Below, piece by piece: positions 1-64,000 of a DNA stretch of 64,000 nt. Made by a program: the position numbers and the translations under genes. Under the pieces are notes generated by a model. It did no database searches. It saw only the letters and a list, made by a program, of their open reading frames with translations, and had not been told where the DNA came from. Source of the DNA: a virus. The DNA is taken from positions 82,044 through 146,043 of IMG/VR virus record IMGVR_UViG_3300025011_000019; one strand, given 5' to 3'. Numbering within the stretch: position 1 is the first letter of the stretch; every line of letters begins with the position of its first letter.

Positions 1-330
1 TTGTCTGCAAACGCATTACAAGCATTGACGGAATATATTACATTTAGTAAACCAGAAACAGTTCTATTTTCCTCTAGAAAAGGAAACGAACCGATTACTA
101 GACAACACGCATATCGCATCATTAATAAAGCAGCACGATCTTGTGGTGTAAAGGAAAATATTGGGAGTCACAGCCTTAGAAAAAGCATGGGTTATCATGC
201 GTATATTGCAGGGGTAGATATTGTTATAATTCAGTCCATTTTAAATCATTCTTCTCCAAAGGAAACGTTGCGATATATCGGTATTACTCAAGATGAATTA
301 GACGATGTATACATGGAACTTAACTTATAA
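1..330 (+). CDS. Tyrosine recombinase/integrase, C-terminal part (cut by window edge)
   Basis: This is the C-terminal catalytic half of a phage-integrase-family tyrosine recombinase, which cuts and rejoins DNA through a phosphotyrosine link. Visible active-site elements are the H-x-L-R box (HSLRKS, His57 and Arg60 of the visible part), a second histidine in LNHSS (His83) and the nucleophile in RYIGI (Tyr92). The first Arg/Lys region of the family lies upstream, outside the window, so the TTG at base 1 is probably not the real start. It could be the element's integrase or an accessory recombinase, as SPbeta-like phages carry several. The family call is firm; the substrate cannot be read. Confidence 0.85.
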   Translation: MSANALQALTEYITFSKPETVLFSSRKGNEPITRQHAYRIINKAARSCGVKENIGSHSLRKSMGYHAYIAGVDIVIIQSILNHSSPKETLRYIGITQDELDDVYMELNL

Positions 331-390
331 TTACCATTATCAAAATCAATTATATTAAATAAAACTAAAAAACGAAAGAAGGTAATAAAC

Positions 391-756
391 ATGGGATATC
401 AAGAATCATATATCAAAACAAATTCAACTAAAAACTTCATCAAACTAGTCAATACAATTAAAATCAATGGTAAAGATTCATTCAATATGCACATTCCAGT
501 AGAAATTATTACTCTATTGAAACCAATTGACACTGACTATGGAAAATTCAAGAAAGGTGAGAAATTCATATTTGTAATTGGTGAAAGACATGGGCAAAGA
601 AATTCAAATAACTTCTTTGAGTATTGTGATAATGTTCCTGAAGAATTATTTAATAATCTAGAAATTTACTTTACTGAAAGTTTTCCTTCTGAAGATATTT
701 TTAAGAATAATGAAATAACTAAATTAGCATTACATGAACCATTTCCTTGGGAATAA
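391..756 (+). CDS. Hypothetical protein, 121 aa
   Basis: Not recognised. A soluble 121-residue protein with a lysine-rich N-terminal half and an acidic, aromatic tail ending in PFPWE. An AGAAGG ribosome binding site lies 9 bases before the ATG. It begins the run of small genes after the recombinase. Confidence 0.65.
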   Translation: MGYQESYIKTNSTKNFIKLVNTIKINGKDSFNMHIPVEIITLLKPIDTDYGKFKKGEKFIFVIGERHGQRNSNNFFEYCDNVPEELFNNLEIYFTESFPSEDIFKNNEITKLALHEPFPWE

Positions 757-780
757 AATAAATAAAAGGAGGGAACTAAC

Positions 781-849
781 ATGAAACAATTAACAAACCG
801 TGAAAAGATCATCAAGATATTACTCGAATGGAAGGAAGATGATAAATAA
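781..849 (+). CDS. Very small protein, 22 aa
   Basis: A 22-codon reading frame starting MKQLTNREKI, with a strong AAAAGGAGG site before its ATG. Its stop is followed directly by the ATG of the next gene (TAAATG), as expected for translational coupling. It may be a real microprotein or a leader for the downstream gene. Confidence 0.5.
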   Translation: MKQLTNREKIIKILLEWKEDDK

Positions 850-1212
850 ATGTATCTATTATACTTCATACCAAAACGTGTAATCCAAGAATACCAACAA
901 CATATTCATAATGCTAAATCACTAACCACTCCAATTATTAAACGTAAAATTAGTGCTATGATTCATGCTACAAAATATTGTAGAGTTAATCTAGGAAACA
1001 ATAAATATCAACATCGTTTTGGTCATTGTAAAATGATTGTAGAGGAAAATAATTTAACTGTATCAAAAGTTGAATATATTATCGTTGGTAGTGTTAATCA
1101 AGGTGATGGCAAGTTTTATGATAGAATATGCAAGAAATATTATGGATTGAACGATAAACATACTGAATTTGCTGAAACTTGTAAAAATAAAATTATTGAA
1201 GGAGTGTGTTGA
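850..1212 (+). CDS. Hypothetical protein, 120 aa
   Basis: Not recognised. A basic 120-residue protein rich in His, Lys and Tyr. It starts at the base after the stop of a 22-codon frame whose 3' end supplies the GGAAG-like ribosome binding site, so translation is probably coupled. Confidence 0.6.
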   Translation: MYLLYFIPKRVIQEYQQHIHNAKSLTTPIIKRKISAMIHATKYCRVNLGNNKYQHRFGHCKMIVEENNLTVSKVEYIIVGSVNQGDGKFYDRICKKYYGLNDKHTEFAETCKNKIIEGVC

Positions 1213-1213
1213 C

Positions 1214-1633
1214 ATGTTAGCAAAACCTGAACATGGATGGGTCAATGTACAGTTAGAAGGATTCTCAGAAAGAGCAAGTTATATGACTGATATTCCAAAT
1301 GATTGTTTAGATGCTTTTATCTATGCTTTACAAAATAATTCGCCTACTGTAATTTTCTTTGATGCGGAAGGTTGAGATTTTCATTTAGTTGCATCATGGT
1401 ATCAAAGTTACGTAATTCTAGACAAAGATGATGTAAAAGTATTTGAAATTAAAAAATATTTATTTGAACTTGCAAAAGAATTATATGAAGACATCAACAA
1501 CAATCTTAATGATTGGTTAAATTGGGACTATGCAGATGATGAAGAGGAGTTAAAAGAATATAGAGAAAAACTTATTATGAAATTAAATACATTGGGAGTC
1601 GAACTTGCAAAAAGAGAAAAGTGTAGTCCATGA
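1214..1633 (+). pseudogene. Small gene interrupted by an in-frame TGA
   Basis: The frame opens with MLAKPEHGW after a GGAGTG site, stops at TGA 1373-1375 just after FFDAEG, and then stays open in the same frame for 85 more codons (DFHLVASWYQ onward, acidic helical C-terminus) to TGA 1631. A single TGG-to-TGA change would produce this. The whole product would be about 139 aa. Other genes nearby end normally in TGA, so general recoding is not supported. Confidence 0.7.
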
Positions 1634-1685
1634 AAATGTTGAATTCATGTGGTGAAAATAAATATAATTTGAGGAGGATTTAATT

Positions 1686-2261
1686 ATGAAAAAGATGCCA
1701 TCTTTGTTTGTACGAACTTTTAACGGCCATGCTATTGCTAATATTACTTCTGAAATTACAATTGGGTGTGAGTGGGTGCTTGAAGGAGAAGGATTTGCTA
1801 CTAGGAAATATGATGGAACATGTTGTTTGATTCAAGATGGTTCTATTTATAAGAGATTTGATTTTAAACTAGGTAGAAAGTTACCTAATAACGCAATTCC
1901 ATGTCAAGATGAAGCAGATCCTATTACTGGACATTTTCCTCATTGGGTTTTGTGTGATTCTAACAATCCTAATGACAAATGGCATATAAAAGCATTTGAA
2001 AATAGTAATTGTTTGGCAGATGGAACTTATGAATTATGCGGAGTTCATTTTCAGAAAAATATTGATACTATGGTCATAGATGGCGATATTTTGATTAAAC
2101 ATGGTGAAACCATTCTAGATGTTGAAAGATCATTCGAAGGCATTAAAGAATATCTTAGTGAGAATATGATTGAGGGTATTGTTTTTCATAGAGATAATGG
2201 TGATATGTGTAAAATAAAGCGTTCTGATTTTGGTTTTGATTGGGGAAATAAAAAGAGATAA
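1686..2261 (+). CDS. ATP-dependent RNA ligase (DUF5565 / RNA ligase 1 family)
   Basis: Predicted covalent nucleotidyltransferase that seals RNA ends through an enzyme-AMP intermediate. The nucleotidyl-lysine motif K-x-D-G is seen at residues 41-44 (RKYDGTC). A motif III-like GTYELCG is near residue 120, motif IV EGIVFH near residue 164, and a motif V-like CKIKRSDFG near residue 175. The 191-aa length matches the compact family, which lacks extra C-terminal domains. A GAGGAGG site precedes the ATG. In phages such ligases can repair tRNAs cut by host anticodon nucleases; that role is inferred from family knowledge. It stands among unrelated small genes with no kinase/phosphatase partner beside it. 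Confidence 0.82.
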   Translation: MKKMPSLFVRTFNGHAIANITSEITIGCEWVLEGEGFATRKYDGTCCLIQDGSIYKRFDFKLGRKLPNNAIPCQDEADPITGHFPHWVLCDSNNPNDKWHIKAFENSNCLADGTYELCGVHFQKNIDTMVIDGDILIKHGETILDVERSFEGIKEYLSENMIEGIVFHRDNGDMCKIKRSDFGFDWGNKKR

Positions 2262-2299
2262 AACTTAATTTACTTCATACATAAAGGAGGAATAATTTT

Positions 2300-2533
2300 A
2301 TGACATCAGAAGGTTTTATTGTAGGAATTGACTGCAAAATAAAAGAATTATCAGAAAGAATTGAAGAGATTTTACTTATATGTGAAAAAAGATTGAAAGA
2401 TTTGGGATGCAAAGATAAAGAAGATTTAATTTTCCCTTCTAATATTTATTATAGAAATGATGAATTATATGTTACTTGTGATATTTGGGTTAAAAAATAT
2501 TGGGACGAACTAAATTATATGGAGGATGTTTAA
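2300..2533 (+). CDS. Hypothetical protein, 77 aa
   Basis: Not recognised. 77 residues with an N-terminal helical part (IKELSERIEEILLICEKR) that may form a coiled coil, then a probable beta segment. A strong AAAGGAGG site precedes the ATG. Confidence 0.65.
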   Translation: MTSEGFIVGIDCKIKELSERIEEILLICEKRLKDLGCKDKEDLIFPSNIYYRNDELYVTCDIWVKKYWDELNYMEDV

Positions 2534-2578
2534 ATGTTAAGTGAGCATGATATAATAATTAAGAAAGGATTTACATAA
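2534..2578 (+). CDS. Possible 14-aa peptide overlapping the next start
   Basis: A 14-codon frame (MLSEHDIIIKKGFT) follows a TGGAGG site, and its TAA overlaps the next gene's ATG as TAATG. It could be a coupling leader rather than a functional peptide. Confidence 0.3.
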   Translation: MLSEHDIIIKKGFT

Positions 2579-3156
2579 TGCAAACTCAAACACAACTAAA
2601 ACCGCAAACTGAAAATATAAAACTAATTCAACCTAAAGTATTTAATTTTCGTAAACACTGGTCTAAGAAAGTAAAACCATATTTATTTCATAAAGATGTT
2701 CAATATGCTTTAGATTATGGCATGAATTTAATGATGGAATTATGGAGATACGAAAATAAAATCACTAATGAAAAATTAGAATCAATGAATGAATATATGA
2801 AAGATTGGTACTCATGGATTCCAGGTAGTCCTCCATACCATAAAACATCTTCTGATTATTGGTGTTATCATCGAAAACCATTGAAACATTCAGTAGGTTG
2901 GTATCAATGTAGACACTGTTGCCATTGGATTTGTTACTTTTGTATTGAATTAGGAATGAAAATATATCCTAAACTCGATTGGTATATTGTGTCTGGCAGA
3001 AGACATTCTGTAGCAGTTGGATTTAAATATGGTCAACCTTATATGATTTTTGATATACTTAATTTTGAGGATATGTCAGCAGAGAATATATTAGATTTTG
3101 CTGATAAGAAAATGACTAAGAAGGTTTATGAGAAGAAATGGAAGAATAAAAGGTAG
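2578..3156 (+). CDS. Cys/His-rich hypothetical protein, 192 aa
   Basis: Not recognised. The central part has clustered Cys, His and Trp residues (YQCRHCCHWICYFC near residue 110), suggesting a bound metal. The C-terminus is helical and basic (MTKKVYEKKWKNKR). The start overlaps the preceding mini-ORF's stop. Confidence 0.65.
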   Translation: MQTQTQLKPQTENIKLIQPKVFNFRKHWSKKVKPYLFHKDVQYALDYGMNLMMELWRYENKITNEKLESMNEYMKDWYSWIPGSPPYHKTSSDYWCYHRKPLKHSVGWYQCRHCCHWICYFCIELGMKIYPKLDWYIVSGRRHSVAVGFKYGQPYMIFDILNFEDMSAENILDFADKKMTKKVYEKKWKNKR

Positions 3157-3191
3157 GTATTATATAATTTACTGGAAAGGAGAGAAAAATA

Positions 3192-3365
3192 ATGCAATTA
3201 ATATCTAAAACAGAAAATAATGAGAAAACAATTAAATTCACAGTAGATGAATATGAACATTTATTAAAAATCTTAGACATTTGTACTCCACCAGAACATC
3301 GTAATTATTTATATGAGATAATGTTAAAGATGCATAATGATTTATATAATATGGATTTGACTTAA
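3192..3365 (+). CDS. Hypothetical protein, 57 aa
   Basis: Not recognised. A 57-residue, mostly helical product beginning MQLISKTENN, preceded by GGAAAGGAGAG. The gene fills the gap between its neighbours with normal spacing. Confidence 0.6.
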   Translation: MQLISKTENNEKTIKFTVDEYEHLLKILDICTPPEHRNYLYEIMLKMHNDLYNMDLT

Positions 3366-3398
3366 AAGCAAGATTCGTGGTAGAAGGAGAAGATTAAA

Positions 3399-3575
3399 AT
3401 GAAAATTGATGATGTAAAAATCAATCAAACATTAACCAAATATAATGAATTAAAAGGTGTAGATGTTCATATTGACCGCTATGATAGTGATAGCATCAAA
3501 AGACAAAAAGATATGATGTGTGGTAAACTATGGGGATATGAGGAAGCTCTTAAACAATTAGGAATTATTGAATAA
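3399..3575 (+). CDS. Hypothetical protein, 58 aa
   Basis: Not recognised. 58 residues starting MKIDDVKINQ and ending EALKQLGIIE, with an AGAAGGAGA site before the ATG. Confidence 0.6.
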   Translation: MKIDDVKINQTLTKYNELKGVDVHIDRYDSDSIKRQKDMMCGKLWGYEEALKQLGIIE

Positions 3576-3595
3576 AATAAAAGGAGATTAAATAA

Positions 3596-3784
3596 ATGAA
3601 AATTACAACCACCCTAGAAGTTTCCAAACAAGAGAAGAACATAATCTATAACGCATTAGAAGCATACATTAAATATCTCACTGAAGTGTTACCAGACAGT
3701 CCAGAAGGTAGCTGTAAGGCGTTAATTAGTGAAACCTTAACTCAGACCAATAGATTAATATCTGAGATGGAATTAAGCATGTAA
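3596..3784 (+). CDS. Hypothetical protein, 62 aa
   Basis: Not recognised. A 62-residue helical protein (KITTTLEVSKQEKNIIYNAL at the N-terminus) with an AAAAGGAGA site before the start. It lies in the same tight run of small early genes. Confidence 0.62.
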   Translation: MKITTTLEVSKQEKNIIYNALEAYIKYLTEVLPDSPEGSCKALISETLTQTNRLISEMELSM

Positions 3785-3808
3785 TAAGCAGAAAGAAGGA
3801 ATTATTAA

Positions 3809-4075
3809 ATGGAAAACATTATGAAGATATTTGACGCTCAAGACAAAGAAGAAATGAAAAATGCTTTTATTGAAATTATCAAGGAACATTTTAAAACAGA
3901 ATTAGAGGATATGGGAGTATATCTATTTGATCCTAATGAAATTGAAGAAAAGATTAATGATGCATTTTCAGAAGTTATTAAGGAAATTAAGGCAGAATTT
4001 AAAGAAAAGTTAAGAGAACAAATGGCTGTATTTTATGATAAGAAGGTAAGTAAGATAATGAGTGGGATTAAGTAA
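3809..4075 (+). CDS. Hypothetical helical protein, 88 aa
   Basis: Not recognised. Highly charged and helical, with long E/K runs in the second half that suggest a coiled coil. The chosen ATG lies after AGAAAGGAA; an in-frame ATG at 3821 is an alternative. Confidence 0.62.
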   Translation: MENIMKIFDAQDKEEMKNAFIEIIKEHFKTELEDMGVYLFDPNEIEEKINDAFSEVIKEIKAEFKEKLREQMAVFYDKKVSKIMSGIK

Positions 4076-4182
4076 GGAAGAAAAGTTGTTTATTAGAAGA
4101 ATGTGAAAGAGTCGTTGGAATAATGGTTGGTCAAGGGCATTAAAATCCCACGTTCATAGTATTTAAGAAAGGAATTATCTTT

Positions 4183-4344
4183 ATGATTTATGGATTAATA
4201 CTTATAGTTTTTCTTTTAGGAATCTATTTTTTCATGATAAATATCACGGATTTAAAAAGTAACAAATTTTTATATTTGAGTTCATTAATGTTTATATCAT
4301 CTTTGACACTAATAATGTTTGAATGGATATTTATGCATAGATAG
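4183..4344 (+). CDS. Small membrane protein, 53 aa
   Basis: Two hydrophobic segments (residues about 2-20 and 31-48) separated by a short polar loop (TDLKSNK) predict two membrane spans. An AAGAAAGGA site lies before the ATG. Function unknown. Confidence 0.6.
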   Translation: MIYGLILIVFLLGIYFFMINITDLKSNKFLYLSSLMFISSLTLIMFEWIFMHR

Positions 4345-4387
4345 ATGAAAGACATCTTTGATAGGGTTAGAAGAAAGGAATAAAATA

Positions 4388-4726
4388 ATGAAGAAAATCA
4401 AAAAACCAAAGAAAAGTAGAAAATGCAAAGAAGATTTTGTTGATAAGGTAGAAAAATTTATTGCTACAACTGATGATTGGTGTCCTAACTATGAAGGAGA
4501 TAAAGTTAGAATATTTCTATTGCGAAATAAATACAAAGAAGATAAATTTAATTTTGTTCGTATTGCAGTATGGGGTAATGATGACCTTGGTTTAGAAATG
4601 GATTTTAAAGGAACTTCCGAAGAAAATAGGCTCAAGTATATTGAATGGAAAGAAAATATATTTGATAAAGTGCCAGAACCTTGTACAATGGAATATTTAA
4701 GGAAACTTGGTTTTTATAACGCTTAA
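4388..4726 (+). CDS. Hypothetical protein, 112 aa
   Basis: Not recognised. It begins MKKIKKPKKS, very basic for the first 20 residues, then acidic with Trp-rich stretches. The ATG at 4388 is preferred over the upstream GTG/TTG-type starts because AGAAAGGA precedes it at normal distance. Confidence 0.62.
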   Translation: MKKIKKPKKSRKCKEDFVDKVEKFIATTDDWCPNYEGDKVRIFLLRNKYKEDKFNFVRIAVWGNDDLGLEMDFKGTSEENRLKYIEWKENIFDKVPEPCTMEYLRKLGFYNA

Positions 4727-4818
4727 TAATTATCCCAGAAAACACGCATTTTATCTTCTTTTAGGATTTGAAAAACGGGGCATTAATGAGCATGTGAACG
4801 TATGAAGGAGGTTCAATA

Positions 4819-5085
4819 TTGAAAGTTGCAGTTAAAGAACAGCTAGAAAAACCATTGTTGGAAATAGGAAAATTGAGTTTGCTTTGTATAGATGAATATA
4901 AACATTATCATTTTACTGATGAAAAAGGTGTTCGTCAATCAGGAGATATAAGTGATTTAATTGCATGGTTTACTAAACAAGTTATGACTCTTGACCATGA
5001 TGGAAGTATGCAAATAGATTTTACAAGGTTTATCTATTATAAAGAGTATGAAGATGAACTTGACAATCTGTTTGGAAAGAAATAG
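4819..5085 (+). CDS. Hypothetical protein, 88 aa
   Basis: Not recognised. TTG start behind a strong GAAGGAGG site. Contains a possible alpha/beta core with an HYHFTDEKG stretch. Confidence 0.62.
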   Translation: MKVAVKEQLEKPLLEIGKLSLLCIDEYKHYHFTDEKGVRQSGDISDLIAWFTKQVMTLDHDGSMQIDFTRFIYYKEYEDELDNLFGKK

Positions 5086-5117
5086 AACGCATTTCATTTC
5101 TAGAAAGGATGATTAAT

Positions 5118-5492
5118 TTGCATAACTTTGTGTGTGGTTGGTTAGATTTAAATGGGGAATTTCATATCTGTGGTGAATATGAACATATTAGTTTAGCAGA
5201 TGAATTGGAGAATAAATTAGGGTTGAAGATATATGATCGTGAGAACTTTAAACTATTTCATGGTGAGCATTTACTTGAAAAGTTAGGTTGGGTTAAGTTT
5301 ACTCAAGCAGAATTTTACAAGGAGTATGATTCCTATCCAGATAAAGGTTATGTATTTTTCCTTTGGTCAGAACATCAATTAACCAGAGGGCAAACTGATT
5401 GGTTGCTGGATAACATGTTAACATTTTCTCCTTCTCAAATTAAAATGATTGAGGACATTTTTAGGAATCAAATGGATTTTTGGAATAGGTGA
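5118..5492 (+). CDS. Hypothetical protein, 124 aa
   Basis: Not recognised. The TTG at 5118 is chosen because AGAAAGG lies too close to the earlier ATG at 5109 but at proper distance from this TTG. The protein is rich in aromatic residues (NFVCGWLDLNGEFHICGEY). Confidence 0.6.
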   Translation: MHNFVCGWLDLNGEFHICGEYEHISLADELENKLGLKIYDRENFKLFHGEHLLEKLGWVKFTQAEFYKEYDSYPDKGYVFFLWSEHQLTRGQTDWLLDNMLTFSPSQIKMIEDIFRNQMDFWNR

Positions 5493-5498
5493 TAAAAC

Positions 5499-5513
5499 GG
5501 TGATTTCATCACC
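5499..5513 (+). other. Small hairpin abutting a ribosome binding site
   Basis: GGTGAT-TTC-ATCACC forms a perfect 6-bp stem with a 3-base loop, directly followed by the AGAAGGAGG site of the next gene. It may be an mRNA-stabilising or translation-tuning hairpin. Confidence 0.4.
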
Positions 5514-5528
5514 AGAAGGAGGAAATTA

Positions 5529-5687
5529 ATGAGTGAAGAGAACTCTTTTGAATACAAAAAAGGATACTTAGACGGAATCCAAGACTGTAAAAAAGATATT
5601 AAAAAACAAATAGTTGAATTAATTGATAATGGTTTTATTTCTTCTCTTGAAGATGTAATAAGATATTTAGAGAGCAAAGGTATGTAA
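5529..5687 (+). CDS. Hypothetical protein, 52 aa
   Basis: Not recognised. 52 residues, helical and charged (KKDIKKQIVELI), with a strong AGAAGGAGG site preceded by a short hairpin. Confidence 0.6.
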   Translation: MSEENSFEYKKGYLDGIQDCKKDIKKQIVELIDNGFISSLEDVIRYLESKGM

Positions 5688-5744
5688 TATTCAATATAAG
5701 GAAGAATAAAATGGCGATTTTATAGTTAGGAGGAGAAAACGTAA

Positions 5745-5930
5745 ATGAACATTTGTGAGAAATTAATTTGTCATTCTTGTGAAGAGGAAAAATGTGAGAA
5801 TACTGAACAATGGTATGCTTGTGCAGACTTTGACCGCTATTGTGATTCTAAAGAAATAAATGTAGAGAATATTGCATTTGGTACATGTTGTTCAAATTGC
5901 AAAGAAAAATTAGTTTATAATATAAGATAA
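5745..5930 (+). CDS. Cysteine-rich small protein, 61 aa
   Basis: Nine or so cysteines spaced as pairs (CHSC near residue 9, CCSNC near residue 48) suggest a zinc-binding knuckle. Function unknown. Strong AGGAGG site before the ATG. Confidence 0.65.
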   Translation: MNICEKLICHSCEEEKCENTEQWYACADFDRYCDSKEINVENIAFGTCCSNCKEKLVYNIR

Positions 5931-5945
5931 ATGGAGGAAATTAAA

Positions 5946-6185
5946 TTGGAAAATGATTTAAGGAAAACAGAGACAAATGGTGTGGAGAAAGTATTGAAAA
6001 ATCTAGGTTTTCAAATGTGCGAACCAGATGGGACTTATAGACCTTTCAATGAAGTGATGATTGACTTGGGTGAAGCTATTAAAAAATTAAGAGAGACTAG
6101 TAATGAAAAACAATTTGAAATTATGAGAGATCATATCTATAATACCATCGTTGGAGCAAGATATAAAAACCAATTTAAGTTTTAA
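5946..6185 (+). CDS. Hypothetical protein, 79 aa
   Basis: Not recognised. The TTG at 5946 is chosen as start because the ATGGAGG just upstream is its ribosome binding site. The product is helical with charged ends. Confidence 0.55.
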   Translation: MENDLRKTETNGVEKVLKNLGFQMCEPDGTYRPFNEVMIDLGEAIKKLRETSNEKQFEIMRDHIYNTIVGARYKNQFKF

Positions 6186-6231
6186 ATGAAGATATAAATC
6201 AACCATTTTAATCATAAAAGGAGACTCAAAA

Positions 6232-6954
6232 ATGAAAACTAATCCACACATCAAAGAAGATCCAGATACATTCATCAGAAACAATATGAAACTTGCCAAT
6301 TCTGTTGCATTAAAATTTTATCATAAGCTATATAAACAAGGATTAGAAAAAGATGATATTCTAAGCATTGGATACATAGGACTAATTAAAGCATATGAAA
6401 AATTCAATCCTACTAAATTCAAAGGAGAGAATGGAAGTGAAATAAAATTTAGTACATATGCTGTTCCTATGATTTGGGGAGAAATAAGCAATAATATTCG
6501 TGCTAATTATGATTTTATATCAATTCCTAATTCAGTTAAAGAAACTGTTGCAAAAATTAGGAAAGCAGGTTATCTCGAAGAAGATAATCCGAAAGAAATA
6601 TCACAGAAATTAAATATTTCCTTAAAGTTAATTAAATCAGGAATACAGGTATTGAATCAATGTTCATTAATTGATAGTTTGGATAGAGGATTGGATGAAA
6701 ATGAATCAAGTAATATTTTAGCAGATTTAATTCAAGGGGACACCGGAAGAGAATTAGAAAATGAAATAATATTGAATGATTTTTTAAGTTTATTATCAGA
6801 TCAAATGTTAGAAGTTTATAAGTTAAGATTTAAGTATGGATTTAATCAAAGAGAAGTTGGTGAAGTATTGAATTTGAGTCAGAAGATTGTAAGTAGGACA
6901 GAGAAGAAAATATTTGATTTAGCAGAAATGTATTGTGGCGATGTGGCTTGTTAG
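6232..6954 (+). CDS. Phage sigma-70 family RNA polymerase sigma factor
   Basis: A 240-residue sigma factor. Residues about 20-95 form region 2 (ANSVALKFYHKLYKQGLEKDDILSIG and FSTYAVPMIWGEI), which contacts the -10 element and core polymerase. The middle resembles a reduced region 3 (PNSVKETVAKIRKAGY). Residues about 185-235 form region 4 with a helix-turn-helix (FNQREVGEVLNLSQKIVSRTEKKIF). The order matches the SigB/F/G-type factors of Gram-positives. It would redirect host RNA polymerase to phage promoters, probably of a later class not recognised here. An AAAAGGAGA site precedes the ATG. Confidence 0.88.
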   Translation: MKTNPHIKEDPDTFIRNNMKLANSVALKFYHKLYKQGLEKDDILSIGYIGLIKAYEKFNPTKFKGENGSEIKFSTYAVPMIWGEISNNIRANYDFISIPNSVKETVAKIRKAGYLEEDNPKEISQKLNISLKLIKSGIQVLNQCSLIDSLDRGLDENESSNILADLIQGDTGRELENEIILNDFLSLLSDQMLEVYKLRFKYGFNQREVGEVLNLSQKIVSRTEKKIFDLAEMYCGDVAC

Positions 6955-6972
6955 AAAGGATTGTGAGATAAG

Positions 6973-7179
6973 ATGATTATTGATTACACAAAGTTTACAT
7001 TAAAATGTGGTGGCAATGGGTATAATGATTGTGGACAAAATGAAATACGAAGATGTTGTGTGGCGTGTGATAAATATAAGGACTGTAATTTAAAGGGTTG
7101 GACTTGTCATCCTCTAAAAGATTTGTTTAATAATAACCCACAAGAATGCCCTGCTTTATACTTAAAAATAGAAAGATAA
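6973..7179 (+). CDS. Cysteine-rich small protein, 68 aa
   Basis: Eight cysteines, including CC-x2-C (RRCCVACDKYKDC), suggest a zinc or disulfide-stabilised mini-domain. Function unknown. It lies directly downstream of the sigma factor gene and probably shares its transcript. Confidence 0.62.
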   Translation: MIIDYTKFTLKCGGNGYNDCGQNEIRRCCVACDKYKDCNLKGWTCHPLKDLFNNNPQECPALYLKIER

Positions 7180-7200
7180 TTAGAAAAGGAGGTATTGTTA

Positions 7201-7386
7201 ATGGATTTTAAAGGTAAAGATAAAAAATATATTGATCAATGGATTAGAATGATGCTACCTAATCTTGATTTATCAGTATATGAAAGATTTGGATATCTAA
7301 GAGGATATTCAGGATACAAAGGGAAGTTGGATGGATACTTTCAAGAACAATATGAGCAATTGATTGGTATTTTGACTAAAGAATAA
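7201..7386 (+). CDS. Hypothetical protein, 61 aa
   Basis: Not recognised. The ATG at 7201 follows a strong AAAAGGAGG; the TTG two codons upstream is less likely. Tyr/Gly-rich (ERFGYLRGYSGYKG). Confidence 0.6.
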   Translation: MDFKGKDKKYIDQWIRMMLPNLDLSVYERFGYLRGYSGYKGKLDGYFQEQYEQLIGILTKE

Positions 7387-7471
7387 TAAATCATTTCATT
7401 GCATTTATCTGGAATTTAATACTAGAAAAACCAAACAATTGCATGTATAATTAGCATGAGAGGTGAAAATC

Positions 7472-7651
7472 ATGCAAGACATTATTAATACGATTAAAAT
7501 TTCAACTAATTCTAATGAAGTAAAACAAATTTTAAAACCACTAAAAATTAAAGAAGTTATTAAAATTGCAAAAGGTTTAGATATTTGTATTAGAGGAAAT
7601 GAGAACAAAACTGAAGTGATTAATAATATTATTTTAGGGATTATGAAATAG
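7472..7651 (+). CDS. Hypothetical protein, 59 aa
   Basis: Not recognised. 59 residues (MQDIINTIKI start), helical and basic. The ATG after GAGAGGTG is chosen over an in-frame upstream codon. Confidence 0.58.
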   Translation: MQDIINTIKISTNSNEVKQILKPLKIKEVIKIAKGLDICIRGNENKTEVINNIILGIMK

Positions 7652-7669
7652 AAAAGGAGAATAAATTAA

Positions 7670-7858
7670 ATGATGTTTTCAGTTTTTGCAAAAGATTTTA
7701 TACACGGAACGATAGTGCAACATAATATGACTGTAGAAGAAATTATCCAATTATTTTTAGATTGGAACGATGGGAAAGATATTGTAGTTAAGAATTTTAT
7801 TATTAGAAATGTAAGTATTGAAACAATTAGCGTAAAGGAAACTGGAAGGGATGATTAA
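7670..7858 (+). CDS. Hypothetical protein, 62 aa
   Basis: Not recognised. Preceded by AAAAGGAGA; two adjacent ATGs are possible starts. Its stop touches the next gene's ATG (TAAATG), so the two are likely co-translated. Confidence 0.6.
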   Translation: MMFSVFAKDFIHGTIVQHNMTVEEIIQLFLDWNDGKDIVVKNFIIRNVSIETISVKETGRDD

Positions 7859-8050
7859 ATGCAAGTAGAAATTATTCACACAAATGAAATTAAAAAATCA
7901 GAATATGTCTGGGCAGTAATTATTTGTGAAACCGATGAATGGTTAGACGATTTTCAAACTTATCAAGAAGCAGAGAAGTTTTGTGAAGATAATGGATATG
8001 TGATTAAGGGTTATGGTAAGCGAACTGTTTCTAATGGATTTATGAAGTAA
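7859..8050 (+). CDS. Hypothetical protein, 63 aa
   Basis: Not recognised. 63 residues with an alternating pattern that suggests a small alpha/beta fold (YVWAVIICETDEW). The AAGGGATG inside the end of the preceding gene serves as ribosome binding site. Confidence 0.6.
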   Translation: MQVEIIHTNEIKKSEYVWAVIICETDEWLDDFQTYQEAEKFCEDNGYVIKGYGKRTVSNGFMK

Positions 8051-8072
8051 GAAATAAAATTTTTATAAAGTA

Positions 8073-8101
8073 TTGACGTATGGGTGGTTGTATGGTATGA
8101 T
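8073..8101 (+). promoter_or_regulatory. Sigma-A promoter with extended -10
   Basis: TTGACG, 17-base spacer and TATGAT, with TGG immediately before the -10 box (TGnTATGAT). It drives the gene run from about 8148. The open frame that begins on the -35 box is therefore unlikely to be translated from there. Confidence 0.72.
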
Positions 8102-8147
8102 ATGGATAAGAAGAAATTTGAGAGAAGAAAAAATTGAGAGGTGGAAT

Positions 8148-8423
8148 TTGAGTGCAAATTTTAAGGTTTGGATTAGTAAATACGCTTTAACTAAAGGGAT
8201 TTATGAATTAGAAGTAAAACGCTGTGTTAATAGCATTCGTGATAAAGATGAATCCGACATGGTTGAAATTAGAAAAAATGGTTTTACTAGTTACTTTCAT
8301 GGAGAGGGCAAAGAATGGCACCTAACTAAAGAATCTGCAATTGTGAGAGCAGAAGAAATGAAATTAAGAAAGATTGAATCTGTTAAAAAACAACTCAATA
8401 AGTTAGAAAAGTTAAAATTCTAA
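8148..8423 (+). CDS. Hypothetical protein, 91 aa
   Basis: Not recognised. The TTG at 8148 (SANFKVWISK follows) is chosen because the longer frame starts inside the promoter and GAGAGG sits at proper distance from this codon. The C-terminus is helical and lysine-rich (RKIESVKKQLNKLEKLKF), a probable coiled coil. Confidence 0.55.
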   Translation: MSANFKVWISKYALTKGIYELEVKRCVNSIRDKDESDMVEIRKNGFTSYFHGEGKEWHLTKESAIVRAEEMKLRKIESVKKQLNKLEKLKF

Positions 8424-8479
8424 AACCATAAATTACCTCGAACGACGTATTTTAAAGACTATGGAAGGAATGATTGTAA

Positions 8480-8863
8480 ATGAATAAAACAGCTTACCTT
8501 TATCTTCGAAGCATTGAGGAAATCCCAAAACCTGTCCTATCAGCAGAAGATTTGAAGGATAAGTCAGATAGAACCCTATTATACGGTTATACGTGCGATA
8601 GAGATACTTGGCATGTATATTTAGAAGATGGTAAAATCTATACAGTTGTTTATAATGCTAGAGAAGATGAGATTAAACTTAACATTGTTCCTATAAATGA
8701 GAATAAGGATTTTGTGCCGAATAAGAGATTATATCCTGCAAAATGTGATTATCTTTTTTGCAAACTTCTTAAGGAGCATGGGGTTAATTTACCTTTTACA
8801 ACATGGGAAGATGTAGTTGAAAAGCAAATATGTTATGGTAAAACATTGTCCGATAAAGATTAA
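8480..8863 (+). CDS. Hypothetical protein, 127 aa
   Basis: Not recognised. 127 residues, mixed alpha/beta, beginning MNKTAYLYLR. GAAGGA site before the ATG. Confidence 0.62.
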   Translation: MNKTAYLYLRSIEEIPKPVLSAEDLKDKSDRTLLYGYTCDRDTWHVYLEDGKIYTVVYNAREDEIKLNIVPINENKDFVPNKRLYPAKCDYLFCKLLKEHGVNLPFTTWEDVVEKQICYGKTLSDKD

Positions 8864-8884
8864 GACTTATGGGAGGAAAATAAT

Positions 8885-9229
8885 ATGAACTTAATAGGTG
8901 TATCTTTAAAATTAACAGATCAAAAATTAGAAATAGAAGTGGCGAGATTACCAATTATTAAAGAAACTGATAAAGTTATTAAACTTAATAGTAATAGCGA
9001 ACTGGTTTTTGATTGTTTTGTTAATATACCAAAAGACAAAATAGGAATTGTTCAAAAGGGTAGATTCAGTGAAAGTGTTGGTGGTTTCGAAAGAAAGTTG
9101 TGGGATACAGATGATTCTCCTGAAAATGAACAAAAAATGATTGAACATTTAAAGATTTGTGCAAGAAATGAAATGGAAAGACGTAAATATACTTTTAACA
9201 AAATGCTAGAAAATTTAAATAGTCGATGA
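8885..9229 (+). CDS. Hypothetical protein, 114 aa
   Basis: Not recognised. Beta-rich N-terminal 60 residues and a basic helical C-terminus (CARNEMERRKYTFNKM). GGGAGGA site before the ATG. Confidence 0.62.
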   Translation: MNLIGVSLKLTDQKLEIEVARLPIIKETDKVIKLNSNSELVFDCFVNIPKDKIGIVQKGRFSESVGGFERKLWDTDDSPENEQKMIEHLKICARNEMERRKYTFNKMLENLNSR

Positions 9230-9267
9230 AATTATTCATTTAATTGATGAAAGAGAGGTTATTAAAA

Positions 9268-9444
9268 ATGAGTGTTGTTACAACATATGATGAAAAACGA
9301 GATGAATTAAGGTTTCAATTAAGTAAATGTTTAACATTGGCAAGAGAGATGTTAGATGAGAATATTTGGGGTTTTGAAGAAATGAAAAGTGATTACGCCA
9401 CTGATTTGTATGTAGCAGTAAAAAAAGCAAAAGACTTGGTGTAA
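9268..9444 (+). CDS. Hypothetical protein, 58 aa
   Basis: Not recognised. The ATG at 9268 (MSVVTTYDEK) follows GAAAGAGG and is preferred over an upstream in-frame ATG that lacks a ribosome binding site. Helical. Confidence 0.57.
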   Translation: MSVVTTYDEKRDELRFQLSKCLTLAREMLDENIWGFEEMKSDYATDLYVAVKKAKDLV

Positions 9445-9460
9445 AAAATATGCTCATAAA

Positions 9461-9518
9461 AACCTAATATAATTATTTCAATCATATCTATATCATGTTA
9501 ATATAATTATATTAGGTT
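9461..9518 (+). promoter_or_regulatory. 16-bp perfect inverted repeat before the UV endonuclease gene
   Basis: AACCTAATATAATTAT at 9461-9476 is matched exactly by its reverse complement at 9503-9518, with 26 bases between. The arms contain TATAAT on both strands. It could be an operator for a dimeric regulator or an mRNA hairpin. The downstream AAAGGGAGG site and start codon lie just outside it. Confidence 0.55.
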
Positions 9519-9544
9519 ATATCCAAAGGGAGGAATTACATAAA

Positions 9545-10426
9545 ATGATCAGACATGTAGGATTCGCTTGTATGAGTAAAAAATGCAATACAAAATATCA
9601 AATATTTAGATTAGCATCATTTAGTGAATACAGATTAAAACAAACAATTGCTCATAATCTAAAAGAAACTGAGCGTACAATCCAACATTGCATTTCTGAA
9701 GGAATTAAATTATTCAGAATCAGTTCTGATTTAGTTACATTTGTTACTCATGAAATTATGAAAGATATTGATTATATGTCTTGGATGCAATCTGATTTAA
9801 AAAGGATTGGTGATATAGCAAAAAATAATAATATGATATTGTCAATGCATCCTTCTCAAATGTGTGTATTATCAAGCAATAAAGATGAAGTTGTAAATAA
9901 TTCTATCAAAGATTTAATTTATCATTATGATATTCTTAATGCTATGGGCCTTGATGATTTTAATATTATAATTCATGCTGGTGGAGTTTATGGGAATAAA
10001 AGTGAAGCAATGAAGAGATTTATTAATGTTTTCAATAGTTTGCCTTTGGAATTGAGAAATCATATCTTGCTAGAGAATGATGACAAAAGTTATACTGTAA
10101 GTGATGTAATGAGAATACATCGAGAAACTGGAGTCAGAGCTGTGTTAGATATACATCATATGTACTGCAATAATGATGGTACAGAATTAGATTTAGAAGC
10201 CATATTTGCTACTTGGAAGGATGGTAGAGTACCTAAGATTCATCTTAGTTCACCAAAGAGTATTGAAGCGTTTAGAAGTCATTCTGACATGATTGATTAT
10301 GAATATTGTAGAGAGTTTTTTGAGAAGTATAAGGGATTAGAATTTGATGTAATGATTGAGGCAAAAGATAAGGATTTGGCTGTAGAGAAGTTTGTTGAGG
10401 ATTATAGGAGAGTGATATGTGAGTGA
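9545..10426 (+). CDS. uvsE: UV-damage endonuclease (UvsE/UVDE family)
   Basis: A TIM-barrel, metal-dependent endonuclease that nicks DNA 5' of UV photoproducts and starts alternative excision repair. The 293-aa length suits the bacterial family. Conserved features in order are the N-terminal RHVGFACMS, MHPSQM (residue about 100), IHAGGVYGNK (about 142), LENDDKSY (about 178), DIHHMYCNN (about 200), IHLSSPK (about 228) and a final IEAKDK (about 278), which supply the expected His, Glu and Asp metal ligands. An inverted repeat lies directly upstream. It probably protects the phage genome from UV. Confidence 0.9.
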   Translation: MIRHVGFACMSKKCNTKYQIFRLASFSEYRLKQTIAHNLKETERTIQHCISEGIKLFRISSDLVTFVTHEIMKDIDYMSWMQSDLKRIGDIAKNNNMILSMHPSQMCVLSSNKDEVVNNSIKDLIYHYDILNAMGLDDFNIIIHAGGVYGNKSEAMKRFINVFNSLPLELRNHILLENDDKSYTVSDVMRIHRETGVRAVLDIHHMYCNNDGTELDLEAIFATWKDGRVPKIHLSSPKSIEAFRSHSDMIDYEYCREFFEKYKGLEFDVMIEAKDKDLAVEKFVEDYRRVICE

Positions 10427-10459
10427 TTAAAAAGTTATAATTAAAAAGGAGGAAATATT

Positions 10460-10783
10460 ATGGAAAAGAATTATCATTGCAATCGCTATAAATGTCAAGA
10501 TGAAAGATTAATCCCAAGAGTTCAAATATCAAAATATATGCGTAATATGTCATTAGAATATCCCAATGATGAGCAATTATTAAATGATTGGAAAGAATAC
10601 TATAAGGCAATGTGTAATGATATTAGAAGGTCTTGGAACATTGAAGGAATTATTGCAACTGCATATTCTAAAGAAGAAAATGCAGTTTATGTTTATGAAT
10701 TTCCTGTGAAAGCAGACGATACTATATTTTCACCTAAAATACAATGGGATGATGAAATTAAAAGATATTATATCGAAATGTAG
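10460..10783 (+). CDS. Hypothetical protein, 107 aa
   Basis: Not recognised. AAAAAGGAGG site before the ATG. The N-terminus is basic with His and Cys (NYHCNRYKCQDERL) and the C-terminus is beta-like. It follows the UV endonuclease and may share its transcript. Confidence 0.62.
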   Translation: MEKNYHCNRYKCQDERLIPRVQISKYMRNMSLEYPNDEQLLNDWKEYYKAMCNDIRRSWNIEGIIATAYSKEENAVYVYEFPVKADDTIFSPKIQWDDEIKRYYIEM

Positions 10784-10827
10784 ATTATCATCCTATAAAT
10801 GTGTGGTTTGAAGGGAGGAAATAAACC

Positions 10828-10914
10828 ATGTTGTATTTTGCTTTAGGTTTAATAGTTGGATTATTAGCATTTAATTTGGTATGGTTAGTTAAAATCGAAA
10901 TGAAATTGCCTTAA
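10828..10914 (+). CDS. Single-span membrane microprotein, 28 aa
   Basis: A 28-codon frame (MLYFALGLIV start) is almost entirely one hydrophobic helix followed by KIEMKLP. A strong GGGAGG site precedes the ATG. Small phage membrane peptide of unknown role. Confidence 0.5.
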   Translation: MLYFALGLIVGLLAFNLVWLVKIEMKLP

Positions 10915-10938
10915 AGATGATGGAAGGAGGAAATTGTT

Positions 10939-11517
10939 TTGATTCAAAGAAATATTACTTATTTTGGTCAACAAATTATTGTAGCTTGTGATGAGAAATG
11001 TAATAAAGCATGGGGTATAAATAATAGGCCAAAAATTCAATTCGATGATAATAATGAAGATGATTATGCTTACTTGTCAGATGATGAATTAAATGAAGCT
11101 CCTATTGATCCTGGAACTTATGAGGGATTTGAAATGAGTGGAAAACCAGAAATAAAAGAAGAAAGGTTAAATAAATGGTGTATTAGAGAATGTGAGAGAA
11201 GCTATAGAGGTCAATTGCCTATTGAATTGAAAGATTTTAGTAAGAAGATTTATAATATTCCATCGTTGCATATAGTCAATGAAGTATCTAAAATGGATTA
11301 TTCTGTTTGGATAACTTTAGACAATAAGCACTTAAAGATATCTGAAATGACTACAGATCATATTAAGAATTGTATTAAAATGATCAAGCGCAGTAAATTT
11401 TTAGATGTCATGGAGCGTTATGATACAGTTCCAGAACCACCTCCAAGATATGTTGTTGATTATGACCAATACAAACCATATTTAAATATTTTTAAGAATG
11501 AATTAGAAACACGTTGA
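10939..11517 (+). CDS. Phage protein with Cys pairs, 192 aa
   Basis: Not assigned. TTG start behind GGAAGGAGG. The first half holds CDEKC near residue 18 and CIREC near residue 81, a possible split zinc site, with an acidic linker between. The second half is helical (MTTDHIKNCIKMIKRSK). This looks like a conserved phage protein, but I cannot name a function. Confidence 0.62.
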   Translation: MIQRNITYFGQQIIVACDEKCNKAWGINNRPKIQFDDNNEDDYAYLSDDELNEAPIDPGTYEGFEMSGKPEIKEERLNKWCIRECERSYRGQLPIELKDFSKKIYNIPSLHIVNEVSKMDYSVWITLDNKHLKISEMTTDHIKNCIKMIKRSKFLDVMERYDTVPEPPPRYVVDYDQYKPYLNIFKNELETR

Positions 11518-11543
11518 AAAGTGATTTAAAAGGAGGTTTATAA

Positions 11544-11732
11544 ATGGATAAAGACGATTTAATGTTTATGAGAAGGTCTACTTGGTGCAAGACAAAAGGA
11601 GAGTTATTATCAATTCTTGAATATTATATGAGTTCAAGAGATGGTAAGCAAGAAGAAGAAAATTTTCAAATAATGTATCGAAAAATACATGAGTTTATTA
11701 AGTGGATGGATGAAGAAAGTCCAATAGCATGA
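11544..11732 (+). CDS. Hypothetical protein, 62 aa
   Basis: Not recognised. Strong AAAAGGAGG site. Helical, with two Trp-containing segments. Its TGA is directly followed by the ATG of a 35-codon frame. Confidence 0.6.
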   Translation: MDKDDLMFMRRSTWCKTKGELLSILEYYMSSRDGKQEEENFQIMYRKIHEFIKWMDEESPIA

Positions 11733-11840
11733 ATGTCTAGTTTCGAGGGATATACTTTATATAATTGGTACAATATGTTATATTATATACATACTGTTGC
11801 TTCTGTATATTTAGTGAGTAAAGTGAGAAGGGGATATTAA
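11733..11840 (+). CDS. Possible small protein, 35 aa
   Basis: A 35-codon frame starting MSSFEGYTLY, rich in Tyr and hydrophobic residues, opens at the base after the previous stop (TGAATG). No clear ribosome binding site of its own, so coupling would be required. Tentative. Confidence 0.35.
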   Translation: MSSFEGYTLYNWYNMLYYIHTVASVYLVSKVRRGY

Positions 11841-11841
11841 A

Positions 11842-12012
11842 ATCGATTTTAAAAGTGGAGATGTTGTTCTATTAAAAAGCGGAAGTCCTGCAATGACTAT
11901 AGAAAGTATAGGGGTATACAGTGGTGCAACTAAAGCAATATGTATTTGGTTTGATGGAGCTAAAAAGTATAGCGATTCATTCGAGTTGCCAACTTTAGAA
12001 ATATATGAATAA
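11842..12012 (+). CDS. DUF2158 (YodC-like) protein with non-standard ATC start
   Basis: The 56-residue frame FKSGDVVLLKSGSPAMTIES...ICIWFDG matches the DUF2158/YodC pattern, a small beta-barrel family of unknown function found in phages and bacteria. There is no ATG, GTG or TTG after the upstream stop. The codon at the expected place, 7-8 bases after AAGGGG, is ATC, so an ATG-to-ATC change is likely. It may be translated weakly or be a decaying gene. Confidence 0.6.
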   Translation: MDFKSGDVVLLKSGSPAMTIESIGVYSGATKAICIWFDGAKKYSDSFELPTLEIYE

Positions 12013-12018
12013 ATAGTT

Positions 12019-12050
12019 ATATTATACAGAAGTAACAGTTTGTATAATAT
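12019..12050 (+). repeat. AT-rich inverted repeat
   Basis: ATATTATAC and its complement GTATAATAT are separated by 14 bases just before the next gene's AAAGGAG site. The right arm contains TATAAT. Possible operator/promoter; no convincing -35 box was found. Confidence 0.35.
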
Positions 12051-12075
12051 TATATTTAAAGGAGTGAGAAATTAA

Positions 12076-12270
12076 ATGGATTTTAAAGAAATTGTTGATA
12101 GATTTATATTAAAACGAGGGATTAAGGCAGTAGTCAAAAGCATAAAAATAGAAGGTGATAAATGTGACATATTTTTAATGGGTGGATTCAGTACCAGTTT
12201 GGAATTGGTTGGTGATGTATTATATAAAGATGATAATTTTTATTGTAAAGTGGAAAATCTGTTTGTATAA
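12076..12270 (+). CDS. Hypothetical protein, 64 aa
   Basis: Not recognised. Starts MDFKEIVDRF after AAAGGAGTG. Predicted helix followed by beta strands. Confidence 0.58.
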   Translation: MDFKEIVDRFILKRGIKAVVKSIKIEGDKCDIFLMGGFSTSLELVGDVLYKDDNFYCKVENLFV

Positions 12271-12296
12271 ACAAGGAATTGAAAGGAGAATTATTA

Positions 12297-12451
12297 TGCA
12301 TTGTAAATTTTGTCAAGAGAAAATGGAATTTGATTCATCAGAGGGTATTGGGCACAGTGAAGTTCATCATTATGAGTGTATTATGTGTGAATCTAGCGTT
12401 ACAGTTCATGAAAATGGCGAAGAGGATACGTGGGAGTCTGGTGAAAAGTGA
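12297..12451 (+). CDS. Zinc-ribbon-like protein, 51 aa
   Basis: CKFC at residues 3-6 and CIMC near residue 30, with His residues between, suggest one zinc site. The ATG follows GAAAGGAG. Two other open frames cover this region, but this one has the ribosome binding site and the motif. Confidence 0.6.
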
Positions 12452-12494
12452 TACATTAAAACGAGGATATAAAAGGGTAAAAGGAGCGAGGATA

Positions 12495-12624
12495 ATGAAA
12501 GAAATTGAACTTGAAAAATATTTAAGGAATCATAATTTTCCTGATAGCAATCTAAAAGTTAAAATAAATGATATGTTTTACGGGGTTAGAAAATGGTGAT
12601 CAAATAATTATTGAAGCAGAATAA
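12495..12624 (+). pseudogene. Small gene with a one-base frameshift
   Basis: The frame begins MKEIELEKYL after AAAGGAGCGAGG and reads to FYGV, where it shifts and stops at TGA 12597. Removing one A near 12588 restores an open frame ending ENGDQIIIEAE at TAA 12622. Likely a true frameshift or a base-call error. Product unknown. Confidence 0.5.
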
Positions 12625-12656
12625 ATCTAAGAATTGAATGGAAGGGATGATAATAT

Positions 12657-12848
12657 ATGCTTTGTGAAGCGTGTGGTTATTCACACAATATGTATGAATT
12701 AAAGATGCCATTTTTACAATTATCATTTGTTACAGAAGATAATAAAGAAGTTAATGTCTATAGTGGAGTGTATAATGATGGGAGATATTCTAAGCAACTC
12801 ATCTACCTATATAGATGTCCTAAGTGTAAATCAATTGTAAGCGAGTGA
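12657..12848 (+). CDS. Zinc-knuckle protein, 63 aa
   Basis: CEAC at residues 3-6 and CPKC near residue 55 form a classical split four-cysteine zinc site. Function unknown. Preceded by GGAAGGGATG. Confidence 0.62.
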   Translation: MLCEACGYSHNMYELKMPFLQLSFVTEDNKEVNVYSGVYNDGRYSKQLIYLYRCPKCKSIVSE

Positions 12849-12881
12849 AACTTTGATTAGATGGGAAGTTAGGAGGTAATT

Positions 12882-13211
12882 ATGGATAAATATATTAAAG
12901 AACTGGAACAAAAAACCAATATAGATTTAACCGAACGAGAGCAAATGATTTTTAAATATGCTTATATTTGTGGAAAGCAAGAATTAGAAAACACTAATTC
13001 AACAATAACTAAAGTTATCAATAAAATAGTTGGTGGGTTTAGAGATTTTAGTTTTAGAGACAGCACGAATTCTTTAGCAAAAGACTTGAATCTAAACTGC
13101 AAAATTGATTATGTAGCTACACTATTTAGATTTCCATGTAATAGTGTGGAATATAGAATTACATTAAAAGGCAAGAAGTCAGACATTGATATGTTTTGTC
13201 AAAGTATTTAA
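12882..13211 (+). CDS. Hypothetical protein, 109 aa
   Basis: Not recognised. The N-terminal half is helical (KYIKELEQKTNIDLTEREQM); the rest is probably alpha/beta. TTAGGAGG site before the ATG. Confidence 0.6.
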   Translation: MDKYIKELEQKTNIDLTEREQMIFKYAYICGKQELENTNSTITKVINKIVGGFRDFSFRDSTNSLAKDLNLNCKIDYVATLFRFPCNSVEYRITLKGKKSDIDMFCQSI

Positions 13212-13239
13212 TATGTTTAACGAAGGAGGAATTAATTAA

Positions 13240-13449
13240 ATGAAACTACTTAAATATTCTCACTCAAAAACATTTCATTATGATAATGCCGAAGAAAGAT
13301 TAAATCATATCAAAGAAATGGAACAAGATGGTTGGGCTTGTGGTGGTCAGGTTAAGGAGTTTATAGGCAATTTATGGTTTAAAGATGATGTAGAGGATGA
13401 AAGTAAATATTATTATGTTGGTAGATTTTATAAAGAAGAGAGGGAATAA
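13240..13449 (+). CDS. Hypothetical protein, 69 aa
   Basis: Not recognised. Starts MKLLKYSHSK after GAAGGAGG, with acidic and aromatic residues in the C-terminus (ESKYYYVGRFYKEERE). Confidence 0.6.
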   Translation: MKLLKYSHSKTFHYDNAEERLNHIKEMEQDGWACGGQVKEFIGNLWFKDDVEDESKYYYVGRFYKEERE

Positions 13450-13453
13450 TTAT

Positions 13454-13594
13454 ATGGCTGAATTTTGTATTGATTGCTTCAAGGAATTATTATTCAATGA
13501 TTATGAAGATAGTCAAATTATTCTATCTGATAATTTGGATATATGCGAAGGGTGCGCTGAATTTAAACGTGTTGTGATTAGGATAATTGATTGA
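13454..13594 (+). CDS. Zinc-knuckle protein, 46 aa
   Basis: CIDC at residues 5-8 and CEGC near residue 35 form a four-cysteine zinc site in a 46-residue protein beginning MAEF. The ATG follows GAGAGGG. This kind of very small zinc protein is common in Gram-positive phages; role unknown. Confidence 0.6.
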   Translation: MAEFCIDCFKELLFNDYEDSQIILSDNLDICEGCAEFKRVVIRIID

Positions 13595-13629
13595 TATACT
13601 CATTTAAACTATAAATAGGAGGAATAATT

Positions 13630-13866
13630 ATGTCTAATTGGAAGGAACAACTTAAAAAAGTAGAACAATGTCCACAAAGACAAGATTCTTTGATTGATCA
13701 GATGCAGGATTTACATTATATTGCTAATAAATTTGGTTTTTATGATGCAGCAGATTCAATTAAACGAAGATTTATGGAGAAAAGATGTACTATTGGTATG
13801 GATTATAAAAAATGCTCATCGATAGAGTACGGCCAATCATGTTTAGATTGTGTGAATTTTAAATAA
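13630..13866 (+). CDS. Hypothetical protein, 78 aa
   Basis: Not recognised. The C-terminus has three cysteines (CTIGMDYKKC, CLDC) that may bind metal. TAGGAGG site before the ATG. Confidence 0.6.
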   Translation: MSNWKEQLKKVEQCPQRQDSLIDQMQDLHYIANKFGFYDAADSIKRRFMEKRCTIGMDYKKCSSIEYGQSCLDCVNFK

Positions 13867-13874
13867 TTTTCCAT

Positions 13875-13903
13875 TTGCTTTCTAATCCATATTATGTTAT
13901 ACT
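13875..13903 (+). promoter_or_regulatory. Probable promoter with extended -10
   Basis: TTGCTT, 17 bases and TATACT, with TGT directly before the -10 box. It lies 30-60 bases before the next start. Confidence 0.6.
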
Positions 13904-13937
13904 ATAATCAAGAAATAAAATATTAGGAGGAAATTGA

Positions 13938-14225
13938 ATGTCATCAGGAGAAGGAATTAAAAGTTTTGTGCATAGACAAGCATTATCGACAATATATAAA
14001 ATCATTTGTAAGCAGGATACTCCTAAGAAAATTAAATCTGATGCGCCGGAAGAAATACATAATTGTCCCAATTGTAATAGTAAGAAGACTAATGAAGTCA
14101 GTAAAACTACTCGATTTTGTTTATCTTGTGATTGTGAATTCGACAAGAATGGTAATGTTTATAGTATTTTGTATAATGGTGATCTTGTGGATCATCATGT
14201 GAATGAATTTATTAATTGTGGATAG
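13938..14225 (+). CDS. Zinc-ribbon protein, 95 aa
   Basis: CPNC near residue 39 and CLSC near residue 60 form a zinc ribbon in the middle of a 95-residue protein with a basic N-terminus. It is the first gene after an extended -10 promoter. Function unknown; nucleic-acid binding is plausible. Confidence 0.62.
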   Translation: MSSGEGIKSFVHRQALSTIYKIICKQDTPKKIKSDAPEEIHNCPNCNSKKTNEVSKTTRFCLSCDCEFDKNGNVYSILYNGDLVDHHVNEFINCG

Positions 14226-14242
14226 AAAGGAGAAATAATATT

Positions 14243-14926
14243 ATGATATTCATTAGTGGTGACACTCATGGAAGTATGGGCCTGCCAAGATTTAATATGA
14301 AAAACTTCCCTCTTCAAAAAGAACTGACTAAAAACGATTACATGATAATTTGTGGTGATTTTGGACTTGTATGGAATGGAGACAAGGAAGAAGAATATTG
14401 GTTAAACTGGTTACATAAGAAAAATTATGTTAGTTTATGGATAGATGGAAACCATGAGAACCATTCAATGCTAGATAAGATGCCAGTCTCAATATGGAAT
14501 GGTGGTAAGGTACATTTTATTAATGACAGTGTTATCCATTTAATGCGTGGACAGGTATTTAATATCAATGGCAAAAAGATATTTACTTTTGGTGGAGCTG
14601 ATTCAATTGATAAAGGGAATAGGACTGAAGGCAAATCATGGTGGAAAAGAGAAATGCCATCTAATGCTGAGTATGAAGAAGGTATGAGCAATCTAGATAA
14701 GTGTGGTTGGAAAATTGACCTTATTGTTTCGCATGATTGTTCTCAGAGTGTTTTTGAGAAGTTAATGGCAGGATTATACGTAAAGAGTTTAACATCAATT
14801 AACAAGTATTTTGAGGTATTAGAAGAGAAATTGGACTATAAGCAATGGTATTTCGGCCACTATCATGAGGATAGGTGGATTGATGAGAAACATAGGTTGA
14901 TTTATAATGATATTGTGATGTTATAA
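14243..14926 (+). CDS. Calcineurin-like metallophosphoesterase
   Basis: A dinuclear-metal phosphoesterase of about 227 residues. All signature blocks are present in order: GDTHG (residue 6), GDFGLVW (about 36), GNHENH (about 66), SHDC (about 163) and GHYHEDRW (about 203). The ATG at 14243 follows AAAGGAG; a longer upstream frame lacks one. It acts on phosphomono- or diesters; the substrate cannot be told from sequence, and nucleotide or nucleic-acid phosphates are typical for phage members. Confidence 0.88.
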   Translation: MIFISGDTHGSMGLPRFNMKNFPLQKELTKNDYMIICGDFGLVWNGDKEEEYWLNWLHKKNYVSLWIDGNHENHSMLDKMPVSIWNGGKVHFINDSVIHLMRGQVFNINGKKIFTFGGADSIDKGNRTEGKSWWKREMPSNAEYEEGMSNLDKCGWKIDLIVSHDCSQSVFEKLMAGLYVKSLTSINKYFEVLEEKLDYKQWYFGHYHEDRWIDEKHRLIYNDIVML

Positions 14927-14943
14927 ATAAAGGAGTGAAATAA

Positions 14944-15258
14944 ATGGAATTGACAGATGAAGAATCATTGCAATTAACAATGGAAGATAAATTAAAATTA
15001 GTTGCAGATCATTTTGAAAATATGACTGATGAGGAATTTGAAAATGAATGTGGACATCTTTTCATTGAAGAAGGAAGCATAGAGAGTCCTTGGCATCCCT
15101 CTAAACAAAATAGTTTTTATCTATGTTGGTATTGTGGTAAAGATGGTAATGCTCATTTATGTACTGATGGAATGGGTAGAGGGTTTTGTCCTGATTGTAG
15201 AGAAAGAGCAGAGAAGGAATTTTTGGATTGGGAGAATCCTAAAGAGAGGGAGAGTTAG
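14944..15258 (+). CDS. Zinc-binding protein, 104 aa
   Basis: The acidic N-terminal half (ELTDEESLQLTMEDK) is followed by CWYCGKDG (about residue 62) and CPDC (about 84), a probable zinc ribbon. AAAGGAGTG site before the ATG. Function unknown. Confidence 0.6.
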   Translation: MELTDEESLQLTMEDKLKLVADHFENMTDEEFENECGHLFIEEGSIESPWHPSKQNSFYLCWYCGKDGNAHLCTDGMGRGFCPDCRERAEKEFLDWENPKERES

Positions 15259-15260
15259 GT

Positions 15261-15431
15261 TTGTGGGAGATATTTTTTAAATTATTATTATTTATAATTA
15301 TAGGTTTTGTTTTGTCTTTTGGTGGATCATATTTTATATGTTATTCAAATATAAATGTTTTTGTATTCGCAATTGTTGTATCAATAGGTGGATTCATAAT
15401 GTATAAAGCAGGAAGAAGTCTTATAAGTTAA
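15261..15431 (+). CDS. Small membrane protein, 56 aa
   Basis: TTG start just after the preceding gene. Two hydrophobic segments (residues about 5-27 and 32-48) predict two spans, with a basic tail (YKAGRSLIS). GGGAGAG may serve as ribosome binding site. Confidence 0.5.
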   Translation: MWEIFFKLLLFIIIGFVLSFGGSYFICYSNINVFVFAIVVSIGGFIMYKAGRSLIS

Positions 15432-15469
15432 AAAAAATATTTTATCGAGCTTAAATCAATAAATAATTA

Positions 15470-15498
15470 TTGACAAATTACTATAAACATGTTATTAT
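15470..15498 (+). promoter_or_regulatory. Consensus sigma-A promoter of the pentamer-array operon
   Basis: TTGACA, exactly 17 bases and TATTAT. It is the only obvious promoter before the RAMP-like gene and the two arrays, all in the same direction with no evident terminator between, so the arrays are probably transcribed from here. Confidence 0.78.
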
Positions 15499-15544
15499 TT
15501 ACTTGTAAGAAATAAATAATTAAAAAGAAAGAGGGAGTTTAAAA

Positions 15545-16123
15545 ATGAAAAAACTTAAAGTTACATGGAAAGGTATTACCCCATTAATTATGCACTCAAA
15601 CCAAGGAGTTAACCCACTTCATCCTCTAACTAAGGAACTAAAGAAATATACGGGTAAGAGAACAAAAACTGACGAAGATCATGAAATGATTGCAGACTTA
15701 GAATGGGAATGTGGTCTGTATTGGAAGGATAATATGGGAACTTTTATGCCAGCAGAAAATGTAGAGGCCACAATTAGAAATGGAGCTAAGTCTATTAAGA
15801 AAGGCACAGCTATTCAGAAATTCTTATCAGTTGAACCGTTATACATACCTTTTGCATATGGTGAAAATCTTACCAAAGAACAATTGAAAGCAGATTTAAA
15901 GTATAGAGATGTTAGAGTTATGAAAGTAAATAATGCTTCAATTTTAAGAACTAGAGCAAGATTTGACACATGGCAAGTTACATTCTTTGTAAATTATGAA
16001 GAGTCTCAAATTGATCTAGAAGCTGTAATTCAAAGCATTGATTTTGCAGGGAAATATGTAGGACTGTGTGATAGTAGACCTAAGTATGGACAGTTTGTAG
16101 CTGTAGTCGAAGAAGTAGAGTAA
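15545..16123 (+). CDS. Conserved phage protein next to pentamer arrays (possible RAMP/Cas7-like fold)
   Basis: A 192-residue protein. Features I recognise as belonging to a family seen in many phages are an N-terminal strand with TPLIMHSNQG, the HPLTKE block, a central PAENVEATIRNGAK helix, the YRDVRVMKV strand and a C-terminal GKYVGLCDSRPKYGQF block. The order strand - glycine-rich C-terminal block, and the short length, suggest a ferredoxin-like RNA-binding fold like Cas7/Cas5 (RAMP). This is an inference that needs structure prediction. It is the first gene after a strong promoter, and its stop codon abuts the first pentamer tract, arguing for a functional link with the array RNA. Confidence 0.6.
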   Translation: MKKLKVTWKGITPLIMHSNQGVNPLHPLTKELKKYTGKRTKTDEDHEMIADLEWECGLYWKDNMGTFMPAENVEATIRNGAKSIKKGTAIQKFLSVEPLYIPFAYGENLTKEQLKADLKYRDVRVMKVNNASILRTRARFDTWQVTFFVNYEESQIDLEAVIQSIDFAGKYVGLCDSRPKYGQFVAVVEEVE

Positions 16124-16517
16124 GATATGATTTTTAGGTTCTGTTGGGTTGGGGCGAGTTAAGATGGGATAGGGCAAGCTACGATAAGTTAAGCAATATA
16201 TGCTACGTTACGTCGAGATAAAATGCGTTATGATAAGTTTGGCCGAGTTAAGTTGAGCAATATATGTTCAGTTTCGTTGAGTAGGGTTTGGGTGGGTTTG
16301 GATATGCTTTGATGAGTATTTTAGGTTCAGTTTCGCTCTGTTGCGTTATGATTGGATGGGATAAGTTCTGTTATGTATTTTAAGTTGGGATATGATTAGA
16401 TATGTTCAGTTGCGTCTTGAATGTGATGAGTTTGGTTTTGTTAGGCATTTTAGGATCAGTTGTGTTGAGATGGGTTTCGTTGAGGTACGATACGCTGTGA
16501 TTTGATAGGCATTATGG
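16124..16517 (+). repeat. Pentamer array 1: six tracts of GNTNN units with 9-nt linkers
   Basis: Directly after the upstream stop codon the sequence is built of 5-base units, mostly G-T/A-T-N-N. Tracts are 16138-16192 (11 units), 16202-16256 (11), 16266-16315 (10), 16325-16374 (10), 16384-16444 (12 units plus one extra T at 16424) and 16454-16508 (11). They are separated by 9-base linkers at 16129, 16193, 16257, 16316, 16375, 16445 and 16509 (such as GCAATATAT, GTATTTTAG, GCATTTTAG). No reading frame crosses it. Unlike CRISPR there are no identical direct repeats: position 1 is constant, position 3 nearly so, and positions 4 and 5 vary. Probably a non-coding RNA or a dense protein-binding array. 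Confidence 0.9.
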
Positions 16518-16548
16518 GCAAAATAAGAATAATAAAGGAGATATAAGA

Positions 16549-17013
16549 ATGAATGAATTAGTAAATAAAAAAGAAAAATGGGAATTACTATTTGAGTATA
16601 TTGTAAAAATGGATTATGACACTACGATATTACATAGTGAAATTGAAGAGGTTATTAAAGAAAGTCAAAATACACCTAAATATTATTCTATTATTGGTAA
16701 AACAAAAAAGAAATTACTTGAATCAAGTAAAACTATTAAATCCTTAGCAGGTCAAGGATATTCAATTGTTAATCCAGATGAATATACTGATATGTCTTTA
16801 AAACATATTAAGAGTGGTTTTAATAAGATTGATAAAGGGTATCAAGTATTACAATATGCTCCTGTTAATGAAATGTCAAAAGAGGGATTGGAGGCATTTA
16901 GGCATGTTTCTGATAGAGCAAAAACACTTCATGCTATGCTTGCTGGAGGATGTACAGAATTAAAATTGTTAAATAAAAAGAAGAGTAAATTGGTATTAAG
17001 TAATAGTTTTTGA
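16549..17013 (+). CDS. Winged-helix-like phage protein between two pentamer arrays
   Basis: A 154-residue basic protein with an AAAGGAG site. Residues about 44-82 (YYSIIGKTKKKLLESSKTIK, then AGQGYSIVNPDEY) resemble the recognition helix and wing of OmpR-type winged helices. The C-terminal 60 residues are helical with a basic tail. I believe it belongs to a family often seen in phages, but the DNA- or RNA-binding role is inferred. It is enclosed by array 1 upstream and array 2 downstream, with both arrays ending within about 35 bases of its ends, so it is likely part of the same system. Confidence 0.6.
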   Translation: MNELVNKKEKWELLFEYIVKMDYDTTILHSEIEEVIKESQNTPKYYSIIGKTKKKLLESSKTIKSLAGQGYSIVNPDEYTDMSLKHIKSGFNKIDKGYQVLQYAPVNEMSKEGLEAFRHVSDRAKTLHAMLAGGCTELKLLNKKKSKLVLSNSF

Positions 17014-17017
17014 TTAA

Positions 17018-17109
17018 GATAAGCATTTTGGGTTTGGTTTAGATATGTTGGTTTGAGTTAAGTTGCGATGAGTTGTGTTAAGTTAGGTATTTTGAGTTAA
17101 GTATTTATA
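17018..17109 (+). repeat. Pentamer array 2: one tract of 11 GNTNN units
   Basis: Four bases after the preceding stop codon comes one unit (GATAA), a linker GCATTTTGG (17023-17031), 11 pentamers (17032-17086), linker GTATTTTGA (17087-17095), one unit GTTAA, and a degenerate final linker GTATTTATA. Ten of 11 units start with G and all 11 have T at position 3. The architecture is the same as in array 1, showing the pattern is maintained and not a chance low-complexity region. Confidence 0.88.
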
Positions 17110-17206
17110 AATCTTTAAAAAATTAAGGGACAGTTGATTATGTTTGTAATGGTGATGATTTATGCTATGGTTTATAAGTTATTATTGGTGTAAAGGAGAG
17201 GTTAGT

Positions 17207-17494
17207 ATGAAGAAATCAGTTGAATTTATAGGTAAGCCCACAGGAGATGGAGAATGTTTTTGTTGGGAAGTAGATGAAGAGAATTTTATGAAGGCAACGA
17301 ATGAAGTACCAGATGAGATTATGGATTATATTGGTGGAAAATATTCGCATAAAGATGGGAAATTTATTGGAGGCAAATTAATGGTTTATCCCAATAGTAT
17401 TTTTTCAGAAATGTATCTTGACAATGAAGAAATATATAGACATAAAATTCAAAAGAAAATGAGGATTAAAATTAGTTTTGAAGAATTAGATTGA
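17207..17494 (+). CDS. Hypothetical protein, 95 aa
   Basis: Not recognised. ATG at 17207 behind AAAGGAGAGG. Beta-rich, ending in an acidic KISFEELD. It follows array 2 and may be on the same transcript. Confidence 0.6.
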   Translation: MKKSVEFIGKPTGDGECFCWEVDEENFMKATNEVPDEIMDYIGGKYSHKDGKFIGGKLMVYPNSIFSEMYLDNEEIYRHKIQKKMRIKISFEELD

Positions 17495-17526
17495 AAATCA
17501 AATTTTAAAGGATGTTTAAATTAAAC

Positions 17527-17556
17527 TTGACTTATTATGCTAAATTGTGGTAGTAT
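17527..17556 (+). promoter_or_regulatory. Possible promoter of the NAD cassette
   Basis: TTGACT, 18 bases and TAGTAT just before the PRPP-synthetase-like gene. The -10 box is imperfect, so the call is moderate. Confidence 0.5.
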
Positions 17557-17590
17557 GAATATAGAAATAAATATTTCAGGAGGAAACAAA

Positions 17591-18415
17591 ATGATTTGGT
17601 TAAATAACAAACTATTAGATTTTACTACATTCCCAAATGGGGAAACAAAACTCAATGAACAACAAATTAATGAGATTTTAGGAGGTGTTAATAATTCGTT
17701 AACTACATTTAAGTATCAATCAGATGCAGACTTGATTAAACTATTGTTCTTAAAGAAATATCTAGACCAATTAAAAATAAATTGTAATCTACATATCATG
17801 TACATGCCATACAGTAGAATGGATAGATCGGAAGGAGGTTCAGCATTTACACTAAAATATATTGCAGAATTTATTAATAATTTAGGGTTTGATTATATTC
17901 ATGTATTGGAACCACATTCTGATGTAACTCCTGCATTATTAAATAATTGTAAAAGTAGATTCCTATCTGTAGATATTTTTTATGATATTAAAGACAAAAT
18001 TAATTTCAATGATGATACTGATTATGTTTATTTCCCAGATGCTTCGAGTGAGAAACGTTATAGTAAAATGATTGGCGTTCCAAATCAATTAGTTGGATTT
18101 AAACATAGAGATTTTCAAACAGGTAAAATTACTAGTCTTCAAGTTTTTGGAGATGTTAAGAAAAAAGGATTTAAAGTAATAATGTTGGATGACTTATCAA
18201 GTTATGGAGGAACATTTTTGCTTGGTGCAAAACAACTTAAAGAACTTGGAGCTTCTGAAATTTATCTTGTTGTTGGACATTGCGAGGAATCAATTTACAA
18301 AGGCGATGTATTTAAAACAGACTTGATTGATAAAGTTTTCACTACAGATACTATTATGAATGAATCATTAAATGATAAAATTGAAGTATATAAAATTATG
18401 AAAGAAGGTAATTAA
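17591..18415 (+). CDS. PRPP-synthetase-like protein (ribose-phosphate or ADP-ribose pyrophosphokinase)
   Basis: A 274-residue phosphoribosyltransferase-fold protein. FPNGETK (about residue 12) and YMPYSRMDRSEGGSAFT (about 75) match the N-terminal and catalytic loop regions of PRPP synthetase. HRDFQTGKI is near residue 176, and LDDLSSYGGTF (about 200) is the phosphate-binding loop where family members have VDDxxxTGGT. The ATG at 17591 follows CAGGAGG; an upstream in-frame ATG overlaps the promoter. It makes the pyrophosphorylated sugar used by the Nampt-like enzyme two genes on. In phage NAD-reconstitution pathways a homologue acts on ADP-ribose instead, and sequence alone does not decide between the two. 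Confidence 0.78.
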   Translation: MIWLNNKLLDFTTFPNGETKLNEQQINEILGGVNNSLTTFKYQSDADLIKLLFLKKYLDQLKINCNLHIMYMPYSRMDRSEGGSAFTLKYIAEFINNLGFDYIHVLEPHSDVTPALLNNCKSRFLSVDIFYDIKDKINFNDDTDYVYFPDASSEKRYSKMIGVPNQLVGFKHRDFQTGKITSLQVFGDVKKKGFKVIMLDDLSSYGGTFLLGAKQLKELGASEIYLVVGHCEESIYKGDVFKTDLIDKVFTTDTIMNESLNDKIEVYKIMKEGN

Positions 18416-18418
18416 GTC

Positions 18419-18919
18419 ATGAGTAAAGTATTCCTTGGCGGTACTTGTAATAATAGTATATGGAGAGACAAATTAATTCCAATGCTTAATATTAACTATT
18501 TTAATCCAGTTGTAGAGGATTGGACTGAAGAATGTATGATAGAAGAGCGTAGACAACGTGAAACATGTGATTATTGTTTATATGTAATTACTCCGTCTAT
18601 GAGTGGAGTCTATAGTATTGCAGAAGTTATAGATGATAGCAACAAACGTCCTGGAAAAACTATATTTTGTATATTAAATTCTGAAGTTCCAATAATTACA
18701 CAAGTACCAAATCCAATGTGCTATCTTGGAAGTCCTGATATTAATATGTTTATAGATAAAATTAATTATCCAAATGATAAGATTAATTTTTCAATTGGAG
18801 AAATGAAATCTTTAAATCAGGTCGGATTAATAGTAGAAAGAAATGGTGGAATGTATTTTAAATCGTTAGAAGAAGTTGCTGAGTATTTAAATAATATGAA
18901 TAAGAAAGAGGTAAAATAA
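18419..18919 (+). CDS. Nucleoside 2-deoxyribosyltransferase-like protein
   Basis: A 166-residue Rossmann-like protein of the nucleoside deoxyribosyltransferase superfamily. The FLGGTCNNSIWRD start, the acidic EERRQRETCDYCLYVITP segment and SMSGVYSIAEVIDDS (about residue 60), which supplies the usual catalytic Glu, support this. It lies 3 bases after the PRPP-synthetase-like gene and 1 base before the Nampt-like gene, so the three are co-translated. It may cleave or exchange N-glycosidic bonds in nucleosides or nicotinamide-containing nucleotides. Confidence 0.7.
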   Translation: MSKVFLGGTCNNSIWRDKLIPMLNINYFNPVVEDWTEECMIEERRQRETCDYCLYVITPSMSGVYSIAEVIDDSNKRPGKTIFCILNSEVPIITQVPNPMCYLGSPDINMFIDKINYPNDKINFSIGEMKSLNQVGLIVERNGGMYFKSLEEVAEYLNNMNKKEVK

Positions 18920-18920
18920 T

Positions 18921-20630
18921 ATGAAAACAAATCCAATGTTAATGACAGATTCGTACAAAATAAGCCACCTCATTATGAGTGAAAAAGGTACAGAAAAAAT
19001 TTATTCTACATTTACGCCTAGACATTCAAGAATTGAAGGAATTAATGAAGTAGTATTCTTTGGTTTACAAGGATTTATTAAAGATTATCTAATTGATAAT
19101 TTCAATGAAAACTTTTTCAATGTTGATAAATCAATAGTAGTTGCAGATTATAAAAGAATCATTAAAAATTCTCTAGGAGATAATTGTGCAGATACAACTC
19201 ATATTGAAGCATTACATGATTTAGGATACCTTCCTATTAAAATCAAGGCAGTAAAAGAAGGCACATTGATTCCAATGAAAGTTCCTGTGTTTACAATTGA
19301 AAATACTAAAAAAGAGTTCTATTGGTTGACTAATTTCTTAGAGACATTGATTTCCGCAAATATGTGGAAAGTAATTACTGCAACAACAATTGTAAAGAAA
19401 TATAGAGACATTTGTGAAAAGTGGGCTGAGAAAACATGTGATAGTAAAGATCATATTCAATGGCAATGTCATAATTTTAGTTATAGAGGTATGAGTGGTC
19501 ATGAAGATGCAGTAACTACAGGAGCAGGACATTTATTATATTTTACTGGTAGTGATACGATTCCAAGTATTCAATATTTAGAGCAATATTATGGTGTTAA
19601 TGTGGAAAAGGAATTAGTTTCAGCAAGTGTGTTAGCAACGGAACATAGTATTCAATGTGGATATCAAGATGATTTGAGATATTTTAAGAGAATGATTACT
19701 GAAGTTGCCCCTAGTGGAATTGTAAGTATAGTTAGTGATGGGTATGATTATTTTAATGTCTTGGGGAATATTTTACCTTCATTGAAAGATGATATTATGA
19801 GTAGAAATGGTAAGTGTGTCATTCGTCCTGATTCTGGAAGTCCAATAAAGATTATTTGCGGTAATGTGATTGTTGAAGATTTAACCAATGAAGAATATTG
19901 TGATAATCTGGAAGATTGCAAGGAAATTATGTTGGAGAGAATAATTGACGATATAAGAAATGATACACCTCATGGAGAACATGGTATTTCTAGGCAAGAT
20001 GCAATTTTTAAATTTCAAGATAAGCATTATGAAATTGTTATTGAAATTGATTGGAATAGACATGATAAACAATATTATTATATTGATGGTGCTAATGTTC
20101 ATATTTGTAAAGAAGTAAAATTAACTATAGAGCAAAAGGGTTCTGTAGAAGCATTATGGGATACCTTTGGAGGAACTATTAATAGTAAAGGGTATAAGGT
20201 ACTAGATAGTCATGTGGGCTTAATATATGGAGATAGCATAAGTCCAGAAATTGCAGAAGAAACTTTCAAACAATTAGAAGCAAAGGGGTTTTCAGCAGAA
20301 AACATCGTATACGGAGTTGGAAGTTATTCTTTAGGTTATCACACCAGAGACACATTTTCGTTCGCTTTAAAGGCCACTTATACGGTTATTGATGGAGTTG
20401 AAAAGTTTATCTTTAAAGATCCTAAAACCGATATTGGTGGAATCAAAAAATCTCAAAAAGGAATGGTTGCAGTAGTTGATGGTGAAAATGGTATCTATTT
20501 GGTTGATGGATTAAATGAAATGGAAAAAGATGCAATTGATATTATTGATTTACTTGAAGATGTATTTATTGATGGAAAATTAGTAAGAGATGAAAGTTTA
20601 GCAGAAATTAGAGCGAGAGTTTTGAAATAA
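18921..20630 (+). CDS. Nicotinamide phosphoribosyltransferase-like enzyme
   Basis: A 569-residue homologue of Nampt/NadV, longer than the usual 460-490. Visible signatures are the N-terminal MTDSYKISH, NFSYRGMSGHED (about residue 183, base-stacking region), TGSDT (about 209, the Asp that contacts nicotinamide), ATEHS (about 238) and RPDSGSP (about 301, ribose-phosphate site). It joins nicotinamide to PRPP to give NMN, or, in the phage NARP1-type route, to ADP-ribose pyrophosphate to give NAD directly. Extra length sits mainly between residues about 310 and 400. It is the last gene of a three-gene cassette. Confidence 0.88.
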   Translation: MKTNPMLMTDSYKISHLIMSEKGTEKIYSTFTPRHSRIEGINEVVFFGLQGFIKDYLIDNFNENFFNVDKSIVVADYKRIIKNSLGDNCADTTHIEALHDLGYLPIKIKAVKEGTLIPMKVPVFTIENTKKEFYWLTNFLETLISANMWKVITATTIVKKYRDICEKWAEKTCDSKDHIQWQCHNFSYRGMSGHEDAVTTGAGHLLYFTGSDTIPSIQYLEQYYGVNVEKELVSASVLATEHSIQCGYQDDLRYFKRMITEVAPSGIVSIVSDGYDYFNVLGNILPSLKDDIMSRNGKCVIRPDSGSPIKIICGNVIVEDLTNEEYCDNLEDCKEIMLERIIDDIRNDTPHGEHGISRQDAIFKFQDKHYEIVIEIDWNRHDKQYYYIDGANVHICKEVKLTIEQKGSVEALWDTFGGTINSKGYKVLDSHVGLIYGDSISPEIAEETFKQLEAKGFSAENIVYGVGSYSLGYHTRDTFSFALKATYTVIDGVEKFIFKDPKTDIGGIKKSQKGMVAVVDGENGIYLVDGLNEMEKDAIDIIDLLEDVFIDGKLVRDESLAEIRARVLK

Positions 20631-20715
20631 GATTTAGAAAGTGGAGTAAATGGAAGATATATGGAGATAAACGAAGTATATCTTCCTGATAAAGATTTGG
20701 ATGTGATATTTTTTT

Positions 20716-20922
20716 ATGGAATGTCCATATTGTAGTTATGAATTAAAATGCACAGATTACTATGGTAAGCGTCAAGTAGCAGAACATTATTGGTCGTACC
20801 CTCAATCTTGGATAGAGAAAGAGGGAGATATTTTCAAATGCGATAATGAAGAGTGCGACATGTATCAAGAAAGTTTTTATACTGATTCAAGAGATGAATT
20901 ACATGAAGGTTATCCATGTTAG
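20716..20922 (+). CDS. Zinc-binding protein, 68 aa (paralogue of the gene at 60843)
   Basis: CPYC at residues 3-6 and CDNEEC (about 45) give a likely zinc site. Strong similarity to the 60843 protein is visible in YGKRQVAEHYW, PQSWIE and the shared ending LHEGYPC. No good ribosome binding site lies before the ATG. A 24-codon frame opening at 20661 overlaps its start and could couple translation. Confidence 0.62.
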   Translation: MECPYCSYELKCTDYYGKRQVAEHYWSYPQSWIEKEGDIFKCDNEECDMYQESFYTDSRDELHEGYPC

Positions 20923-20936
20923 AAAAGGAGTAAATA

Positions 20937-21118
20937 ATGATAAACAACATCCCATGCCCTTACTGTAAAAGTAAAGACACAAATATAAAAGAAGTAATTT
21001 GGGTGTCTTTTAATCAAGAAAATGAAGGACTTGTAGAAATTATGCAATATTGACTGAGTTTAAGTATGAAGTTATTAGTCAGGATTATCAAGATAAAGAA
21101 TTGATTTTTAGAGATTGA
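20937..21118 (+). pseudogene. Small zinc-type gene with a frameshift
   Basis: The frame opens MINNIPCPYCKSK after AAAAGGAG (CPYC zinc half-site) and stops at TGA after EIMQY. From about 21049 another frame continues as ILTEFKYEVISQDYQDKE to TGA 21116. A one-base change would join them into a protein of about 59 aa. Confidence 0.5.
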
Positions 21119-21132
21119 TAGGAGATTTAATT

Positions 21133-21489
21133 ATGGATTTAAGAATGTATATATTAGTTAATGAAGATATTGAAATCAATAAAGGAAAACTTGCAGGTCA
21201 AGTCGGACACGCAGTAGCAGTATATTTTTATAATTTTATGATTGATGAGAGTAAGGAATACGATTCAACTATTGAATTATATATGACGAATTATCAAAAG
21301 AAAATTATTCTTTATGCTCCGCAATCAAAATTAGAGGAATTAGAAGTTAAAGGTTATATCGCTATCAGAGATAGAGGATGGACGGATTTAGAACCTAATA
21401 CATTGACATGTATTAATATGGGAATTATCGATTATGATGATTTTCCAAAAGAATTAAATTGGTTAAAAAATTTAAAGTTATGTAGATGA
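21133..21489 (+). CDS. Type-2 peptidyl-tRNA hydrolase
   Basis: PTH2-family enzyme (about 118 aa) that frees tRNA from peptidyl-tRNA dropped off ribosomes. Features are the MYILVNEDIEINKGKLAGQVGHA N-terminus (given here for its KLAGQVGHA active-site helix), ILYAPQSKLEELE in the middle, and RDRGWTDLEPNTLT near the end, equivalent to the family's D-AGRT-x-PGT block. PTH2 is mainly archaeal and eukaryotic but occurs in phages. The ATG at 21133 is chosen because the TAGGAGA before it is the ribosome binding site. Confidence 0.83.
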   Translation: MDLRMYILVNEDIEINKGKLAGQVGHAVAVYFYNFMIDESKEYDSTIELYMTNYQKKIILYAPQSKLEELEVKGYIAIRDRGWTDLEPNTLTCINMGIIDYDDFPKELNWLKNLKLCR

Positions 21490-21535
21490 GTTATCAATTC
21501 AAAGAATAGTTTGATCGGAATAGGAGTGTTTAATT

Positions 21536-21658
21536 ATGTGTGAGAATAATAAAGAAGCAAAGCATATTACGATTAATATTTTACCTCAAAGTCCTGTTGC
21601 TTGGTTTTTCATAATGTGGATTGGAATATTTTTTGCTTGTGCATTGGGAGGAAAATAA
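21536..21658 (+). CDS. Small membrane protein, 40 aa
   Basis: One hydrophobic segment (AWFFIMWIGIFFACALGG) at the C-terminus of a 40-residue protein, preceded by TAGGAGTG. Tail-anchored topology is likely; role unknown. Confidence 0.55.
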   Translation: MCENNKEAKHITINILPQSPVAWFFIMWIGIFFACALGGK

Positions 21659-21661
21659 ATA

Positions 21662-22114
21662 ATGACAAAATATGAAACAATGTGTGACACATACAAACAT
21701 AAGCAATTGGTCAATAAGTTTATGAATAAAGTTATCCAGAAATTAGGTGAAAGAGCAATCAATCATGATAATTCAAAACTAGAGGACTTTGAAGCAGATA
21801 TTTTTGCTCAACATAATTCAAAATTGGCTGGTTGCACCTATGGAAGCGAAGAAGATAAAAAGACTCTTGAAGAACTTAAAGAAGCATTAGATCATCATTA
21901 TGCAAAAAATAGACATCACCCCCAACATTGGCCTAATGGAATTAAAGATATGGATTTAGTAGATTTAATTGAAATGGTTTGTGATTGGAAAGCATCGTCA
22001 TTAAGACACAATGATGGAAATATTCTTATTGATATTGATAAAAATCATGATAGATTTGGTTATTCTTGTGATATGGCAGGGATATTTAAGAATACTGTTA
22101 AAATGTTTGAGTAG
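21662..22114 (+). CDS. DUF5662 family protein
   Basis: A 150-residue protein recognisable by AINHDNSKLEDFE (residue about 33), DHHYAKNRHHPQHW (about 78) and DLVDLIEMVCDWKAS (about 99). These His/Asp clusters suggest an HD-like metal site. The family is frequent in Gram-positive phages; biochemical function is unknown to me. GGGAGG site before the ATG. Confidence 0.75.
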   Translation: MTKYETMCDTYKHKQLVNKFMNKVIQKLGERAINHDNSKLEDFEADIFAQHNSKLAGCTYGSEEDKKTLEELKEALDHHYAKNRHHPQHWPNGIKDMDLVDLIEMVCDWKASSLRHNDGNILIDIDKNHDRFGYSCDMAGIFKNTVKMFE

Positions 22115-22128
22115 AAAGGAGAATTAAA

Positions 22129-22305
22129 TTGATTAATGAATTTAATCCAAAATTTCAAGATGGAGAAAAAGTATTATTAGATGGTAAAATTGTCACGGTA
22201 AATGAATGGGGTTATACACTGAAACAAGCTAGATATACTTATACTATAATTGAAAATCCTGCAACATTTTATTTTGAACATGAATTAAAGAAGTTGTTGG
22301 TTTAG
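22129..22305 (+). CDS. Hypothetical protein, 58 aa
   Basis: Not recognised. TTG start behind GAAAGGAGA. Small beta-rich protein (FQDGEKVLLDGKIVTVNEWG), SH3-like by eye, somewhat like DUF2158-type barrels. Confidence 0.55.
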   Translation: MINEFNPKFQDGEKVLLDGKIVTVNEWGYTLKQARYTYTIIENPATFYFEHELKKLLV

Positions 22306-22352
22306 AACAAGTCTTTTGTCTTGTTGTATTAAAGAAAGGAGAGTGATTAAAT

Positions 22353-22616
22353 ATGAAACCAATATTCAAATGTGATTTCTGTACTATGTTACTCCCAAAA
22401 GAAGAAATGGAAATCCATGAAAAAGTTTGTGATTATAATGTGATAAATAAAACTTGTTTGACTTGTAAAAATGCTAGAATGAGAGATGGGAGATTACAAT
22501 ATTGCAGAGTAGGAGAGCAAATGAATGTACAACATGGGTTTATAATTAAGATTTATCCGGTTGTAGGTTGTGATAAGTGGGAATTTGGGATTCCGAATGA
22601 TATTAAGGGGATTTGA
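22353..22616 (+). CDS. Zinc-finger protein, 87 aa
   Basis: CDFC (residue 6) and HEKVC (about 22) form a C2HC-like finger, followed by CLTCKNARMRDGRLQYC (about 33), a second Cys cluster. GAAAGGAGA site. Function unknown. Confidence 0.62.
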   Translation: MKPIFKCDFCTMLLPKEEMEIHEKVCDYNVINKTCLTCKNARMRDGRLQYCRVGEQMNVQHGFIIKIYPVVGCDKWEFGIPNDIKGI

Positions 22617-22628
22617 GGTGGATAGAAT

Positions 22629-23342
22629 ATGAATTTACTAGGTGGTAGAGCAGGATACAATAATGTAATGTTTGAATCAGAAACTCATACTTCAACAGCA
22701 ATAAGAAAAGGCAATAATATTATTGTAAATAAAATACTCAAAGATGATAAGCAAAATATTTTAGAGAATTTTCTTTACAGAATACCTTTTGCTAGAGCAT
22801 ATTGGATTATATTAAAATTAATTTTTACAAAATTTGGTTTGTTATTATTGGCACTAAGTCTTATTTATTCTTATGGTCTATACAATTTTGAACCAAGCAG
22901 TCTACAAAACAGTAACTATCATAATTTCATTATATTGCCTATTTTTATGTTGTTATTTAATAAATGTAGTAAAACGAAATATTATCATGGAGCAGAACAT
23001 AAAGTGGTAAATGATTACGAAATAAATGGTAAAGTGTCGATTGAAACATCAATGAATCAAAGTTGTGTAAATGATAATTGTGGAACTAATTTGTATATTG
23101 GATTAATTATAATTAGTGGATTATTAGTTTCATTAGTTCATTCTGGAGCAATGTTATTAGGATGGGGAATTACATATGAAGTAATGAGATCTGATAATAG
23201 GATTATTAAGTGGTTTGTTAAGCCAATTTATTTTGTAGGAAGTTTATTGCAGAAATATATTTTCACAAAGGAACCAAGTGTGGAACAATTAGAGGTTGCT
23301 ATTATGGCATTTAAGGGGTTAGAGGAGGAAAATAAATGTTAG
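22629..23342 (+). CDS. DUF1385 (YqhQ-like) membrane protein
   Basis: A 237-residue multi-span membrane protein. The hallmark YYHGAEHKVVNDYE (about residue 118) and CGTNLYIG (about 156) of the DUF1385/YqhQ family are present, flanked by hydrophobic segments at about 55-75, 95-112, 158-180 and 205-220. The conserved HGAEH suggests metal-dependent chemistry at the membrane. The family is of unknown function in bacteria and unusual in phages. The stop overlaps the next gene's start. Confidence 0.72.
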   Translation: MNLLGGRAGYNNVMFESETHTSTAIRKGNNIIVNKILKDDKQNILENFLYRIPFARAYWIILKLIFTKFGLLLLALSLIYSYGLYNFEPSSLQNSNYHNFIILPIFMLLFNKCSKTKYYHGAEHKVVNDYEINGKVSIETSMNQSCVNDNCGTNLYIGLIIISGLLVSLVHSGAMLLGWGITYEVMRSDNRIIKWFVKPIYFVGSLLQKYIFTKEPSVEQLEVAIMAFKGLEEENKC

Positions 23343-23606
23343 GTAAATATCTTAAAGACCTTGGTATATTAGAAGACAATACTCCTCAAGGTTGGAATAA
23401 AGATGATTCAAGGCAAGAACGATGGATTAAAGAAAGAGAAATATATGGTTTTGATGAAAAAGAAACTTGGTCAATGGACTTCACATTTAAACTATGGTTA
23501 TATGAAAGATTATCTATGTACAATGAAAAGGACTGACGAGCAGAAAGAAAAAGTAGAAGATATAGTTAATATATTTGCATTGTGTTTGCCTAGTTTATGG
23601 TGGTAA
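23336..23606 (+). pseudogene. Small gene, probably frameshifted near its 3' end
   Basis: The start MLGKYLKDLGIL overlaps the end of the previous gene. The frame stops at TGA 23534 after LSMYNEKD, while the +1 frame then continues RTDEQKEKVEDI...LPSLWW to TAA 23604. A one-base change near the AAAAGG at 23526-23531 would join them into about 90 aa. The first 66 codons could also be functional as they stand. Confidence 0.45.
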
Positions 23607-23686
23607 AGTATTAGAATGTAAGGGGGTGATTAGAATGTAGAAATAAAAGTTTTGTTGGACAACGTATATTATCCAAGCTGTGGGGA

Positions 23687-23732
23687 ATAATAATTATCAC
23701 AAGGTTAAATAAGAAGGAGTGATAATTATTAT
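23687..23732 (+). promoter_or_regulatory. 14-bp inverted repeat covering the MazF start
   Basis: ATAATAATTATCAC (23687-23700) pairs perfectly with GTGATAATTATTAT (23719-23732). The 18-base loop contains AAGGAG, and the right arm ends in the first two bases of the ATG. In RNA this would hide the start codon; in DNA it could be an operator. Confidence 0.6.
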
Positions 23733-24141
23733 GCAAAATGTAATAAATAATGTTCAACAACCACAACAATTTAATCGAGGAGAGATATGGTTAGTTGATC
23801 TAGGAGAAGGCAAGGGATCTATCCAAGGAAAATTGCGTCCATGCATAATTGTAAGTAATAATATGGCAAATCGCTACAGTCCAGTTGTGCATATATGTCC
23901 AATTAGTTCTATCGGCACGAAGTCAAAATTACCAACTCACAAAAGCATAAATAAAAACTCTTCAGGACTATTAAGAGATTCTATTGCTCTCTGTGAACAA
24001 GTTATGTTAGTTAACAAAAATGAAGATATATTTTTGAAGAAAGTTGGATATTGTAATTCTGAAACTATGGAACGTATAAATCAAGGTATACTTATTCAAT
24101 TCTCAATAGGTCAGAAAGATAAGAATATTGTGTATGCATAA
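23731..24141 (+). CDS. MazF/PemK-like endoribonuclease, no antitoxin seen
   Basis: A 136-residue MazF-fold protein. RGEIWLVDLGEGKGSIQG is the first strand pair and loop, GKLRPCIIVSNN carries the conserved Arg, and CPISSIGTKSKLPTH carries the conserved Thr/Ser and basic loop. The usual ending is present (ERINQGILIQF). MazF proteins cut mRNA at short sites. No MazE-like gene lies upstream, where a small frameshifted gene and an inverted repeat are found instead. The ATG at 23731 is used rather than the GTG at 23719. Confidence 0.8.
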   Translation: MQNVINNVQQPQQFNRGEIWLVDLGEGKGSIQGKLRPCIIVSNNMANRYSPVVHICPISSIGTKSKLPTHKSINKNSSGLLRDSIALCEQVMLVNKNEDIFLKKVGYCNSETMERINQGILIQFSIGQKDKNIVYA

Positions 24142-24162
24142 ATAAAAGGAGAAGGATGTTTA

Positions 24163-24222
24163 TTGAAAAATATAAAGTTATTAACAATTGGCAAAAAGGT
24201 GTTGCTAATTGTTAATAACTAA
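24163..24222 (+). CDS. Possible 19-aa leader peptide of the homing endonuclease
   Basis: A TTG-started frame (MKNIKLLTIGKKVLLIVNN) behind AAAAGGAGAAGGA runs through a 13-bp hairpin and overlaps the downstream start codon in another frame. Ribosomes reading it would open the hairpin, so it could act as a translational switch. Confidence 0.4.
   Translation: MKNIKLLTIGKKVLLIVNN
24177..24219 (+). promoter_or_regulatory. 13-bp hairpin enclosing the endonuclease start
   Basis: GTTATTAACAATT (24177-24189) and AATTGTTAATAAC (24207-24219) are perfectly complementary with a 17-base loop. The loop has AAAAAGGTG, and the TTG start at 24209 lies in the right arm, so translation would be blocked when it is folded. 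Confidence 0.6.
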
Positions 24223-25945
24223 AACCGTAAAAATGAAATGGAATGCAAGTATTAAAAAATATTATGAACAAAGAGATTATATCTTTACAAAAATGGGCAA
24301 TGAATTCGAAGTGAAAGTAGAGGATTTACCTCATAGTTCACACGCATTAGTCGATATTCAGTGTGATGGTTGCGGAGAAATTATAAAAAATGTCATATGG
24401 CGACATTATATAGATTTAAGACATGAGGGTGAAAAATATTATTGTATAAAATGTGCCATAAAACTGTTTGTGAGTGAAAATGGAAGAATTACAAAATTAA
24501 AAAATAGTAAATCTTTTTATCAATGGTGTTACGATAATCTCCCTAAAGAATTGGCAGATTGGATATTATCTAGATGGGATGATGCAAAAAATATAAAAAA
24601 TGGGAAAGTATTAAGCCCTAATGATGTAAGCTTTAGTTCCGCAGGTTTTAATAAAAAAGGTTATTGGTTTAAGTGTTTAGAACATCCAGAACATGAAAGT
24701 GAATTAAAAAGTATTAGTAGTTTTACAAATGGACAAAATGGAAGTCTTGATTGCAATATGTGTAATATGGTTGTGACAACTCATCCACATTTAATTAAGT
24801 ATTTGGTAAATAAAGAAGATGCAAATAAACATTCTTTTGGATCAAATCCAAAAATACCTATGAAATGTCCAGATTGTGGATATGATAAAAATTTAAATTT
24901 TAGCACCTTAGTAGTACATGGATTTGCTTGCCCTAGATGTTCCGATGGTGTGAGTTATCCAGAGAAGTTCTTTCTATCTTTTTTAGAACAATTACATCTA
25001 AATTTTAAATCTCAATTGAGTAAAATAACTTTTAAATGGTGTGGTGGATACAGATATGATTTTTACATAGAAAAATTAGATAAAATTGTCATTGAAATTC
25101 AAGGAATTCAGCATTATGAAGAAATAACAGGTAATTGGAAAGTTTCATTAGCAGAAGTTCAGGAAAATGATTTTGATAAAGAGTGGTTAGCGAGAACAAA
25201 CAATATTAATAATTACATAATAATCGATTGTAGAAAGTCTGAGTTAGAGTGGATAAAGAATAGCATAATGAGGTCTAGATTGCCCATATTACTTAATTTT
25301 AAAGAAAAAGATATAGATTGGTTGAAGTGTCATGAGGCTGGATGTTCAAGTTTAGTTAAAATTTCATGTAATTTATGGAATAGTGGAATTAAAAGGACTG
25401 TAGAAATAGCAGATATAATAAAGGTTCATACCTCTACAGTTTCTAGATATTTAAAACAAGGTGTAGAATTGGGGTGGTGTGATTATGATACTAAAGAAGT
25501 AATGCAAACAAAAGTTGTTTGTTTAACAACTAATGAAATTTTTAATTCTATAACTGATGCAACAAGTAAGTATAATATAAGGAATAGTGATATTTCATCA
25601 TGTTGTTTAGGTATACAAAAATCGGCAGGAAAACATCCCGAAACAGGGGAAAAGATGGTTTGGATGTATTACGAAGAATATATTTTTAAAGATAAACAAG
25701 AAATAAAGTATATACTACATAGTTCAAGAGATATGAAGATAATATGTTTGACAACAAACAAAGTATTCAATTCTATTGCAAACGCATCAAAAGAATATAA
25801 TATAAATCGTGTCGGAATTGGAAGATGTTGCAAAAATAAACAAAAAACATGTGGTAAAGATCTTGAGACTGGTGAATTACTTAAATGGATGTATTTAGTA
25901 GATTATGAGAATATGATTAAAGATCAAAATAATAAACCTCCGTAG
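24209..25945 (+). CDS. EDxHD-type homing endonuclease with zinc-ribbon and NUMOD1-like repeats
   Basis: 578 residues. The N-terminal 250 hold several Cys pairs (CDGC about 52, CIKC about 88, CNMC about 183, CPDC about 218, CPRC about 245). A Vsr/PD-(D/E)xK-like nuclease core follows (SYPEKFFLSFL about 251, YDFYI about 284, IEIQGIQHYEE about 296). The C-terminal part has an HTH-like segment (RTVEIADIIKVHTSTVSRYL) and two NUMOD1-like repeats (VCLTTNEIFNSITDA and ICLTTNKVFNSIANA). This is the layout of phage EDxHD homing endonucleases, which spread themselves by cutting alleles that lack the gene. Start TTG is in a hairpin; a later ATG at 24233 is possible. Confidence 0.78.
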   Translation: MLITKTVKMKWNASIKKYYEQRDYIFTKMGNEFEVKVEDLPHSSHALVDIQCDGCGEIIKNVIWRHYIDLRHEGEKYYCIKCAIKLFVSENGRITKLKNSKSFYQWCYDNLPKELADWILSRWDDAKNIKNGKVLSPNDVSFSSAGFNKKGYWFKCLEHPEHESELKSISSFTNGQNGSLDCNMCNMVVTTHPHLIKYLVNKEDANKHSFGSNPKIPMKCPDCGYDKNLNFSTLVVHGFACPRCSDGVSYPEKFFLSFLEQLHLNFKSQLSKITFKWCGGYRYDFYIEKLDKIVIEIQGIQHYEEITGNWKVSLAEVQENDFDKEWLARTNNINNYIIIDCRKSELEWIKNSIMRSRLPILLNFKEKDIDWLKCHEAGCSSLVKISCNLWNSGIKRTVEIADIIKVHTSTVSRYLKQGVELGWCDYDTKEVMQTKVVCLTTNEIFNSITDATSKYNIRNSDISSCCLGIQKSAGKHPETGEKMVWMYYEEYIFKDKQEIKYILHSSRDMKIICLTTNKVFNSIANASKEYNINRVGIGRCCKNKQKTCGKDLETGELLKWMYLVDYENMIKDQNNKPP

Positions 25946-26005
25946 AATACATGATTGTAAATAAATAAATTATTACAAAATAATACAAAGGAGATAATAC
26001 AATAA

Positions 26006-26617
26006 ATGGTCGAGACACTAATAGCATCGCTCATATTCTCTAAAATATATCTTTACATAAAACTAGGAAAATTCCAAATACATAAAGAATCATACAATAT
26101 AAAACCAATACTAAAAAGATGGAGTATCTATCCAGTTATATTAATGTCTATATTTTACATCTATCTACAATATACAATAATGAATCAAAATTACTACTTT
26201 CTTCAATATCAACACATAATAAAGAATGCTATATTAGGATCATATATGATTCTAGGACTTGATGTTCTATTTAGGCATGAGAAGTATAAAGAGTATATTA
26301 TCGCTTGTTGTAGTCTCTTGTGTGGATTTGTATTGAATTATATTGTAATGTACTTTAATCATGGGATGATGCCTATTTTCCCAGATGTATCTTATTCAAC
26401 TGGTTACACTCAGTATGATATGATTATGAATGCTTCTAAGTTTAATGATTTTCATGTTTTAGGTGATCATATGACAAATCTAATATTTTTGTCCGATATA
26501 TTTGATATATTTGGTATGTCAATTTGGAGTATTGGTGATATTTTAATAAGAATATTTGCTTTTATAATAGTTTACTGTTCAGTCAAAGAAATTAATAAGG
26601 TATATATGAATCAATAA
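26006..26617 (+). CDS. DUF5317 family membrane protein
   Basis: A 203-residue integral membrane protein with about five hydrophobic segments (residues 1-20, 39-58, 66-85, 93-116, 178-195). The extracytoplasmic-looking block NHGMMPIFPD, then HVLGDHMTNLIFLSDIFDI and SIWSIGDILIR, matches the DUF5317 pattern. Function is unknown. It lies next to the Agr-type genes and could help anchor or process the peptide signal, an inference from position only. AAAGGAG site before the start. Confidence 0.68.
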   Translation: MVETLIASLIFSKIYLYIKLGKFQIHKESYNIKPILKRWSIYPVILMSIFYIYLQYTIMNQNYYFLQYQHIIKNAILGSYMILGLDVLFRHEKYKEYIIACCSLLCGFVLNYIVMYFNHGMMPIFPDVSYSTGYTQYDMIMNASKFNDFHVLGDHMTNLIFLSDIFDIFGMSIWSIGDILIRIFAFIIVYCSVKEINKVYMNQ

Positions 26618-26629
26618 ATAAAATAATAC

Positions 26630-26658
26630 TTGCGTTACACCTTGTCTTATGGTATACT
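26630..26658 (+). promoter_or_regulatory. Promoter of the sensor-like/agrD unit
   Basis: TTGCGT, 17 bases and TATACT ahead of the AgrC-like gene. The -35 box is imperfect and the -10 box good. Confidence 0.6.
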
Positions 26659-26698
26659 TATTACAGGTTAAGAAATGAATAAGAAAGAGGTAATACAT

Positions 26699-27484
26699 AT
26701 GCAAGGTGTAACAAATGCTTTATTGAACATGGTTCTTATATCCTTACCTGAAGAAATATTTGTAACATGTATGACATTAATATTGTTCAAAAGATTTGAT
26801 TTACTTGACATAAGAATGTGGAGAATAAATATTAAGTGGATTATAATACCTTCATTGCTGATGGCAATGTGTATAAGTATTTTTAAGTATATTATAATTT
26901 TGCCTAAATTATTAACATCAATAATCTCATTAATAATATTTTGGTTGGCGATTATTTACATAATAAGAATTACTGAAATAACTCAAGAAAATAAACTAAT
27001 ATTTAAAACCATAGTTTACTCAATGATTACTCTAATAATAGTCAGTTTAATTGAATTAGCTTATATGCCACTAACGTTTTCATTGTTAAAAATTCCTTAT
27101 GAATATTTTAATCAAAATATTTCTTATATGTTTTTACTAGTAATTCCTTCTAGAATTTTAGAATTCTCAATAATAATATTTTTTATAGTTAAGATGAATG
27201 AACAAGTAAATATCAAATTGTACAATTTAGTGTTCAAAAATAAACCATTAACCAATATGATAATTTTTATAATATCTTTCTTAACACTATTTACAATTTA
27301 TGTTGTGAAATTGATAGGATATAATAATATCTTAAGCACATTGCCAATTTGGGAACAAATATTATCAATAGGATTCATTCTAAGTCTACCAACTATATTT
27401 CTTATGGTGTTGTGGTATATGATAAATTGTGTAGTCGGTATAGAAAAACGTATACAGCAAACGCAAGAAAATCTTATTGATTAA
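26699..27484 (+). CDS. Kinase-less AgrC-like membrane protein (sensor-domain only), copy 1
   Basis: A 261-residue protein with six to seven predicted membrane spans and a short charged tail (EKRIQQTQENLID). It is the same size and topology as the N-terminal sensing domain of AgrC-type kinases but has no HATPase or dimerisation domain. MQGVTNALLN and the LPEEIF that follows are shared with the protein at 29321, so they are paralogues. The ATG at 26699 follows AAAGAGG and fits the paralogue; an upstream ATG adds MNKKEVIH. It sits directly before the agrD-like gene. Peptide sensing, import or immunity is inferred. Confidence 0.68.
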   Translation: MQGVTNALLNMVLISLPEEIFVTCMTLILFKRFDLLDIRMWRINIKWIIIPSLLMAMCISIFKYIIILPKLLTSIISLIIFWLAIIYIIRITEITQENKLIFKTIVYSMITLIIVSLIELAYMPLTFSLLKIPYEYFNQNISYMFLLVIPSRILEFSIIIFFIVKMNEQVNIKLYNLVFKNKPLTNMIIFIISFLTLFTIYVVKLIGYNNILSTLPIWEQILSIGFILSLPTIFLMVLWYMINCVVGIEKRIQQTQENLID

Positions 27485-27539
27485 GATGATTAAGGCATTT
27501 GTTATATAAATAAATTCTTGGAAAGGAGGTGACATTAAC

Positions 27540-27659
27540 ATGAAGAAAGTATATATTGTTCTTGCTGGATTAGTATCTATGTTAGCACTATTTACATCAA
27601 ATATGGCTTCTTGGGCGTTTTCTTATCAACCAAAAGATCCTAAATGTCTAAATAAATAA
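27540..27659 (+). CDS. agrD: AgrD-like cyclic (thio)lactone autoinducer precursor, 39 aa
   Basis: A 39-residue peptide behind a strong AAAGGAGGTG site. An amphipathic/hydrophobic N-terminus (MKKVYIVLAGLVSMLALF) is followed by the core around SWAFS and the tail YQPKDPKCLNK. The tail lines up with the YEPKSP after the five-residue ring of Listeria AgrD and with the P-x-x-P tails of other Bacillales AgrDs. The ring-forming residue would be Ser24, giving a lactone; the Cys36 lies in the discarded tail. It is the substrate expected for the AgrB about 1 kb downstream. Confidence 0.78.
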   Translation: MKKVYIVLAGLVSMLALFTSNMASWAFSYQPKDPKCLNK

Positions 27660-27676
27660 TTTTAATCACTTTTACA

Positions 27677-27706
27677 TATAGGAGAGGACTTCGGTTCTCT
27701 CCTATA
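27677..27706 (+). terminator. Stable UUCG hairpin after agrD
   Basis: A 13-bp stem (TATAGGAGAGGAC with one G-T pair to its partner) closed by a TTCG tetraloop. It is not followed by a T run, so it may act as a partial terminator or an mRNA 3' stabiliser between agrD and the next promoter. Confidence 0.6.
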
Positions 27707-27745
27707 ACCATAATATAAATTAATAGACAATTGAAAATAATTATG

Positions 27746-27775
27746 TTGACATATCCATACATAATAAGATATAAT
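27746..27775 (+). promoter_or_regulatory. Promoter of the MazF-domain/agrB operon
   Basis: TTGACA, 18 bases and TATAAT, both perfect boxes, about 63 bases before the next start. Confidence 0.75.
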
Positions 27776-27838
27776 TATACTATCAGTTAAAGAAAATTAT
27801 TTTATATCTTATTAAATATGAAAAGGATGTGCATTATT

Positions 27839-28642
27839 ATGTTCAACAAATTATTTGCCAAATCAACTAATACCACCAACACTGAGGTAAATGCCAAAAA
27901 GGATTTTAAGAAACTAGCTAGTTTAATTATGCTTGCTAAAGGAACCCATAGGACAATCAATAATTTTGGAGCAGACTGCAAAATTGAAGGAGGGTACATA
28001 GAACTTATCGTTCGTGAAAAAATAAATGTTTATCCGAACGTTCAAACCCTCAATGTTTTCGCAAATAATTCAGAAGGTAGGGTTTCGTTGCAGGATCTAA
28101 AAATAGCATGTGGATACTCTTTATATGCAAATAATGATTTAGAGCAAATAAAAAATATTCGTGTCAGAAGAGGAGATTTTTGTTTCGCAGACTTTGGTGA
28201 CAAAGGGATAGATAGTGAAGTAGGCGGCCCAAGAATGGTGCTTGTGGTGCAAAATAATAAGGGGAATGCTTGCTCTAGCAACTCTATTGTCATAGCGATG
28301 ACAACTAGATCCAAAGCTAAGATGCCGACTCACGTTTTCGCAAGCAGTAAAGAATGTAATATCCCACAGGACTCTATTATATGTTGTGAATTACCAAACA
28401 CAATATCAAAAAGAAGATTAATAGGAAAGAATGGAGTATTTCAAAAAGTCGCTGAATGTCCTTCAAATATAATGTTGAAAGTTGAAATTGCCCTTATGAA
28501 ATCTGAGGGTATTTTAGAATTACATGTAAACGAAGAGGAAGCAATAGAGACTTTGAAAAATCTAAATAAAGTTAAACCAATCAGACAGAATATACAAGAA
28601 AATAATTATACTAGTGTAGGGCAACAGGTGGCTTATGCATGA
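27839..28642 (+). CDS. MazF-domain protein with N-terminal extension, upstream of agrB
   Basis: A 267-residue protein. Residues about 1-100 are a basic domain of unknown type (KKDFKKLASLIMLAKGTHR). Residues about 105-235 have a MazF/PemK fold (VRRGDFCFADFG, GGPRMVLVVQNN with the conserved Arg, IAMTTRSKAKMPTH with the conserved Thr). The tail is helical. The ATG at 27839 follows AAAAGGATG. It is co-transcribed with agrB and the second AgrC-like gene, a position where a response regulator would normally be expected. It could be the intracellular effector of the peptide signal, or a toxin guarded by it. Confidence 0.72.
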   Translation: MFNKLFAKSTNTTNTEVNAKKDFKKLASLIMLAKGTHRTINNFGADCKIEGGYIELIVREKINVYPNVQTLNVFANNSEGRVSLQDLKIACGYSLYANNDLEQIKNIRVRRGDFCFADFGDKGIDSEVGGPRMVLVVQNNKGNACSSNSIVIAMTTRSKAKMPTHVFASSKECNIPQDSIICCELPNTISKRRLIGKNGVFQKVAECPSNIMLKVEIALMKSEGILELHVNEEEAIETLKNLNKVKPIRQNIQENNYTSVGQQVAYA

Positions 28643-28669
28643 TAAAAGAAAGGAAGATTAAATAATTTA

Positions 28670-29302
28670 ATGAGTTTTATAGAATTTGTATCAAATCATT
28701 CTGCTAAGTGGTTAGCAAAAAAAGTACCTAATGATAAATATCCTACCGTAGAAGATCAGATTGAGGTTTTCACATATGGTTTCATGGTAGTTTGGGGTGC
28801 TATTTTTAAGGCTATGTTAATGGTATCTTTAGCATCTATTTTTAGCATAAAGCTTCCTACCCTAATAATCGCCTTGACCTTCAGTAGTTTACGTATCATA
28901 GCAGGTGGATACCATTTCGGGGAATATAATAAATGTATAACTTTTTCAACCATTCAGTTCATTGGATCAGCATTATTAATCAAATATACACTCCAATATT
29001 GGTCATTTATAGACATGTGGTATTTATTCAATTTCTGTGTTGTAATGACAATGTATATAATTTATCGTTATGTACCTAGAGATACACCAAATAAACCAAT
29101 CACAGAGCCATTAGAAATCAAAAAATTCAAAAGATGGTCATCATATTATCTATTTATATGGACAATCATAATGACCATCTCCCTACTTTTCAATCTAAAG
29201 ATTATTGTAATTTCAAGTTGTTTTGGATTATTATTAGAATTATTTAGTATAAGCAGAATAGGGCAAATTGTTTATTCTGCGCTAGATTCAAAAATAAAAT
29301 AA
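28670..29302 (+). CDS. agrB: AgrB-like peptide-processing membrane protease
   Basis: AgrB family, 210 residues with about six spans. It cuts the AgrD C-terminal tail and forms the lactone ring. The catalytic motif R-x-x-A-G-G-x-H with Cys seven residues later is present (LRIIAGGYHFGEYNKC, His82 and Cys89), the same spacing as the staphylococcal His77/Cys84 pair. A long amphipathic N-terminus (residues 8-20) and basic C-terminus are normal for the family. The GAAAGGAAG site is somewhat far from the ATG. It lies between the MazF-domain gene and the second AgrC-like gene. Confidence 0.9.
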   Translation: MSFIEFVSNHSAKWLAKKVPNDKYPTVEDQIEVFTYGFMVVWGAIFKAMLMVSLASIFSIKLPTLIIALTFSSLRIIAGGYHFGEYNKCITFSTIQFIGSALLIKYTLQYWSFIDMWYLFNFCVVMTMYIIYRYVPRDTPNKPITEPLEIKKFKRWSSYYLFIWTIIMTISLLFNLKIIVISSCFGLLLELFSISRIGQIVYSALDSKIK

Positions 29303-29320
29303 AAAGGAGTGAACACCCAT

Positions 29321-30130
29321 ATGCAATCCATAACAAATGCCATCCTAAACACCATATTTGTTGGCCTCCCTGAACAAATGTTCATTGTAATCATCGCATT
29401 ATCACTTTTAAAAATTAATGATCTACTAGATATTTTAATGTGGAAACGTAGTCTAACATGGATTATGCTCACAGCATTACCAGTAGCAATAATGGCAAAT
29501 ATCTTCAAGTATATTATCATAGTACCAAAACAAAATTCTATATTATCAATTATGTTTCTAATGATAATCTTAATGGAATACATAGTCATCACAAACAGTT
29601 TTGACATAAACATATCATTAATATTTAAAACAGCAATCTATACAGTCGGAAGCTTCGTCATTGTAGGAATAATAGAATACGCATACTGTCCACTTCTATT
29701 ATCGTTATTAGATAAGCCATATAGTTTTTTTAATGATAATGTCATGTACAATATCTTATGGGCCATTCCAATCAAAATTTTGCATCTATGTATTGTTTCC
29801 TTAATTCTAGTTAGAAAAAACAGCAAAGTAAAAATTAATCTATTTAGTTCGGTTATCAGAAATAAATTTATTATTAGTGGTTTGTTGTTAGTATTGTCAA
29901 CTAGAGTTCTAGTGGTAAATTATATGAACAAATTAGTAGAAAACAATAGCATTATAATTAAATTACAATTTATTGATGAACTAATTGCTATTGTTATAAT
30001 AACATCTATTCCAGTAATATTTTTAACATGGTTACTAATGGTAATTAATCATTATTTATGCAAAGAAAAAACAGCACAAATGGTTTGTGAAAATGTTGGG
30101 AATCAAGATTATGAGAATATGATTAATTAA
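29321..30130 (+). CDS. Kinase-less AgrC-like membrane protein, copy 2
   Basis: A 269-residue paralogue of the protein at 26699 with the same MQ-x-[VI]-TNA start, LPEQMF, a shared SLLDKPYSFFN-type loop and six to seven spans, ending in a short polar tail (ENVGNQDYENMIN). No kinase domain follows; the next gene is separately promoted. The ATG at 29321 is preferred to the GTG at 29309, which overlaps the AAAAGGAG site. It is probably the receptor or immunity partner for the peptide made by AgrB. Confidence 0.66.
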   Translation: MQSITNAILNTIFVGLPEQMFIVIIALSLLKINDLLDILMWKRSLTWIMLTALPVAIMANIFKYIIIVPKQNSILSIMFLMIILMEYIVITNSFDINISLIFKTAIYTVGSFVIVGIIEYAYCPLLLSLLDKPYSFFNDNVMYNILWAIPIKILHLCIVSLILVRKNSKVKINLFSSVIRNKFIISGLLLVLSTRVLVVNYMNKLVENNSIIIKLQFIDELIAIVIITSIPVIFLTWLLMVINHYLCKEKTAQMVCENVGNQDYENMIN

Positions 30131-30169
30131 GGTGAGAGATATGATAATCAAGTGTATAAAATAAATTAT

Positions 30170-30199
30170 TTGACATTATGCAATCAATAATGTTATAAT
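30170..30199 (+). promoter_or_regulatory. Upstream promoter of the YopQ/MrpR-like operon
   Basis: TTGACA, 18 bases and TATAAT. The spacer contains the inverted repeat CATTAT-N7-ATAATG, and a palindrome ATGAT-ATA-ATCAT covers the first bases after the -10 box. Confidence 0.68.
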
Positions 30200-30238
30200 G
30201 ATATAATCATAAATAATAAAACTAATCAGGCATTCTTC

Positions 30239-30268
30239 TTGACGTATTGGCATATTATATATTATAAT
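30239..30268 (+). promoter_or_regulatory. Second promoter of the YopQ/MrpR-like operon
   Basis: TTGACG, 18 bases and TATAAT. Flanked by the inverted repeat GTATTGG (30244-30250) and CCAATAC (30287-30293), suggesting repressor control. Confidence 0.68.
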
Positions 30269-30276
30269 AGCATTGC

Positions 30277-30314
30277 GTATTATTAACCAATACATAGCAA
30301 CATAACTTGTTGCT
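30277..30314 (+). promoter_or_regulatory. Operator-like inverted repeats with 7-base spacers
   Basis: GTATT-N7-AATAC (30277-30293) and AGCAAC-N7-GTTGCT (30296-30314) follow the second promoter. A third repeat with the same 7-base spacing lies in the first promoter. Candidate sites for the MrpR-like repressor; no binding consensus was available to compare. Confidence 0.5.
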
Positions 30315-30341
30315 GATATGTCAAAAGGAGGAATAAATATT

Positions 30342-31697
30342 ATGAAACAAGATCGTCAAATTCTTGAGGATATTCTTAATTTAGTCATTGAAGATTATTC
30401 AAATGACAATCAAATTCAAGAGCAAGTCATAGGCAAATTATTAGAAAGAGGTATACCGAGGGGCAGAACTACAGGTATATTCACTAAAGCAATTCCTTTG
30501 GTTTATGTTGAAGAAATTGAACTATGTTTATTTACAAAATATCTTTATGGATACACTCACCGAACAGAAATAAATCCAGATGAGTTCTTTACAGAGATTG
30601 AATTGTCTTCTGCTGATTATTACAAAAAACTTGATAAAGAAAAAGTTAAGTATATTTTACTTCATAATGTCGATCAAATAGATGATAGTCAATGGTTATG
30701 TACAAAGGAAACTTATCAAAATATTAATCTTTATATGGGTAATGGACTATTAACATATAATCCAAATACTCAAAGACAACTTTTAAAAAGACGAAGTGGA
30801 AACAGAATTGTTGAATCTATTAATATTGACAGCAAAAAGGTATCAGAAATTACAGAGTCAATGATAGATGGTTCTTTTTGCACTAATGCTATTATGTGGA
30901 ACATTCGCAAAATAAATGGACAAGAAAAGTTTAAGTATGATCTTAAAACTAGAACGTTATTAATTGAACCAGATAATGCGTCTACGTTAGTAGACATAAT
31001 TGATGGTGCAAATAGAACCTGTGGCATGTTAAAAACTGTTGAAATTAAGAATGACATAGATAGGGTTACATCAATTTATATTCACCACGTTACAGAAGAG
31101 CGTGCCAATGAAATAATTCGACAAGAAAGTAAAAGTACACAAATTGAAACTGAATGGGTTGATTTTAAAAATACAGCCAATCCAAATATGGAAGTAGCAA
31201 AAGCTATTAATTCTAGACAAAGGGCAAACGAAATGTTTAATCGTATAGCCTTAAATGAAAAGGAATTGATTATTGAAAACAAATTAATGACATTTGATAC
31301 TTTATCAAAATCCATTGAATTTCTTTATGATCTTAAAGAGGAGCCAGTTATTAGAACCGCACAAGTTGAAAATGATATTGTAGAGTTGTTCAATAATATT
31401 ATTGGACTCAATTATTCAAAGTTTAAAACAGAATTATCTAATACCAAAGAAAATTCATATCTTGCACATAACAACATGTTTATGGGGTATATTATTTTAG
31501 GAGATTTATTAAGACAAGAATATGGTGATGACTGGAAACCTAGATTAGTAAAAGTATTAAACTCTTTAGATTTCGATAAATCAAATAAAATTTGGAAAAA
31601 AATTGGAATCGAAAATCATGTAAATTTATCTACATTTAAAAAGATTTCTGATTATTTTAAAGATGTTGTTTATCAACTTCAGAAGGAGGTATCATAA
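30342..31697 (+). CDS. YopQ-like protein upstream of the MrpR-like repressor
   Basis: A 451-residue soluble protein matching the size and place of SPbeta YopQ, immediately before the repressor gene. The central part has DIIDGANRTCG (about residue 222), reminiscent of the ParB/DndB-type DGxxR loop, followed by RANEIIRQESKSTQIE. It may therefore bind nucleic acid or nucleotides, but no catalytic function is claimed. The ATG at 30342 follows AAAAGGAGG. Its stop overlaps the next start (TAATG), so the pair is co-translated. Confidence 0.6.
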   Translation: MKQDRQILEDILNLVIEDYSNDNQIQEQVIGKLLERGIPRGRTTGIFTKAIPLVYVEEIELCLFTKYLYGYTHRTEINPDEFFTEIELSSADYYKKLDKEKVKYILLHNVDQIDDSQWLCTKETYQNINLYMGNGLLTYNPNTQRQLLKRRSGNRIVESINIDSKKVSEITESMIDGSFCTNAIMWNIRKINGQEKFKYDLKTRTLLIEPDNASTLVDIIDGANRTCGMLKTVEIKNDIDRVTSIYIHHVTEERANEIIRQESKSTQIETEWVDFKNTANPNMEVAKAINSRQRANEMFNRIALNEKELIIENKLMTFDTLSKSIEFLYDLKEEPVIRTAQVENDIVELFNNIIGLNYSKFKTELSNTKENSYLAHNNMFMGYIILGDLLRQEYGDDWKPRLVKVLNSLDFDKSNKIWKKIGIENHVNLSTFKKISDYFKDVVYQLQKEVS

Positions 31698-32707
31698 TGT
31701 CATTAACTATTGAAAGAACTTTATTTAACGAAGAATTGAAAAATCGTTTTCTTGATGAGAAATATCCTAATGAAAGCACTAGAGTGACAAATACCTCTAT
31801 CTTAAAAAGTGTTAGTAGATTCGAGCATGAAAAAAACAAAGATTTGAGCAAATTTAGTTACGAGGAAGTAAAAGAATTACTAATTGGAATGAAAAAGAAA
31901 TCTCTTAAATCATTAGGTGTATCTTATACAATTATCATGCAATATCTTGATTGGTGTTTATTTAACAATTACAGTTCAATGAACGTATTGAAATTAGTTG
32001 ATAAAAAAGAAGATTTACCAAAATATATCCATCAAGTAGCTCAGAGAAATTCCTATATCACTAGAGAACAAATGTATGATTATTGTGACGGATTGTATAA
32101 TTATGTCGATAAAGCATTAATGGCATCATTATATGAAAATATCAGAGGCAGAACAATAAAAGGACACACCTATGAAGAATTAAGAAATCTAAAAATGAGT
32201 GATCTAGACCCTGAATCAAATATAGTTATTATAACTAGAGATCCAGATGACAAAATTAAAAATCCTCGACCAAGACCTATAACTGTAGATCCAAGGACTA
32301 TGGAAATATTGCGAATGGCTTGCATTGAAGACACTTATCATAAATCAAATGGAGAAGATACCGGAAGATTTGCTATTATGCCTGTTAAAGATACTCCATA
32401 TATTCTTAGAACACTTGACAGGAAAAGTAGTGACAATGATGAAAAAATTACTGTTGGAAATATAAGTTCGAGATTTAAAAACTTTAGAACTTATACAGGT
32501 ATTAAATTTTTAAATCCAACTCTTATATTTCAATCCGGTATGCTTGACAGATGTTTACAAAAAGAAATAGAACTTGGTGAATTAAAATCTGAAGATTTTA
32601 AGCAATTATTTAAAGACTTAGAATTGGATGAAAGGGGTTGGCAAGGATTAAAAGAAATGTATGAGACTTATAAGCAAACACAAACTAAGTCTACAGTCCC
32701 TAAGTGA
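31697..32707 (+). CDS. MrpR/YopR-like lytic-cycle repressor (recombinase fold)
   Basis: A 336-residue protein with the layout of a tyrosine recombinase: an N-terminal core-binding-like domain (residues about 1-110) and a C-terminal catalytic-like domain with ALMASLYENIRGRT (about residue 140), DPDDKIKNPRPRPITVD and NISSRFKNFRTYTGIKF near 258. The usual H-x-x-R and nucleophilic Tyr context are not clear. The YopR/MrpR family has this fold but acts as the SPbeta master repressor. The pairing with a YopQ-sized gene supports the call. It would keep the prophage dormant, which makes the neighbouring peptide system a likely input. Confidence 0.75.
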   Translation: MSLTIERTLFNEELKNRFLDEKYPNESTRVTNTSILKSVSRFEHEKNKDLSKFSYEEVKELLIGMKKKSLKSLGVSYTIIMQYLDWCLFNNYSSMNVLKLVDKKEDLPKYIHQVAQRNSYITREQMYDYCDGLYNYVDKALMASLYENIRGRTIKGHTYEELRNLKMSDLDPESNIVIITRDPDDKIKNPRPRPITVDPRTMEILRMACIEDTYHKSNGEDTGRFAIMPVKDTPYILRTLDRKSSDNDEKITVGNISSRFKNFRTYTGIKFLNPTLIFQSGMLDRCLQKEIELGELKSEDFKQLFKDLELDERGWQGLKEMYETYKQTQTKSTVPK

Positions 32708-32720
32708 TGGGACTGTAGAC
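32689..32720 (+). terminator. Hairpin at the end of the MrpR-like gene
   Basis: GTCTACAGTCCC and GGGACTGTAGAC form a perfect 12-bp stem with an 8-base loop over the stop codon. No T run follows, so it is a terminator-like or 3'-protective hairpin. Confidence 0.65.
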
Positions 32721-32952
32721 CCAATTATATCAGTCTAAACTTAAAATACATGAGAGTATAAAAATAATTAAATCTAATTTAAAATTATTTTGTCGAAAGA
32801 ATGGTTATATGCATATAATTTTTGTTTTGCAATTGGATGGACAAAGTGGGATAATGTAATTGGGCAAAGGGAGAATATATGTTCCTAAAATATGCTCAGA
32901 AAGGAACAAGCATTTGGTTTCACTAAAAAATATAAAGGGGGCAGTTGAATTA

Positions 32953-33351
32953 ATGACAGAATTAGAAGTATTTGTATTAAAAGATAGTAGAGGAAATTTT
33001 GTAGGAGTTAACTCAATCTCATATGACAAACAAATTAGGAGATATATATATTCTTATTCTGAAACGCTTTCGAATGGATATTATACATATACAGATGAAT
33101 TGGATGCCAAAAATGAATTAAATCTTCTCCAAGAAAAGGGAATAAAAATAAAATTTGGGATTGCATTCCATATTGAAAGAGTTAATATGTTAGAAGTTTC
33201 AAGAAGTGAAGTTAAACTAGGCATTGTTAAAACTTGCCCATTTAAACACATAGTGATCAATGAAATAGAAATAGATCATCCAGTGGTTGATTCCATAGGA
33301 ATTAAAAGTATTTTGATGGATTACAGAGCAATGGTAGAAGTGGGGATTTAA
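32953..33351 (+). CDS. Hypothetical protein, 132 aa
   Basis: Not recognised. The ATG at 32953 (MTELEVFVLK) follows AAAGGGGG and is preferred; a TTG at 32860 would add 31 residues. Beta-rich with a C-terminal acidic helix. A GGGGATT/AATCCCC palindrome covers the stop codon. Confidence 0.58.
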   Translation: MTELEVFVLKDSRGNFVGVNSISYDKQIRRYIYSYSETLSNGYYTYTDELDAKNELNLLQEKGIKIKFGIAFHIERVNMLEVSRSEVKLGIVKTCPFKHIVINEIEIDHPVVDSIGIKSILMDYRAMVEVGI

Positions 33352-33412
33352 TCCCCTTTCTCTTAATCTATAAAACCCAAAATAAAACTTGACAGAAAAG
33401 AGAAGTTACAAA

Positions 33413-33940
33413 ATGAGAAAACTTAGTATTTTACTTAGTGCTTTTATTATCATAAGTAGTATGGGATCAAATCATATTAATAATTACAAAGGAAGTGATG
33501 CTAATGTTTTGAAAGAACTAAGAAAGCAATACATAGTGACTCCTACTAAGAAAGAGATAATTAGCGAAGAAGATAAATCCATATTTAAAGTGACTAGTTA
33601 TGATTTATCTGTCCAATCATGCACCAAATCAAGAGGAGAAAGTGGTTTTGGTATTACAAAAAATGGTACAAACTTAAAAAATAAGTCATGGGAAAATACT
33701 GGTGCTAGATTCATATCAGTTGATACTAGAGTAATTCCATTAAATAAAAAAGTAAAATTGACATTTATAGATCATAAACATAAGAAATATTCAGACAATT
33801 ATACAACAGTAGATACAGGTTCAGGAATAATTGGAAATAGAGTGGATTTGTTTCTGGGAGATTTTCATAGTAGTAACCCGAGTAAAAAATCAATTGATTT
33901 CGGTATTGGATATGCTACAGTAACAATTTTAGAAAATTAG
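33413..33940 (+). CDS. Secreted 3D-domain protein (cell-wall associated)
   Basis: 175 residues. A signal peptide (MRKLSILLSAFIIISSMGSN) is followed by a linker and a 3D (three-Asp) domain at about 65-170, with TSYD, NTGARFISVDTRVIPLN and the signature VDTGSGIIGNRVDLF. 3D domains are found in lytic transglycosylase-type enzymes (MltA/Rpf-like, YocH/YuiC) that act on peptidoglycan. The ATG at 33413 is chosen because the signal peptide begins there. It may alter the lysogen's wall or assist lysis. Confidence 0.78.
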   Translation: MRKLSILLSAFIIISSMGSNHINNYKGSDANVLKELRKQYIVTPTKKEIISEEDKSIFKVTSYDLSVQSCTKSRGESGFGITKNGTNLKNKSWENTGARFISVDTRVIPLNKKVKLTFIDHKHKKYSDNYTTVDTGSGIIGNRVDLFLGDFHSSNPSKKSIDFGIGYATVTILEN

Positions 33941-34001
33941 CATAATCATGTGAACAAATTAGTAAAATATAAAAATAAAATTTAAGGAGATGTTTAATAT
34001 T

Positions 34002-34190
34002 ATGAGAGATTATGTATATGTTCAGTTTGATGGATTCAGAGATAGACTTAGAAAACAAGATGAACTAAAGAAGGAAATGATAAAAAGATTTGGTAAAAAT
34101 AAACCAGATGATTTCAAGTTTAAAATAACTTTTGATAATTCTTTTGTAATAGTAGAACATATAAATGAACGAGAACTTATTAATCGATAG
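34002..34190 (+). CDS. Hypothetical protein, 62 aa
   Basis: Not recognised. ATG after AAGGAGA. Basic with a central KKEMIKRFGKNKPDD stretch. Confidence 0.57.
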   Translation: MRDYVYVQFDGFRDRLRKQDELKKEMIKRFGKNKPDDFKFKITFDNSFVIVEHINERELINR

Positions 34191-34309
34191 TGATACATAA
34201 AAGAAGACATAAAATATTTTCATAAAACTTTCCAATACACCCTTAATTTATAATTCTTATTCGTATAATCTTATAAAGTATAAATTAATTAGAAAAGAGT
34301 GTGGATTTA

Positions 34310-34759
34310 ATGATTATAACAAAAAGTGTAGAGATTACAAGAACAGAGCAAGTCATCGTAGGCGTTATTTGCAACTGTTGCGGTAAACCAGTTGAACAAG
34401 ATAAATTAGATTCAATTCAGCAACTTAATTTTTCATTTGGTTATAATAGCATATTTGATAATAATAATTCATGGAAAGCGCAAATGTGTGAAATATGTTT
34501 AATTAAATTTGTTAAAACATTTAAAATTGTTCCCGAAAATTTTATGATTGATAAATCATTTATATCAAAATACGATAACAACCATGATTTACATCAAGGG
34601 GCATTTGAAGTATGGAAAGAAACAAACGAATGGGATTATGACGAAGAAGATCCGTACAATAATTTTTACGATGAGGATTTTTTAGAGTATGAAGAAATTT
34701 CAGATGCAATAGAAAATAGGAAACCATTACATACTAATATTTTGAGATTAGTAAAGTAG
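34310..34759 (+). CDS. Zinc-binding hypothetical protein, 149 aa
   Basis: CNCCGK (about residue 20) and CEIC (about 61) make a likely zinc site in the first half. The second half is very acidic (DYDEEDPYNNFYDEDFLEYEE). The ATG at 34310 follows AAAGAG; a GTG three codons upstream overlaps it. Confidence 0.6.
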   Translation: MIITKSVEITRTEQVIVGVICNCCGKPVEQDKLDSIQQLNFSFGYNSIFDNNNSWKAQMCEICLIKFVKTFKIVPENFMIDKSFISKYDNNHDLHQGAFEVWKETNEWDYDEEDPYNNFYDEDFLEYEEISDAIENRKPLHTNILRLVK

Positions 34760-34814
34760 TCATAATGTAGAGCATAATGTTAATTTTAATAAAAAAAACA
34801 AAGGAGAGAAAATA

Positions 34815-35117
34815 ATGAAAGTAAAAATTATCGCAAATGCTCCATCTAGTAGTACTGCCTCAGATATTAGTAAATATATTGGTAAGGTTTATACAGTCGA
34901 AGATGATAGAGTATATGATGATGGTTCTATTGGAGTATGTTTTAATGATGAAAATGGATCAGTAAAAGTTTATAAGGGAGAATATCAAATTATCGAAGAT
35001 ATTGATAAAGAATTGCTTAAATTTGTTAGTGAAAATTGTCCAGAAGATGTTTATTATCAAGATATATTGGATTTTATTTTAGAACATAGGATAATATTGG
35101 TTGATTTGTTACAGTGA
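34815..35117 (+). CDS. Hypothetical protein, 100 aa
   Basis: Not recognised. The N-terminal 60 residues look like a small beta barrel (GKVYTVEDDRVYDDGSIGV) and the C-terminal 40 are helical. AAAGGAGAG site. Confidence 0.6.
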   Translation: MKVKIIANAPSSSTASDISKYIGKVYTVEDDRVYDDGSIGVCFNDENGSVKVYKGEYQIIEDIDKELLKFVSENCPEDVYYQDILDFILEHRIILVDLLQ

Positions 35118-35151
35118 ATTGGATATCTAACTGAAAGGGAGAGAAGATAAA

Positions 35152-35760
35152 ATGTATAAAAATAAATGTGATAATTGTGTTAAAAGTAATATCTGCGTAG
35201 TAAATGCTAAAGTCGTAGAAGTAAAACAAGAATTACACTCTCAAGCATATAAATTACAATACTCTTTATTAGATGATATGCATTATATTAACAAAGCAGA
35301 TGTGTACTTTTATGAAGAAACTAAATTTGGTGTCAGAGAATGTAAACATTATCTAGAGAAGAATCCACAATATCTTGATGAGAAAAATAAGAAGGCAGTA
35401 GATCAAGCAGAAATAGAAAAAGAAATTGCTACAGCATTCTTTAATGCACTCAAATTATATCCTACTAATGATGGGTTGAATTTTAATATGAGTGTTGAAA
35501 GTGAAGAAGGAGATGATGGCACAGAGAAACTAAATAAAATCTGTGAATTTTTAATACCAGTTTTAGGATATGCAAAAGCAGAAATTAGGACTTATGAATA
35601 TGGTAGAAAGATTTCAGATATTAATCTTACTTTGAAAAAGAATAATTTTGGAGTCTCTATTAATTATCGTTGTTATGGAACCGAATATGGTAAAGGAATT
35701 TTAATTGTTAAACAATATTCCAATTCCATATCAAATGATTTTGATAATTATAAAAATTAG
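35152..35760 (+). CDS. Hypothetical protein with N-terminal Cys knuckle, 202 aa
   Basis: CDNCVKSNIC at residues 5-14 suggests a metal knuckle, followed by helical and beta regions without a recognised domain. GAAAGGGAGAG site. Confidence 0.6.
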   Translation: MYKNKCDNCVKSNICVVNAKVVEVKQELHSQAYKLQYSLLDDMHYINKADVYFYEETKFGVRECKHYLEKNPQYLDEKNKKAVDQAEIEKEIATAFFNALKLYPTNDGLNFNMSVESEEGDDGTEKLNKICEFLIPVLGYAKAEIRTYEYGRKISDINLTLKKNNFGVSINYRCYGTEYGKGILIVKQYSNSISNDFDNYKN

Positions 35761-35778
35761 AAAGAAGGAGTGAAATAA

Positions 35779-36222
35779 ATGTTAATCAATCAAATTAAAT
35801 CAGATGCTCTTATCGCACGCAAGGCTCGTAAAATTGATACTGCAACATTATTAACAACCCTATATTCTGAAGCCTCTATGATAGGTAAAAACCTTGGAAA
35901 TAGACAATCTACAGATGCAGAAGTGTTGCAAGTCATTGAGAAATTTATTAAAAATGCAAATGAGATTCAAACAATTCTTTTGAAAAATAATAAGAATACA
36001 AGTAATATTGTTTCTGAGATTTTAGTTTTAAGTAAGTATTTGCCTCAGAAAATGAGTAGAGAGGAGTTAGAAAATGTTGTTAGAGATATTATTGAAGCAT
36101 TGAAAGATATTAATTCAGAAGTGCAAATGGGCAAAGTTATGTCTGTACTGAAGAACTCCTATGGTGGGACTTATGACGGTAAAATTGCTAGTGAAATTGT
36201 AAAGAAGGAGTTGGCAAATTAA
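35779..36222 (+). CDS. YqeY/GatB-domain protein
   Basis: A 147-residue all-helical protein. KSDALIARKARKIDTATLLTTL at the N-terminus, ILVLSKYLPQKMSREELENVV (about 82) and GKVMSVLKNSYGGTYDGKIASEIVKKEL at the end match the YqeY/GatB C-terminal domain, which binds the elbow of tRNA in amidotransferases. As a single-domain phage copy it may bind tRNA. The next gene starts 2 bases after its stop. Confidence 0.78.
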   Translation: MLINQIKSDALIARKARKIDTATLLTTLYSEASMIGKNLGNRQSTDAEVLQVIEKFIKNANEIQTILLKNNKNTSNIVSEILVLSKYLPQKMSREELENVVRDIIEALKDINSEVQMGKVMSVLKNSYGGTYDGKIASEIVKKELAN

Positions 36223-36224
36223 TT

Positions 36225-36578
36225 ATGATATTAAGCAATGAGGAATTAATCAAATTAAAGGTTTTGATTCTTGGTCAATTAGACGAAGAATATAATGATA
36301 ATTGTATGGAATGTACTCCAAAAAATCCTTGCTGTAATTTAATTAGTGCATGTAATAAATATGGTTCATTTAATTTTGTAGATGGAGCAATGGAAATGGT
36401 TAGAGATTTGTTTGATACTATTGAGAGTTTAAAAGATGATTTATTTAATGCGAGAATTATTGATAATTGCATAAACTGTAAAAACAGTGATAGGAAATTA
36501 AAAAGATGCCGTTTAGAAGGGGATGAGGAATTGGAATGTCTTTCAGATAATTATAGTTGGCATATTAGAAGAAAGTAA
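36225..36578 (+). CDS. Cysteine-rich hypothetical protein, 117 aa
   Basis: Two Cys clusters (CMECTPKNPCC about residue 26 and CINCKNSDRKLKRC about 84) suggest two metal sites. The middle is helical. It is tightly coupled to the preceding gene. Confidence 0.6.
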   Translation: MILSNEELIKLKVLILGQLDEEYNDNCMECTPKNPCCNLISACNKYGSFNFVDGAMEMVRDLFDTIESLKDDLFNARIIDNCINCKNSDRKLKRCRLEGDEELECLSDNYSWHIRRK

Positions 36579-36613
36579 TTGGAACAAAGTTATTAAAATG
36601 ACTATTTGAAAGG

Positions 36614-36967
36614 ATGAAAAATATGTATAAGAAATTATTAAATAAAGGATTTAAACCTTATTATTATACCAATGCTGATTTCCTAACCTCTACATCGTGC
36701 AAAAGTAGATTATTTTACACTTTAAAAGTTAATAACGAAGATTTAATAAATTCTATATTAAATGTATTAAATAAATATAATGATTATTTCAATATTTTAT
36801 TAGAACCAGATTTAGTGACTTGGATTGAAATTGATGAATTTTTAGAATCATTTTGGTGGTATTTTTATAATACAGATAAAGATAATATTGAAATTACTTC
36901 GGAAGAAATGGGGAGAATATTAGAAATATTACCTAGTAAGTTTATCTTTGAACATAAAGATTGGTAG
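36614..36967 (+). CDS. Hypothetical protein, 117 aa
   Basis: Not recognised. Aromatic-rich (KPYYYTNADF, FWWYFYN). GAAAGGATG site before the start; an ATG at 36623 is an alternative. Confidence 0.58.
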   Translation: MKNMYKKLLNKGFKPYYYTNADFLTSTSCKSRLFYTLKVNNEDLINSILNVLNKYNDYFNILLEPDLVTWIEIDEFLESFWWYFYNTDKDNIEITSEEMGRILEILPSKFIFEHKDW

Positions 36968-37011
36968 ATAAAATCTATGGTTTATTCTAATGGGAATAAG
37001 GGAGTAATTAT

Positions 37012-37230
37012 ATGATATTAGAGGGGATTGCCATTGGGTTATGTATTGGTATTGGAGGAATGTTTTTATCATCTAAATTTTATCAAGATATTTTAATATT
37101 AAAAGCAGAAAGTAAAAATAGAACGCCTGAAAAATTAGGTAAAAAATTCTATTATATTGTCCCAGAAGAAGAATATTTAGATATGGAAATTGCTTGGTTA
37201 ACTAAAGAAAATGAAATTATCAAAATTTAA
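37012..37230 (+). CDS. Membrane-anchored small protein, 72 aa
   Basis: One N-terminal membrane span (EGIAIGLCIGIGGMFL) followed by a soluble charged tail. GGGAG site. Function unknown. Confidence 0.6.
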   Translation: MILEGIAIGLCIGIGGMFLSSKFYQDILILKAESKNRTPEKLGKKFYYIVPEEEYLDMEIAWLTKENEIIKI

Positions 37231-37247
37231 GAAAGAAGGAAAATAAA

Positions 37248-37511
37248 ATGTTAGAACAAGTCATTAAAGATGAAATTGAAACTGTAATTCAAGAAAAAGG
37301 ACTAACTCAAATCATAAAAGACATTGTTCGCAGTAAAATGTCTAATGAAAATATTCAACAAATAATTGAAATGGAAATTGACAAACTATTACCTGAAGCA
37401 ATATCAGAAAGTGTAAGCTATCAACTTTTAGACAATGGAGCAGTTCATGAAATGGTTTATGAAAAATTAAAAGATATGGTTAAGGATAAGATTTCTGATT
37501 GGAAATTATAG
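37248..37511 (+). CDS. Hypothetical helical protein, 87 aa
   Basis: Not recognised. Almost wholly helical and acidic, with a heptad-like pattern (IKDEIETVIQEKGLTQIIKD) suggesting coiled-coil assembly. AGAAGGA site. Confidence 0.58.
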   Translation: MLEQVIKDEIETVIQEKGLTQIIKDIVRSKMSNENIQQIIEMEIDKLLPEAISESVSYQLLDNGAVHEMVYEKLKDMVKDKISDWKL

Positions 37512-37527
37512 AAAGGGGAGAAAATAA

Positions 37528-37869
37528 ATGATATCACTATATCTTGACGATTTGCGCGATTGCCCAGATGGGTTTATATTAGTAAAAACAGTAAGTCAAT
37601 TAATTTATAAACTTGACGAATTAAAAGAATTAGATCAAGAGGTGAACATTATTAGTTTGGATCACGATTTAGGCGAAAATGAGCCAACTGGATATGATTT
37701 TGTAAAATATCTTATTGAATTAGGACAATATAATCCAAATATTTATCCTAAACAAATATTTCTTCATACAGCAGATGGAGTAGGAAGAGACAATATGTTT
37801 AAATTGCTTGAAAGATATAAGCCTGATTGGGTTAAGTTACATCGTGGGCCTATGCCTAACAATGATTAA
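37528..37869 (+). CDS. Cyclic-phosphate-processing receiver-domain protein (cPPR)
   Basis: A 113-residue receiver-fold protein of the cPPR family. LYLDDLRDCPDGF at the N-terminus carries the acidic pocket, ISLDHDLGENEPTGYDF (about residue 45) replaces the phospho-Asp strand, and LHTADGVGRDNM (about 83) replaces the HS-AN-xVG-x-NM signature. The family has been linked by comparative genomics to RNA repair and cyclic phosphate ends. The RNA ligase at 1686 makes such a role attractive, though they are far apart. Confidence 0.76.
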   Translation: MISLYLDDLRDCPDGFILVKTVSQLIYKLDELKELDQEVNIISLDHDLGENEPTGYDFVKYLIELGQYNPNIYPKQIFLHTADGVGRDNMFKLLERYKPDWVKLHRGPMPNND

Positions 37870-37904
37870 TTAAATCATAAAATAAAATCTAGGAAGTGAG
37901 TTGA

Positions 37905-38561
37905 ATGAAAAAACCAACAATTATTGCTTTAACAATATTAGGAACTTTATTTGCTACAAATATTTATATGAAATATCACAATCTATCTATACCAAAACCT
38001 ATACCAGTTGAACAAGTGCAACTAAGAGATTATCAAAAAGATATTGAAAGAACAGCAGAATTAAAGAAGATGCAAGACCCAACTCTAATCCAAAATGAAT
38101 TAAGAAAAGTAGGTGAAATTACATCATTAAAAGGTAAATACAATTATTTTAGCAAAATAACTAATAAAGATAAATTCTTTGATAAGTTCACTTTAAGAGA
38201 AATCACTCTTGACTTCGAATATAATTTTGGAATTGGAATCAACAGTCTTGAATACATAAAAGTTCTGAAAATCGAAGATGGGAAAGTATACATAAGCATC
38301 CCAAAGAATCGAGTCCAATTATTATATATTGAACAAAACACTCAAAACTCTAAAATTACAGATGGAAATACAATGTTTCTATTCGATCAATTTAGTCCAT
38401 CTGACACTCAAATATTATCTATGCAAGCACAGCAAAATGTTGTTAATACAATTGGTAAAGATAGGAAATTGTTTGATGATGCTATGATTAATTTGCAAGA
38501 AGATATTGAGGGATTGGTCTTAGGTTTGGGGCATGAGCAGGTTGTGTTTAATATAATTTAA
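37905..38561 (+). CDS. Membrane-anchored hypothetical protein, 218 aa
   Basis: An N-terminal anchor (IIALTILGTLFATNIYM, residues 5-21) is followed by a soluble extracytoplasmic-looking domain without recognised motifs. GGAAGTGAG site. It could be secreted if the anchor is cleaved, but no cleavage site is obvious. Confidence 0.62.
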   Translation: MKKPTIIALTILGTLFATNIYMKYHNLSIPKPIPVEQVQLRDYQKDIERTAELKKMQDPTLIQNELRKVGEITSLKGKYNYFSKITNKDKFFDKFTLREITLDFEYNFGIGINSLEYIKVLKIEDGKVYISIPKNRVQLLYIEQNTQNSKITDGNTMFLFDQFSPSDTQILSMQAQQNVVNTIGKDRKLFDDAMINLQEDIEGLVLGLGHEQVVFNII

Positions 38562-38581
38562 GAGAAAGAGGGATAATATTA

Positions 38582-38764
38582 ATGGAAATAAAATGGAAAT
38601 TATTATTATTTAAACTAAGTATACAAAGTAAATTATTTAAAGCATTATCAATACTTATTAAATTATTCGGATATGTGGTTGTTGGATTAATATACACAAT
38701 AATTTTCGGAGGAATATTAGCATTATTTGCTATACCAATTGTATTATTGTTTAAATTAATTTAA
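38582..38764 (+). CDS. Small membrane protein, 60 aa
   Basis: Hydrophobic C-terminal two-thirds with one long or two short spans (VVVGLIYTIIFGGILALFAI). Follows the membrane-anchored gene closely and ends before a hairpin. Confidence 0.58.
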   Translation: MEIKWKLLLFKLSIQSKLFKALSILIKLFGYVVVGLIYTIIFGGILALFAIPIVLLFKLI

Positions 38765-38781
38765 ATCTGTGGAATAAAAAG

Positions 38782-38801
38782 ACCCTGCCAGAAGGCAAGG
38801 T
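38782..38801 (+). terminator. Terminator-like hairpin
   Basis: ACCCTGCC-AGAA-GGCAAGGT forms an 8-bp stem with one G-T pair and a four-base loop. Followed by TTGAT and no T run. Confidence 0.5.
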
Positions 38802-38887
38802 TTGATGTAGGACGAGAACGTTTTAGTTGACGATAGTAATATATCCATAATGTAAATTATTATACAAGAAGAAAGAAGGAAAATTAA

Positions 38888-39121
38888 ATAAAAAACAGAG
38901 ATATTGTAATTTTATTAGGATTGACAGAAGTTGCTTATCAATGCATAGACCATGGAACAATGTCAGAGGATGATTTTAGAAGTTTCTTTGATGGTTGTGA
39001 TCTTGACAAAATGGAATTGCAACTTGAAAAATTAGAAGAAAATGTGGCATTAGAAGAATTGAAAATTATGCTTAAAGAATATGGAGATATGATAAGAGAG
39101 GAGCAGAAACAATATGAGTAG
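38888..39121 (+). CDS. Hypothetical protein with ATA start, 77 aa
   Basis: After AGAAGGAAAAT the only codon at normal distance is ATA, giving (M)KNRDIVILLGLTEVAYQ. The TTG at 38921 is in frame but has no ribosome binding site. A lost ATG is likely. Helical, acidic. Overlaps the next gene's start. Confidence 0.5.
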   Translation: MKNRDIVILLGLTEVAYQCIDHGTMSEDDFRSFFDGCDLDKMELQLEKLEENVALEELKIMLKEYGDMIREEQKQYE

Positions 39122-39278
39122 ATTAATTTACACATTTCAACTTAATGAACATCAGCAAGATATTCTATGGAGTGATATCTGCCCATTTTGTTCAGCAAAA
39201 ATAATAGAAGTTGAGAAGACAGTTGATTTTGCATGTTGGTTTTGTAAATTTTGCGATACTTATTTCAGAATGGAATAA
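39114..39278 (+). CDS. Zinc-ribbon protein, 54 aa
   Basis: CPFC (about residue 23) and CKFC (about 44) form a typical zinc ribbon. The ATG overlaps the preceding stop (ATGAGTAG), with GAGGAG as ribosome binding site. Confidence 0.62.
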   Translation: MSRLIYTFQLNEHQQDILWSDICPFCSAKIIEVEKTVDFACWFCKFCDTYFRME

Positions 39279-39302
39279 TAAATATAATGGAGTGAAAAAA
39301 TA

Positions 39303-39521
39303 ATGAAATGTATAAAAGAAAACTGCGGTTTATCATATTTTTCAAATAATTGTGGATTCTGTAACATACTCGACGCTTTTGTTTTTGCAGTAGATAGCAA
39401 TGAATTAAAATGCTCTTTACCAGATAAGATTTCACAAATGGAAAAAGAATTAAATCATTATAAATGTGCTTTAGACAAAGTGATTGTTTATCATGCTAAG
39501 AATGATGGAAAGGAAAATTAA
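39303..39521 (+). CDS. Cysteine-containing protein, 72 aa (related to next gene)
   Basis: The start MKCIKENCGLSYF resembles the next protein's MKCIGETCGSYN, and both have a helical C-terminal half, so the two may be tandem paralogues. Function unknown. Confidence 0.58.
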   Translation: MKCIKENCGLSYFSNNCGFCNILDAFVFAVDSNELKCSLPDKISQMEKELNHYKCALDKVIVYHAKNDGKEN

Positions 39522-39526
39522 TAATA

Positions 39527-39751
39527 ATGAAATGTATAGGTGAAACTTGTGGTAGTTACAATACGGACTATTTCTATCCAATTTGCTTAGAAACTACATA
39601 CAGAATTGATGTAAGTTCTGAGTGTAATCTGCTTGAGAATATTAAAAAATCTAGAGATGATTTAATTAGAAAATGTAAGTTATTTGAAGAAGTTTTTGAA
39701 AACAATGTTGAGGATTGGAGCGAATTAATTGATAAAATTAAATCCTTATAA
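39527..39751 (+). CDS. Cysteine-containing protein, 74 aa (related to previous gene)
   Basis: Begins MKCIGETCGSYN. Helical charged C-terminus. Its 3' end overlaps a further short frame beginning at 39729. Confidence 0.56.
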   Translation: MKCIGETCGSYNTDYFYPICLETTYRIDVSSECNLLENIKKSRDDLIRKCKLFEEVFENNVEDWSELIDKIKSL

Positions 39752-39899
39752 TTGGCAAGATGCTGAATTATGGTTTGAAGATGAGGGAGAGGTATTTAAA
39801 TTTATGAAGAATAATGAAGATATGATTACTCAATATTCTTTGGAAAATGGAATGACGATTAGAGATGGTATTAAGTATTTGTTTAAAGTGAGAGATTAA
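39729..39899 (+). CDS. Hypothetical protein, 56 aa
   Basis: TTG start overlapping the end of the previous gene, with TTGGAGCG before it. The product (MIKLNPYNWQ, acidic middle, MTIRDGIKYLF end) has protein-like composition through to the stop. Not recognised. Confidence 0.5.
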   Translation: MIKLNPYNWQDAELWFEDEGEVFKFMKNNEDMITQYSLENGMTIRDGIKYLFKVRD

Positions 39900-39946
39900 T
39901 GATCAATTAAATAATGTATTGTATGGGAAAGGAATGAAGTATTAAT

Positions 39947-40165
39947 ATGATTAAACCATTAATTGAATTGATTACTTGTAAATCTGGTGACTGGGAAGTA
40001 TTGCAGGTAAATCTAGGTGAAGATTTTATACGAGAAGGGCATAGAATTTCTAATGAAGATTGGATTAGATTATTAAAAGAGTTAGGGTATCCAGTTAGTA
40101 AGAAGTGTTTATCAGATGAAAATATGGGATATGGTGATTATAACGTGGAAGGGATTGATAATTAA
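39947..40165 (+). CDS. Hypothetical protein, 72 aa
   Basis: Not recognised. GAAAGGAATG site. Stop is directly followed by the next ATG. Confidence 0.57.
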   Translation: MIKPLIELITCKSGDWEVLQVNLGEDFIREGHRISNEDWIRLLKELGYPVSKKCLSDENMGYGDYNVEGIDN

Positions 40166-40633
40166 ATGATGGAAAATAAATTTCCAATCTACAAATTTTA
40201 TGCAACTTGGGATCAAGATGATTTTGAAAACAATGGCACAGGATATTCAATTATGTACAAAGATAATCCATCTGCTAGTCAATTAGAAAATGAATTACAA
40301 GAGTTTAAACTTGGTATATTAGCAAAACATAATGGAGTTGTATTTAAGAATGCTGAATATAAATTTGTAGAAGATGAAACTTGGTGTTGCAATTGGTTTA
40401 ATCATTATACTTATAATCAATTTGATACAAATTCGGAAGTTGAAGAAAGTTTTAGAGATTATGTAGATAGGAAGAAACAATTGAATCATAAAAATGGGCA
40501 CATATTTAATAATATGAATCATGATTCTAAAAAACCTTATTATTGTTTAATGGGAGCAGAGGACTACTATAGATGGAAAATTTGTAGATGTGAACATTGT
40601 GTGAAATTGGGTAAGATTACGATTGATCATTGA
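40166..40633 (+). CDS. Hypothetical protein, 155 aa
   Basis: Not recognised. Aromatic- and Asn-rich with a final CRCEHC cluster (about residue 145) that may bind metal. Start ATG ATG behind GGAAGGG. Confidence 0.6.
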   Translation: MMENKFPIYKFYATWDQDDFENNGTGYSIMYKDNPSASQLENELQEFKLGILAKHNGVVFKNAEYKFVEDETWCCNWFNHYTYNQFDTNSEVEESFRDYVDRKKQLNHKNGHIFNNMNHDSKKPYYCLMGAEDYYRWKICRCEHCVKLGKITIDH

Positions 40634-40689
40634 GATACTAGGAAAGAGAAGTTTTAAAGGATTATAAGTAATAAAGGAGATTTAAAATT

Positions 40690-41268
40690 ATGTGTATTAT
40701 GCCTACAAAAGAATGGAATAAAATTTGTGAATCTATAAACACAAGATACAAACCAACAATCATAGTAAGTGCATTTCCTGCCTGTGGCAAGTCCTACATG
40801 TTCAATAATTATAATGGCAAACCATTTGCAATGTTAGATTCTGATTCGAGTAATTTTAGTTGGATTAAAGATGAAAATGGAGAAAATACAAAAGAAAGAG
40901 ATCCTAACTTTCCTACAAATTATATCAAACATATTAAGGATAATATTGGCAAAGTAGATGTTATCTTTGTATCAAGTCACGATATTGTGAGAAAAGCATT
41001 AAATAAGAATAATATTAATTTCTTCATGGTTTACCCAGATAAGAGCATGAAGGATGAATGGATAAGGCGTTTTAGGGAAAGGGGCAATGATGAAGGATTT
41101 ATCAAGTTTATAAGTGATAATTGGGATAGTTTTATTGATGAAATTGAGAAGGAAGAGAAATGTTTAAAAGAAAAATTGAGTGTTGATCATTTGTATATTG
41201 ATAATAAATATATTGCAAGTTGTTTTGATATTAGTATGGGTAATTTATCTAGCAATTGGCGGAATTAA
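40690..41268 (+). CDS. P-loop kinase-like phage protein
   Basis: A 192-residue protein with a Walker A-like AFPACGKS (residues about 28-35), an acidic strand MLDSDSSNFSW (about 50) and VDVIFVSSHD (about 97) in the Walker B region, plus YPDKSMKDEWIRRFRERG (about 118), a lid-like basic segment. This layout fits small phage nucleotide or polynucleotide kinases of the adenylate-kinase type. Substrate unknown. AAAGGAGA site before the start. Confidence 0.68.
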   Translation: MCIMPTKEWNKICESINTRYKPTIIVSAFPACGKSYMFNNYNGKPFAMLDSDSSNFSWIKDENGENTKERDPNFPTNYIKHIKDNIGKVDVIFVSSHDIVRKALNKNNINFFMVYPDKSMKDEWIRRFRERGNDEGFIKFISDNWDSFIDEIEKEEKCLKEKLSVDHLYIDNKYIASCFDISMGNLSSNWRN

Positions 41269-41314
41269 ACAATAGGATAAGTTTGTGATTTTATGCCATA
41301 AGAAAGGAGATTAT

Positions 41315-41749
41315 ATGGATGACTTTGAAAGAATAAAATTCGATGAAGACAAACATATTTATGGTCTTTACAAAACACATAAACTTAAAAATAATCAAAC
41401 CATAGGAATATATTTTTGGAAACATGAGCAAAGCAAATCTAATGAATATGTAATACTATTAGCAATTGCTAATAAGAAAAAGCATCTCAGGCAATTGATA
41501 TTAGGTGAAAAAGATATTCTAACCGATCATGAAACTGGTAAATGTGGATTGGAAGGTTTGCTATGGGGCAAGAATCAAATAATTGAGTTTGAGAAATCAG
41601 TTTATTGTAAAGATGGAGATTTTATTAGTGTTTATTGGACAGATAATAGACGTAGGGATGTATATGAACACGGATTAAGAAAATTAGGATTTGTGATTGG
41701 ATATCGGGATGGTAGGAAATGTTTGAGTAAGAAGATTGTTAAGGATTAG
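41315..41749 (+). CDS. Hypothetical protein, 144 aa
   Basis: Not recognised. ATG at 41315 behind GAAAGGAG. Basic, beta-rich, ending RKCLSKKIVKD. Confidence 0.58.
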   Translation: MDDFERIKFDEDKHIYGLYKTHKLKNNQTIGIYFWKHEQSKSNEYVILLAIANKKKHLRQLILGEKDILTDHETGKCGLEGLLWGKNQIIEFEKSVYCKDGDFISVYWTDNRRRDVYEHGLRKLGFVIGYRDGRKCLSKKIVKD

Positions 41750-41777
41750 TTAGGTATAAATCAATAAATAAAATTAT

Positions 41778-41806
41778 TTGACAGAATATCTCTTTTGTGT
41801 TATTAT
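41778..41806 (+). promoter_or_regulatory. Promoter of the DNA ligase gene
   Basis: TTGACA, 17 bases and TATTAT, both good boxes, about 48 bases before the ligase start. Confidence 0.75.
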
Positions 41807-41828
41807 TAAGGTAGTACAAAAGAGATAT
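41786..41828 (+). promoter_or_regulatory. 13-bp inverted repeat across the ligase promoter
   Basis: ATATCTCTTTTGT (41786-41798) and its exact complement ACAAAAGAGATAT (41816-41828) flank the -10 box, separated by 17 bases. Likely an operator; as RNA only the right arm would be transcribed. Confidence 0.6.
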
Positions 41829-41853
41829 AAATTTAAGAAAGAAGGATAAATAA

Positions 41854-43815
41854 ATGAATAATGTAGATCGGATTAAAGAATTAGTAACACAACTTAATAT
41901 CGCCTGTAATGCCTATTATAACCTGAATAAACCAATTATGGAGAATAGAGAATACAATCTACTCTTTGATGAATTAGAGTCCTTAGAACAACAATTAGGA
42001 GTAGTTATGAGTGATTCTCCTACTCAAAGAGCTGGATATCCTGTGGTGTCAGATTTGCCAAAAGTTAAACATGAAATCCCACTCTTATCTTTAGGAAAAG
42101 TCAAAGAAATTCCTAAACTAGTAAAATGGTTAGGGGATAAACAAGGTGTATTAATGTTAAAAATGGATGGTGGTACTGGGGCTGTACATTATAAAAAGGA
42201 ATTTAAACAATTAGTTACTAGGGGTGATTCTGAAACAAACATTGGTGAAGATATTTCGCACAACGTACATAGCATAAAAAATATTCCACTAAGCATTGAT
42301 GACAACGATGATATTATAGTCGTTGGTGAGAATTTCATGAAATATTCTTCATTCAATGAAATTAATTCAAAAATATTAAATCAAGATGATAAATATGCAA
42401 ATCCAAGGAACTTAGCAAATGGATCTACGGGTTTATTAAATAGCAAAATATGCAAAGAACGCAATATAGAATTTTGTGCATTTAATATTATCAAAGGAAA
42501 TAAATTCAAAACAAAACAAGAGCAATTAGAGTGGTTGAAATCACAAGGATTCTATGTTGTACAATATTGGATGGTTACAAAAAATAATATTGAAGAAACA
42601 ATGAATAAAATTATAGAAGATATTCCTATTCTCGATTTTCCAATTGATGGCCTCGTTTTATCGTTTAATGATATAGAATATGGATTGTCTTTAGGGCAAG
42701 TGGCTCACCATCCAAAGCATTCTGTTTCTTTTAAATTCGAAGACTCATGGTTTAAGACGAAATATTTATACACAGAATGGAATACAAGTAGGTTCGGTAA
42801 AATCATAGGCACTGGAATCTTCCAACCTGTCAATATTGAAGGGTCAGAAGTATCCAGAGCAACAACACATAACTTAAATAGATTTTGGGATTTAAAACTT
42901 GGAAAGGATGATGTCATTGAAATAACGAAGAGAAACAAAATTATCCCTGCCATTGAGAATAATATCACCAGAAGTAACACAGAACAATTGCCTACAAAAT
43001 GTCCTACCTGTGGTGGTGATGTAGAAGTTAAATTGGTTGTAAAAACTCACGACTTGTTTTGTCTTAATCCTGATTGTGAAGCTAAATTAACACAGAAACT
43101 TAAACATTTTGTGAGCAAGCAATGTTTTAATATTGGTGATCTTGGTGAAGCAACTTTAGAAATGTTCATTGATAAAGGGTTTATTGAGAATTACATGGAC
43201 ATCTTTAAATTGGAAGAACATAAGAAAGAATTAGTAAAACTTAGTGGATTTGGGGTTAAATCTTTTAACAATTTAATGACTGCTTTAGAAAAATCAAAAC
43301 AAATAAGTATGACTTCATTGATTGCATCCCTTGGCATAAAAAATGTTGGTTTTGGATCATCAAAGAGACTTACTAAACATTTTAATAATGACATTGATTT
43401 ATTCTTAAAAGCAACAAAATCATATATGAACTTTGTAAACATTAATGATTTCGGGGATATTACTGCAACTTCAATTTATGAATATTTCCAAAACGAAGAA
43501 AATATGAATATGTTTTTGGAGTTGTTGGAATGTGTGAATATTATTAAAGAAGAAAAGAAGGAAGTGGTTAATGTGGATAGCGTACTCAATGGACTCAAAC
43601 TTTACTGTACAGGAACGTTTGAATCGCATAAGAAGGAAGAACTTAAAAGCATTGTTGAAAGTCTAGGTGGAGAATTCGCAAATGGTTTTAATAAGTCTTT
43701 AGATTTTTTAGTAGTAGGGAAATTAAAAGGTTCATCAAAAACTCAGAAGGCGTTAGATGCAGGAATTAAAGTATTACAAGAAGATGAATTTTTAGTTATG
43801 ATTAACAAACAATAG
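41854..43815 (+). CDS. ligA: NAD-dependent DNA ligase
   Basis: 653 residues, close to the usual 670. In order: domain Ia (NAYYNLNKPIMENREYN, residues about 17-33), nucleotidyltransferase domain with the adenylated lysine in LKMDGGTG (Lys about 104), OB fold, a four-Cys zinc finger (CPTCGGD about 384 and CLNPDC about 404), helix-hairpin-helix repeats (about 430-560) and a BRCT domain (LYCTGTFESHKKEELKSIV about 582). It seals nicks with NAD as cofactor. SPbeta itself uses an ATP-dependent ligase, so this is a different choice, and it would tie replication to NAD supply. Confidence 0.93.
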   Translation: MNNVDRIKELVTQLNIACNAYYNLNKPIMENREYNLLFDELESLEQQLGVVMSDSPTQRAGYPVVSDLPKVKHEIPLLSLGKVKEIPKLVKWLGDKQGVLMLKMDGGTGAVHYKKEFKQLVTRGDSETNIGEDISHNVHSIKNIPLSIDDNDDIIVVGENFMKYSSFNEINSKILNQDDKYANPRNLANGSTGLLNSKICKERNIEFCAFNIIKGNKFKTKQEQLEWLKSQGFYVVQYWMVTKNNIEETMNKIIEDIPILDFPIDGLVLSFNDIEYGLSLGQVAHHPKHSVSFKFEDSWFKTKYLYTEWNTSRFGKIIGTGIFQPVNIEGSEVSRATTHNLNRFWDLKLGKDDVIEITKRNKIIPAIENNITRSNTEQLPTKCPTCGGDVEVKLVVKTHDLFCLNPDCEAKLTQKLKHFVSKQCFNIGDLGEATLEMFIDKGFIENYMDIFKLEEHKKELVKLSGFGVKSFNNLMTALEKSKQISMTSLIASLGIKNVGFGSSKRLTKHFNNDIDLFLKATKSYMNFVNINDFGDITATSIYEYFQNEENMNMFLELLECVNIIKEEKKEVVNVDSVLNGLKLYCTGTFESHKKEELKSIVESLGGEFANGFNKSLDFLVVGKLKGSSKTQKALDAGIKVLQEDEFLVMINKQ

Positions 43816-43819
43816 GAAA

Positions 43820-43874
43820 ATATGTGAGCAATTGATAATAAAATCATGCAAAATTTTGTCAATTGCTCACATAT
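43820..43874 (+). terminator. 16-bp inverted repeat after ligA
   Basis: ATATGTGAGCAATTGA (43820-43835) and its exact complement (43859-43874) with 23 bases between. Lies between ligA and the HNH gene; terminator-like stem or protein-binding site. Confidence 0.55.
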
Positions 43875-43910
43875 ACCTAATATATAAAACAAAAGGAGAA
43901 TGAGAATAGT

Positions 43911-44999
43911 TTGGCAAGTTTAAATAATAGAGTTGGAGAAGTAGGATTCAATAAAGAAGGAAAAGAAATGGAAATTGTTGATTATCAAAATTGTGATAAT
44001 GTAATAGTAAAATTTCTAGTTAGTGGAAATTGCATTCACACGCAATATGGAAACTTTAAGAGAGGAAAAGTAAAAGACGATAATCAAGCAAAAATATTTA
44101 AAGATACAAAAATAAAGAATAAGACACCGAAACAACAGAGTATTAAAGTAATAAATACGCATGAGATGTATAAATTAAATCATAGGATTAATAATCAAGG
44201 AATAGTAGAAAGAAGATGTACAATATGTGAGAATTGGTTAGAAGAAAATTATGATAATTTCTATATGATAAATAAAAAGAAACCCGAACTGGGATATTCT
44301 TCGGGATGTAAAATTTGTCTTACTGCAAAATCAATAGCACACAGACTTTTAAATGTTGAAAGAGCAAGAAAAAGTATTCAAGATCATTATTATAGACATA
44401 AAGAAATTTATAATACTAGAGCAAAAGCTTATAATAAAGAACATAAAGATAAAGTAATTAGTGATTATAAGATATGGGTAAAAAACAATCCAGATAAAGT
44501 AAGAATATATACAGCCAATCATCGCGACCACGATATTTCAGAAGAAGAATGGCGTAGTTGTTTGAGTATATTTGATTATAGTTGTGCATATTGTAGTATT
44601 TCTGAAAAAGATCATCTTGTTATACATGGTCAAGTATTACATAAAGAACATTCCGATCCCGAAGGTTATAATGATTTAAGTAATGCTATTCCTGCTTGTA
44701 GACGATGTAATTGTGGCAAACATACAAGCAATATGGAAGAATGGTATAGAAAGCAAGACTATTTCGATAAAGAAATGTTATCATTTATTAGATGGTGGTT
44801 GGATGAAGGGCATAAAGAATTTATCGAAGATAAACCTCCTTATAAAGTCAAAAGAAAAAGAATAGAAGGATTGACTACATATTTTTATCAATTATGGTCT
44901 GTGGATGAGAAAAGAAATACAATCGAAGTCCTTGCTACTGGTAAAAAGAAAAAGGATTTAGATATACATATTGAGACATTATTTAAAATTATTAAATAA
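43911..44999 (+). CDS. HNH homing-type endonuclease (with zinc finger), copy 1
   Basis: 362 residues, TTG start after AAAAGGAGA. A Cys knuckle (CTICENWLEENYDNFY, about residue 105, and CKIC about 135) is followed by a basic helical linker. The HNH core has CAYCSISEKDH (about 227), LHKEHSDPEGYNDLSN (about 243) and CRRCNCGKH (about 265). Close in layout to the protein at 57063, including the EEWY and ENPLY/DKPPYKV-like C-terminal region. HNH enzymes nick or cut DNA; phage copies of this kind are usually mobile intruders. Confidence 0.82.
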   Translation: MASLNNRVGEVGFNKEGKEMEIVDYQNCDNVIVKFLVSGNCIHTQYGNFKRGKVKDDNQAKIFKDTKIKNKTPKQQSIKVINTHEMYKLNHRINNQGIVERRCTICENWLEENYDNFYMINKKKPELGYSSGCKICLTAKSIAHRLLNVERARKSIQDHYYRHKEIYNTRAKAYNKEHKDKVISDYKIWVKNNPDKVRIYTANHRDHDISEEEWRSCLSIFDYSCAYCSISEKDHLVIHGQVLHKEHSDPEGYNDLSNAIPACRRCNCGKHTSNMEEWYRKQDYFDKEMLSFIRWWLDEGHKEFIEDKPPYKVKRKRIEGLTTYFYQLWSVDEKRNTIEVLATGKKKKDLDIHIETLFKIIK

Positions 45000-45027
45000 A
45001 ACTTTTAAATGAAAGGAATGAATCTAA

Positions 45028-45198
45028 ATGAGTTTCTGGATAGACGAAGGACTTATCGGTTCTATATGTAGAAAGTGTGATAATTGGATATTTTATGATT
45101 GGTATTTGTGTGAATTTGCTCCTGATGGTAAAAACGATAATGATGCGTTATCTCTTCCAATAATAGAATGTAAAAATTTCAAGCAAAGAAAGGAGTAA
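45028..45198 (+). CDS. Small Cys-containing protein, 56 aa
   Basis: MSFWIDEGLI start after GAAAGGAATG. CRKC (about residue 15) and CEF/CKNF suggest metal binding. Unknown function. Confidence 0.56.
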   Translation: MSFWIDEGLIGSICRKCDNWIFYDWYLCEFAPDGKNDNDALSLPIIECKNFKQRKE

Positions 45199-45205
45199 AA
45201 TTAAA

Positions 45206-45358
45206 ATGAGTTTTACACGTACAGAATCTAAATTCTATGTGGTTAGAGTATGGATAGAAGATAATCAAGTTAAATGTGCTTCTGAAGTTTGTACAGAAGA
45301 TTCTTGCCCAAGATACAATGATTGTGAAAATGGTTTATTAAGCGTTCATAAAGATTAA
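45206..45358 (+). CDS. Small Cys-containing protein, 50 aa
   Basis: MSFTRTESKF start after AAAGGAG. Four cysteines (CASEVC, CPRYNDC). Unknown function. Confidence 0.56.
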   Translation: MSFTRTESKFYVVRVWIEDNQVKCASEVCTEDSCPRYNDCENGLLSVHKD

Positions 45359-45381
45359 TAAGGAGAGGAGGAATATCTAAA

Positions 45382-45561
45382 ATGGATTCAGAAACTATTT
45401 ACTCTCAAGAAGATAAACAAAAACTATTTGAAAGATTTCTAAATGCATCTTTTGAACTCAAAGCAGAGTTAATGGAAAAGCTTTTTCAAGATGGAACATA
45501 TCTTAATAATAAAGAGCAAGAATTTTCACTAGCTTTAAGCGAATGGTATAAGAGTATTTAA
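45382..45561 (+). CDS. Hypothetical helical protein, 59 aa
   Basis: MDSETIYSQE start after GGAGAGGAGG. Acidic helices throughout. Not recognised. Confidence 0.57.
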   Translation: MDSETIYSQEDKQKLFERFLNASFELKAELMEKLFQDGTYLNNKEQEFSLALSEWYKSI

Positions 45562-45587
45562 TTATAGAAAGAAAGGATGATAAAACA

Positions 45588-45836
45588 ATGACAAAAACTG
45601 ATATCTTACTTTATGGTGCATTACTTGAAAGCGATGTGTATGTTGATGGATATGGATCGACGGATGAGGATACTGAATTATTGCAAAAGGCTTTAAAGAA
45701 AATATATGGTATCACAGAAGGATGTTCTAGAGATGTATTAGAAAAAGCAGAAGAGCAGATGAAAAGCGATTTGATGAGCTTAGTTGTAGAGTTTAGAAGT
45801 AATATGGTAAAGTATATGGGGTTAGTTAAGAATTAA
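45588..45836 (+). CDS. Hypothetical protein, 82 aa
   Basis: Not recognised. Acidic helical protein with GAAAGGATG site. Confidence 0.58.
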   Translation: MTKTDILLYGALLESDVYVDGYGSTDEDTELLQKALKKIYGITEGCSRDVLEKAEEQMKSDLMSLVVEFRSNMVKYMGLVKN

Positions 45837-45867
45837 TTGAATGTAAAATATGAAAAGGATGATTATT

Positions 45868-46653
45868 ATGAATAAAAAAGATGTAGAATTAAATGAAATA
45901 TTACAAACTATTAAAGAATCTATAGATAAAGGATATGAACTTGAAATATCTATAGATTATAATAGTGAATTAAAAGATTTGCCAGATAGTAAATTGTATA
46001 CATCAGAAGAATTAAATAATATGAATTACATAGGTTTTATTAGTGAAATATATAATCATTTTAGATCAATAGAAAAACAACAATTATATGAATTTAAATC
46101 TGATTTAGATCATTATTTTGAGGAAGATATGAGTTTTAATTATAGGCTATGTTCTATGAGACCATTTAAAGGCGATGCAGGATATAAACGAGGAGGTGGT
46201 TCTGGAACATTTTCCATGAGGATATTTTTAACTCAAAGAAAATTATTACTACAACAACTCTCAAATCTTTTTACTTTATTTGATACTTACGAAGAAATAG
46301 GAAGAAATTTTATTATAAATGAACATCTATTTGGTTTAAATAATATTTCTACTGTTATAAAATATATCAAAAATACTGTATATAAAAATATTATAGGTAA
46401 ACTAATTGATGAAAAATACTATGATATTGAACAAAGACGCATAACTCTTGAGGAATTAAAAGAATCTGTTGTTCTAAATATTAAAGCAAATAATTATGAG
46501 TTAGATGATTTTGAAATAACTATTGATGATGATTATGGAGATTTATATTTTACAATTAATAATAAATATTTGGGGAATATTATTAAACTTATTCAAAGGA
46601 AAGAAGTTAAAACAACTTATTATTTGGACATAAATGAAGAGGAAGAAGATTAA
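45868..46653 (+). CDS. Hypothetical protein, 261 aa
   Basis: Not recognised. Starts MNKKDVELNE after AAAAGGATG. Acidic and Asn/Ile-rich with a GYKRGGGSG loop (about residue 108) and a C-terminal EEEED tail. No clear domain by eye. Confidence 0.6.
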   Translation: MNKKDVELNEILQTIKESIDKGYELEISIDYNSELKDLPDSKLYTSEELNNMNYIGFISEIYNHFRSIEKQQLYEFKSDLDHYFEEDMSFNYRLCSMRPFKGDAGYKRGGGSGTFSMRIFLTQRKLLLQQLSNLFTLFDTYEEIGRNFIINEHLFGLNNISTVIKYIKNTVYKNIIGKLIDEKYYDIEQRRITLEELKESVVLNIKANNYELDDFEITIDDDYGDLYFTINNKYLGNIIKLIQRKEVKTTYYLDINEEEED

Positions 46654-46684
46654 TTTAAGGAGATTAATTGAAAGGATGATTATT

Positions 46685-46882
46685 ATGAAAGGCGATAAAT
46701 TTTTAGTAACATATTCTGCAAGAATTAATAATTATGTAATGATTTGCATTGGTGGAGAAAAAGAAAAAGTAAAATTGCAACAGTATATTAAAGCAAGAGG
46801 TTCTGACGAAATACTTATGGAAGTTTCTGAAGAAGAATATGAAAGAATTCGTGAAAGTATTAGGGTTCCACACTTCATTTAA
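46685..46882 (+). CDS. Hypothetical protein, 65 aa
   Basis: Not recognised. The ATG at 46685 (MKGDKFLVTY) follows GAAAGGATG; the longer frame upstream has no such site. Small alpha/beta protein. Confidence 0.56.
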   Translation: MKGDKFLVTYSARINNYVMICIGGEKEKVKLQQYIKARGSDEILMEVSEEEYERIRESIRVPHFI

Positions 46883-46917
46883 AAGGATTATTTTATTTGG
46901 CAGAAAGGAGGTAGTAA

Positions 46918-47121
46918 ATGGATTGTGCAAAATGTGAAATAACTGATTTATGTAGGTTACGTCCTTATGCTATTGATGTCGAGCGTAAGATTAAAGATAT
47001 AAATATGCTTGGTTTACCATTTACTATTACAACTAAGTGTGAGTATTATAGAGATATGGTGTCAAAAGCGGAATTACAGAAACAATTAGAAGAATGTAGA
47101 TTATCTAAATTACATACATAA
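46918..47121 (+). CDS. Small Cys-containing protein, 67 aa
   Basis: MDCAKCEITDLC start behind a strong AAAGGAGG suggests a metal knuckle at the N-terminus; the C-terminal half is helical. Unknown function. Confidence 0.6.
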   Translation: MDCAKCEITDLCRLRPYAIDVERKIKDINMLGLPFTITTKCEYYRDMVSKAELQKQLEECRLSKLHT

Positions 47122-47157
47122 TCCATCAAATTTAACTTTTATAGGGTGGAGAGAAAT

Positions 47158-47361
47158 ATGGATAAAGTTATTAGGTTTAATACTTATTTTAAATACTACA
47201 AATTATTAAATAGTAAATATCCATATAAAAAGAGTGGTCAACAAATTATTGACTTACTTAGTAAATTAAATGAATGGGATAATAGAGTTGAAGAATTACC
47301 AGTACAAATCAAAAATCGAATAAAAGCAGAACAAGATATTGTAGAAGATTGGAATTGGTAG
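47158..47361 (+). CDS. Hypothetical protein, 67 aa
   Basis: Not recognised. Basic and Tyr-rich N-terminus (MDKVIRFNTYFKYYKL). ATG at 47158 after GGTGGAGAG. Confidence 0.56.
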   Translation: MDKVIRFNTYFKYYKLLNSKYPYKKSGQQIIDLLSKLNEWDNRVEELPVQIKNRIKAEQDIVEDWNW

Positions 47362-47425
47362 TGTATATAAAAACAAATAATAAATAAATTAGTGGAGAAC
47401 TTGCAAGTTGTAGAGCGTGGCTACG

Positions 47426-47443
47426 CCTCCACTGATCAGGAGG
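47426..47443 (+). promoter_or_regulatory. Hairpin that covers the GIY-YIG ribosome binding site
   Basis: CCTCC (47426-47430) pairs with GGAGG (47439-47443), which is the ribosome binding site, across an 8-base loop containing TGATCA. The surrounding 40 bases are much more GC-rich than the window. Fits translational repression of an endonuclease. Confidence 0.5.
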
Positions 47444-47451
47444 AGAGAATT

Positions 47452-48657
47452 ATGGTAATTTATAAAGCAACTAATATAATAAACAATAAATTATACATAG
47501 GTAAAACTATTTATACAATGGATATAAGAAAAAAGAAACATCTTTCTAGTGTAAATACTAAAAAGAAATTAAACTATCATTTCTACAATGCTATTAGAAA
47601 ATATGGTAAAGAAAATTTTAAATGGGAAGTAATAGATGTAGCAAATACAGAACAAGAGTTAAACGAAAAAGAAAAGTATTGGATTAAAGAACTTAATGCC
47701 GTATCTCCAAATGGTTATAATTTAACTTCTGGTGGGGATGGGTGTAGTGGCTATAAACATACAGAAGAAAGCAAAAAGAAAATATCATTAAATAATTATT
47801 GGTTAGGCAAAGAAGGTGTTAATAAAGGTAAAAAATTTTCCGATGAACATAAAAAGAAACTAAGTGACTTACATAAAGGTAAACCTAACAATATTGTTTA
47901 CACACAAGAGTTAATAAATACTCTTAGACAACAAAAATTAGGAAATAAAAATCCTATGTATGGTAAAATACCTATAAGTGCTAAAAAAGTAATAGATATG
48001 AATACAAAAGAAATATATAATAGTTTACACGATGCTGGCAAAATAACAGGGGTCAATTGGACAAATATTGGAGATGTATGTAGAGGCAATCGTATTTCTG
48101 CTGGTGGACGTGATTGGAATTATATAGACATCAATGGAAATATTGATGAAAAAATTCTTAAAAGAAAGATAAGACATAAAAAAATATATAAAGCTAAAAT
48201 GACAGAAAAAGGTAAAATTTTATCCAGTTATGTTATTAAAAAACAAGTTATAAACTTAAATACACTTGTAATATACCCATCGATTGCAGATGCAGAAAGA
48301 TTATGTAATTGTAGCAATATTAGTTTGGTATGTCGTGGAGAAAGGAATATCTCAGGTGGTTATTATTGGATGTATTTAGAAGATTATAACAAGTTAAACA
48401 ACCCTATAGAGTTAAAGGAATATAAAAGAAATCCAATTAATAAACGAAAAGTTATATGCATAAACACAAATACAGTGTACGACTCCTTATCTGATGCTGG
48501 CGAAAAAACCAATACCTCTTTTAAAAATATCAGTTTAGTATGTTTAAATAAAAGAAAGTCTGCAGGGAAGCATCCAATCACCAATGAACCTCTCAAATGG
48601 CAATATTACGATGAATACATAAAATCAAACCCTATTCCACTCGAAACAGCGATATAA
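47452..48657 (+). CDS. GIY-YIG homing endonuclease with NUMOD-type repeats
   Basis: 401 residues. The catalytic domain at 1-95 has VIYKATNIINNKLYIGKTIY (short form of the GIY-YIG signature, KATN...LYIGKT), the Arg in DIRKKKH and the Glu of NEKEKYWI. Then come NUMOD3-like SGYKHTEESKKKIS and KKFSDEHKKKLS segments and three NUMOD1-like repeats (VIDMNTKEIYNSLHDAG, VINLNTLVIYPSIADAE, VICINTNTVYDSLSDAG). The ATG at 47452 follows AGGAGGAG; the longer upstream frame is not needed. A mobile intron-type or free-standing homing endonuclease. Confidence 0.85.
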   Translation: MVIYKATNIINNKLYIGKTIYTMDIRKKKHLSSVNTKKKLNYHFYNAIRKYGKENFKWEVIDVANTEQELNEKEKYWIKELNAVSPNGYNLTSGGDGCSGYKHTEESKKKISLNNYWLGKEGVNKGKKFSDEHKKKLSDLHKGKPNNIVYTQELINTLRQQKLGNKNPMYGKIPISAKKVIDMNTKEIYNSLHDAGKITGVNWTNIGDVCRGNRISAGGRDWNYIDINGNIDEKILKRKIRHKKIYKAKMTEKGKILSSYVIKKQVINLNTLVIYPSIADAERLCNCSNISLVCRGERNISGGYYWMYLEDYNKLNNPIELKEYKRNPINKRKVICINTNTVYDSLSDAGEKTNTSFKNISLVCLNKRKSAGKHPITNEPLKWQYYDEYIKSNPIPLETAI

Positions 48658-48770
48658 CTATACATAAATAATTTAACATAATGGTATCTACACTTTCCTA
48701 TCGAGTGTTTATATAAATAAATTCCAAAAAGCATGTCGAGCGACAGCTATAAAAGAAGGAGAGATTTAAT

Positions 48771-49190
48771 ATGTTAGAATTTCAAAATACTCATAATATA
48801 AAAATGTTTGATAAGTGGTGTACTTTAGAAGAATGTCAATCTGTTTTTGATGCTTTAAAATCACTTGAGGGAATTAAAGATACAAAACATTATCTTGGCG
48901 ATGTTAAGTGGGTGTTATATCAATACATATGTGATATGAATGTTGGAGATAAAGATTTAGTCAGTATCAGATGTGGAAATTTTGCCCTAAGTAAATTAAC
49001 TCCTATGGCTGGTATGGTTCATAAAGATGAAAAGAGTTTTTCTTTAAATATTAATGGTGAGTCGGTGGCTGTATGTCATGTGCCAACATTAAATAAAAAG
49101 CAATTGATCATTTCTAATACTCATCAATTTATATCAAATGAATCAGATAAAATTGTGCATCCAGATGACATTGTTCTGTATTTCGCTTAA
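48771..49190 (+). CDS. Hypothetical protein, 139 aa
   Basis: Not recognised. Mixed alpha/beta, begins MLEFQNTHNI after AGAAGGAGA. Followed by a strong hairpin, so probably last in its unit. Confidence 0.6.
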   Translation: MLEFQNTHNIKMFDKWCTLEECQSVFDALKSLEGIKDTKHYLGDVKWVLYQYICDMNVGDKDLVSIRCGNFALSKLTPMAGMVHKDEKSFSLNINGESVAVCHVPTLNKKQLIISNTHQFISNESDKIVHPDDIVLYFA

Positions 49191-49210
49191 TAGATAGGCA
49201 TAAATAATTA

Positions 49211-49245
49211 ATCCAAGCCTACTGAGATAGGCGGTAGGCTTGGAT
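49211..49245 (+). terminator. Terminator-like hairpin, 12-bp stem
   Basis: ATCCAAGCCTAC and GTAGGCTTGGAT are perfectly complementary around an 11-base loop. No T run follows on this strand. Confidence 0.62.
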
Positions 49246-49307
49246 AACAGAAAATAACAAAACACGATGAAATTATGGATTTATGATAAAATAAAGGGGA
49301 TAAACAA

Positions 49308-49553
49308 ATGAGTGAAGTAAGAGTTTATAAACATGAGGTATTTGAATTTCTTAATTCTATTGGACGATTAGATGCAATTATACCAGAAGAAGAAATGAAT
49401 GAGATACATAAATACAATTATCAAATTTCAGGAAATATTGGGCAATCAATAAGTATCTTAAAAGGGGCAACAATTATTAAAACTTTACGATTAGAAGATT
49501 TGATGTTTGATAATTTATCTTTTAGTATAGTCCCTAATGGTTGTGTAAGATAA
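49308..49553 (+). CDS. Hypothetical protein, 81 aa
   Basis: Not recognised. AAGGGGAT site; starts MSEVRVYKHE. Mixed alpha/beta. Confidence 0.57.
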   Translation: MSEVRVYKHEVFEFLNSIGRLDAIIPEEEMNEIHKYNYQISGNIGQSISILKGATIIKTLRLEDLMFDNLSFSIVPNGCVR

Positions 49554-49577
49554 AATAAAAGGAGATGAATTAAATTA

Positions 49578-49781
49578 ATGTTTAGTTCTTCAGAATGTTT
49601 TTGGGCAGAAGAGTATCAATATACACAACAAGAATGGGATGATAGAAAAGCAAAATGGAATGGGTATGAATATATTAGATGCCTTATTCCAGAGACGGGA
49701 TTGTATGGATACTATTGTGGGCAAGGAGATCATAGGTGGGCATGGGTTAGAAAAGATATTTATGATAAAGGGTTCAAATAA
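49578..49781 (+). CDS. Hypothetical protein, 67 aa
   Basis: Not recognised. Trp- and Tyr-rich (ECFWAEEYQYTQQEW). AAAGGAGATG site somewhat distant from the ATG. Confidence 0.55.
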   Translation: MFSSSECFWAEEYQYTQQEWDDRKAKWNGYEYIRCLIPETGLYGYYCGQGDHRWAWVRKDIYDKGFK

Positions 49782-49830
49782 AAACCAAATCAAAAGAACA
49801 ATTCATGCTAAATTAGAAAGGAAGTATTAA

Positions 49831-50331
49831 ATGCCTAAAGAAGTTTTTAAGTGTGAGAAATGTGGAGTTGAATTTGAAGAGAGATATGATTGTGTAAGTC
49901 ATGAGTCAGAATGTATTAATGAACAAGATATTATTAATTTAAATTATAAAGAAGCTCTATCTAAATTAAAACAGACACACAACTTAAATATATCCCAAAG
50001 TTACGCTAATATAAGAGTAGAAGATTGTGATGGTTGGATAAGTAAATTTATTCAAATTGGATTGCAAGGTAGTTTACCTAATGGACATATTATTGAAGAT
50101 GATGATCCTTATTTTAGTGTGGATTCGGAAGAAGATTATTCCGTAAATACTTTTTATAATTACATCGAAAGTAAATTAATATTGCCATATTTAAATACTT
50201 TTTATGAAGGTGAATTGCGTACTAAATATTCAGATTGGGGTAGAGATAGGTATATAGTAGACAATCTTGAAATGGATGAAATATGTAGAAGATTTTACGG
50301 CAAGAAAATAAGAATTGAAGTTGTTAATTAG
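49831..50331 (+). CDS. C2H2-type zinc-finger phage protein, 166 aa
   Basis: FKCEKCGVEFEERYDCVSHESEC (Cys7, Cys10 and the later His/Cys) forms a C2HC finger at the N-terminus. The remaining 135 residues are mixed alpha/beta with acidic loops. GAAAGGAAG site. Function unknown. Confidence 0.63.
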   Translation: MPKEVFKCEKCGVEFEERYDCVSHESECINEQDIINLNYKEALSKLKQTHNLNISQSYANIRVEDCDGWISKFIQIGLQGSLPNGHIIEDDDPYFSVDSEEDYSVNTFYNYIESKLILPYLNTFYEGELRTKYSDWGRDRYIVDNLEMDEICRRFYGKKIRIEVVN

Positions 50332-50376
50332 TTTGAAATTGCATATTTAATTGAATGAAGGGAGGTGATATATTTA

Positions 50377-50553
50377 ATGGATGCATTTAAATTTGTCAAT
50401 ATCACTAGAAAATATAAGAAATGTCCGAATTGCGGAAGCAGTTGGAAAGACACAAAATTACAAGTAAGTGTAAAAGATGAAATTGTAACAATTAGTTGTG
50501 AATGTGGTTTCTTAAAATTGGTTGATGAAAATAATAATGAAATAAAGGAGTGA
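50377..50553 (+). CDS. Zinc-ribbon protein, 58 aa
   Basis: CPNCGSSW (about residue 16) and CECG (about 43) form a zinc ribbon. ATG at 50377 after GGGAGGTG. Unknown function. Confidence 0.6.
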   Translation: MDAFKFVNITRKYKKCPNCGSSWKDTKLQVSVKDEIVTISCECGFLKLVDENNNEIKE

Positions 50554-50563
50554 CAAACTAAAA

Positions 50564-51685
50564 TTGAATACTACAATATTTTTGCCTAAAACAATTAAAG
50601 TAGGTTATCAAACACGTTCTGATACATATACAGGTCAACTAGCTTATGTTATTTACATTGATCAAAAAGGTAAATTAAGAAAAGAAGCATCTTGGAATAG
50701 TTGGAGGGATAATAAAATTGAACCACAAGAATTCACCAATGAACCAACTAGTGGATTTGTATTAAATAAGAAAGTAGGCGACTATTCAAGCCATTGGAGT
50801 CATAGACAGGCGTATGTAAGGGTATACGATCCTCGTAATTTTGAGTTCGAAGTCACAATAGAGAACTTACTCTATATTCTTGAAAATGCTAGTTCTATCA
50901 AAGGTAAGGGTTTGGAAGGTGAATTTGTCTATGGTTGGGATGGCAAGGATTTATTGTTAATGCCAGTAGATTCACCTGACTATAAAGAGATTACTGAATA
51001 TAGTGAAATGATTCTTAAAAATAGTTATGTTAAGGCAAAAGAATTAATCTTAGGTGCTACATATAAAACTAAATCAAATGAAGAATGGGTTTATATGGGC
51101 AGATTCGATTATCATACCACTGAATATGATAGTATTCCCGAAGGAAGAACTAATTGGGGAGGTGTGAGTTATAAAAGTGTAAAGAAAGATGTTAATAAAG
51201 GTAAACATCATTTCTTTGCTAGGGAAACCAAAGATTATCGAGATGAATCATATTTAAGCATCTTAACTATCAAATCACTAGGAGAAAGGTTTATAGATAC
51301 TATTTCAACTAATTGTGTAGAAAATTACGCAGAGTTATTTGAGAAACTTGAATGTAAAACTGAATATTCTCCATATGATAAAAGCAAAGATGAATATATT
51401 CAATACACTTTTGAGGAATTTATCGAATATGTTAATAGTCTTGATTTAGACGAGAACTGGCGTACTCTTAATATTAAATCACAAAAAGATTTTGAAGAAG
51501 TAATTGCAGAAATTAGATTTGATAAAGAATATAACTTATATTATTTAAGAGGAGATTATGTAAGATCAACAAATTCTTATGTTCATAATAATATAGGTAC
51601 TATTGAAGATGTATTTAAAAAATATAATCCTGTTTATAAAAATGAGTATTTAGAAAATGGAAAAATTTATAGGATGGTGAAATAA
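50564..51685 (+). CDS. Large conserved-looking phage protein, 373 aa
   Basis: TTG start behind AAAGGAGTG. Not assigned. The N-terminal third is beta-rich (VGYQTRSDTYTGQLAYVIY, then SWNSWRDNKIEPQEF), the middle has GEFVYGWDGKDLLLMP, and the C-terminal part is alpha/beta with many aromatic residues. The composition looks like a conserved phage protein found in several large phages, but I cannot name its role. It is followed 1 base later by a coiled-coil gene. Confidence 0.62.
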   Translation: MNTTIFLPKTIKVGYQTRSDTYTGQLAYVIYIDQKGKLRKEASWNSWRDNKIEPQEFTNEPTSGFVLNKKVGDYSSHWSHRQAYVRVYDPRNFEFEVTIENLLYILENASSIKGKGLEGEFVYGWDGKDLLLMPVDSPDYKEITEYSEMILKNSYVKAKELILGATYKTKSNEEWVYMGRFDYHTTEYDSIPEGRTNWGGVSYKSVKKDVNKGKHHFFARETKDYRDESYLSILTIKSLGERFIDTISTNCVENYAELFEKLECKTEYSPYDKSKDEYIQYTFEEFIEYVNSLDLDENWRTLNIKSQKDFEEVIAEIRFDKEYNLYYLRGDYVRSTNSYVHNNIGTIEDVFKKYNPVYKNEYLENGKIYRMVK

Positions 51686-51686
51686 A

Positions 51687-52091
51687 ATGAAAACTGAAAC
51701 AAATGATCTTAAAATTATGGAACTCAAAAAACAAATTGAGGGTAAGAAAATCAAATTAGGAAAGTCTCAGAAATTTAATCCAATTACTAATTGTTCAATT
51801 GAACTAGACAGCATAAGAGTTAATATTCAAGTCCTTAATAAAGAGCAATTAACTTATCTATTAGTAAAACTAAATTCATATGCTAAATCTGCAAAAGAAT
51901 TAGAAATTGATTTTGTTATTTCAGGGTATCATGTTATGGAATGGATTACTGATATTAAGTCAAAATTAGATTTTGTAAGTCGTAAAGAAGAAGAAAATAA
52001 GTTGAAAGTTATGGAATCTAAATTACATCAATTACTTTCTAATGAGAAGAAAGTTGAACTTGAGATTGATGAGATTATGAAAAATTTGTAA
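51687..52091 (+). CDS. Coiled-coil hypothetical protein, 134 aa
   Basis: Helical at both ends with long Lys/Glu heptads (residues about 8-25 and 95-134). The middle is alpha/beta. Co-translated with the preceding gene. Unknown function. Confidence 0.6.
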   Translation: MKTETNDLKIMELKKQIEGKKIKLGKSQKFNPITNCSIELDSIRVNIQVLNKEQLTYLLVKLNSYAKSAKELEIDFVISGYHVMEWITDIKSKLDFVSRKEEENKLKVMESKLHQLLSNEKKVELEIDEIMKNL

Positions 52092-52153
52092 TAGAATAAG
52101 GGGTGTAACAACCCCTTCAATGATACAACTTATCTTATGAAAGGAGAATCAAA

Positions 52154-52291
52154 ATGAGCGATCCAAATGATTTTCAATGTGATATTTGTGGCAATACATT
52201 AACTTCAGAATCTTGTTTTTGTGAAAACTGTAAAGTGTGGTTATGTAATGGTTGTGCATTTGAAGATAAATGTGAAGAAAGACAAGGATGA
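52154..52291 (+). CDS. Zinc-finger (RING/B-box-like) protein, 45 aa
   Basis: CDIC (about residue 9), CFCENC (about 21) and CNGC (about 31) with a final Cys give two interleaved zinc sites. GAAAGGAGA site. Unknown function. Confidence 0.6.
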   Translation: MSDPNDFQCDICGNTLTSESCFCENCKVWLCNGCAFEDKCEERQG

Positions 52292-52323
52292 AATAATATT
52301 TTATTTAGGAAGGAAGAAATAAT

Positions 52324-52968
52324 ATGATAAATAAACAAATTATTAATTTAACTAATGTGCTAAGAACTAAAAGAAATGAAATTCAAATAATTAATGAGGA
52401 AATTAAAGAAATTGAACAAGCCATAGAAACTATTAATAAATTTAGTCTGACAAACGATAAACCATCTTTACTAATCGCAATTAGAGATTGTTCAGGGTCT
52501 ATGGGAACATGGGAAAGAAAAATATCTTCTGAAATTTATAATCAGATATTTGATATTTTATCAGTAAGTTATAAAAATTTAGATGTTTGTTATATTTTAC
52601 ATAATACTGAGGCTTTTGTAGTTAATAAATTAGCAGATTTTAGTGATGGACAAGAAACTGGTGGAACTAGGTGTTCTCCTGCTTATCAAAAAGCATTAGA
52701 AATTATTGATATTATTGATAATAAAGATTTAGATATCTATATTCTACATTTAACAGATGGTGATAATATCGGTTCAGACAATAAAAAATCTTTGGATTTA
52801 GTAAACGAACTTGCCAATAAATCAAAAATGATTATGTATGGCGAAATTCTTAGAGTATACTATTCATCGACTTTAGCAAATGTTTTAAAAGTAAATCCAA
52901 GTATAAGTATATTTACAATTAGGGAAGAAAAAGAAATTAATTCGAAAGTTCAGGGGTTATTCGAATAG
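52324..52968 (+). CDS. VWA-domain protein
   Basis: 214 residues: a short N-terminal coiled coil (RNEIQIINEEIKEIEQAIE), then a von Willebrand A domain. The metal-ion-dependent adhesion site is visible: D-C-S-G-S in AIRDCSGSMGTW (about residue 57), GGTRCSPA Thr (about 118) and LTDGDN Asp (about 143). VWA proteins usually act as scaffolds with AAA+ ATPases; no such partner is adjacent. GGAAGGAAG site. Confidence 0.8.
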   Translation: MINKQIINLTNVLRTKRNEIQIINEEIKEIEQAIETINKFSLTNDKPSLLIAIRDCSGSMGTWERKISSEIYNQIFDILSVSYKNLDVCYILHNTEAFVVNKLADFSDGQETGGTRCSPAYQKALEIIDIIDNKDLDIYILHLTDGDNIGSDNKKSLDLVNELANKSKMIMYGEILRVYYSSTLANVLKVNPSISIFTIREEKEINSKVQGLFE

Positions 52969-52984
52969 AAAGGAGAAAATTAAT

Positions 52985-53169
52985 ATGAATTCATTACATA
53001 AAAGAATCGAAGAACTTGAAAATATTTATTAGAATTAGAAGAGTTTGAAGCAAAAATATTAATGGATGATAAATGTTGGAATGGCAATGGACTTATTGTA
53101 TTAGGACAAGAATATTCTAATGAAATATTGGAGCTACAAGAGAAAAGAAATAAATTATTAGGAAAATGA
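52985..53169 (+). pseudogene. Small coiled-coil gene with a frameshift
   Basis: Starts MNSLHKRIEELEN after AAAGGAGA and hits TAG after NIY. From about 53022 a different frame continues LLELEEFEAKIL...QEKRNKLLGK to TGA 53167. A single-base change would give a helical protein of about 60 aa. Confidence 0.55.
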
Positions 53170-53182
53170 AGGGAAGGTAATA

Positions 53183-53635
53183 ATGAAAGTAACTAAATAT
53201 AATGGTAAAGGTGCAGTGTGGTATAAACATAAAGAACTAGACAAAGAAGGAAAAATGATTTCTATATCTAATACAGGTAGAAAAGAGCCAGATTATTTTA
53301 AAGTAATTAGAAAGGAATTTAGTGATTTAGATCCATATAGAAGTGAACCAGAAGAAGTTGAAGATTTCATTTACTATCTTAATAAAGAAGTAGACTTAGA
53401 GGAAAGTGCTTATGATTTTGATATGCCTTTACCTGATAGTACAAAAGAATATTTTATAATCTTCAATGATAAGATTTGGCTTTATATAATTATCTCAGAT
53501 GAATATATGGGAGGTGGAGATTCTTCGACCTATGCACACATTAATAGTATTTTAGTTCCAGAAAATACACCAATTGAAGAAGTCAAAGAAGTTAGAGATT
53601 GGTTGGTTAAGGGTGGATTTAAGATGTTGAGATAA
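53183..53635 (+). CDS. Hypothetical protein, 150 aa
   Basis: Not recognised. Acidic, alpha/beta, with GAAGGTAAT before the start. Ends VKGGFKMLR. Confidence 0.6.
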   Translation: MKVTKYNGKGAVWYKHKELDKEGKMISISNTGRKEPDYFKVIRKEFSDLDPYRSEPEEVEDFIYYLNKEVDLEESAYDFDMPLPDSTKEYFIIFNDKIWLYIIISDEYMGGGDSSTYAHINSILVPENTPIEEVKEVRDWLVKGGFKMLR

Positions 53636-53684
53636 CCCCAAGAAACGAATCTTTCATAGGATAATAAGGAGGGAGGTGTAAAAT

Positions 53685-53936
53685 ATGTTCTTTAATCCTT
53701 TCCCTTGGTGGTTTATAATTTTAGTAGTTATTCCTGCTCAGATATTCTATTTTATAACTTATTTACCTTATTATCCATTGAAGATCATTGGATTAGGAAA
53801 ATGGTATAAAAAAGGACATTATTTTGTATTATCACATATTGAACAATTCATATTACAACCAAAAAATTATTGCAAACATATTAAACAAATTAATATTCAG
53901 ATTATTAAAGATTGTAATCGATATAAAGAAAAATAA
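53685..53936 (+). CDS. Membrane protein, 83 aa
   Basis: One or two hydrophobic segments near the N-terminus (PWWFIILVVIPAQIFYFI, residues 5-22), then a soluble basic tail. GGGAGGTG site. Unknown role. Confidence 0.58.
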   Translation: MFFNPFPWWFIILVVIPAQIFYFITYLPYYPLKIIGLGKWYKKGHYFVLSHIEQFILQPKNYCKHIKQINIQIIKDCNRYKEK

Positions 53937-53993
53937 ATTGGGCTTAAAATTAACCATTGAATTGATTATAAAAATAAAAGGAGAGAGAGCGTT

Positions 53994-54371
53994 ATGAGAA
54001 ATATATTAAACGCAATATTAACATTTTTAGTGTTCTGGGTTGGTAACGAGTATTTTAAAGAATATATATCTATCTCTGATACAAAAACTATGATTATTGC
54101 AACTTTGCTTATGGTCGCTATAGGATATTTGTTTAGTTTACTTATGATTGCCTCTGTTTTAACAATCCCTTTAGGGATAGGGTGTTTAACTACTATAATT
54201 CTATTTTTTGTGGCAATTGTATTAACTCCAGTGAAACTGTGGTTGCTTGATAATTATTTGTTAGGATTTTATATTAATGGATTCTGGACATATGTAGTAT
54301 TAACCGCAATATTGAGTATATTTACAATTAAGGTTAAATCAAATGTAAAAAGCAATCCTAGCAACAACTAA
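53994..54371 (+). CDS. Four-span membrane protein (phage-holin/PF04020-like)
   Basis: 125 residues with about four hydrophobic segments (3-20, 32-52, 57-82, 95-114). The pattern SLLMIASVLTIPLGIGCLT resembles the small four-span family that includes YvlD and is sometimes labelled phage holin family. Holin function is not shown; no endolysin is nearby. GGAGAGAG site. Confidence 0.58.
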   Translation: MRNILNAILTFLVFWVGNEYFKEYISISDTKTMIIATLLMVAIGYLFSLLMIASVLTIPLGIGCLTTIILFFVAIVLTPVKLWLLDNYLLGFYINGFWTYVVLTAILSIFTIKVKSNVKSNPSNN

Positions 54372-54472
54372 ATTTATGGAAAGATTCAATATTTATCAGA
54401 TTGTTTTCATAAATTTGCAAGGTAGACATTAGATTTAGAAGATACTGAATAATAAATGAAGGGATTGATGGT

Positions 54473-54664
54473 ATGTATAAAATATATAATGCAATAAAAG
54501 AAAAAATGCTTTCTCAAGGAATTAGCGAAGATGAAATAAATTCATTTATGGAAGAAAGAAAGTTTACAATCTCATTTGGAGATCAAAATGTTATGGTGAA
54601 TAAAGATGGAAAATTTCAATGGGTAAAAAAGAACGGCATGTCTCTAACTCTTGAAATGAAATAA
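54473..54664 (+). CDS. Hypothetical protein, 63 aa
   Basis: Not recognised. Helical N-terminus then a small beta hairpin (GDQNVMVNKDGKFQWV). GAAGGGA site. Confidence 0.57.
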   Translation: MYKIYNAIKEKMLSQGISEDEINSFMEERKFTISFGDQNVMVNKDGKFQWVKKNGMSLTLEMK

Positions 54665-54728
54665 GAACAAATGAAAGAGGGGTTTAATTAAATAGTCCCT
54701 CGAAAAACTGATTTGAAAGGATGTTATT

Positions 54729-55211
54729 ATGAAAATAATTGTTAAAGGTAAAAATATAAAATTAAATTATAAATTTTGCGTAGTTAATTATTGGTATTTT
54801 AGTCGTATTAATTTTGATTCTTATGAAGTTCGTCAAATTAAACATAAGATTGAAATGTTAAGATGGGGAGATATTATTTCAAATGAAGAAATCACATATG
54901 AAACATATTTTGAATTAAAGGATCTAGATTACAGATTAAATATTGGGGAGAAATTTAATGGTAATATAGTTGAATCAGTAGAGGGTACTGATGATGGAAA
55001 TATTATCTATTATACCGATAAAGTTTTAAAATTAGATGATAATATAGAAGAAAAAAATAAAATCAAAAAAGATATAGACGATCAAATTGAAGAACTACAA
55101 CGAGAACTTGAAAGAGTAGAGTTGAGGATTCAAATAGAAGAATTAAGGAATTGTAATAAAAGCTTAAATACTAAAACTGAAACGAAAAAGTGGTATAAAT
55201 TTTGGCAATAA
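54729..55211 (+). CDS. Hypothetical protein with C-terminal coiled coil, 160 aa
   Basis: The N-terminal 100 residues are beta-rich, followed by a coiled coil from about 110 to 140 (IKKDIDDQIEELQRELERVE) and a basic aromatic tail (KKWYKFWQ). GAAAGGATG site. Confidence 0.6.
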   Translation: MKIIVKGKNIKLNYKFCVVNYWYFSRINFDSYEVRQIKHKIEMLRWGDIISNEEITYETYFELKDLDYRLNIGEKFNGNIVESVEGTDDGNIIYYTDKVLKLDDNIEEKNKIKKDIDDQIEELQRELERVELRIQIEELRNCNKSLNTKTETKKWYKFWQ

Positions 55212-55246
55212 AAAAAGAATTTCAAACCATTTGAAAGGATAAATAT

Positions 55247-55477
55247 ATGGAAATAACTTCAATTAAAAACAAACCCACTGGAAATGATGTCTGTCCTCAA
55301 TACCTACATAAGAAATTAGATATGGCAAAAACCGAATTAACATTAGATAATCCATTACTAATCGTATATGAAGGTGGGTCATTTTTCAGTCATGAAAATA
55401 TCATTGATGTGGAACATTGGCTTGATCTAGATATTATTGTAGTTGAGACAACAAATAAAGTATGGATAATATCCTAG
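55247..55477 (+). CDS. Hypothetical protein, 76 aa
   Basis: Not recognised. Starts MEITSIKNKP after GAAAGGAT. Alpha/beta, acidic. Confidence 0.58.
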   Translation: MEITSIKNKPTGNDVCPQYLHKKLDMAKTELTLDNPLLIVYEGGSFFSHENIIDVEHWLDLDIIVVETTNKVWIIS

Positions 55478-55496
55478 CAAAGAGGAGGATTAAATA

Positions 55497-55697
55497 ATGT
55501 TTAAAATAATTTGTAGCACATGCGGAAATGAAGTAAATCTAATTAGGCCAATAGACAAAGAAGAGCGTTCATATAGCGAAAGTGATGGTTGGTATGTCTC
55601 AGAAGATAATTTAGGAAGTTTTGATATTCTTGGTGAACATGATCAAATTTGGATAACTTGTAATAGTTGCGATGCAAAGGTTTGGATGTTTACATAA
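55497..55697 (+). CDS. Zinc-ribbon protein, 66 aa
   Basis: CSTCGNE (about residue 5) and CNSCDAK (about 57) form a zinc ribbon with an acidic insert. GAGGAGG site. Confidence 0.6.
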   Translation: MFKIICSTCGNEVNLIRPIDKEERSYSESDGWYVSEDNLGSFDILGEHDQIWITCNSCDAKVWMFT

Positions 55698-55746
55698 TAC
55701 ACTAGAACTCATATTTTATGTCCAATTAAGAAAGGGATGAAAGTCA

Positions 55747-56004
55747 TTGTTGTTATCGACTATTAATAATAATTTAAAATACATCTGGGATGATGAATAT
55801 ATCGAAGAAGATTATGGAGTGCATGAAATAAAAGAAATTACAGAAATAATTCAATATTATATTGATAGTAAACTATTTACCAACGAAGAAATTGCTACTT
55901 TATTACGTGCAGAGTTTATATTGGCTTTTAATGAAGATTGCATTAATCATGATTGTTTAATTTTTGAGAGAATTATAAATGAATATTACAATAGGATGTT
56001 GTAA
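55747..56004 (+). CDS. Hypothetical protein, 85 aa (paralogue of the gene at 56727)
   Basis: Shares with the 56727 protein a YYI[DN]SK-x[FY]-x-x[ED]EI-x-x-LLR-x-EF block (about residue 36) and a DCI-x-HD/N-x-x-IFERII end, so the two arose by duplication. TTG start after GAAAGGGATG. Function unknown. Confidence 0.6.
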   Translation: MLLSTINNNLKYIWDDEYIEEDYGVHEIKEITEIIQYYIDSKLFTNEEIATLLRAEFILAFNEDCINHDCLIFERIINEYYNRML

Positions 56005-56091
56005 GCAAGTGATAAGATTAGTGTGGATTGGCTGAATCAATTATAAGATCCTAGCAAACCACTGTTTTATAGGATAGGAAGGAGATAAAGT

Positions 56092-56262
56092 ATGGCATTA
56101 TTCACCAAACAACCAATGTTTTGTTGTATCTGTGGAATCAATTTTAAATACGATTTTAATTACAGAGGCGTTCCTGTCTGTTGTGTAGAATGTTGGGATG
56201 AATATCAAAGAAGGAAATCTTTGAGTATTTTAGGTAAGGAATATTATTTGAATCCACAATAA
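56092..56262 (+). CDS. Zinc-binding protein, 56 aa
   Basis: CCIC (about residue 11) and CCVEC (about 30) form a compact zinc site. Strong GAAGGAGA. Unknown function. Confidence 0.6.
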   Translation: MALFTKQPMFCCICGINFKYDFNYRGVPVCCVECWDEYQRRKSLSILGKEYYLNPQ

Positions 56263-56290
56263 AAATGCTATTTGGAGGGAGCAGTTACAA

Positions 56291-56449
56291 ATGTCAAAAC
56301 TATTAAAACTAGAATTAACTAAAGATGAAATGATATTTATAAGGAATGGTTTAGGGTACTTAGAGACATTAACTATGAGGCATCCTAAAATGCATGAAAA
56401 ACTGATACGCAAATTTGATGATATTATTAAAACGAAAGAGGTAGAGTAA
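56291..56449 (+). CDS. Hypothetical helical protein, 52 aa
   Basis: MSKLLKLELT start, two basic helices. GGAGGGAG site. Its stop is directly followed by the GTG of the next gene. Confidence 0.58.
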   Translation: MSKLLKLELTKDEMIFIRNGLGYLETLTMRHPKMHEKLIRKFDDIIKTKEVE

Positions 56450-56686
56450 GTGTCTATTTTATCTAGTTTAAATTTTCATCCATTACAAAGAAAACGCATA
56501 GATTTAGAATCATGGCGAAGACAACAACGAGAAAAGTTAGAATCTGATTTTAAACAGCAACTTAAAGATATTCAAAGTCAATGTACCCATCAATGGGAAG
56601 ATGGAAAAAGTGCTATAGATTATACTTCACCACCATTCAGCGATATATATTGTGTAATATGCAATAAGTTTGATTTCGGTAATTAA
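56450..56686 (+). CDS. Hypothetical protein, 78 aa
   Basis: GTG start at the base after the previous stop, with AAAGAGG inside the previous gene. A basic helical N-terminus (coiled-coil-like) is followed by a Cys/His pair (CTHQW, CVIC) that may bind zinc. Confidence 0.57.
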   Translation: MSILSSLNFHPLQRKRIDLESWRRQQREKLESDFKQQLKDIQSQCTHQWEDGKSAIDYTSPPFSDIYCVICNKFDFGN

Positions 56687-56726
56687 CATACCATAAATCA
56701 CAATATTGAAAGGAATGATATTAAAT

Positions 56727-57023
56727 ATGAAGAGCAAACTAGTATTATTGGATGTAATAGAAAGTCATATCATATCTATTTTTGGCAATGAAAAAGATGA
56801 ATGTGACATCCCCTACAAAGAGGTATACACTCATGAATTGAGCAGAATTGCAAAAGATACACAAGAATATTACATCAACTCAAAATACTACACTAGAGAT
56901 GAGATCATTACTCTTTTACGCTCAGAATTCATTGAATGCTTCGGAGGGGATTGTATAGATCATAATAGAGCAATATTTGAAAGAATAATATATAGATATT
57001 ATGATGCAATTAAAATAGCTTAG
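56727..57023 (+). CDS. Hypothetical protein, 98 aa (paralogue of the gene at 55747)
   Basis: ATG at 56727 after GAAAGGAATG. Helical; shares the YYINSKYYTRDEIITLLRSEF block and the DCIDHN...IFERII end with its paralogue 700 bases upstream. Unknown function. Confidence 0.6.
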   Translation: MKSKLVLLDVIESHIISIFGNEKDECDIPYKEVYTHELSRIAKDTQEYYINSKYYTRDEIITLLRSEFIECFGGDCIDHNRAIFERIIYRYYDAIKIA

Positions 57024-57062
57024 AATCCAAATATGATAGGAAATTAAAAGGAGTATTTATAA

Positions 57063-57950
57063 TTGACAAGAGAAGAAAGAAATCAATTTAATTATAATAA
57101 GCGTCATAAAATGATTGATGAAATTGAATATAAACAATGTACTAAATGCGAACAGTGGTTTCCCATGAATTTAGATAATTTCTATGAATGGAATCAAAGT
57201 AGTGATAATTTAAGTTCCAGATGTAAATTATGTAATATTAAAGATGTACAGAAAAGATATTTTAATACAGACAAGGAAGTACGAAGAGTAAAAAGAAAAA
57301 ACACATATCACACAAACAAAAAAGATAAAGAATGTACTAAAAAACATTCTAAAATAAGAAGATTAAAAGGTAAACATGCAGAATGGTTGAAAAGCGAAGT
57401 GGGAAAAGAAAAATCAAAGATATATACCGAGAAACGAAAAGAAAAGATGCATTATATTAGTGAAAAAGAATGGAGGTTGTGCAAGAACTATTTCAACAAT
57501 TGTTGTGCTTTCTGTGGACTTTCAATTGAAAAACATTTTAAAAAATATCGTGGGATAGTGAGACCTCATGATTTACATAGAGAACATGCAGATGATAAAG
57601 GATCTAATGGGTTAGACAATTGTATACCATCTTGTAATAGTTGTAATAGTTCTAAACATTCTTCTACTATAGAAGAATGGTATACTCATGATAACCCAGT
57701 ATTTTCTCAGGAACGGTTAGATAAGTTTAATAAATGGTTAAAAGAAGATTATAAATTATACATAGAAGAAAATCCTCTATATAGAATCCTAAGAAAGAAA
57801 AATGAAGATGGAAAAACGTATCATCATGAATTATGGAGTATGGACAAACAATATAAATTAATACATATACTTGCACAAGGGAACAAAAGGAAAGATTTAG
57901 AACAAGATATCCAAAAATATTTATTATCTCTTAATACTTCACAATTATAA
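57063..57950 (+). CDS. HNH homing-type endonuclease, copy 2
   Basis: 295 residues, TTG start after AAAAGGAG. CTKCEQWFPMNLDNFY (about residue 25) and CKLC (about 57) form the N-terminal zinc knuckle, followed by a long basic linker. The HNH core has CAFCGLSIEKHF (about 145), LHREHADDKGSNGLDN (about 170) and CNSCNSSKH (about 192), then EEWYTHDNPVF. It shares its whole layout with the protein at 43911. It stands directly upstream of a promoter and non-coding RNA region. Confidence 0.83.
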   Translation: MTREERNQFNYNKRHKMIDEIEYKQCTKCEQWFPMNLDNFYEWNQSSDNLSSRCKLCNIKDVQKRYFNTDKEVRRVKRKNTYHTNKKDKECTKKHSKIRRLKGKHAEWLKSEVGKEKSKIYTEKRKEKMHYISEKEWRLCKNYFNNCCAFCGLSIEKHFKKYRGIVRPHDLHREHADDKGSNGLDNCIPSCNSCNSSKHSSTIEEWYTHDNPVFSQERLDKFNKWLKEDYKLYIEENPLYRILRKKNEDGKTYHHELWSMDKQYKLIHILAQGNKRKDLEQDIQKYLLSLNTSQL

Positions 57951-57957
57951 AATAATA

Positions 57958-57990
57958 ATTGTTGACATTAACAATCAAGCAGTGTATAAT
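57958..57990 (+). promoter_or_regulatory. Consensus promoter of a non-coding region
   Basis: TTGACA (57962), exactly 17 bases and TATAAT (57985), a perfect match to consensus. ATTGTT-N6-AACAAT overlaps the -35 box and could be an operator. No long gene follows for about 340 bases. Confidence 0.8.
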
Positions 57991-57996
57991 GATTGT

Positions 57997-58320
57997 AATG
58001 GGTGGCAGAGCAAGATGTCGTTACAATAAATAAATTCACAGTATAGCATAGTCGGAAAATGCATCCCCATAGTCAGGGAAGATCGATGGTTCAAATCCAT
58101 TAATTGTGAAAAGATTGGTGAGTAATGAAAAGATAATTAAAAAAGCATAACTGGAATTTTAACAGTGTAAATGCGGTTGTAGATGATTTTTTGGAACTTT
58201 TTCAGGCTACAACAGTTATCCGTGTGGGTGAGAGACCCATGCCTCATGATTAATTTTGCATAGTTCGTTAGTGTAAAAATAATAATAATCCAAACAAAGA
58301 TTTCTTTCATAGACTTTAGG
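57997..58320 (+). ncRNA. Probable structured non-coding RNA containing a tRNA-like domain
   Basis: About 320 bases after a perfect promoter contain no convincing coding frame. Beyond the tRNA-like segment there are nested complementary stretches: ATAACT (about 58148) with AGTTAT, GTTGTAG (about 58174) with CTACAAC (about 58206), and a hairpin TGGGT-GAGAG-ACCCA (about 58224). It does not match a class I can name. The transcript may continue into the gene at 58337, so parts could be a long 5' leader. Confidence 0.5.
58037..58109 (+). tRNA. tRNA-like element, nominal anticodon AGT
   Basis: The 73 bases fold into a cloverleaf with standard dimensions: acceptor stem 6 of 7 pairs (A7-A66 mismatch, extended by two further pairs outside), D arm GCAT/ATGC with loop AGTCGGAAA, anticodon arm with 4 of 5 pairs (C28-A42 mismatch) and loop ATAGTCA (T33 present, C at 37 unusual), a 4-base variable loop, and a T arm GATGG/CCATT with perfect loop TTCAAAT. 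No CCA is encoded. It could be a working phage tRNA, a decayed one, or a tRNA mimic in a longer RNA. Confidence 0.5.
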
Positions 58321-58336
58321 AAGGAGGATGTACGTT

Positions 58337-58543
58337 ATGAAAGGTTATTCAATAAACGATCCAATTGTTAAAGAATTGGCAAAAGAGTATAAATTAACCG
58401 TAGAAATTGCACAAGCGTCTATGAACGATATGTTAAAGTGCGATGAAGTAAGTTCAATGACTTGTAAAGATTGTAATAAAAATAATTGTGAAGAATTATG
58501 TACTTTGTGGCATAAAAATTATAATGAATTTGTTTTAGAATAG
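58337..58543 (+). CDS. Small Cys-containing protein, 68 aa
   Basis: Starts MKGYSINDPI after GGAAGGAGG. CKDCNKNNCEELC (about residue 47) suggests a metal site near the C-terminus. Unknown function. Confidence 0.58.
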   Translation: MKGYSINDPIVKELAKEYKLTVEIAQASMNDMLKCDEVSSMTCKDCNKNNCEELCTLWHKNYNEFVLE

Positions 58544-58590
58544 AAAGTCGATTTGAACGGAATTTAAAATAAGAAGGAGAGATTTAATAA

Positions 58591-59316
58591 ATGGATTACG
58601 ATGAATATGAAAATTATTATGAACCAAGTGAGGTAGATCAATTAGTTGAGGAATTTAGAGATAAATGTAGAGAGCATTTATTGCCAAATATTCGTGAAGA
58701 AATTGAAAGACTCAATAAAGAAAATCTTGAACTCAAACAGAAAAATAATGAATATAGTAAAAGAGAATCAGAAATAAACAATAAAGAAAGAGATTTAAAG
58801 TATAAAACAGATAATCTTAAAAGAGAAGTCGAAAAAGAATTTTATGAAAGCAACATAGGTGATACTTTAAAAGATTACATAGAAAAATCAGAAGTATGGT
58901 TCGCTGATAGCAAAGGGTTCCGTCAAGATAAGTGTTCTCTATGCAATGGTAAACGTAAATTAGTTGCCAATTTTCCAAATGGTAAAACAACAGAAACAAA
59001 CTGTGATTGTAGCAATTTGATACATAAATTTGTCCCAGAGGCATCAGAGTTATCTCTAATTAAATTTAATAAAAGAGATAGTCGATATCAATCAGAAAGA
59101 AAATTTTATATATCAAAAACTTATATCCCATCAAAAGAATCTAGTTATAGAGATGATTATAGTTATAATGAATTTAAACTTTGTCAGATAGTAAATGAAT
59201 TTAACGAAGATATTAAGCTATTACATGAAGAAAAAGAGTATAATACAAAAATTGGATTTATAATTAAAGAAGAATGCAAAAAGTATTGTGATTGGTTGAA
59301 TAGCACGAAAAATTAG
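58591..59316 (+). CDS. Coiled-coil protein with Cys knuckle, 241 aa
   Basis: An acidic N-terminus, a long coiled coil at about 32-90 (EEIERLNKENLELKQKNNEY), a DnaJ-type-looking CSLCNGKRK (about 117) with CDC (about 136), and a helical C-terminus. Could be a structural or DNA-associated phage protein. GAAGGAGAG site. Confidence 0.6.
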   Translation: MDYDEYENYYEPSEVDQLVEEFRDKCREHLLPNIREEIERLNKENLELKQKNNEYSKRESEINNKERDLKYKTDNLKREVEKEFYESNIGDTLKDYIEKSEVWFADSKGFRQDKCSLCNGKRKLVANFPNGKTTETNCDCSNLIHKFVPEASELSLIKFNKRDSRYQSERKFYISKTYIPSKESSYRDDYSYNEFKLCQIVNEFNEDIKLLHEEKEYNTKIGFIIKEECKKYCDWLNSTKN

Positions 59317-59359
59317 ATTTATGGGACGAACGATAAATTAAATGAAAGAAGGAATTAAT

Positions 59360-59820
59360 ATGGAAATATTTACTATTGAAAACACTGGGATAAATTTATG
59401 GATGGCGAATTTTATGTAAGTTGTGAAACTGAGAATCTTGCAAATGAATTTTTAAAATATTGTTATGACCAAGGATTAGAATGGAGTTCTGGAGAAAGTT
59501 TAGTAAAAGTAAATTGTTGGGACAATAGTTATGACTCTATTGGATATAAATATGTTAGTAAGAATAATTATGGCATGGTACAACAAGTAGAGTCAAAAAC
59601 AAGTATAGAATTTACTGGATTTGATACATATAATCACATTCAAAAACCTAAACCACCATTAGGAGTTATGCCAAAAGACATTTATGAATTTAAAAGAGTT
59701 CAAGATTTATGCAGAGCATTGTACGAAAGAAGTATTTTTGAAGAAGTAGATTATGAACTTATGATTAAGTGGAGCGATGAGTTGAATGATAGGTTGTATG
59801 GTTTAAAGGGAGGTAAATAA
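59360..59820 (+). pseudogene. Hypothetical gene with an early frameshift
   Basis: The ribosome binding site GAAGGAA and ATG at 59360 give MEIFTIENTG, which then runs into a stop, while the long frame (DKFMDGEFYVSCETEN... to TAA 59818) has no ribosome binding site of its own. One missing base near 59389 explains both. The intact product would be about 153 aa. The internal ATG at 59398 could still give a 140-aa protein. Function unknown. Confidence 0.6.
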
Positions 59821-60099
59821 ATGAAATATCAAGACGAATTAGTTAAAATATACGATGAATGTATAATAGAAATTGTAGGAGATATTCCACTAGATGAAGA
59901 TGATAAATTAGATTTTGAACTATTAAGGGAAACAATGATTGCAGAAATATCTAAAGATGGTGTGTCTAAAGAAGATGAAGAATTTTTATTAAATAATTTA
60001 GATTTACATAAACGTCTTATTAAAGCATCTATAATGGGAGAAGAAAGAGAATTAAAAACTGTTTTAGTAGAAATGCTTAAACTCAAAAGACAAAAATAA
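59821..60099 (+). CDS. Hypothetical acidic helical protein, 92 aa
   Basis: Not recognised. Starts at the base after the previous stop with GGGAGG just upstream. Acidic helices throughout. Confidence 0.6.
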   Translation: MKYQDELVKIYDECIIEIVGDIPLDEDDKLDFELLRETMIAEISKDGVSKEDEEFLLNNLDLHKRLIKASIMGEERELKTVLVEMLKLKRQK

Positions 60100-60155
60100 C
60101 TTCCCTCGAAAATTCCATTTTATCCTGTAAGTAAAATTTAAGGAGGTAAATAATA

Positions 60156-60494
60156 TTGAATTGTGTAATATGTGATAAAGAAATTGAAGAAAGTTGTTAT
60201 AGTCATAAAGTAATTTGCGGTGATAAATGTTTTTACATTGATTTTTGGAATGATAAGGTGAAAATTAAAGATGACAAACAAACTGTAAGAATTGACGGAA
60301 AACACTATCATATTGGAGAAGAAAATAGCAAAAGTTCATTCAGGGGCTTTGGTGGAGATAAATGCATTATTAAATTCTTCGATGGGAGAGAAATTGTTTC
60401 TACTAACCTTTGGCATAATGGTGAAATTCCAGATGATTTTAAGGTGTTATTACCAGACAATGCCGAATTTGTAAAGGAGAGAATAATTAAATGA
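60156..60494 (+). CDS. Zinc-binding protein, 112 aa
   Basis: TTG start after AAGGAGG. CVICDKEIEESC at residues 3-14 suggests a zinc knuckle; the rest is beta-rich (VRIDGKHYHIGEEN). Overlaps the next gene by four bases (ATGA-type). Confidence 0.62.
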   Translation: MNCVICDKEIEESCYSHKVICGDKCFYIDFWNDKVKIKDDKQTVRIDGKHYHIGEENSKSSFRGFGGDKCIIKFFDGREIVSTNLWHNGEIPDDFKVLLPDNAEFVKERIIK

Positions 60495-60826
60495 ATATTG
60501 AATTTAATCTTTTCAAACTAAAGAAAGATAGTAAAACATATCAGCAATGGTCAAAGAAAGATTATATGCAAAAAGAATTAAATTGTGACATTATCATTGT
60601 TGGAGAAGAAAAATTAGGTGATACATTATACCTTAGAGGATCTACGGTTGGCGATAAAGGATTATGTTTAATTGGTGGATTAATGTTAGATGAAAGTGGT
60701 TATTTAATAGCAGAAGAAGATTTAGAATACACATCTTGTTCATCGGAGTTTAACATTCATAAGAAGTATCTAAATGTGAGAATTATCGAAGATATTCAGA
60801 GAATTAATGAGAGATTAGTAGGGTAG
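60491..60826 (+). CDS. Hypothetical protein, 111 aa
   Basis: Not recognised. The ATG overlaps the preceding stop and AAAGGAGAG lies inside the preceding gene. Mixed alpha/beta. Confidence 0.6.
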   Translation: MNIEFNLFKLKKDSKTYQQWSKKDYMQKELNCDIIIVGEEKLGDTLYLRGSTVGDKGLCLIGGLMLDESGYLIAEEDLEYTSCSSEFNIHKKYLNVRIIEDIQRINERLVG

Positions 60827-60842
60827 GGAGAGTGATAATTAA

Positions 60843-61133
60843 ATGGAATGTCCATACTGTGGATCAGAATTAATACAAAGTGATACATATGGGAAAACTA
60901 GATACTCAGAGCATTATTGGATTCATCCAAGAAGTTGGATCGAAAGAACAGGTGATATTTATTACTGTCCTAATCGTGAAGGATTTGAAGAGTTAGAAGA
61001 ATCGTTAGGGTATGCGAATAAGAATAATATTGATTATAAATCTTCGGAAGAAATTGTTTGTGAGAGTAATGTATTTAATGGATTCTTTTATACGGACAAA
61101 AATGATAATTTACATGAAGGGTATCCATGTTAA
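60843..61133 (+). CDS. Zinc-binding protein, 96 aa (paralogue of the gene at 20716)
   Basis: CPYCGSE at residues 3-9 and YYCPN (about 40) give a likely zinc site. It shares YGKTRYSEHYW, PRSWIER and the ending LHEGYPC with the 20716 protein, with an extra acidic insert of about 28 residues (EELEESLGYANKNN). GGGAGAG site. Confidence 0.63.
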   Translation: MECPYCGSELIQSDTYGKTRYSEHYWIHPRSWIERTGDIYYCPNREGFEELEESLGYANKNNIDYKSSEEIVCESNVFNGFFYTDKNDNLHEGYPC

Positions 61134-61154
61134 TTAAAAGGAGGAGTGCTTGTA

Positions 61155-61472
61155 ATGGAAATATTAAATCTACACGATCACGTATATGACACTTACACCA
61201 ACAAAGTAAAAGGAAATAAATATCTTACATATGAGATGGTTCAGAAGAAATTAACTCGTAATTATCACTTATCAAAGAAAGTAAAACTTGGTTCACAAGA
61301 ATTATGTTTATACGGGTGTCTAACATTTCTAGTAGGAGAAAATTGTGTTTTATGGATTAAAAACTACATAGGAACAGATACCTCTTGGTTTACTAAGGAT
61401 ATGAAGAAATATGAGAAATTAAATGAGCAATTAGGAATTGACAACAATGCAAAAGAATTTAAATTTGACTAA
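61155..61472 (+). CDS. Hypothetical protein, 105 aa
   Basis: Not recognised. The ATG at 61155 (MEILNLHDHVYDTY) follows AAAAGGAGGAG. Basic with helical C-terminus. Confidence 0.6.
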   Translation: MEILNLHDHVYDTYTNKVKGNKYLTYEMVQKKLTRNYHLSKKVKLGSQELCLYGCLTFLVGENCVLWIKNYIGTDTSWFTKDMKKYEKLNEQLGIDNNAKEFKFD

Positions 61473-61512
61473 ATACTAAAATAAATATATAATAAAGGGA
61501 GGAAGTAAACAA

Positions 61513-62052
61513 TTGAATAATATGAACAAAATTATGATGCTTAAAACAAATAGTCCTGCGATACATAAATTAGGTAATATTGGTCGCAATATTGATGATA
61601 AGATTAGAATCCATTCTGAAGATGATACATATTACATCGGAAACTTTGAAGAAGGTTATGGATTTATTGATGTTAAATTTAAGAAATCAGATTGCAGACC
61701 ATTAACCCCTAAAGAACGTGAAAATATTAATGGTAGCTGGTACGGTATTAATGGTAATCCTTTATATAAAATTTATGTAGATGATGAAGGCAATATTATC
61801 AATGGGAAAGTTTTGACAATCAAAGGTGTTATCACTAAAGTTACTGATTCATTAGGAAATGATAAACATAGTAATTTTATCAATTTATCAGTTAAGTTTG
61901 GCGAAGATATATTAATTGGTAGAAGTATAGTTATGTTAACTGGTAAAGGGCCAATTACTACATCCAGAGTGACTAATATAGATATTATTGGTTCAGAATA
62001 TATAATTTATACTAAGAATAGTATTTATTATATTGAGGTGGCTAATAGCTGA
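61513..62052 (+). CDS. Hypothetical protein, 179 aa
   Basis: TTG start behind GGGAGGAAG. Not recognised; beta-rich with several short loops (GSWYGINGNPLYKIYVDDEGN), SH3-like modules by eye. Confidence 0.6.
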   Translation: MNNMNKIMMLKTNSPAIHKLGNIGRNIDDKIRIHSEDDTYYIGNFEEGYGFIDVKFKKSDCRPLTPKERENINGSWYGINGNPLYKIYVDDEGNIINGKVLTIKGVITKVTDSLGNDKHSNFINLSVKFGEDILIGRSIVMLTGKGPITTSRVTNIDIIGSEYIIYTKNSIYYIEVANS

Positions 62053-62194
62053 AAAGATCATTGTATATCTTAAGAATGAAGCAGATAAAGAAGTAGCGAG
62101 AAAAACTAAAGCAAAAGAACAGGATATATTAGGATACATAATTGGTAGCGTATATAAAGCAAAAAAGAGAAGAAGAAAATATATAGGGAGGTGA
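62033..62194 (+). CDS. Small basic protein, start uncertain
   Basis: The open frame after 62033 encodes AEKIIVYLKNEADKEVARKT...KAKKRRRKYIGR. A TTG at 62033 inside the previous gene or an ATA at 62045 right after GAGGTGG are the only nearby starts; the second looks like a lost ATG. Very basic C-terminus, possibly nucleic-acid binding. Up to 53 aa. Confidence 0.45.
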   Translation: MRWLIAEKIIVYLKNEADKEVARKTKAKEQDILGYIIGSVYKAKKRRRKYIGR

Positions 62195-62201
62195 ATGATA
62201 T

Positions 62202-62354
62202 ATGAGTATGAGTAAATTTGAGTATAAATTAACTTTTGAATCTGATGCAGAATATATCCCTGATATTTTAGAGAAAATTACTAAAACAATAAGGAAAGAA
62301 TTATTAGATAAAATAATAAATCCTTTGCCAACGATAACTATTCTAGACAAATAA
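62202..62354 (+). CDS. Hypothetical protein, 50 aa
   Basis: MSMSKFEYKL start after GGGAGGTGA. Small alpha/beta product. Not recognised. Confidence 0.57.
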   Translation: MSMSKFEYKLTFESDAEYIPDILEKITKTIRKELLDKIINPLPTITILDK

Positions 62355-62391
62355 ATGATTTTTCTAGAGATTAGAAAGGAATTGATTAAAA

Positions 62392-62592
62392 ATGAATACT
62401 CTAATTAGAACCAAGAATGAAGAAGGATTGTACTTTGATATTCTAGACATAGGGAAAAGCATTGAAGTTGATCATATGATATATTTTAAGGGCGATAACT
62501 TCAAAATTAAGGAAATTAATTATTTAAATGAACCATTGATTATTTTAGATGAAGATAAATTTAAAATTGTATTTAGAGAGATTATTTTATGA
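62392..62592 (+). CDS. Hypothetical protein, 66 aa
   Basis: Not recognised. Beta-rich, small barrel-like. GAAAGGAATTG site. Confidence 0.57.
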   Translation: MNTLIRTKNEEGLYFDILDIGKSIEVDHMIYFKGDNFKIKEINYLNEPLIILDEDKFKIVFREIIL

Positions 62593-62644
62593 TAATATCC
62601 GTCAAAATTAAGAATTGGTGTGGAAAGATGTGGGTGGTTTTAAT

Positions 62645-62941
62645 ATGAGAAAATTTACCTATATAATATTGCCAATTATTTTATCAATTGGTTTAACTGG
62701 TTGTGGTGGTAAGGGTACAAATGTAACTAGAGTAAATAAATATGATGGAGTTAAGGTCGTATTTACAGAAGGTATAGCTAATCAATATGCTAATTATAGT
62801 TGGTTGCTCAGAGACTATGACTTTACAGAAAAAGGAATTGAAGAGATAGTCAAACTTAATCCTAAAGATGGAGACAGAGTAAAGGTAAATACTGTAGGAT
62901 TTTTCAATTCGAAGATTGACCATATTGAATTAGTGCCATAA
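62645..62941 (+). CDS. Lipoprotein, 98 aa
   Basis: A lipoprotein signal peptide (MRKFTYIILPIILSIGLTGC) ends in the lipobox LTGC (Cys20), followed by a GGKG linker and a 75-residue soluble domain. It would be lipid-anchored on the outer face of the membrane. Phage lipoproteins often block superinfection; that role is only inferred. Confidence 0.75.
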   Translation: MRKFTYIILPIILSIGLTGCGGKGTNVTRVNKYDGVKVVFTEGIANQYANYSWLLRDYDFTEKGIEEIVKLNPKDGDRVKVNTVGFFNSKIDHIELVP

Positions 62942-62969
62942 ATAAAAAAAAGGAAAGGAGTTAAATTAA

Positions 62970-63146
62970 ATGAAAAAGTTTGTAGTCGAAATGGCAGTTG
63001 GTTATTGTGCTAGTTTAGTGGTTGAAGCATTTGATGAAGTAACTGCCATTCAAAAGGCAAAAGAAATGGTATTAGATAATGCTACTGATTATTACGATGG
63101 TAATTTAGAAATTGAGCAAATTAATTATGTTGCGGAAGTAAAATAA
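62970..63146 (+). CDS. Hypothetical protein, 58 aa
   Basis: MKKFVVEMAV start after GGAAAGGAG. Resembles small alpha/beta proteins with an Ala-rich helix (EAFDEVTAIQKAKEMVLDNA). No signal sequence. It lies between two lipoprotein genes. Confidence 0.58.
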   Translation: MKKFVVEMAVGYCASLVVEAFDEVTAIQKAKEMVLDNATDYYDGNLEIEQINYVAEVK

Positions 63147-63172
63147 GAAATTAAAAGAAGGAGTAATATAAA

Positions 63173-63577
63173 ATGAAAAATAAAAAAATATTTGCAACTG
63201 CATTATGTACAGTTTTGTTATCAGTTACACTTACTGGTTGTGGTCAAACCCAAGCAGAAAAAGTATCTTACAATTTATCATTAGAAGCTGATAATTTTAA
63301 TGTTGTACGTCAACTTACGGTAATTGATTGTATCACAGGTGATGTATTATTTCAGATGACAGGAAGAATATCAATTAATGCTGATAGAGAAGATAATCAA
63401 CTTGAAGTAACAGTAGAAGATGAGAATGGTGGTTATCAAAAACACTTTATTGGTTTATCAGACAATGTAACCTATGTTGTTGAACAATTAAGAAGTAAAA
63501 ATGTTGATAAATATAAATACACATTGAATTATAATCCTAAGATGTGGATTCCAATTACTGTGGATAAGATTGATTAG
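63173..63577 (+). CDS. Lipoprotein, 134 aa
   Basis: A signal peptide with lipobox LTGC (Cys23) is followed by a 110-residue beta-rich domain (VIDCITGDVLFQMTGRISIN). AGAAGGAG site. Second lipoprotein of the region; surface role unknown. Confidence 0.75.
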   Translation: MKNKKIFATALCTVLLSVTLTGCGQTQAEKVSYNLSLEADNFNVVRQLTVIDCITGDVLFQMTGRISINADREDNQLEVTVEDENGGYQKHFIGLSDNVTYVVEQLRSKNVDKYKYTLNYNPKMWIPITVDKID

Positions 63578-63630
63578 TAAACGAAATGTCCGTTTTATAT
63601 GAGCAGAAGAAATAATAGGAGGTAAACTAA

Positions 63631-64000
63631 ATGGCAATAATAGGTGGGTTATTATTGTTTGGAATGATAGCAATAGCAACAACATTAATATTCTTTATAT
63701 TTACTTGGATAGACGATGGATTTCTTGAGAGTGTTAAAACATTACTTATTGGTTTAATAATTTCTGCTATATTTATCGTTCCATCTATATATCTAATAAA
63801 ACATGCAGATGAATTATCTAAAACCCCAAAAGAATATATTATATTAAGTGAATCAAAAATAATTGCACTTAAAGATAATTCAAATATTAGTGGATCGTTT
63901 TCTGGATCGATATTTATAAGTAGCGGATATATTGAACAACAAATGTATTACTTTTACATGTATGAAACTGATAAAGGTAAAATGATGGGTAAAGTGGTAT
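63631..64000 (+). CDS. Membrane protein (cut by window end)
   Basis: The frame starts MAIIGGLLLF after TAGGAGG and is open to the window end. Two hydrophobic segments (residues about 2-28 and 40-60) are followed by a soluble region. Function unknown. Confidence 0.6.
   Translation, partial: MAIIGGLLLFGMIAIATTLIFFIFTWIDDGFLESVKTLLIGLIISAIFIVPSIYLIKHADELSKTPKEYIILSESKIIALKDNSNISGSFSGSIFISSGYIEQQMYYFYMYETDKGKMMGKVV

Follow-up and report, generated by a model that had tools for sequence, protein, structure and literature searches.

A stretch of viral DNA of 64,000 nucleotides, here called the window, very likely (probability about 0.92) carries a VIPR system in a diverged and compact form. The homology of its two proteins to Vipr and Vap1, the RAMP fold of the modelled Vipr, the recurrence of pentamer arrays beside vipr and the gapped matches of four guides are shown. 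Expression, binding and silencing are inferred by analogy to the VIPR of SUSP1, an Escherichia phage. VIPR, a relative of CRISPR that phages use in conflicts with one another, was first reported in a 2026 preprint (PMC13142463), which also reports a RAMP fold for Vipr; in the open-access literature searched, it is the sole paper on Vipr with vrRNA. The initial annotation, made without database searches, had known of no described system to which the region could be assigned with confidence. This claim failed, since VIPR exists. The published system is characterized by 9-16 tandem pentamers, each composed of a constant triplet and a variable dinucleotide with the consensus GGY/NN or a related one; the repeats are followed by an invariant 3' tail, whose structure is described for one clade (PMC13142463).

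The virus record from which the window is taken measures 146 kb. The same vipr protein is carried by a 227-kb and a 58-kb contig, and 1250 bases from position 16001 are identical in both. The phage is a large one and probably belongs to Bacillota, because its own YonO-like frame, located outside the window, is 52.6% identical to YonO of SPbeta-like Bacillus phages and a vipr relative at 61% sits in a Clostridia MAG. A second vipr contig (L072, IMG 3300025012_000165), whose product is 40% identical to the window's Vipr, bears the same IMG dataset number as one of the contigs identical to the window (L001).

The locus and its pentamer arrays

The region from 16124 to 17109 comprises 76 pentamers in seven tracts, T1 to T7. 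Their numbers had originally been obtained by hand, and a scripted recount confirmed them exactly: G occupies position 1 in 74/76 units and T position 3 in 69/76; position 2 is T in 43 and A in 23 of the 76, while positions 4 and 5 are mixed. The claimed tracts of 10, 11 or 12 units with 9-nt linkers held as well. From T1 to T7 the tracts contain 11, 11, 10, 10, 12, 11 and 11 units and start at 16138, 16202, 16266, 16325, 16384, 16454 and 17032. Every one of them is directly followed at its 3' side by a 9-nt linker, and a linker-like 9-mer is also found ahead of each array (16129, 17023). Downstream of vipr (15545-16123) come six tracts, then a vap1-like gene (16549-17013) and one further tract; this 154-aa gene thus splits the pentamer stretch into two arrays. 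The features are:

15470 to 15498, plus strand: possible promoter upstream of vipr, TTGACA-17-TATTAT with TG before the -10 element; weak
15545 to 16123, plus strand: vipr, 192-aa RAMP (Cas7-like) protein, phrog_4652, by homology and model
16124 to 16137, plus strand: one unit and the linker-like 9-mer GATTTTTAG (16129-16137), ahead of T1
16138 to 16192, plus strand: tract T1, 11 GNTNN units, undecoded, chance-level match only
16193 to 16201, plus strand: 9-nt linker GCAATATAT after T1
16202 to 16256, plus strand: tract T2, 11 units; units 1-10 read TTENAMKWEK in phrog_8308 (YonO family) genes, sense
16257 to 16265, plus strand: 9-nt linker GCAATATAT after T2
16266 to 16315, plus strand: tract T3, 10 units; units 1-9 match 17/18 bases of HSDGCGWIL codons in the YonO homologue L266, sense
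16316 to 16324, plus strand: 9-nt linker GTATTTTAG after T3
16325 to 16374, plus strand: tract T4, 10 units; units 1-9 match 18/18 bases of RFPHIAREW codons in the phrog_8308 gene of L126, antisense
16375 to 16383, plus strand: 9-nt linker GTATTTTAA after T4
16384 to 16444, plus strand: tract T5, 12 units including a 6-nt one, undecoded
16445 to 16453, plus strand: 9-nt linker GCATTTTAG after T5
16454 to 16508, plus strand: tract T6, 11 units; units 1-10 read QVEGSETTVF in SU10-type major capsid genes, sense
16509 to 16517, plus strand: 9-nt linker GCATTATGG after T6
16549 to 17013, plus strand: vap1-like gene, 154 aa (hhalign 92.6%, E 4.6e-7)
17012 to 17031, plus strand: two units and the linker GCATTTTGG (17023-17031), ahead of the second array
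17032 to 17086, plus strand: tract T7, 11 units, undecoded
17087 to 17095, plus strand: 9-nt linker GTATTTTGA after T7
17096 to 17109, plus strand: one unit and the linker-like end GTATTTATA

The pattern exceeds chance. Exact G.T.. runs of at least four units hold 37 units, as compared to a mean of 0.23 and a maximum of 9 in 2000 dinucleotide shuffles of 16124-16517. Elsewhere on the plus strand of the window (63,014 bases) such runs hold 8 units, on the reverse strand 0. Within the tracts the last one or two units preceding the linker are biased to AA/AG, as seen in 23 tracts from four genomes: two-purine dinucleotides make up 78% at unit -1, 70% at unit -2 and 18-52% at units -3 to -12. The promoter-like site at 15470 is the best of 13 sites found, and shuffles average 13.5 sites.

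Other identities of the region could be dismissed. A CRISPR array and a simple tandem repeat had already been excluded by the initial annotation, and both exclusions held: there are no identical repeats separating contiguous spacers but a pentamer structure instead, and TRF lists no array at the pentamer region. Its verdict that the region is non-coding held for the first array, which is free of frames of at least 50 aa except for a 53-aa minus-strand frame reaching into T1, but 16549-17013 is a gene. Rfam gave no match at E 1 for 15400-17300. The 3' end of an array consists of the 9-nt linker and the biased last unit only, which seems to leave no room for a structured tail as in SUSP1. The consensus required for membership in VIPR is met in its related form (10-12 units, G(T/A)T), not as GGY. 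As a side aspect, the first two units of T3 (16266) and T4 (16325) are identical (GTTCA GTTTC), as if one tract were a partial copy of the other.

Vipr, its neighbour and the recurrence of the arrays

The 192-aa product of the gene at 15545 shares 30% identity with SUSP1 Vipr (E 1.6e-27) and matches 129 phage records over at least 80% of the query. An AF2 model built from 46 sequences reached a pLDDT of 94.1 and a pTM of 0.87, a single-sequence model a pLDDT of 33.3 only. The best Foldseek matches of the Vipr model are Csm subunits and type VII Cas7, and VIA-align (Z 11.3) points to the backbones of Csm, Cmr and type VII Cas7. The model therefore predicts a Cas7-type RAMP. Another feature of VIPR loci, a small RAMP (about 20 kDa) with homology to known Viprs, is accordingly present. 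A Pfam match to JHBP stayed below the cut-off and is taken as spurious. PADLOC did not recognize the two locus proteins of the window, nor the two of SUSP1, and none of the five neighbouring proteins scanned belongs to a cas family.

The vap gene to be expected in such a locus is also present. The 154-aa product of 16549-17013 is related to Vap1 homologues including that of SUSP1 according to hhalign (92.6%, E 4.6e-7), though its identity to them is as low as 15-24% (23% to SUSP1 Vap1).

Co-occurrence of arrays with homologues of the 15545 gene had been named in advance as a test that could refute the pattern; the test was passed. A period-5 array lies at most 1.2 kb from vipr in 100/102 loci, whereas the controls yielded 0/66 for far flanks and 1/102 for block-shuffled flanks. 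An array, with its two constant columns, was called when the two best columns taken across nine units scored at least 16 of 18, and shuffling was done by dinucleotide blocks. The set comprised 102 of 104 vipr loci from the viral and genome collections; L001 and L002, being identical to the window, were left out, near-copies were kept, and the far flanks were long enough in 66 loci only. The two loci without an array are L034 and L003, the contig of the latter ending just behind the gene.

The constant bases vary by branch: GG in many loci, GA in L004 and L006-L008, G(T/A)T in the window. Together with L024, L048 and L049, the window forms one clade (support 100/99), apart from SUSP1, whose branch is long. 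These four share GNT units, a GYATTWTAR-like linker and a vap1-like gene 3' of the array, and there is no guide common to them. Positions 4 and 5 vary across all four genomes; positions 1 and 3 do not. A sister locus, L050 (IMG 3300005403), groups with the clade at 95/90. It resembles the window in having vipr, a vap1-like gene (hhalign 99.4% to that of the clade) and tracts spaced by a short linker, GGATTTCGT by eye, but differs by its GG(C/T)/NN units and by the position of the vap1-like gene upstream of vipr. Since L050 combines linkers with GGY units, the linker layout seems to be older than the change of the triplet to GNT. Arrays may also be remodelled: a 245-aa ORF resembling a DNA methyltransferase (SPPY motif, by eye) lies within the pentamer array of L007 (6012-6746), where the near-twin L006 (5960-6140) has tracts, which looks like array turnover.

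Reading the guides

Guides were read by the rule of PMC13142463: per unit, the two variable bases are read and one base of the target is skipped. This rule was adopted, not chosen against other skip lengths in the collections. Only T2, T4, T6 and T7 were scanned in the viral collection. Searching the variable positions as gapped patterns had been proposed at the outset, and it was rewarding: four of the seven tracts (T2, T3, T4 and T6) match phage genes, and the skipped base in the decoded matches is the wobble position of the codon. A one-base skip at the wobble position is a further feature of VIPR membership; T2, T4 and T6 comply in the viral collection, T7 does not, and in bacterial genomes T3 complies but neither T1 nor T5. 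In the target genes of T2, T3, T4 and T6 the last unit is not matched. Together with the AA/AG bias of the 23 tracts, this suggests that the last unit is part of a handle.

The number of full matches expected by chance was reckoned from the 8-unit hits, treated as independent: 10 for T4, 16 outside SU10 genes for T6 and 23 outside the polymerase family for T2. The probability that two further units also fit by chance is 1 in 256, which gives 0.04-0.09 full matches per guide. Matches inside one gene family are, of course, not independent.

The 8-unit pattern of T6 has 23 matches in the viral contigs. Six of them also fit units 1 and 10 (20/20 bases), and all six are SU10-type major capsid genes, matched in frame as QVEGSETTVF with a wobble base that varies among the six at 8/10 positions. 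No match outside the SU10 genes fits the units left out of the pattern. In 249 Bacillota genomes a single site was detected (19/20), again in an SU10 capsid gene, with 0 sites for the reversed control. With the last unit included, the T6 pattern has 0 matches in the viral contigs.

T2 points to a polymerase. Its 8-unit pattern occurs at 106 sites in 105 loci of the viral collection; 83 of these sites lie in genes similar to phrog_8308 queries, and 8 of the 83 match at 20/20 bases, reading TTENAMKWEK. Among the 23 other sites none reaches 20/20. In 71 of 80 loci considered, the base skipped is a wobble base in the longest frame. SPbeta YonO scores 1220 bits against phrog_8308, and the profile is therefore that of the YonO family. 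YonO is a DNA-dependent RNA polymerase (PMC5467207), as is also annotated for similar yonO genes. With this profile the scanned T2 targets score 3e-39 to 1e-109 and the T4 target 3e-93. Pairwise, the T2 targets are only weakly similar to YonO or to the L126 gene (YonO: hhalign 70%, E 4e-5; none at 1e-5 in another search); their family membership rests on the phrog_8308 profile, not on pairwise similarity. Among 152 loci not picked by T2, the family is found in L126 and in the phage's own record only.

The 8-unit pattern of T4 has 10 matches, two of which, L126 and L122, are 18/18 over units 1-9. The site in L126 is antisense, with the skip at the wobble base, in a phrog_8308 gene that contains a DFDGD motif and resembles yonO genes with the annotation DNA-directed RNA polymerase. 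The match in L122 does not keep codon phase and is probably due to chance. As only one further unit was asked for, 0.6 chance matches at 18/18 are expected and two were seen; the decoding of T4 thus rests on its match falling in the YonO family. In 249 genomes T4 had 0 matches.

T3 came to light by a different route. Its best match in the phage's own record, 15/18, coincides in frame with the HTDGCG motif of the YonO gene encoded there and is equalled by 1/200 shuffled guides; the same motif in SPbeta YonO is matched at 14/18. Because of this weak in-frame match, 279 Bacillota genomes were searched with T3, which yielded three sites at 17/18 (L265, L266 and L267), the reversed control yielding 0. 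The site in L266, which reads HSDGCGWIL, keeps the reading frame of a YonO homologue (45% identity over 690 aa). For L265 and L267, no long gene contains the site in its frame. In 50 records T3 had no match; a 16/18 match in L052 is at chance level, since 1/40 shuffles reaches 16, and is out of codon phase. T2, T3 and T4 accordingly meet three different sites of one family, YonO, at 20/20, 17/18 and 18/18 bases. Records with the capsid gene amount to 7/18 and with the polymerase to 8/22, those with both to 0; the records are, however, fragmentary, and the search for polymerase records missed L126's own polymerase, i.e., it is insensitive to the distant branch.

The remaining guides stay undecoded. 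T7 (17032) has no match in the viral contigs, the 50 records or 391 genomes. T1 finds one 19/20 site in 391 genomes, as does the reversed control, which is chance level. In 294 genomes T5 has four 19/22 sites, a number close to chance expectation by our reckoning, with 0 for the control. Units 6-10 of T5 (16384-16444) recall the AFCE(W) motif found in YonO, the phage's own and that of SPbeta (15/22); as a guide to this motif T5 was rejected, for 13/200 shuffles equal its best match there. The guides of L024, L048 and L049 perform no better than shuffles in the loci compared.

The phage's own genome is not matched well by any of its guides. When n-1 units are read with the one-base skip, each guide has at least 3 mismatches in the 146-kb record. 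T3 comes closest with its match in the YonO gene; the equivalent site of T4 shows 10/18. With a three-base skip the guides find themselves only. The closeness of T3 to the phage's own YonO leaves the sparing of self unexplained. The phage's own YonO-like frame (L019:15570-17303, minus strand) stops at 578 aa, ahead of the catalytic motif, which might reflect a split gene, an intron or a frameshift.

Proposed mechanism, rival explanations and related systems

By analogy to SUSP1, the arrays would be transcribed, probably together with vipr and vap1, and cleavage of the transcript at the 9-nt linkers would release RNAs of about 60-70 nt. Each G(T/A)T may be gripped by one Vipr subunit, which displays the two variable bases. 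The complex would then pair two bases and skip one, repeatedly along double-stranded DNA, with the last unit and the linker acting as a 3' handle. Binding is presumed to silence genes of competing phages in the same cell, three guides being aimed at YonO-type RNA polymerase genes and one at major capsid genes, and Vap1 would strengthen the silencing. With the wobble base skipped, one guide can fit a conserved protein motif in its many synonymous codings. The initial annotation had envisaged an RNA coated by protein and used as a discontinuous guide. This idea is supported by the Cas7-type RAMP model, the gapped matches of four tracts and the recurrence; the supposed single subunit per pentamer and the production of the RNA itself are merely inferred for the window phage.

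Alternatively, the array might be devoid of information: the RAMP could bind it as a structural or decoy RNA, or the pentamers could be DNA-binding repeats that regulate the operon, and the matches would be fortuitous. In favour of this view, three of seven guides are undecoded, expression data are lacking, and chance matches over 18 bases do occur, as in L122. We nevertheless consider it very improbable. Three guides that differ in sequence point to a single family, which for T3 had been predicted beforehand; units not included in the T2 and T6 patterns match in family genes only; the skip falls on the wobble base; and in the clade positions 4 and 5 are variable, 1 and 3 constant. No more can be said for the assumption that the same guides bind or cut the mRNA of a competitor. 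Csm and type VII Cas7 complexes target RNA, and the nearest solved folds are indeed Csm and type VII Cas7 subunits. However, T2, T3 and T6 read like the coding strand and so cannot pair with mRNA, T4 alone could, and the SUSP1 relative binds double-stranded DNA (PMC13142463). A mixture of three sense guides and one antisense guide suits a DNA target better than mRNA.

More difficult to dismiss is the possibility that the guides are aimed chiefly at close SPbeta-like relatives that share or superinfect the host, the matches in distant YonO proteins just reflecting conserved motifs. The phage's own YonO is of this type (52.6%), and T3 fits the SPbeta-type YonO best. T2 and T4, in contrast, fit distant branches and reach at best 13-14/20 and 11-12/18 in the SPbeta type, and we are inclined, if not strongly, to disbelieve this explanation. 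We retain the reading as a diverged VIPR system presumably directed against the DNA of competing phages. A bolder version has a slight edge over its negation in our opinion: the locus would represent a distinct VIPR subtype of Bacillota phages with a G(T/A)T code and CRISPR-like packing, in which linkers replace the tail as cleavage site and handle, the guides converge on the rivals' YonO polymerase (three sites) and capsid, and the phage's own diverged YonO escapes. The seven published VIPR types (PMC13142463) could already include this branch.

The resemblance to the type II VIPR of SUSP1 (PMC13142463) extends to a small RAMP, 30% identical, with vap1 adjoining, to tandem pentamers of constant and variable parts, to guides beside vipr and to the skipping of the wobble base. 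SUSP1 differs by GGY/NN units, RNAs of about 100 nt and a structured 3' tail, where the window has G(T/A)T/NN units, seven tracts and 9-nt linkers. Also, the targets in the main text of the preprint are satellites and prophage regulators, those of the window YonO-type RNA polymerase and major capsid genes. With class 1 CRISPR (types III and VII) the locus shares the Cas7/Csm3 backbone fold and a constant element flanking each guide, but it lacks identical repeats and contiguous spacers, its information residing in two bases out of five. TIGR-Tas (PMC12045711) is likewise a phage-borne RNA-guided array; its effector is Tas, found via the guide-binding domain of Cas9, while the effector in the window is a RAMP.

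As judged from sequence, the noncontiguous code of VIPR thus extends to a diverged branch with another triplet and apparently no structured tail. The natural targets of its guides would be core genes of rival phages, and three guides on one polymerase family would amount to multi-site targeting. If true, the locus offers a compact multi-guide array for testing how a RAMP reads gapped guides, which bears on how CRISPR originated.

Some other genes of the window may be mentioned. Homing-endonuclease-like ORFs occur at 24209, 43911, 47392 and 57063; the one at 47392 is GIY-YIG/NUMOD by Pfam, that at 24209 remains below the cut-off, and those at 43911 and 57063 were assigned by eye. PemK/MazF-like toxin domains (Pfam) are encoded at 23719-24141 and 27818-28642, the second with an N-terminal extension. 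A UV-endonuclease UvdE is encoded at 9545-10426. Between 17537 and 20630, a PRPP-synthetase-like gene (by eye) and a NAMPT gene (Pfam) lie near each other, which suggests phage-carried NAD salvage.
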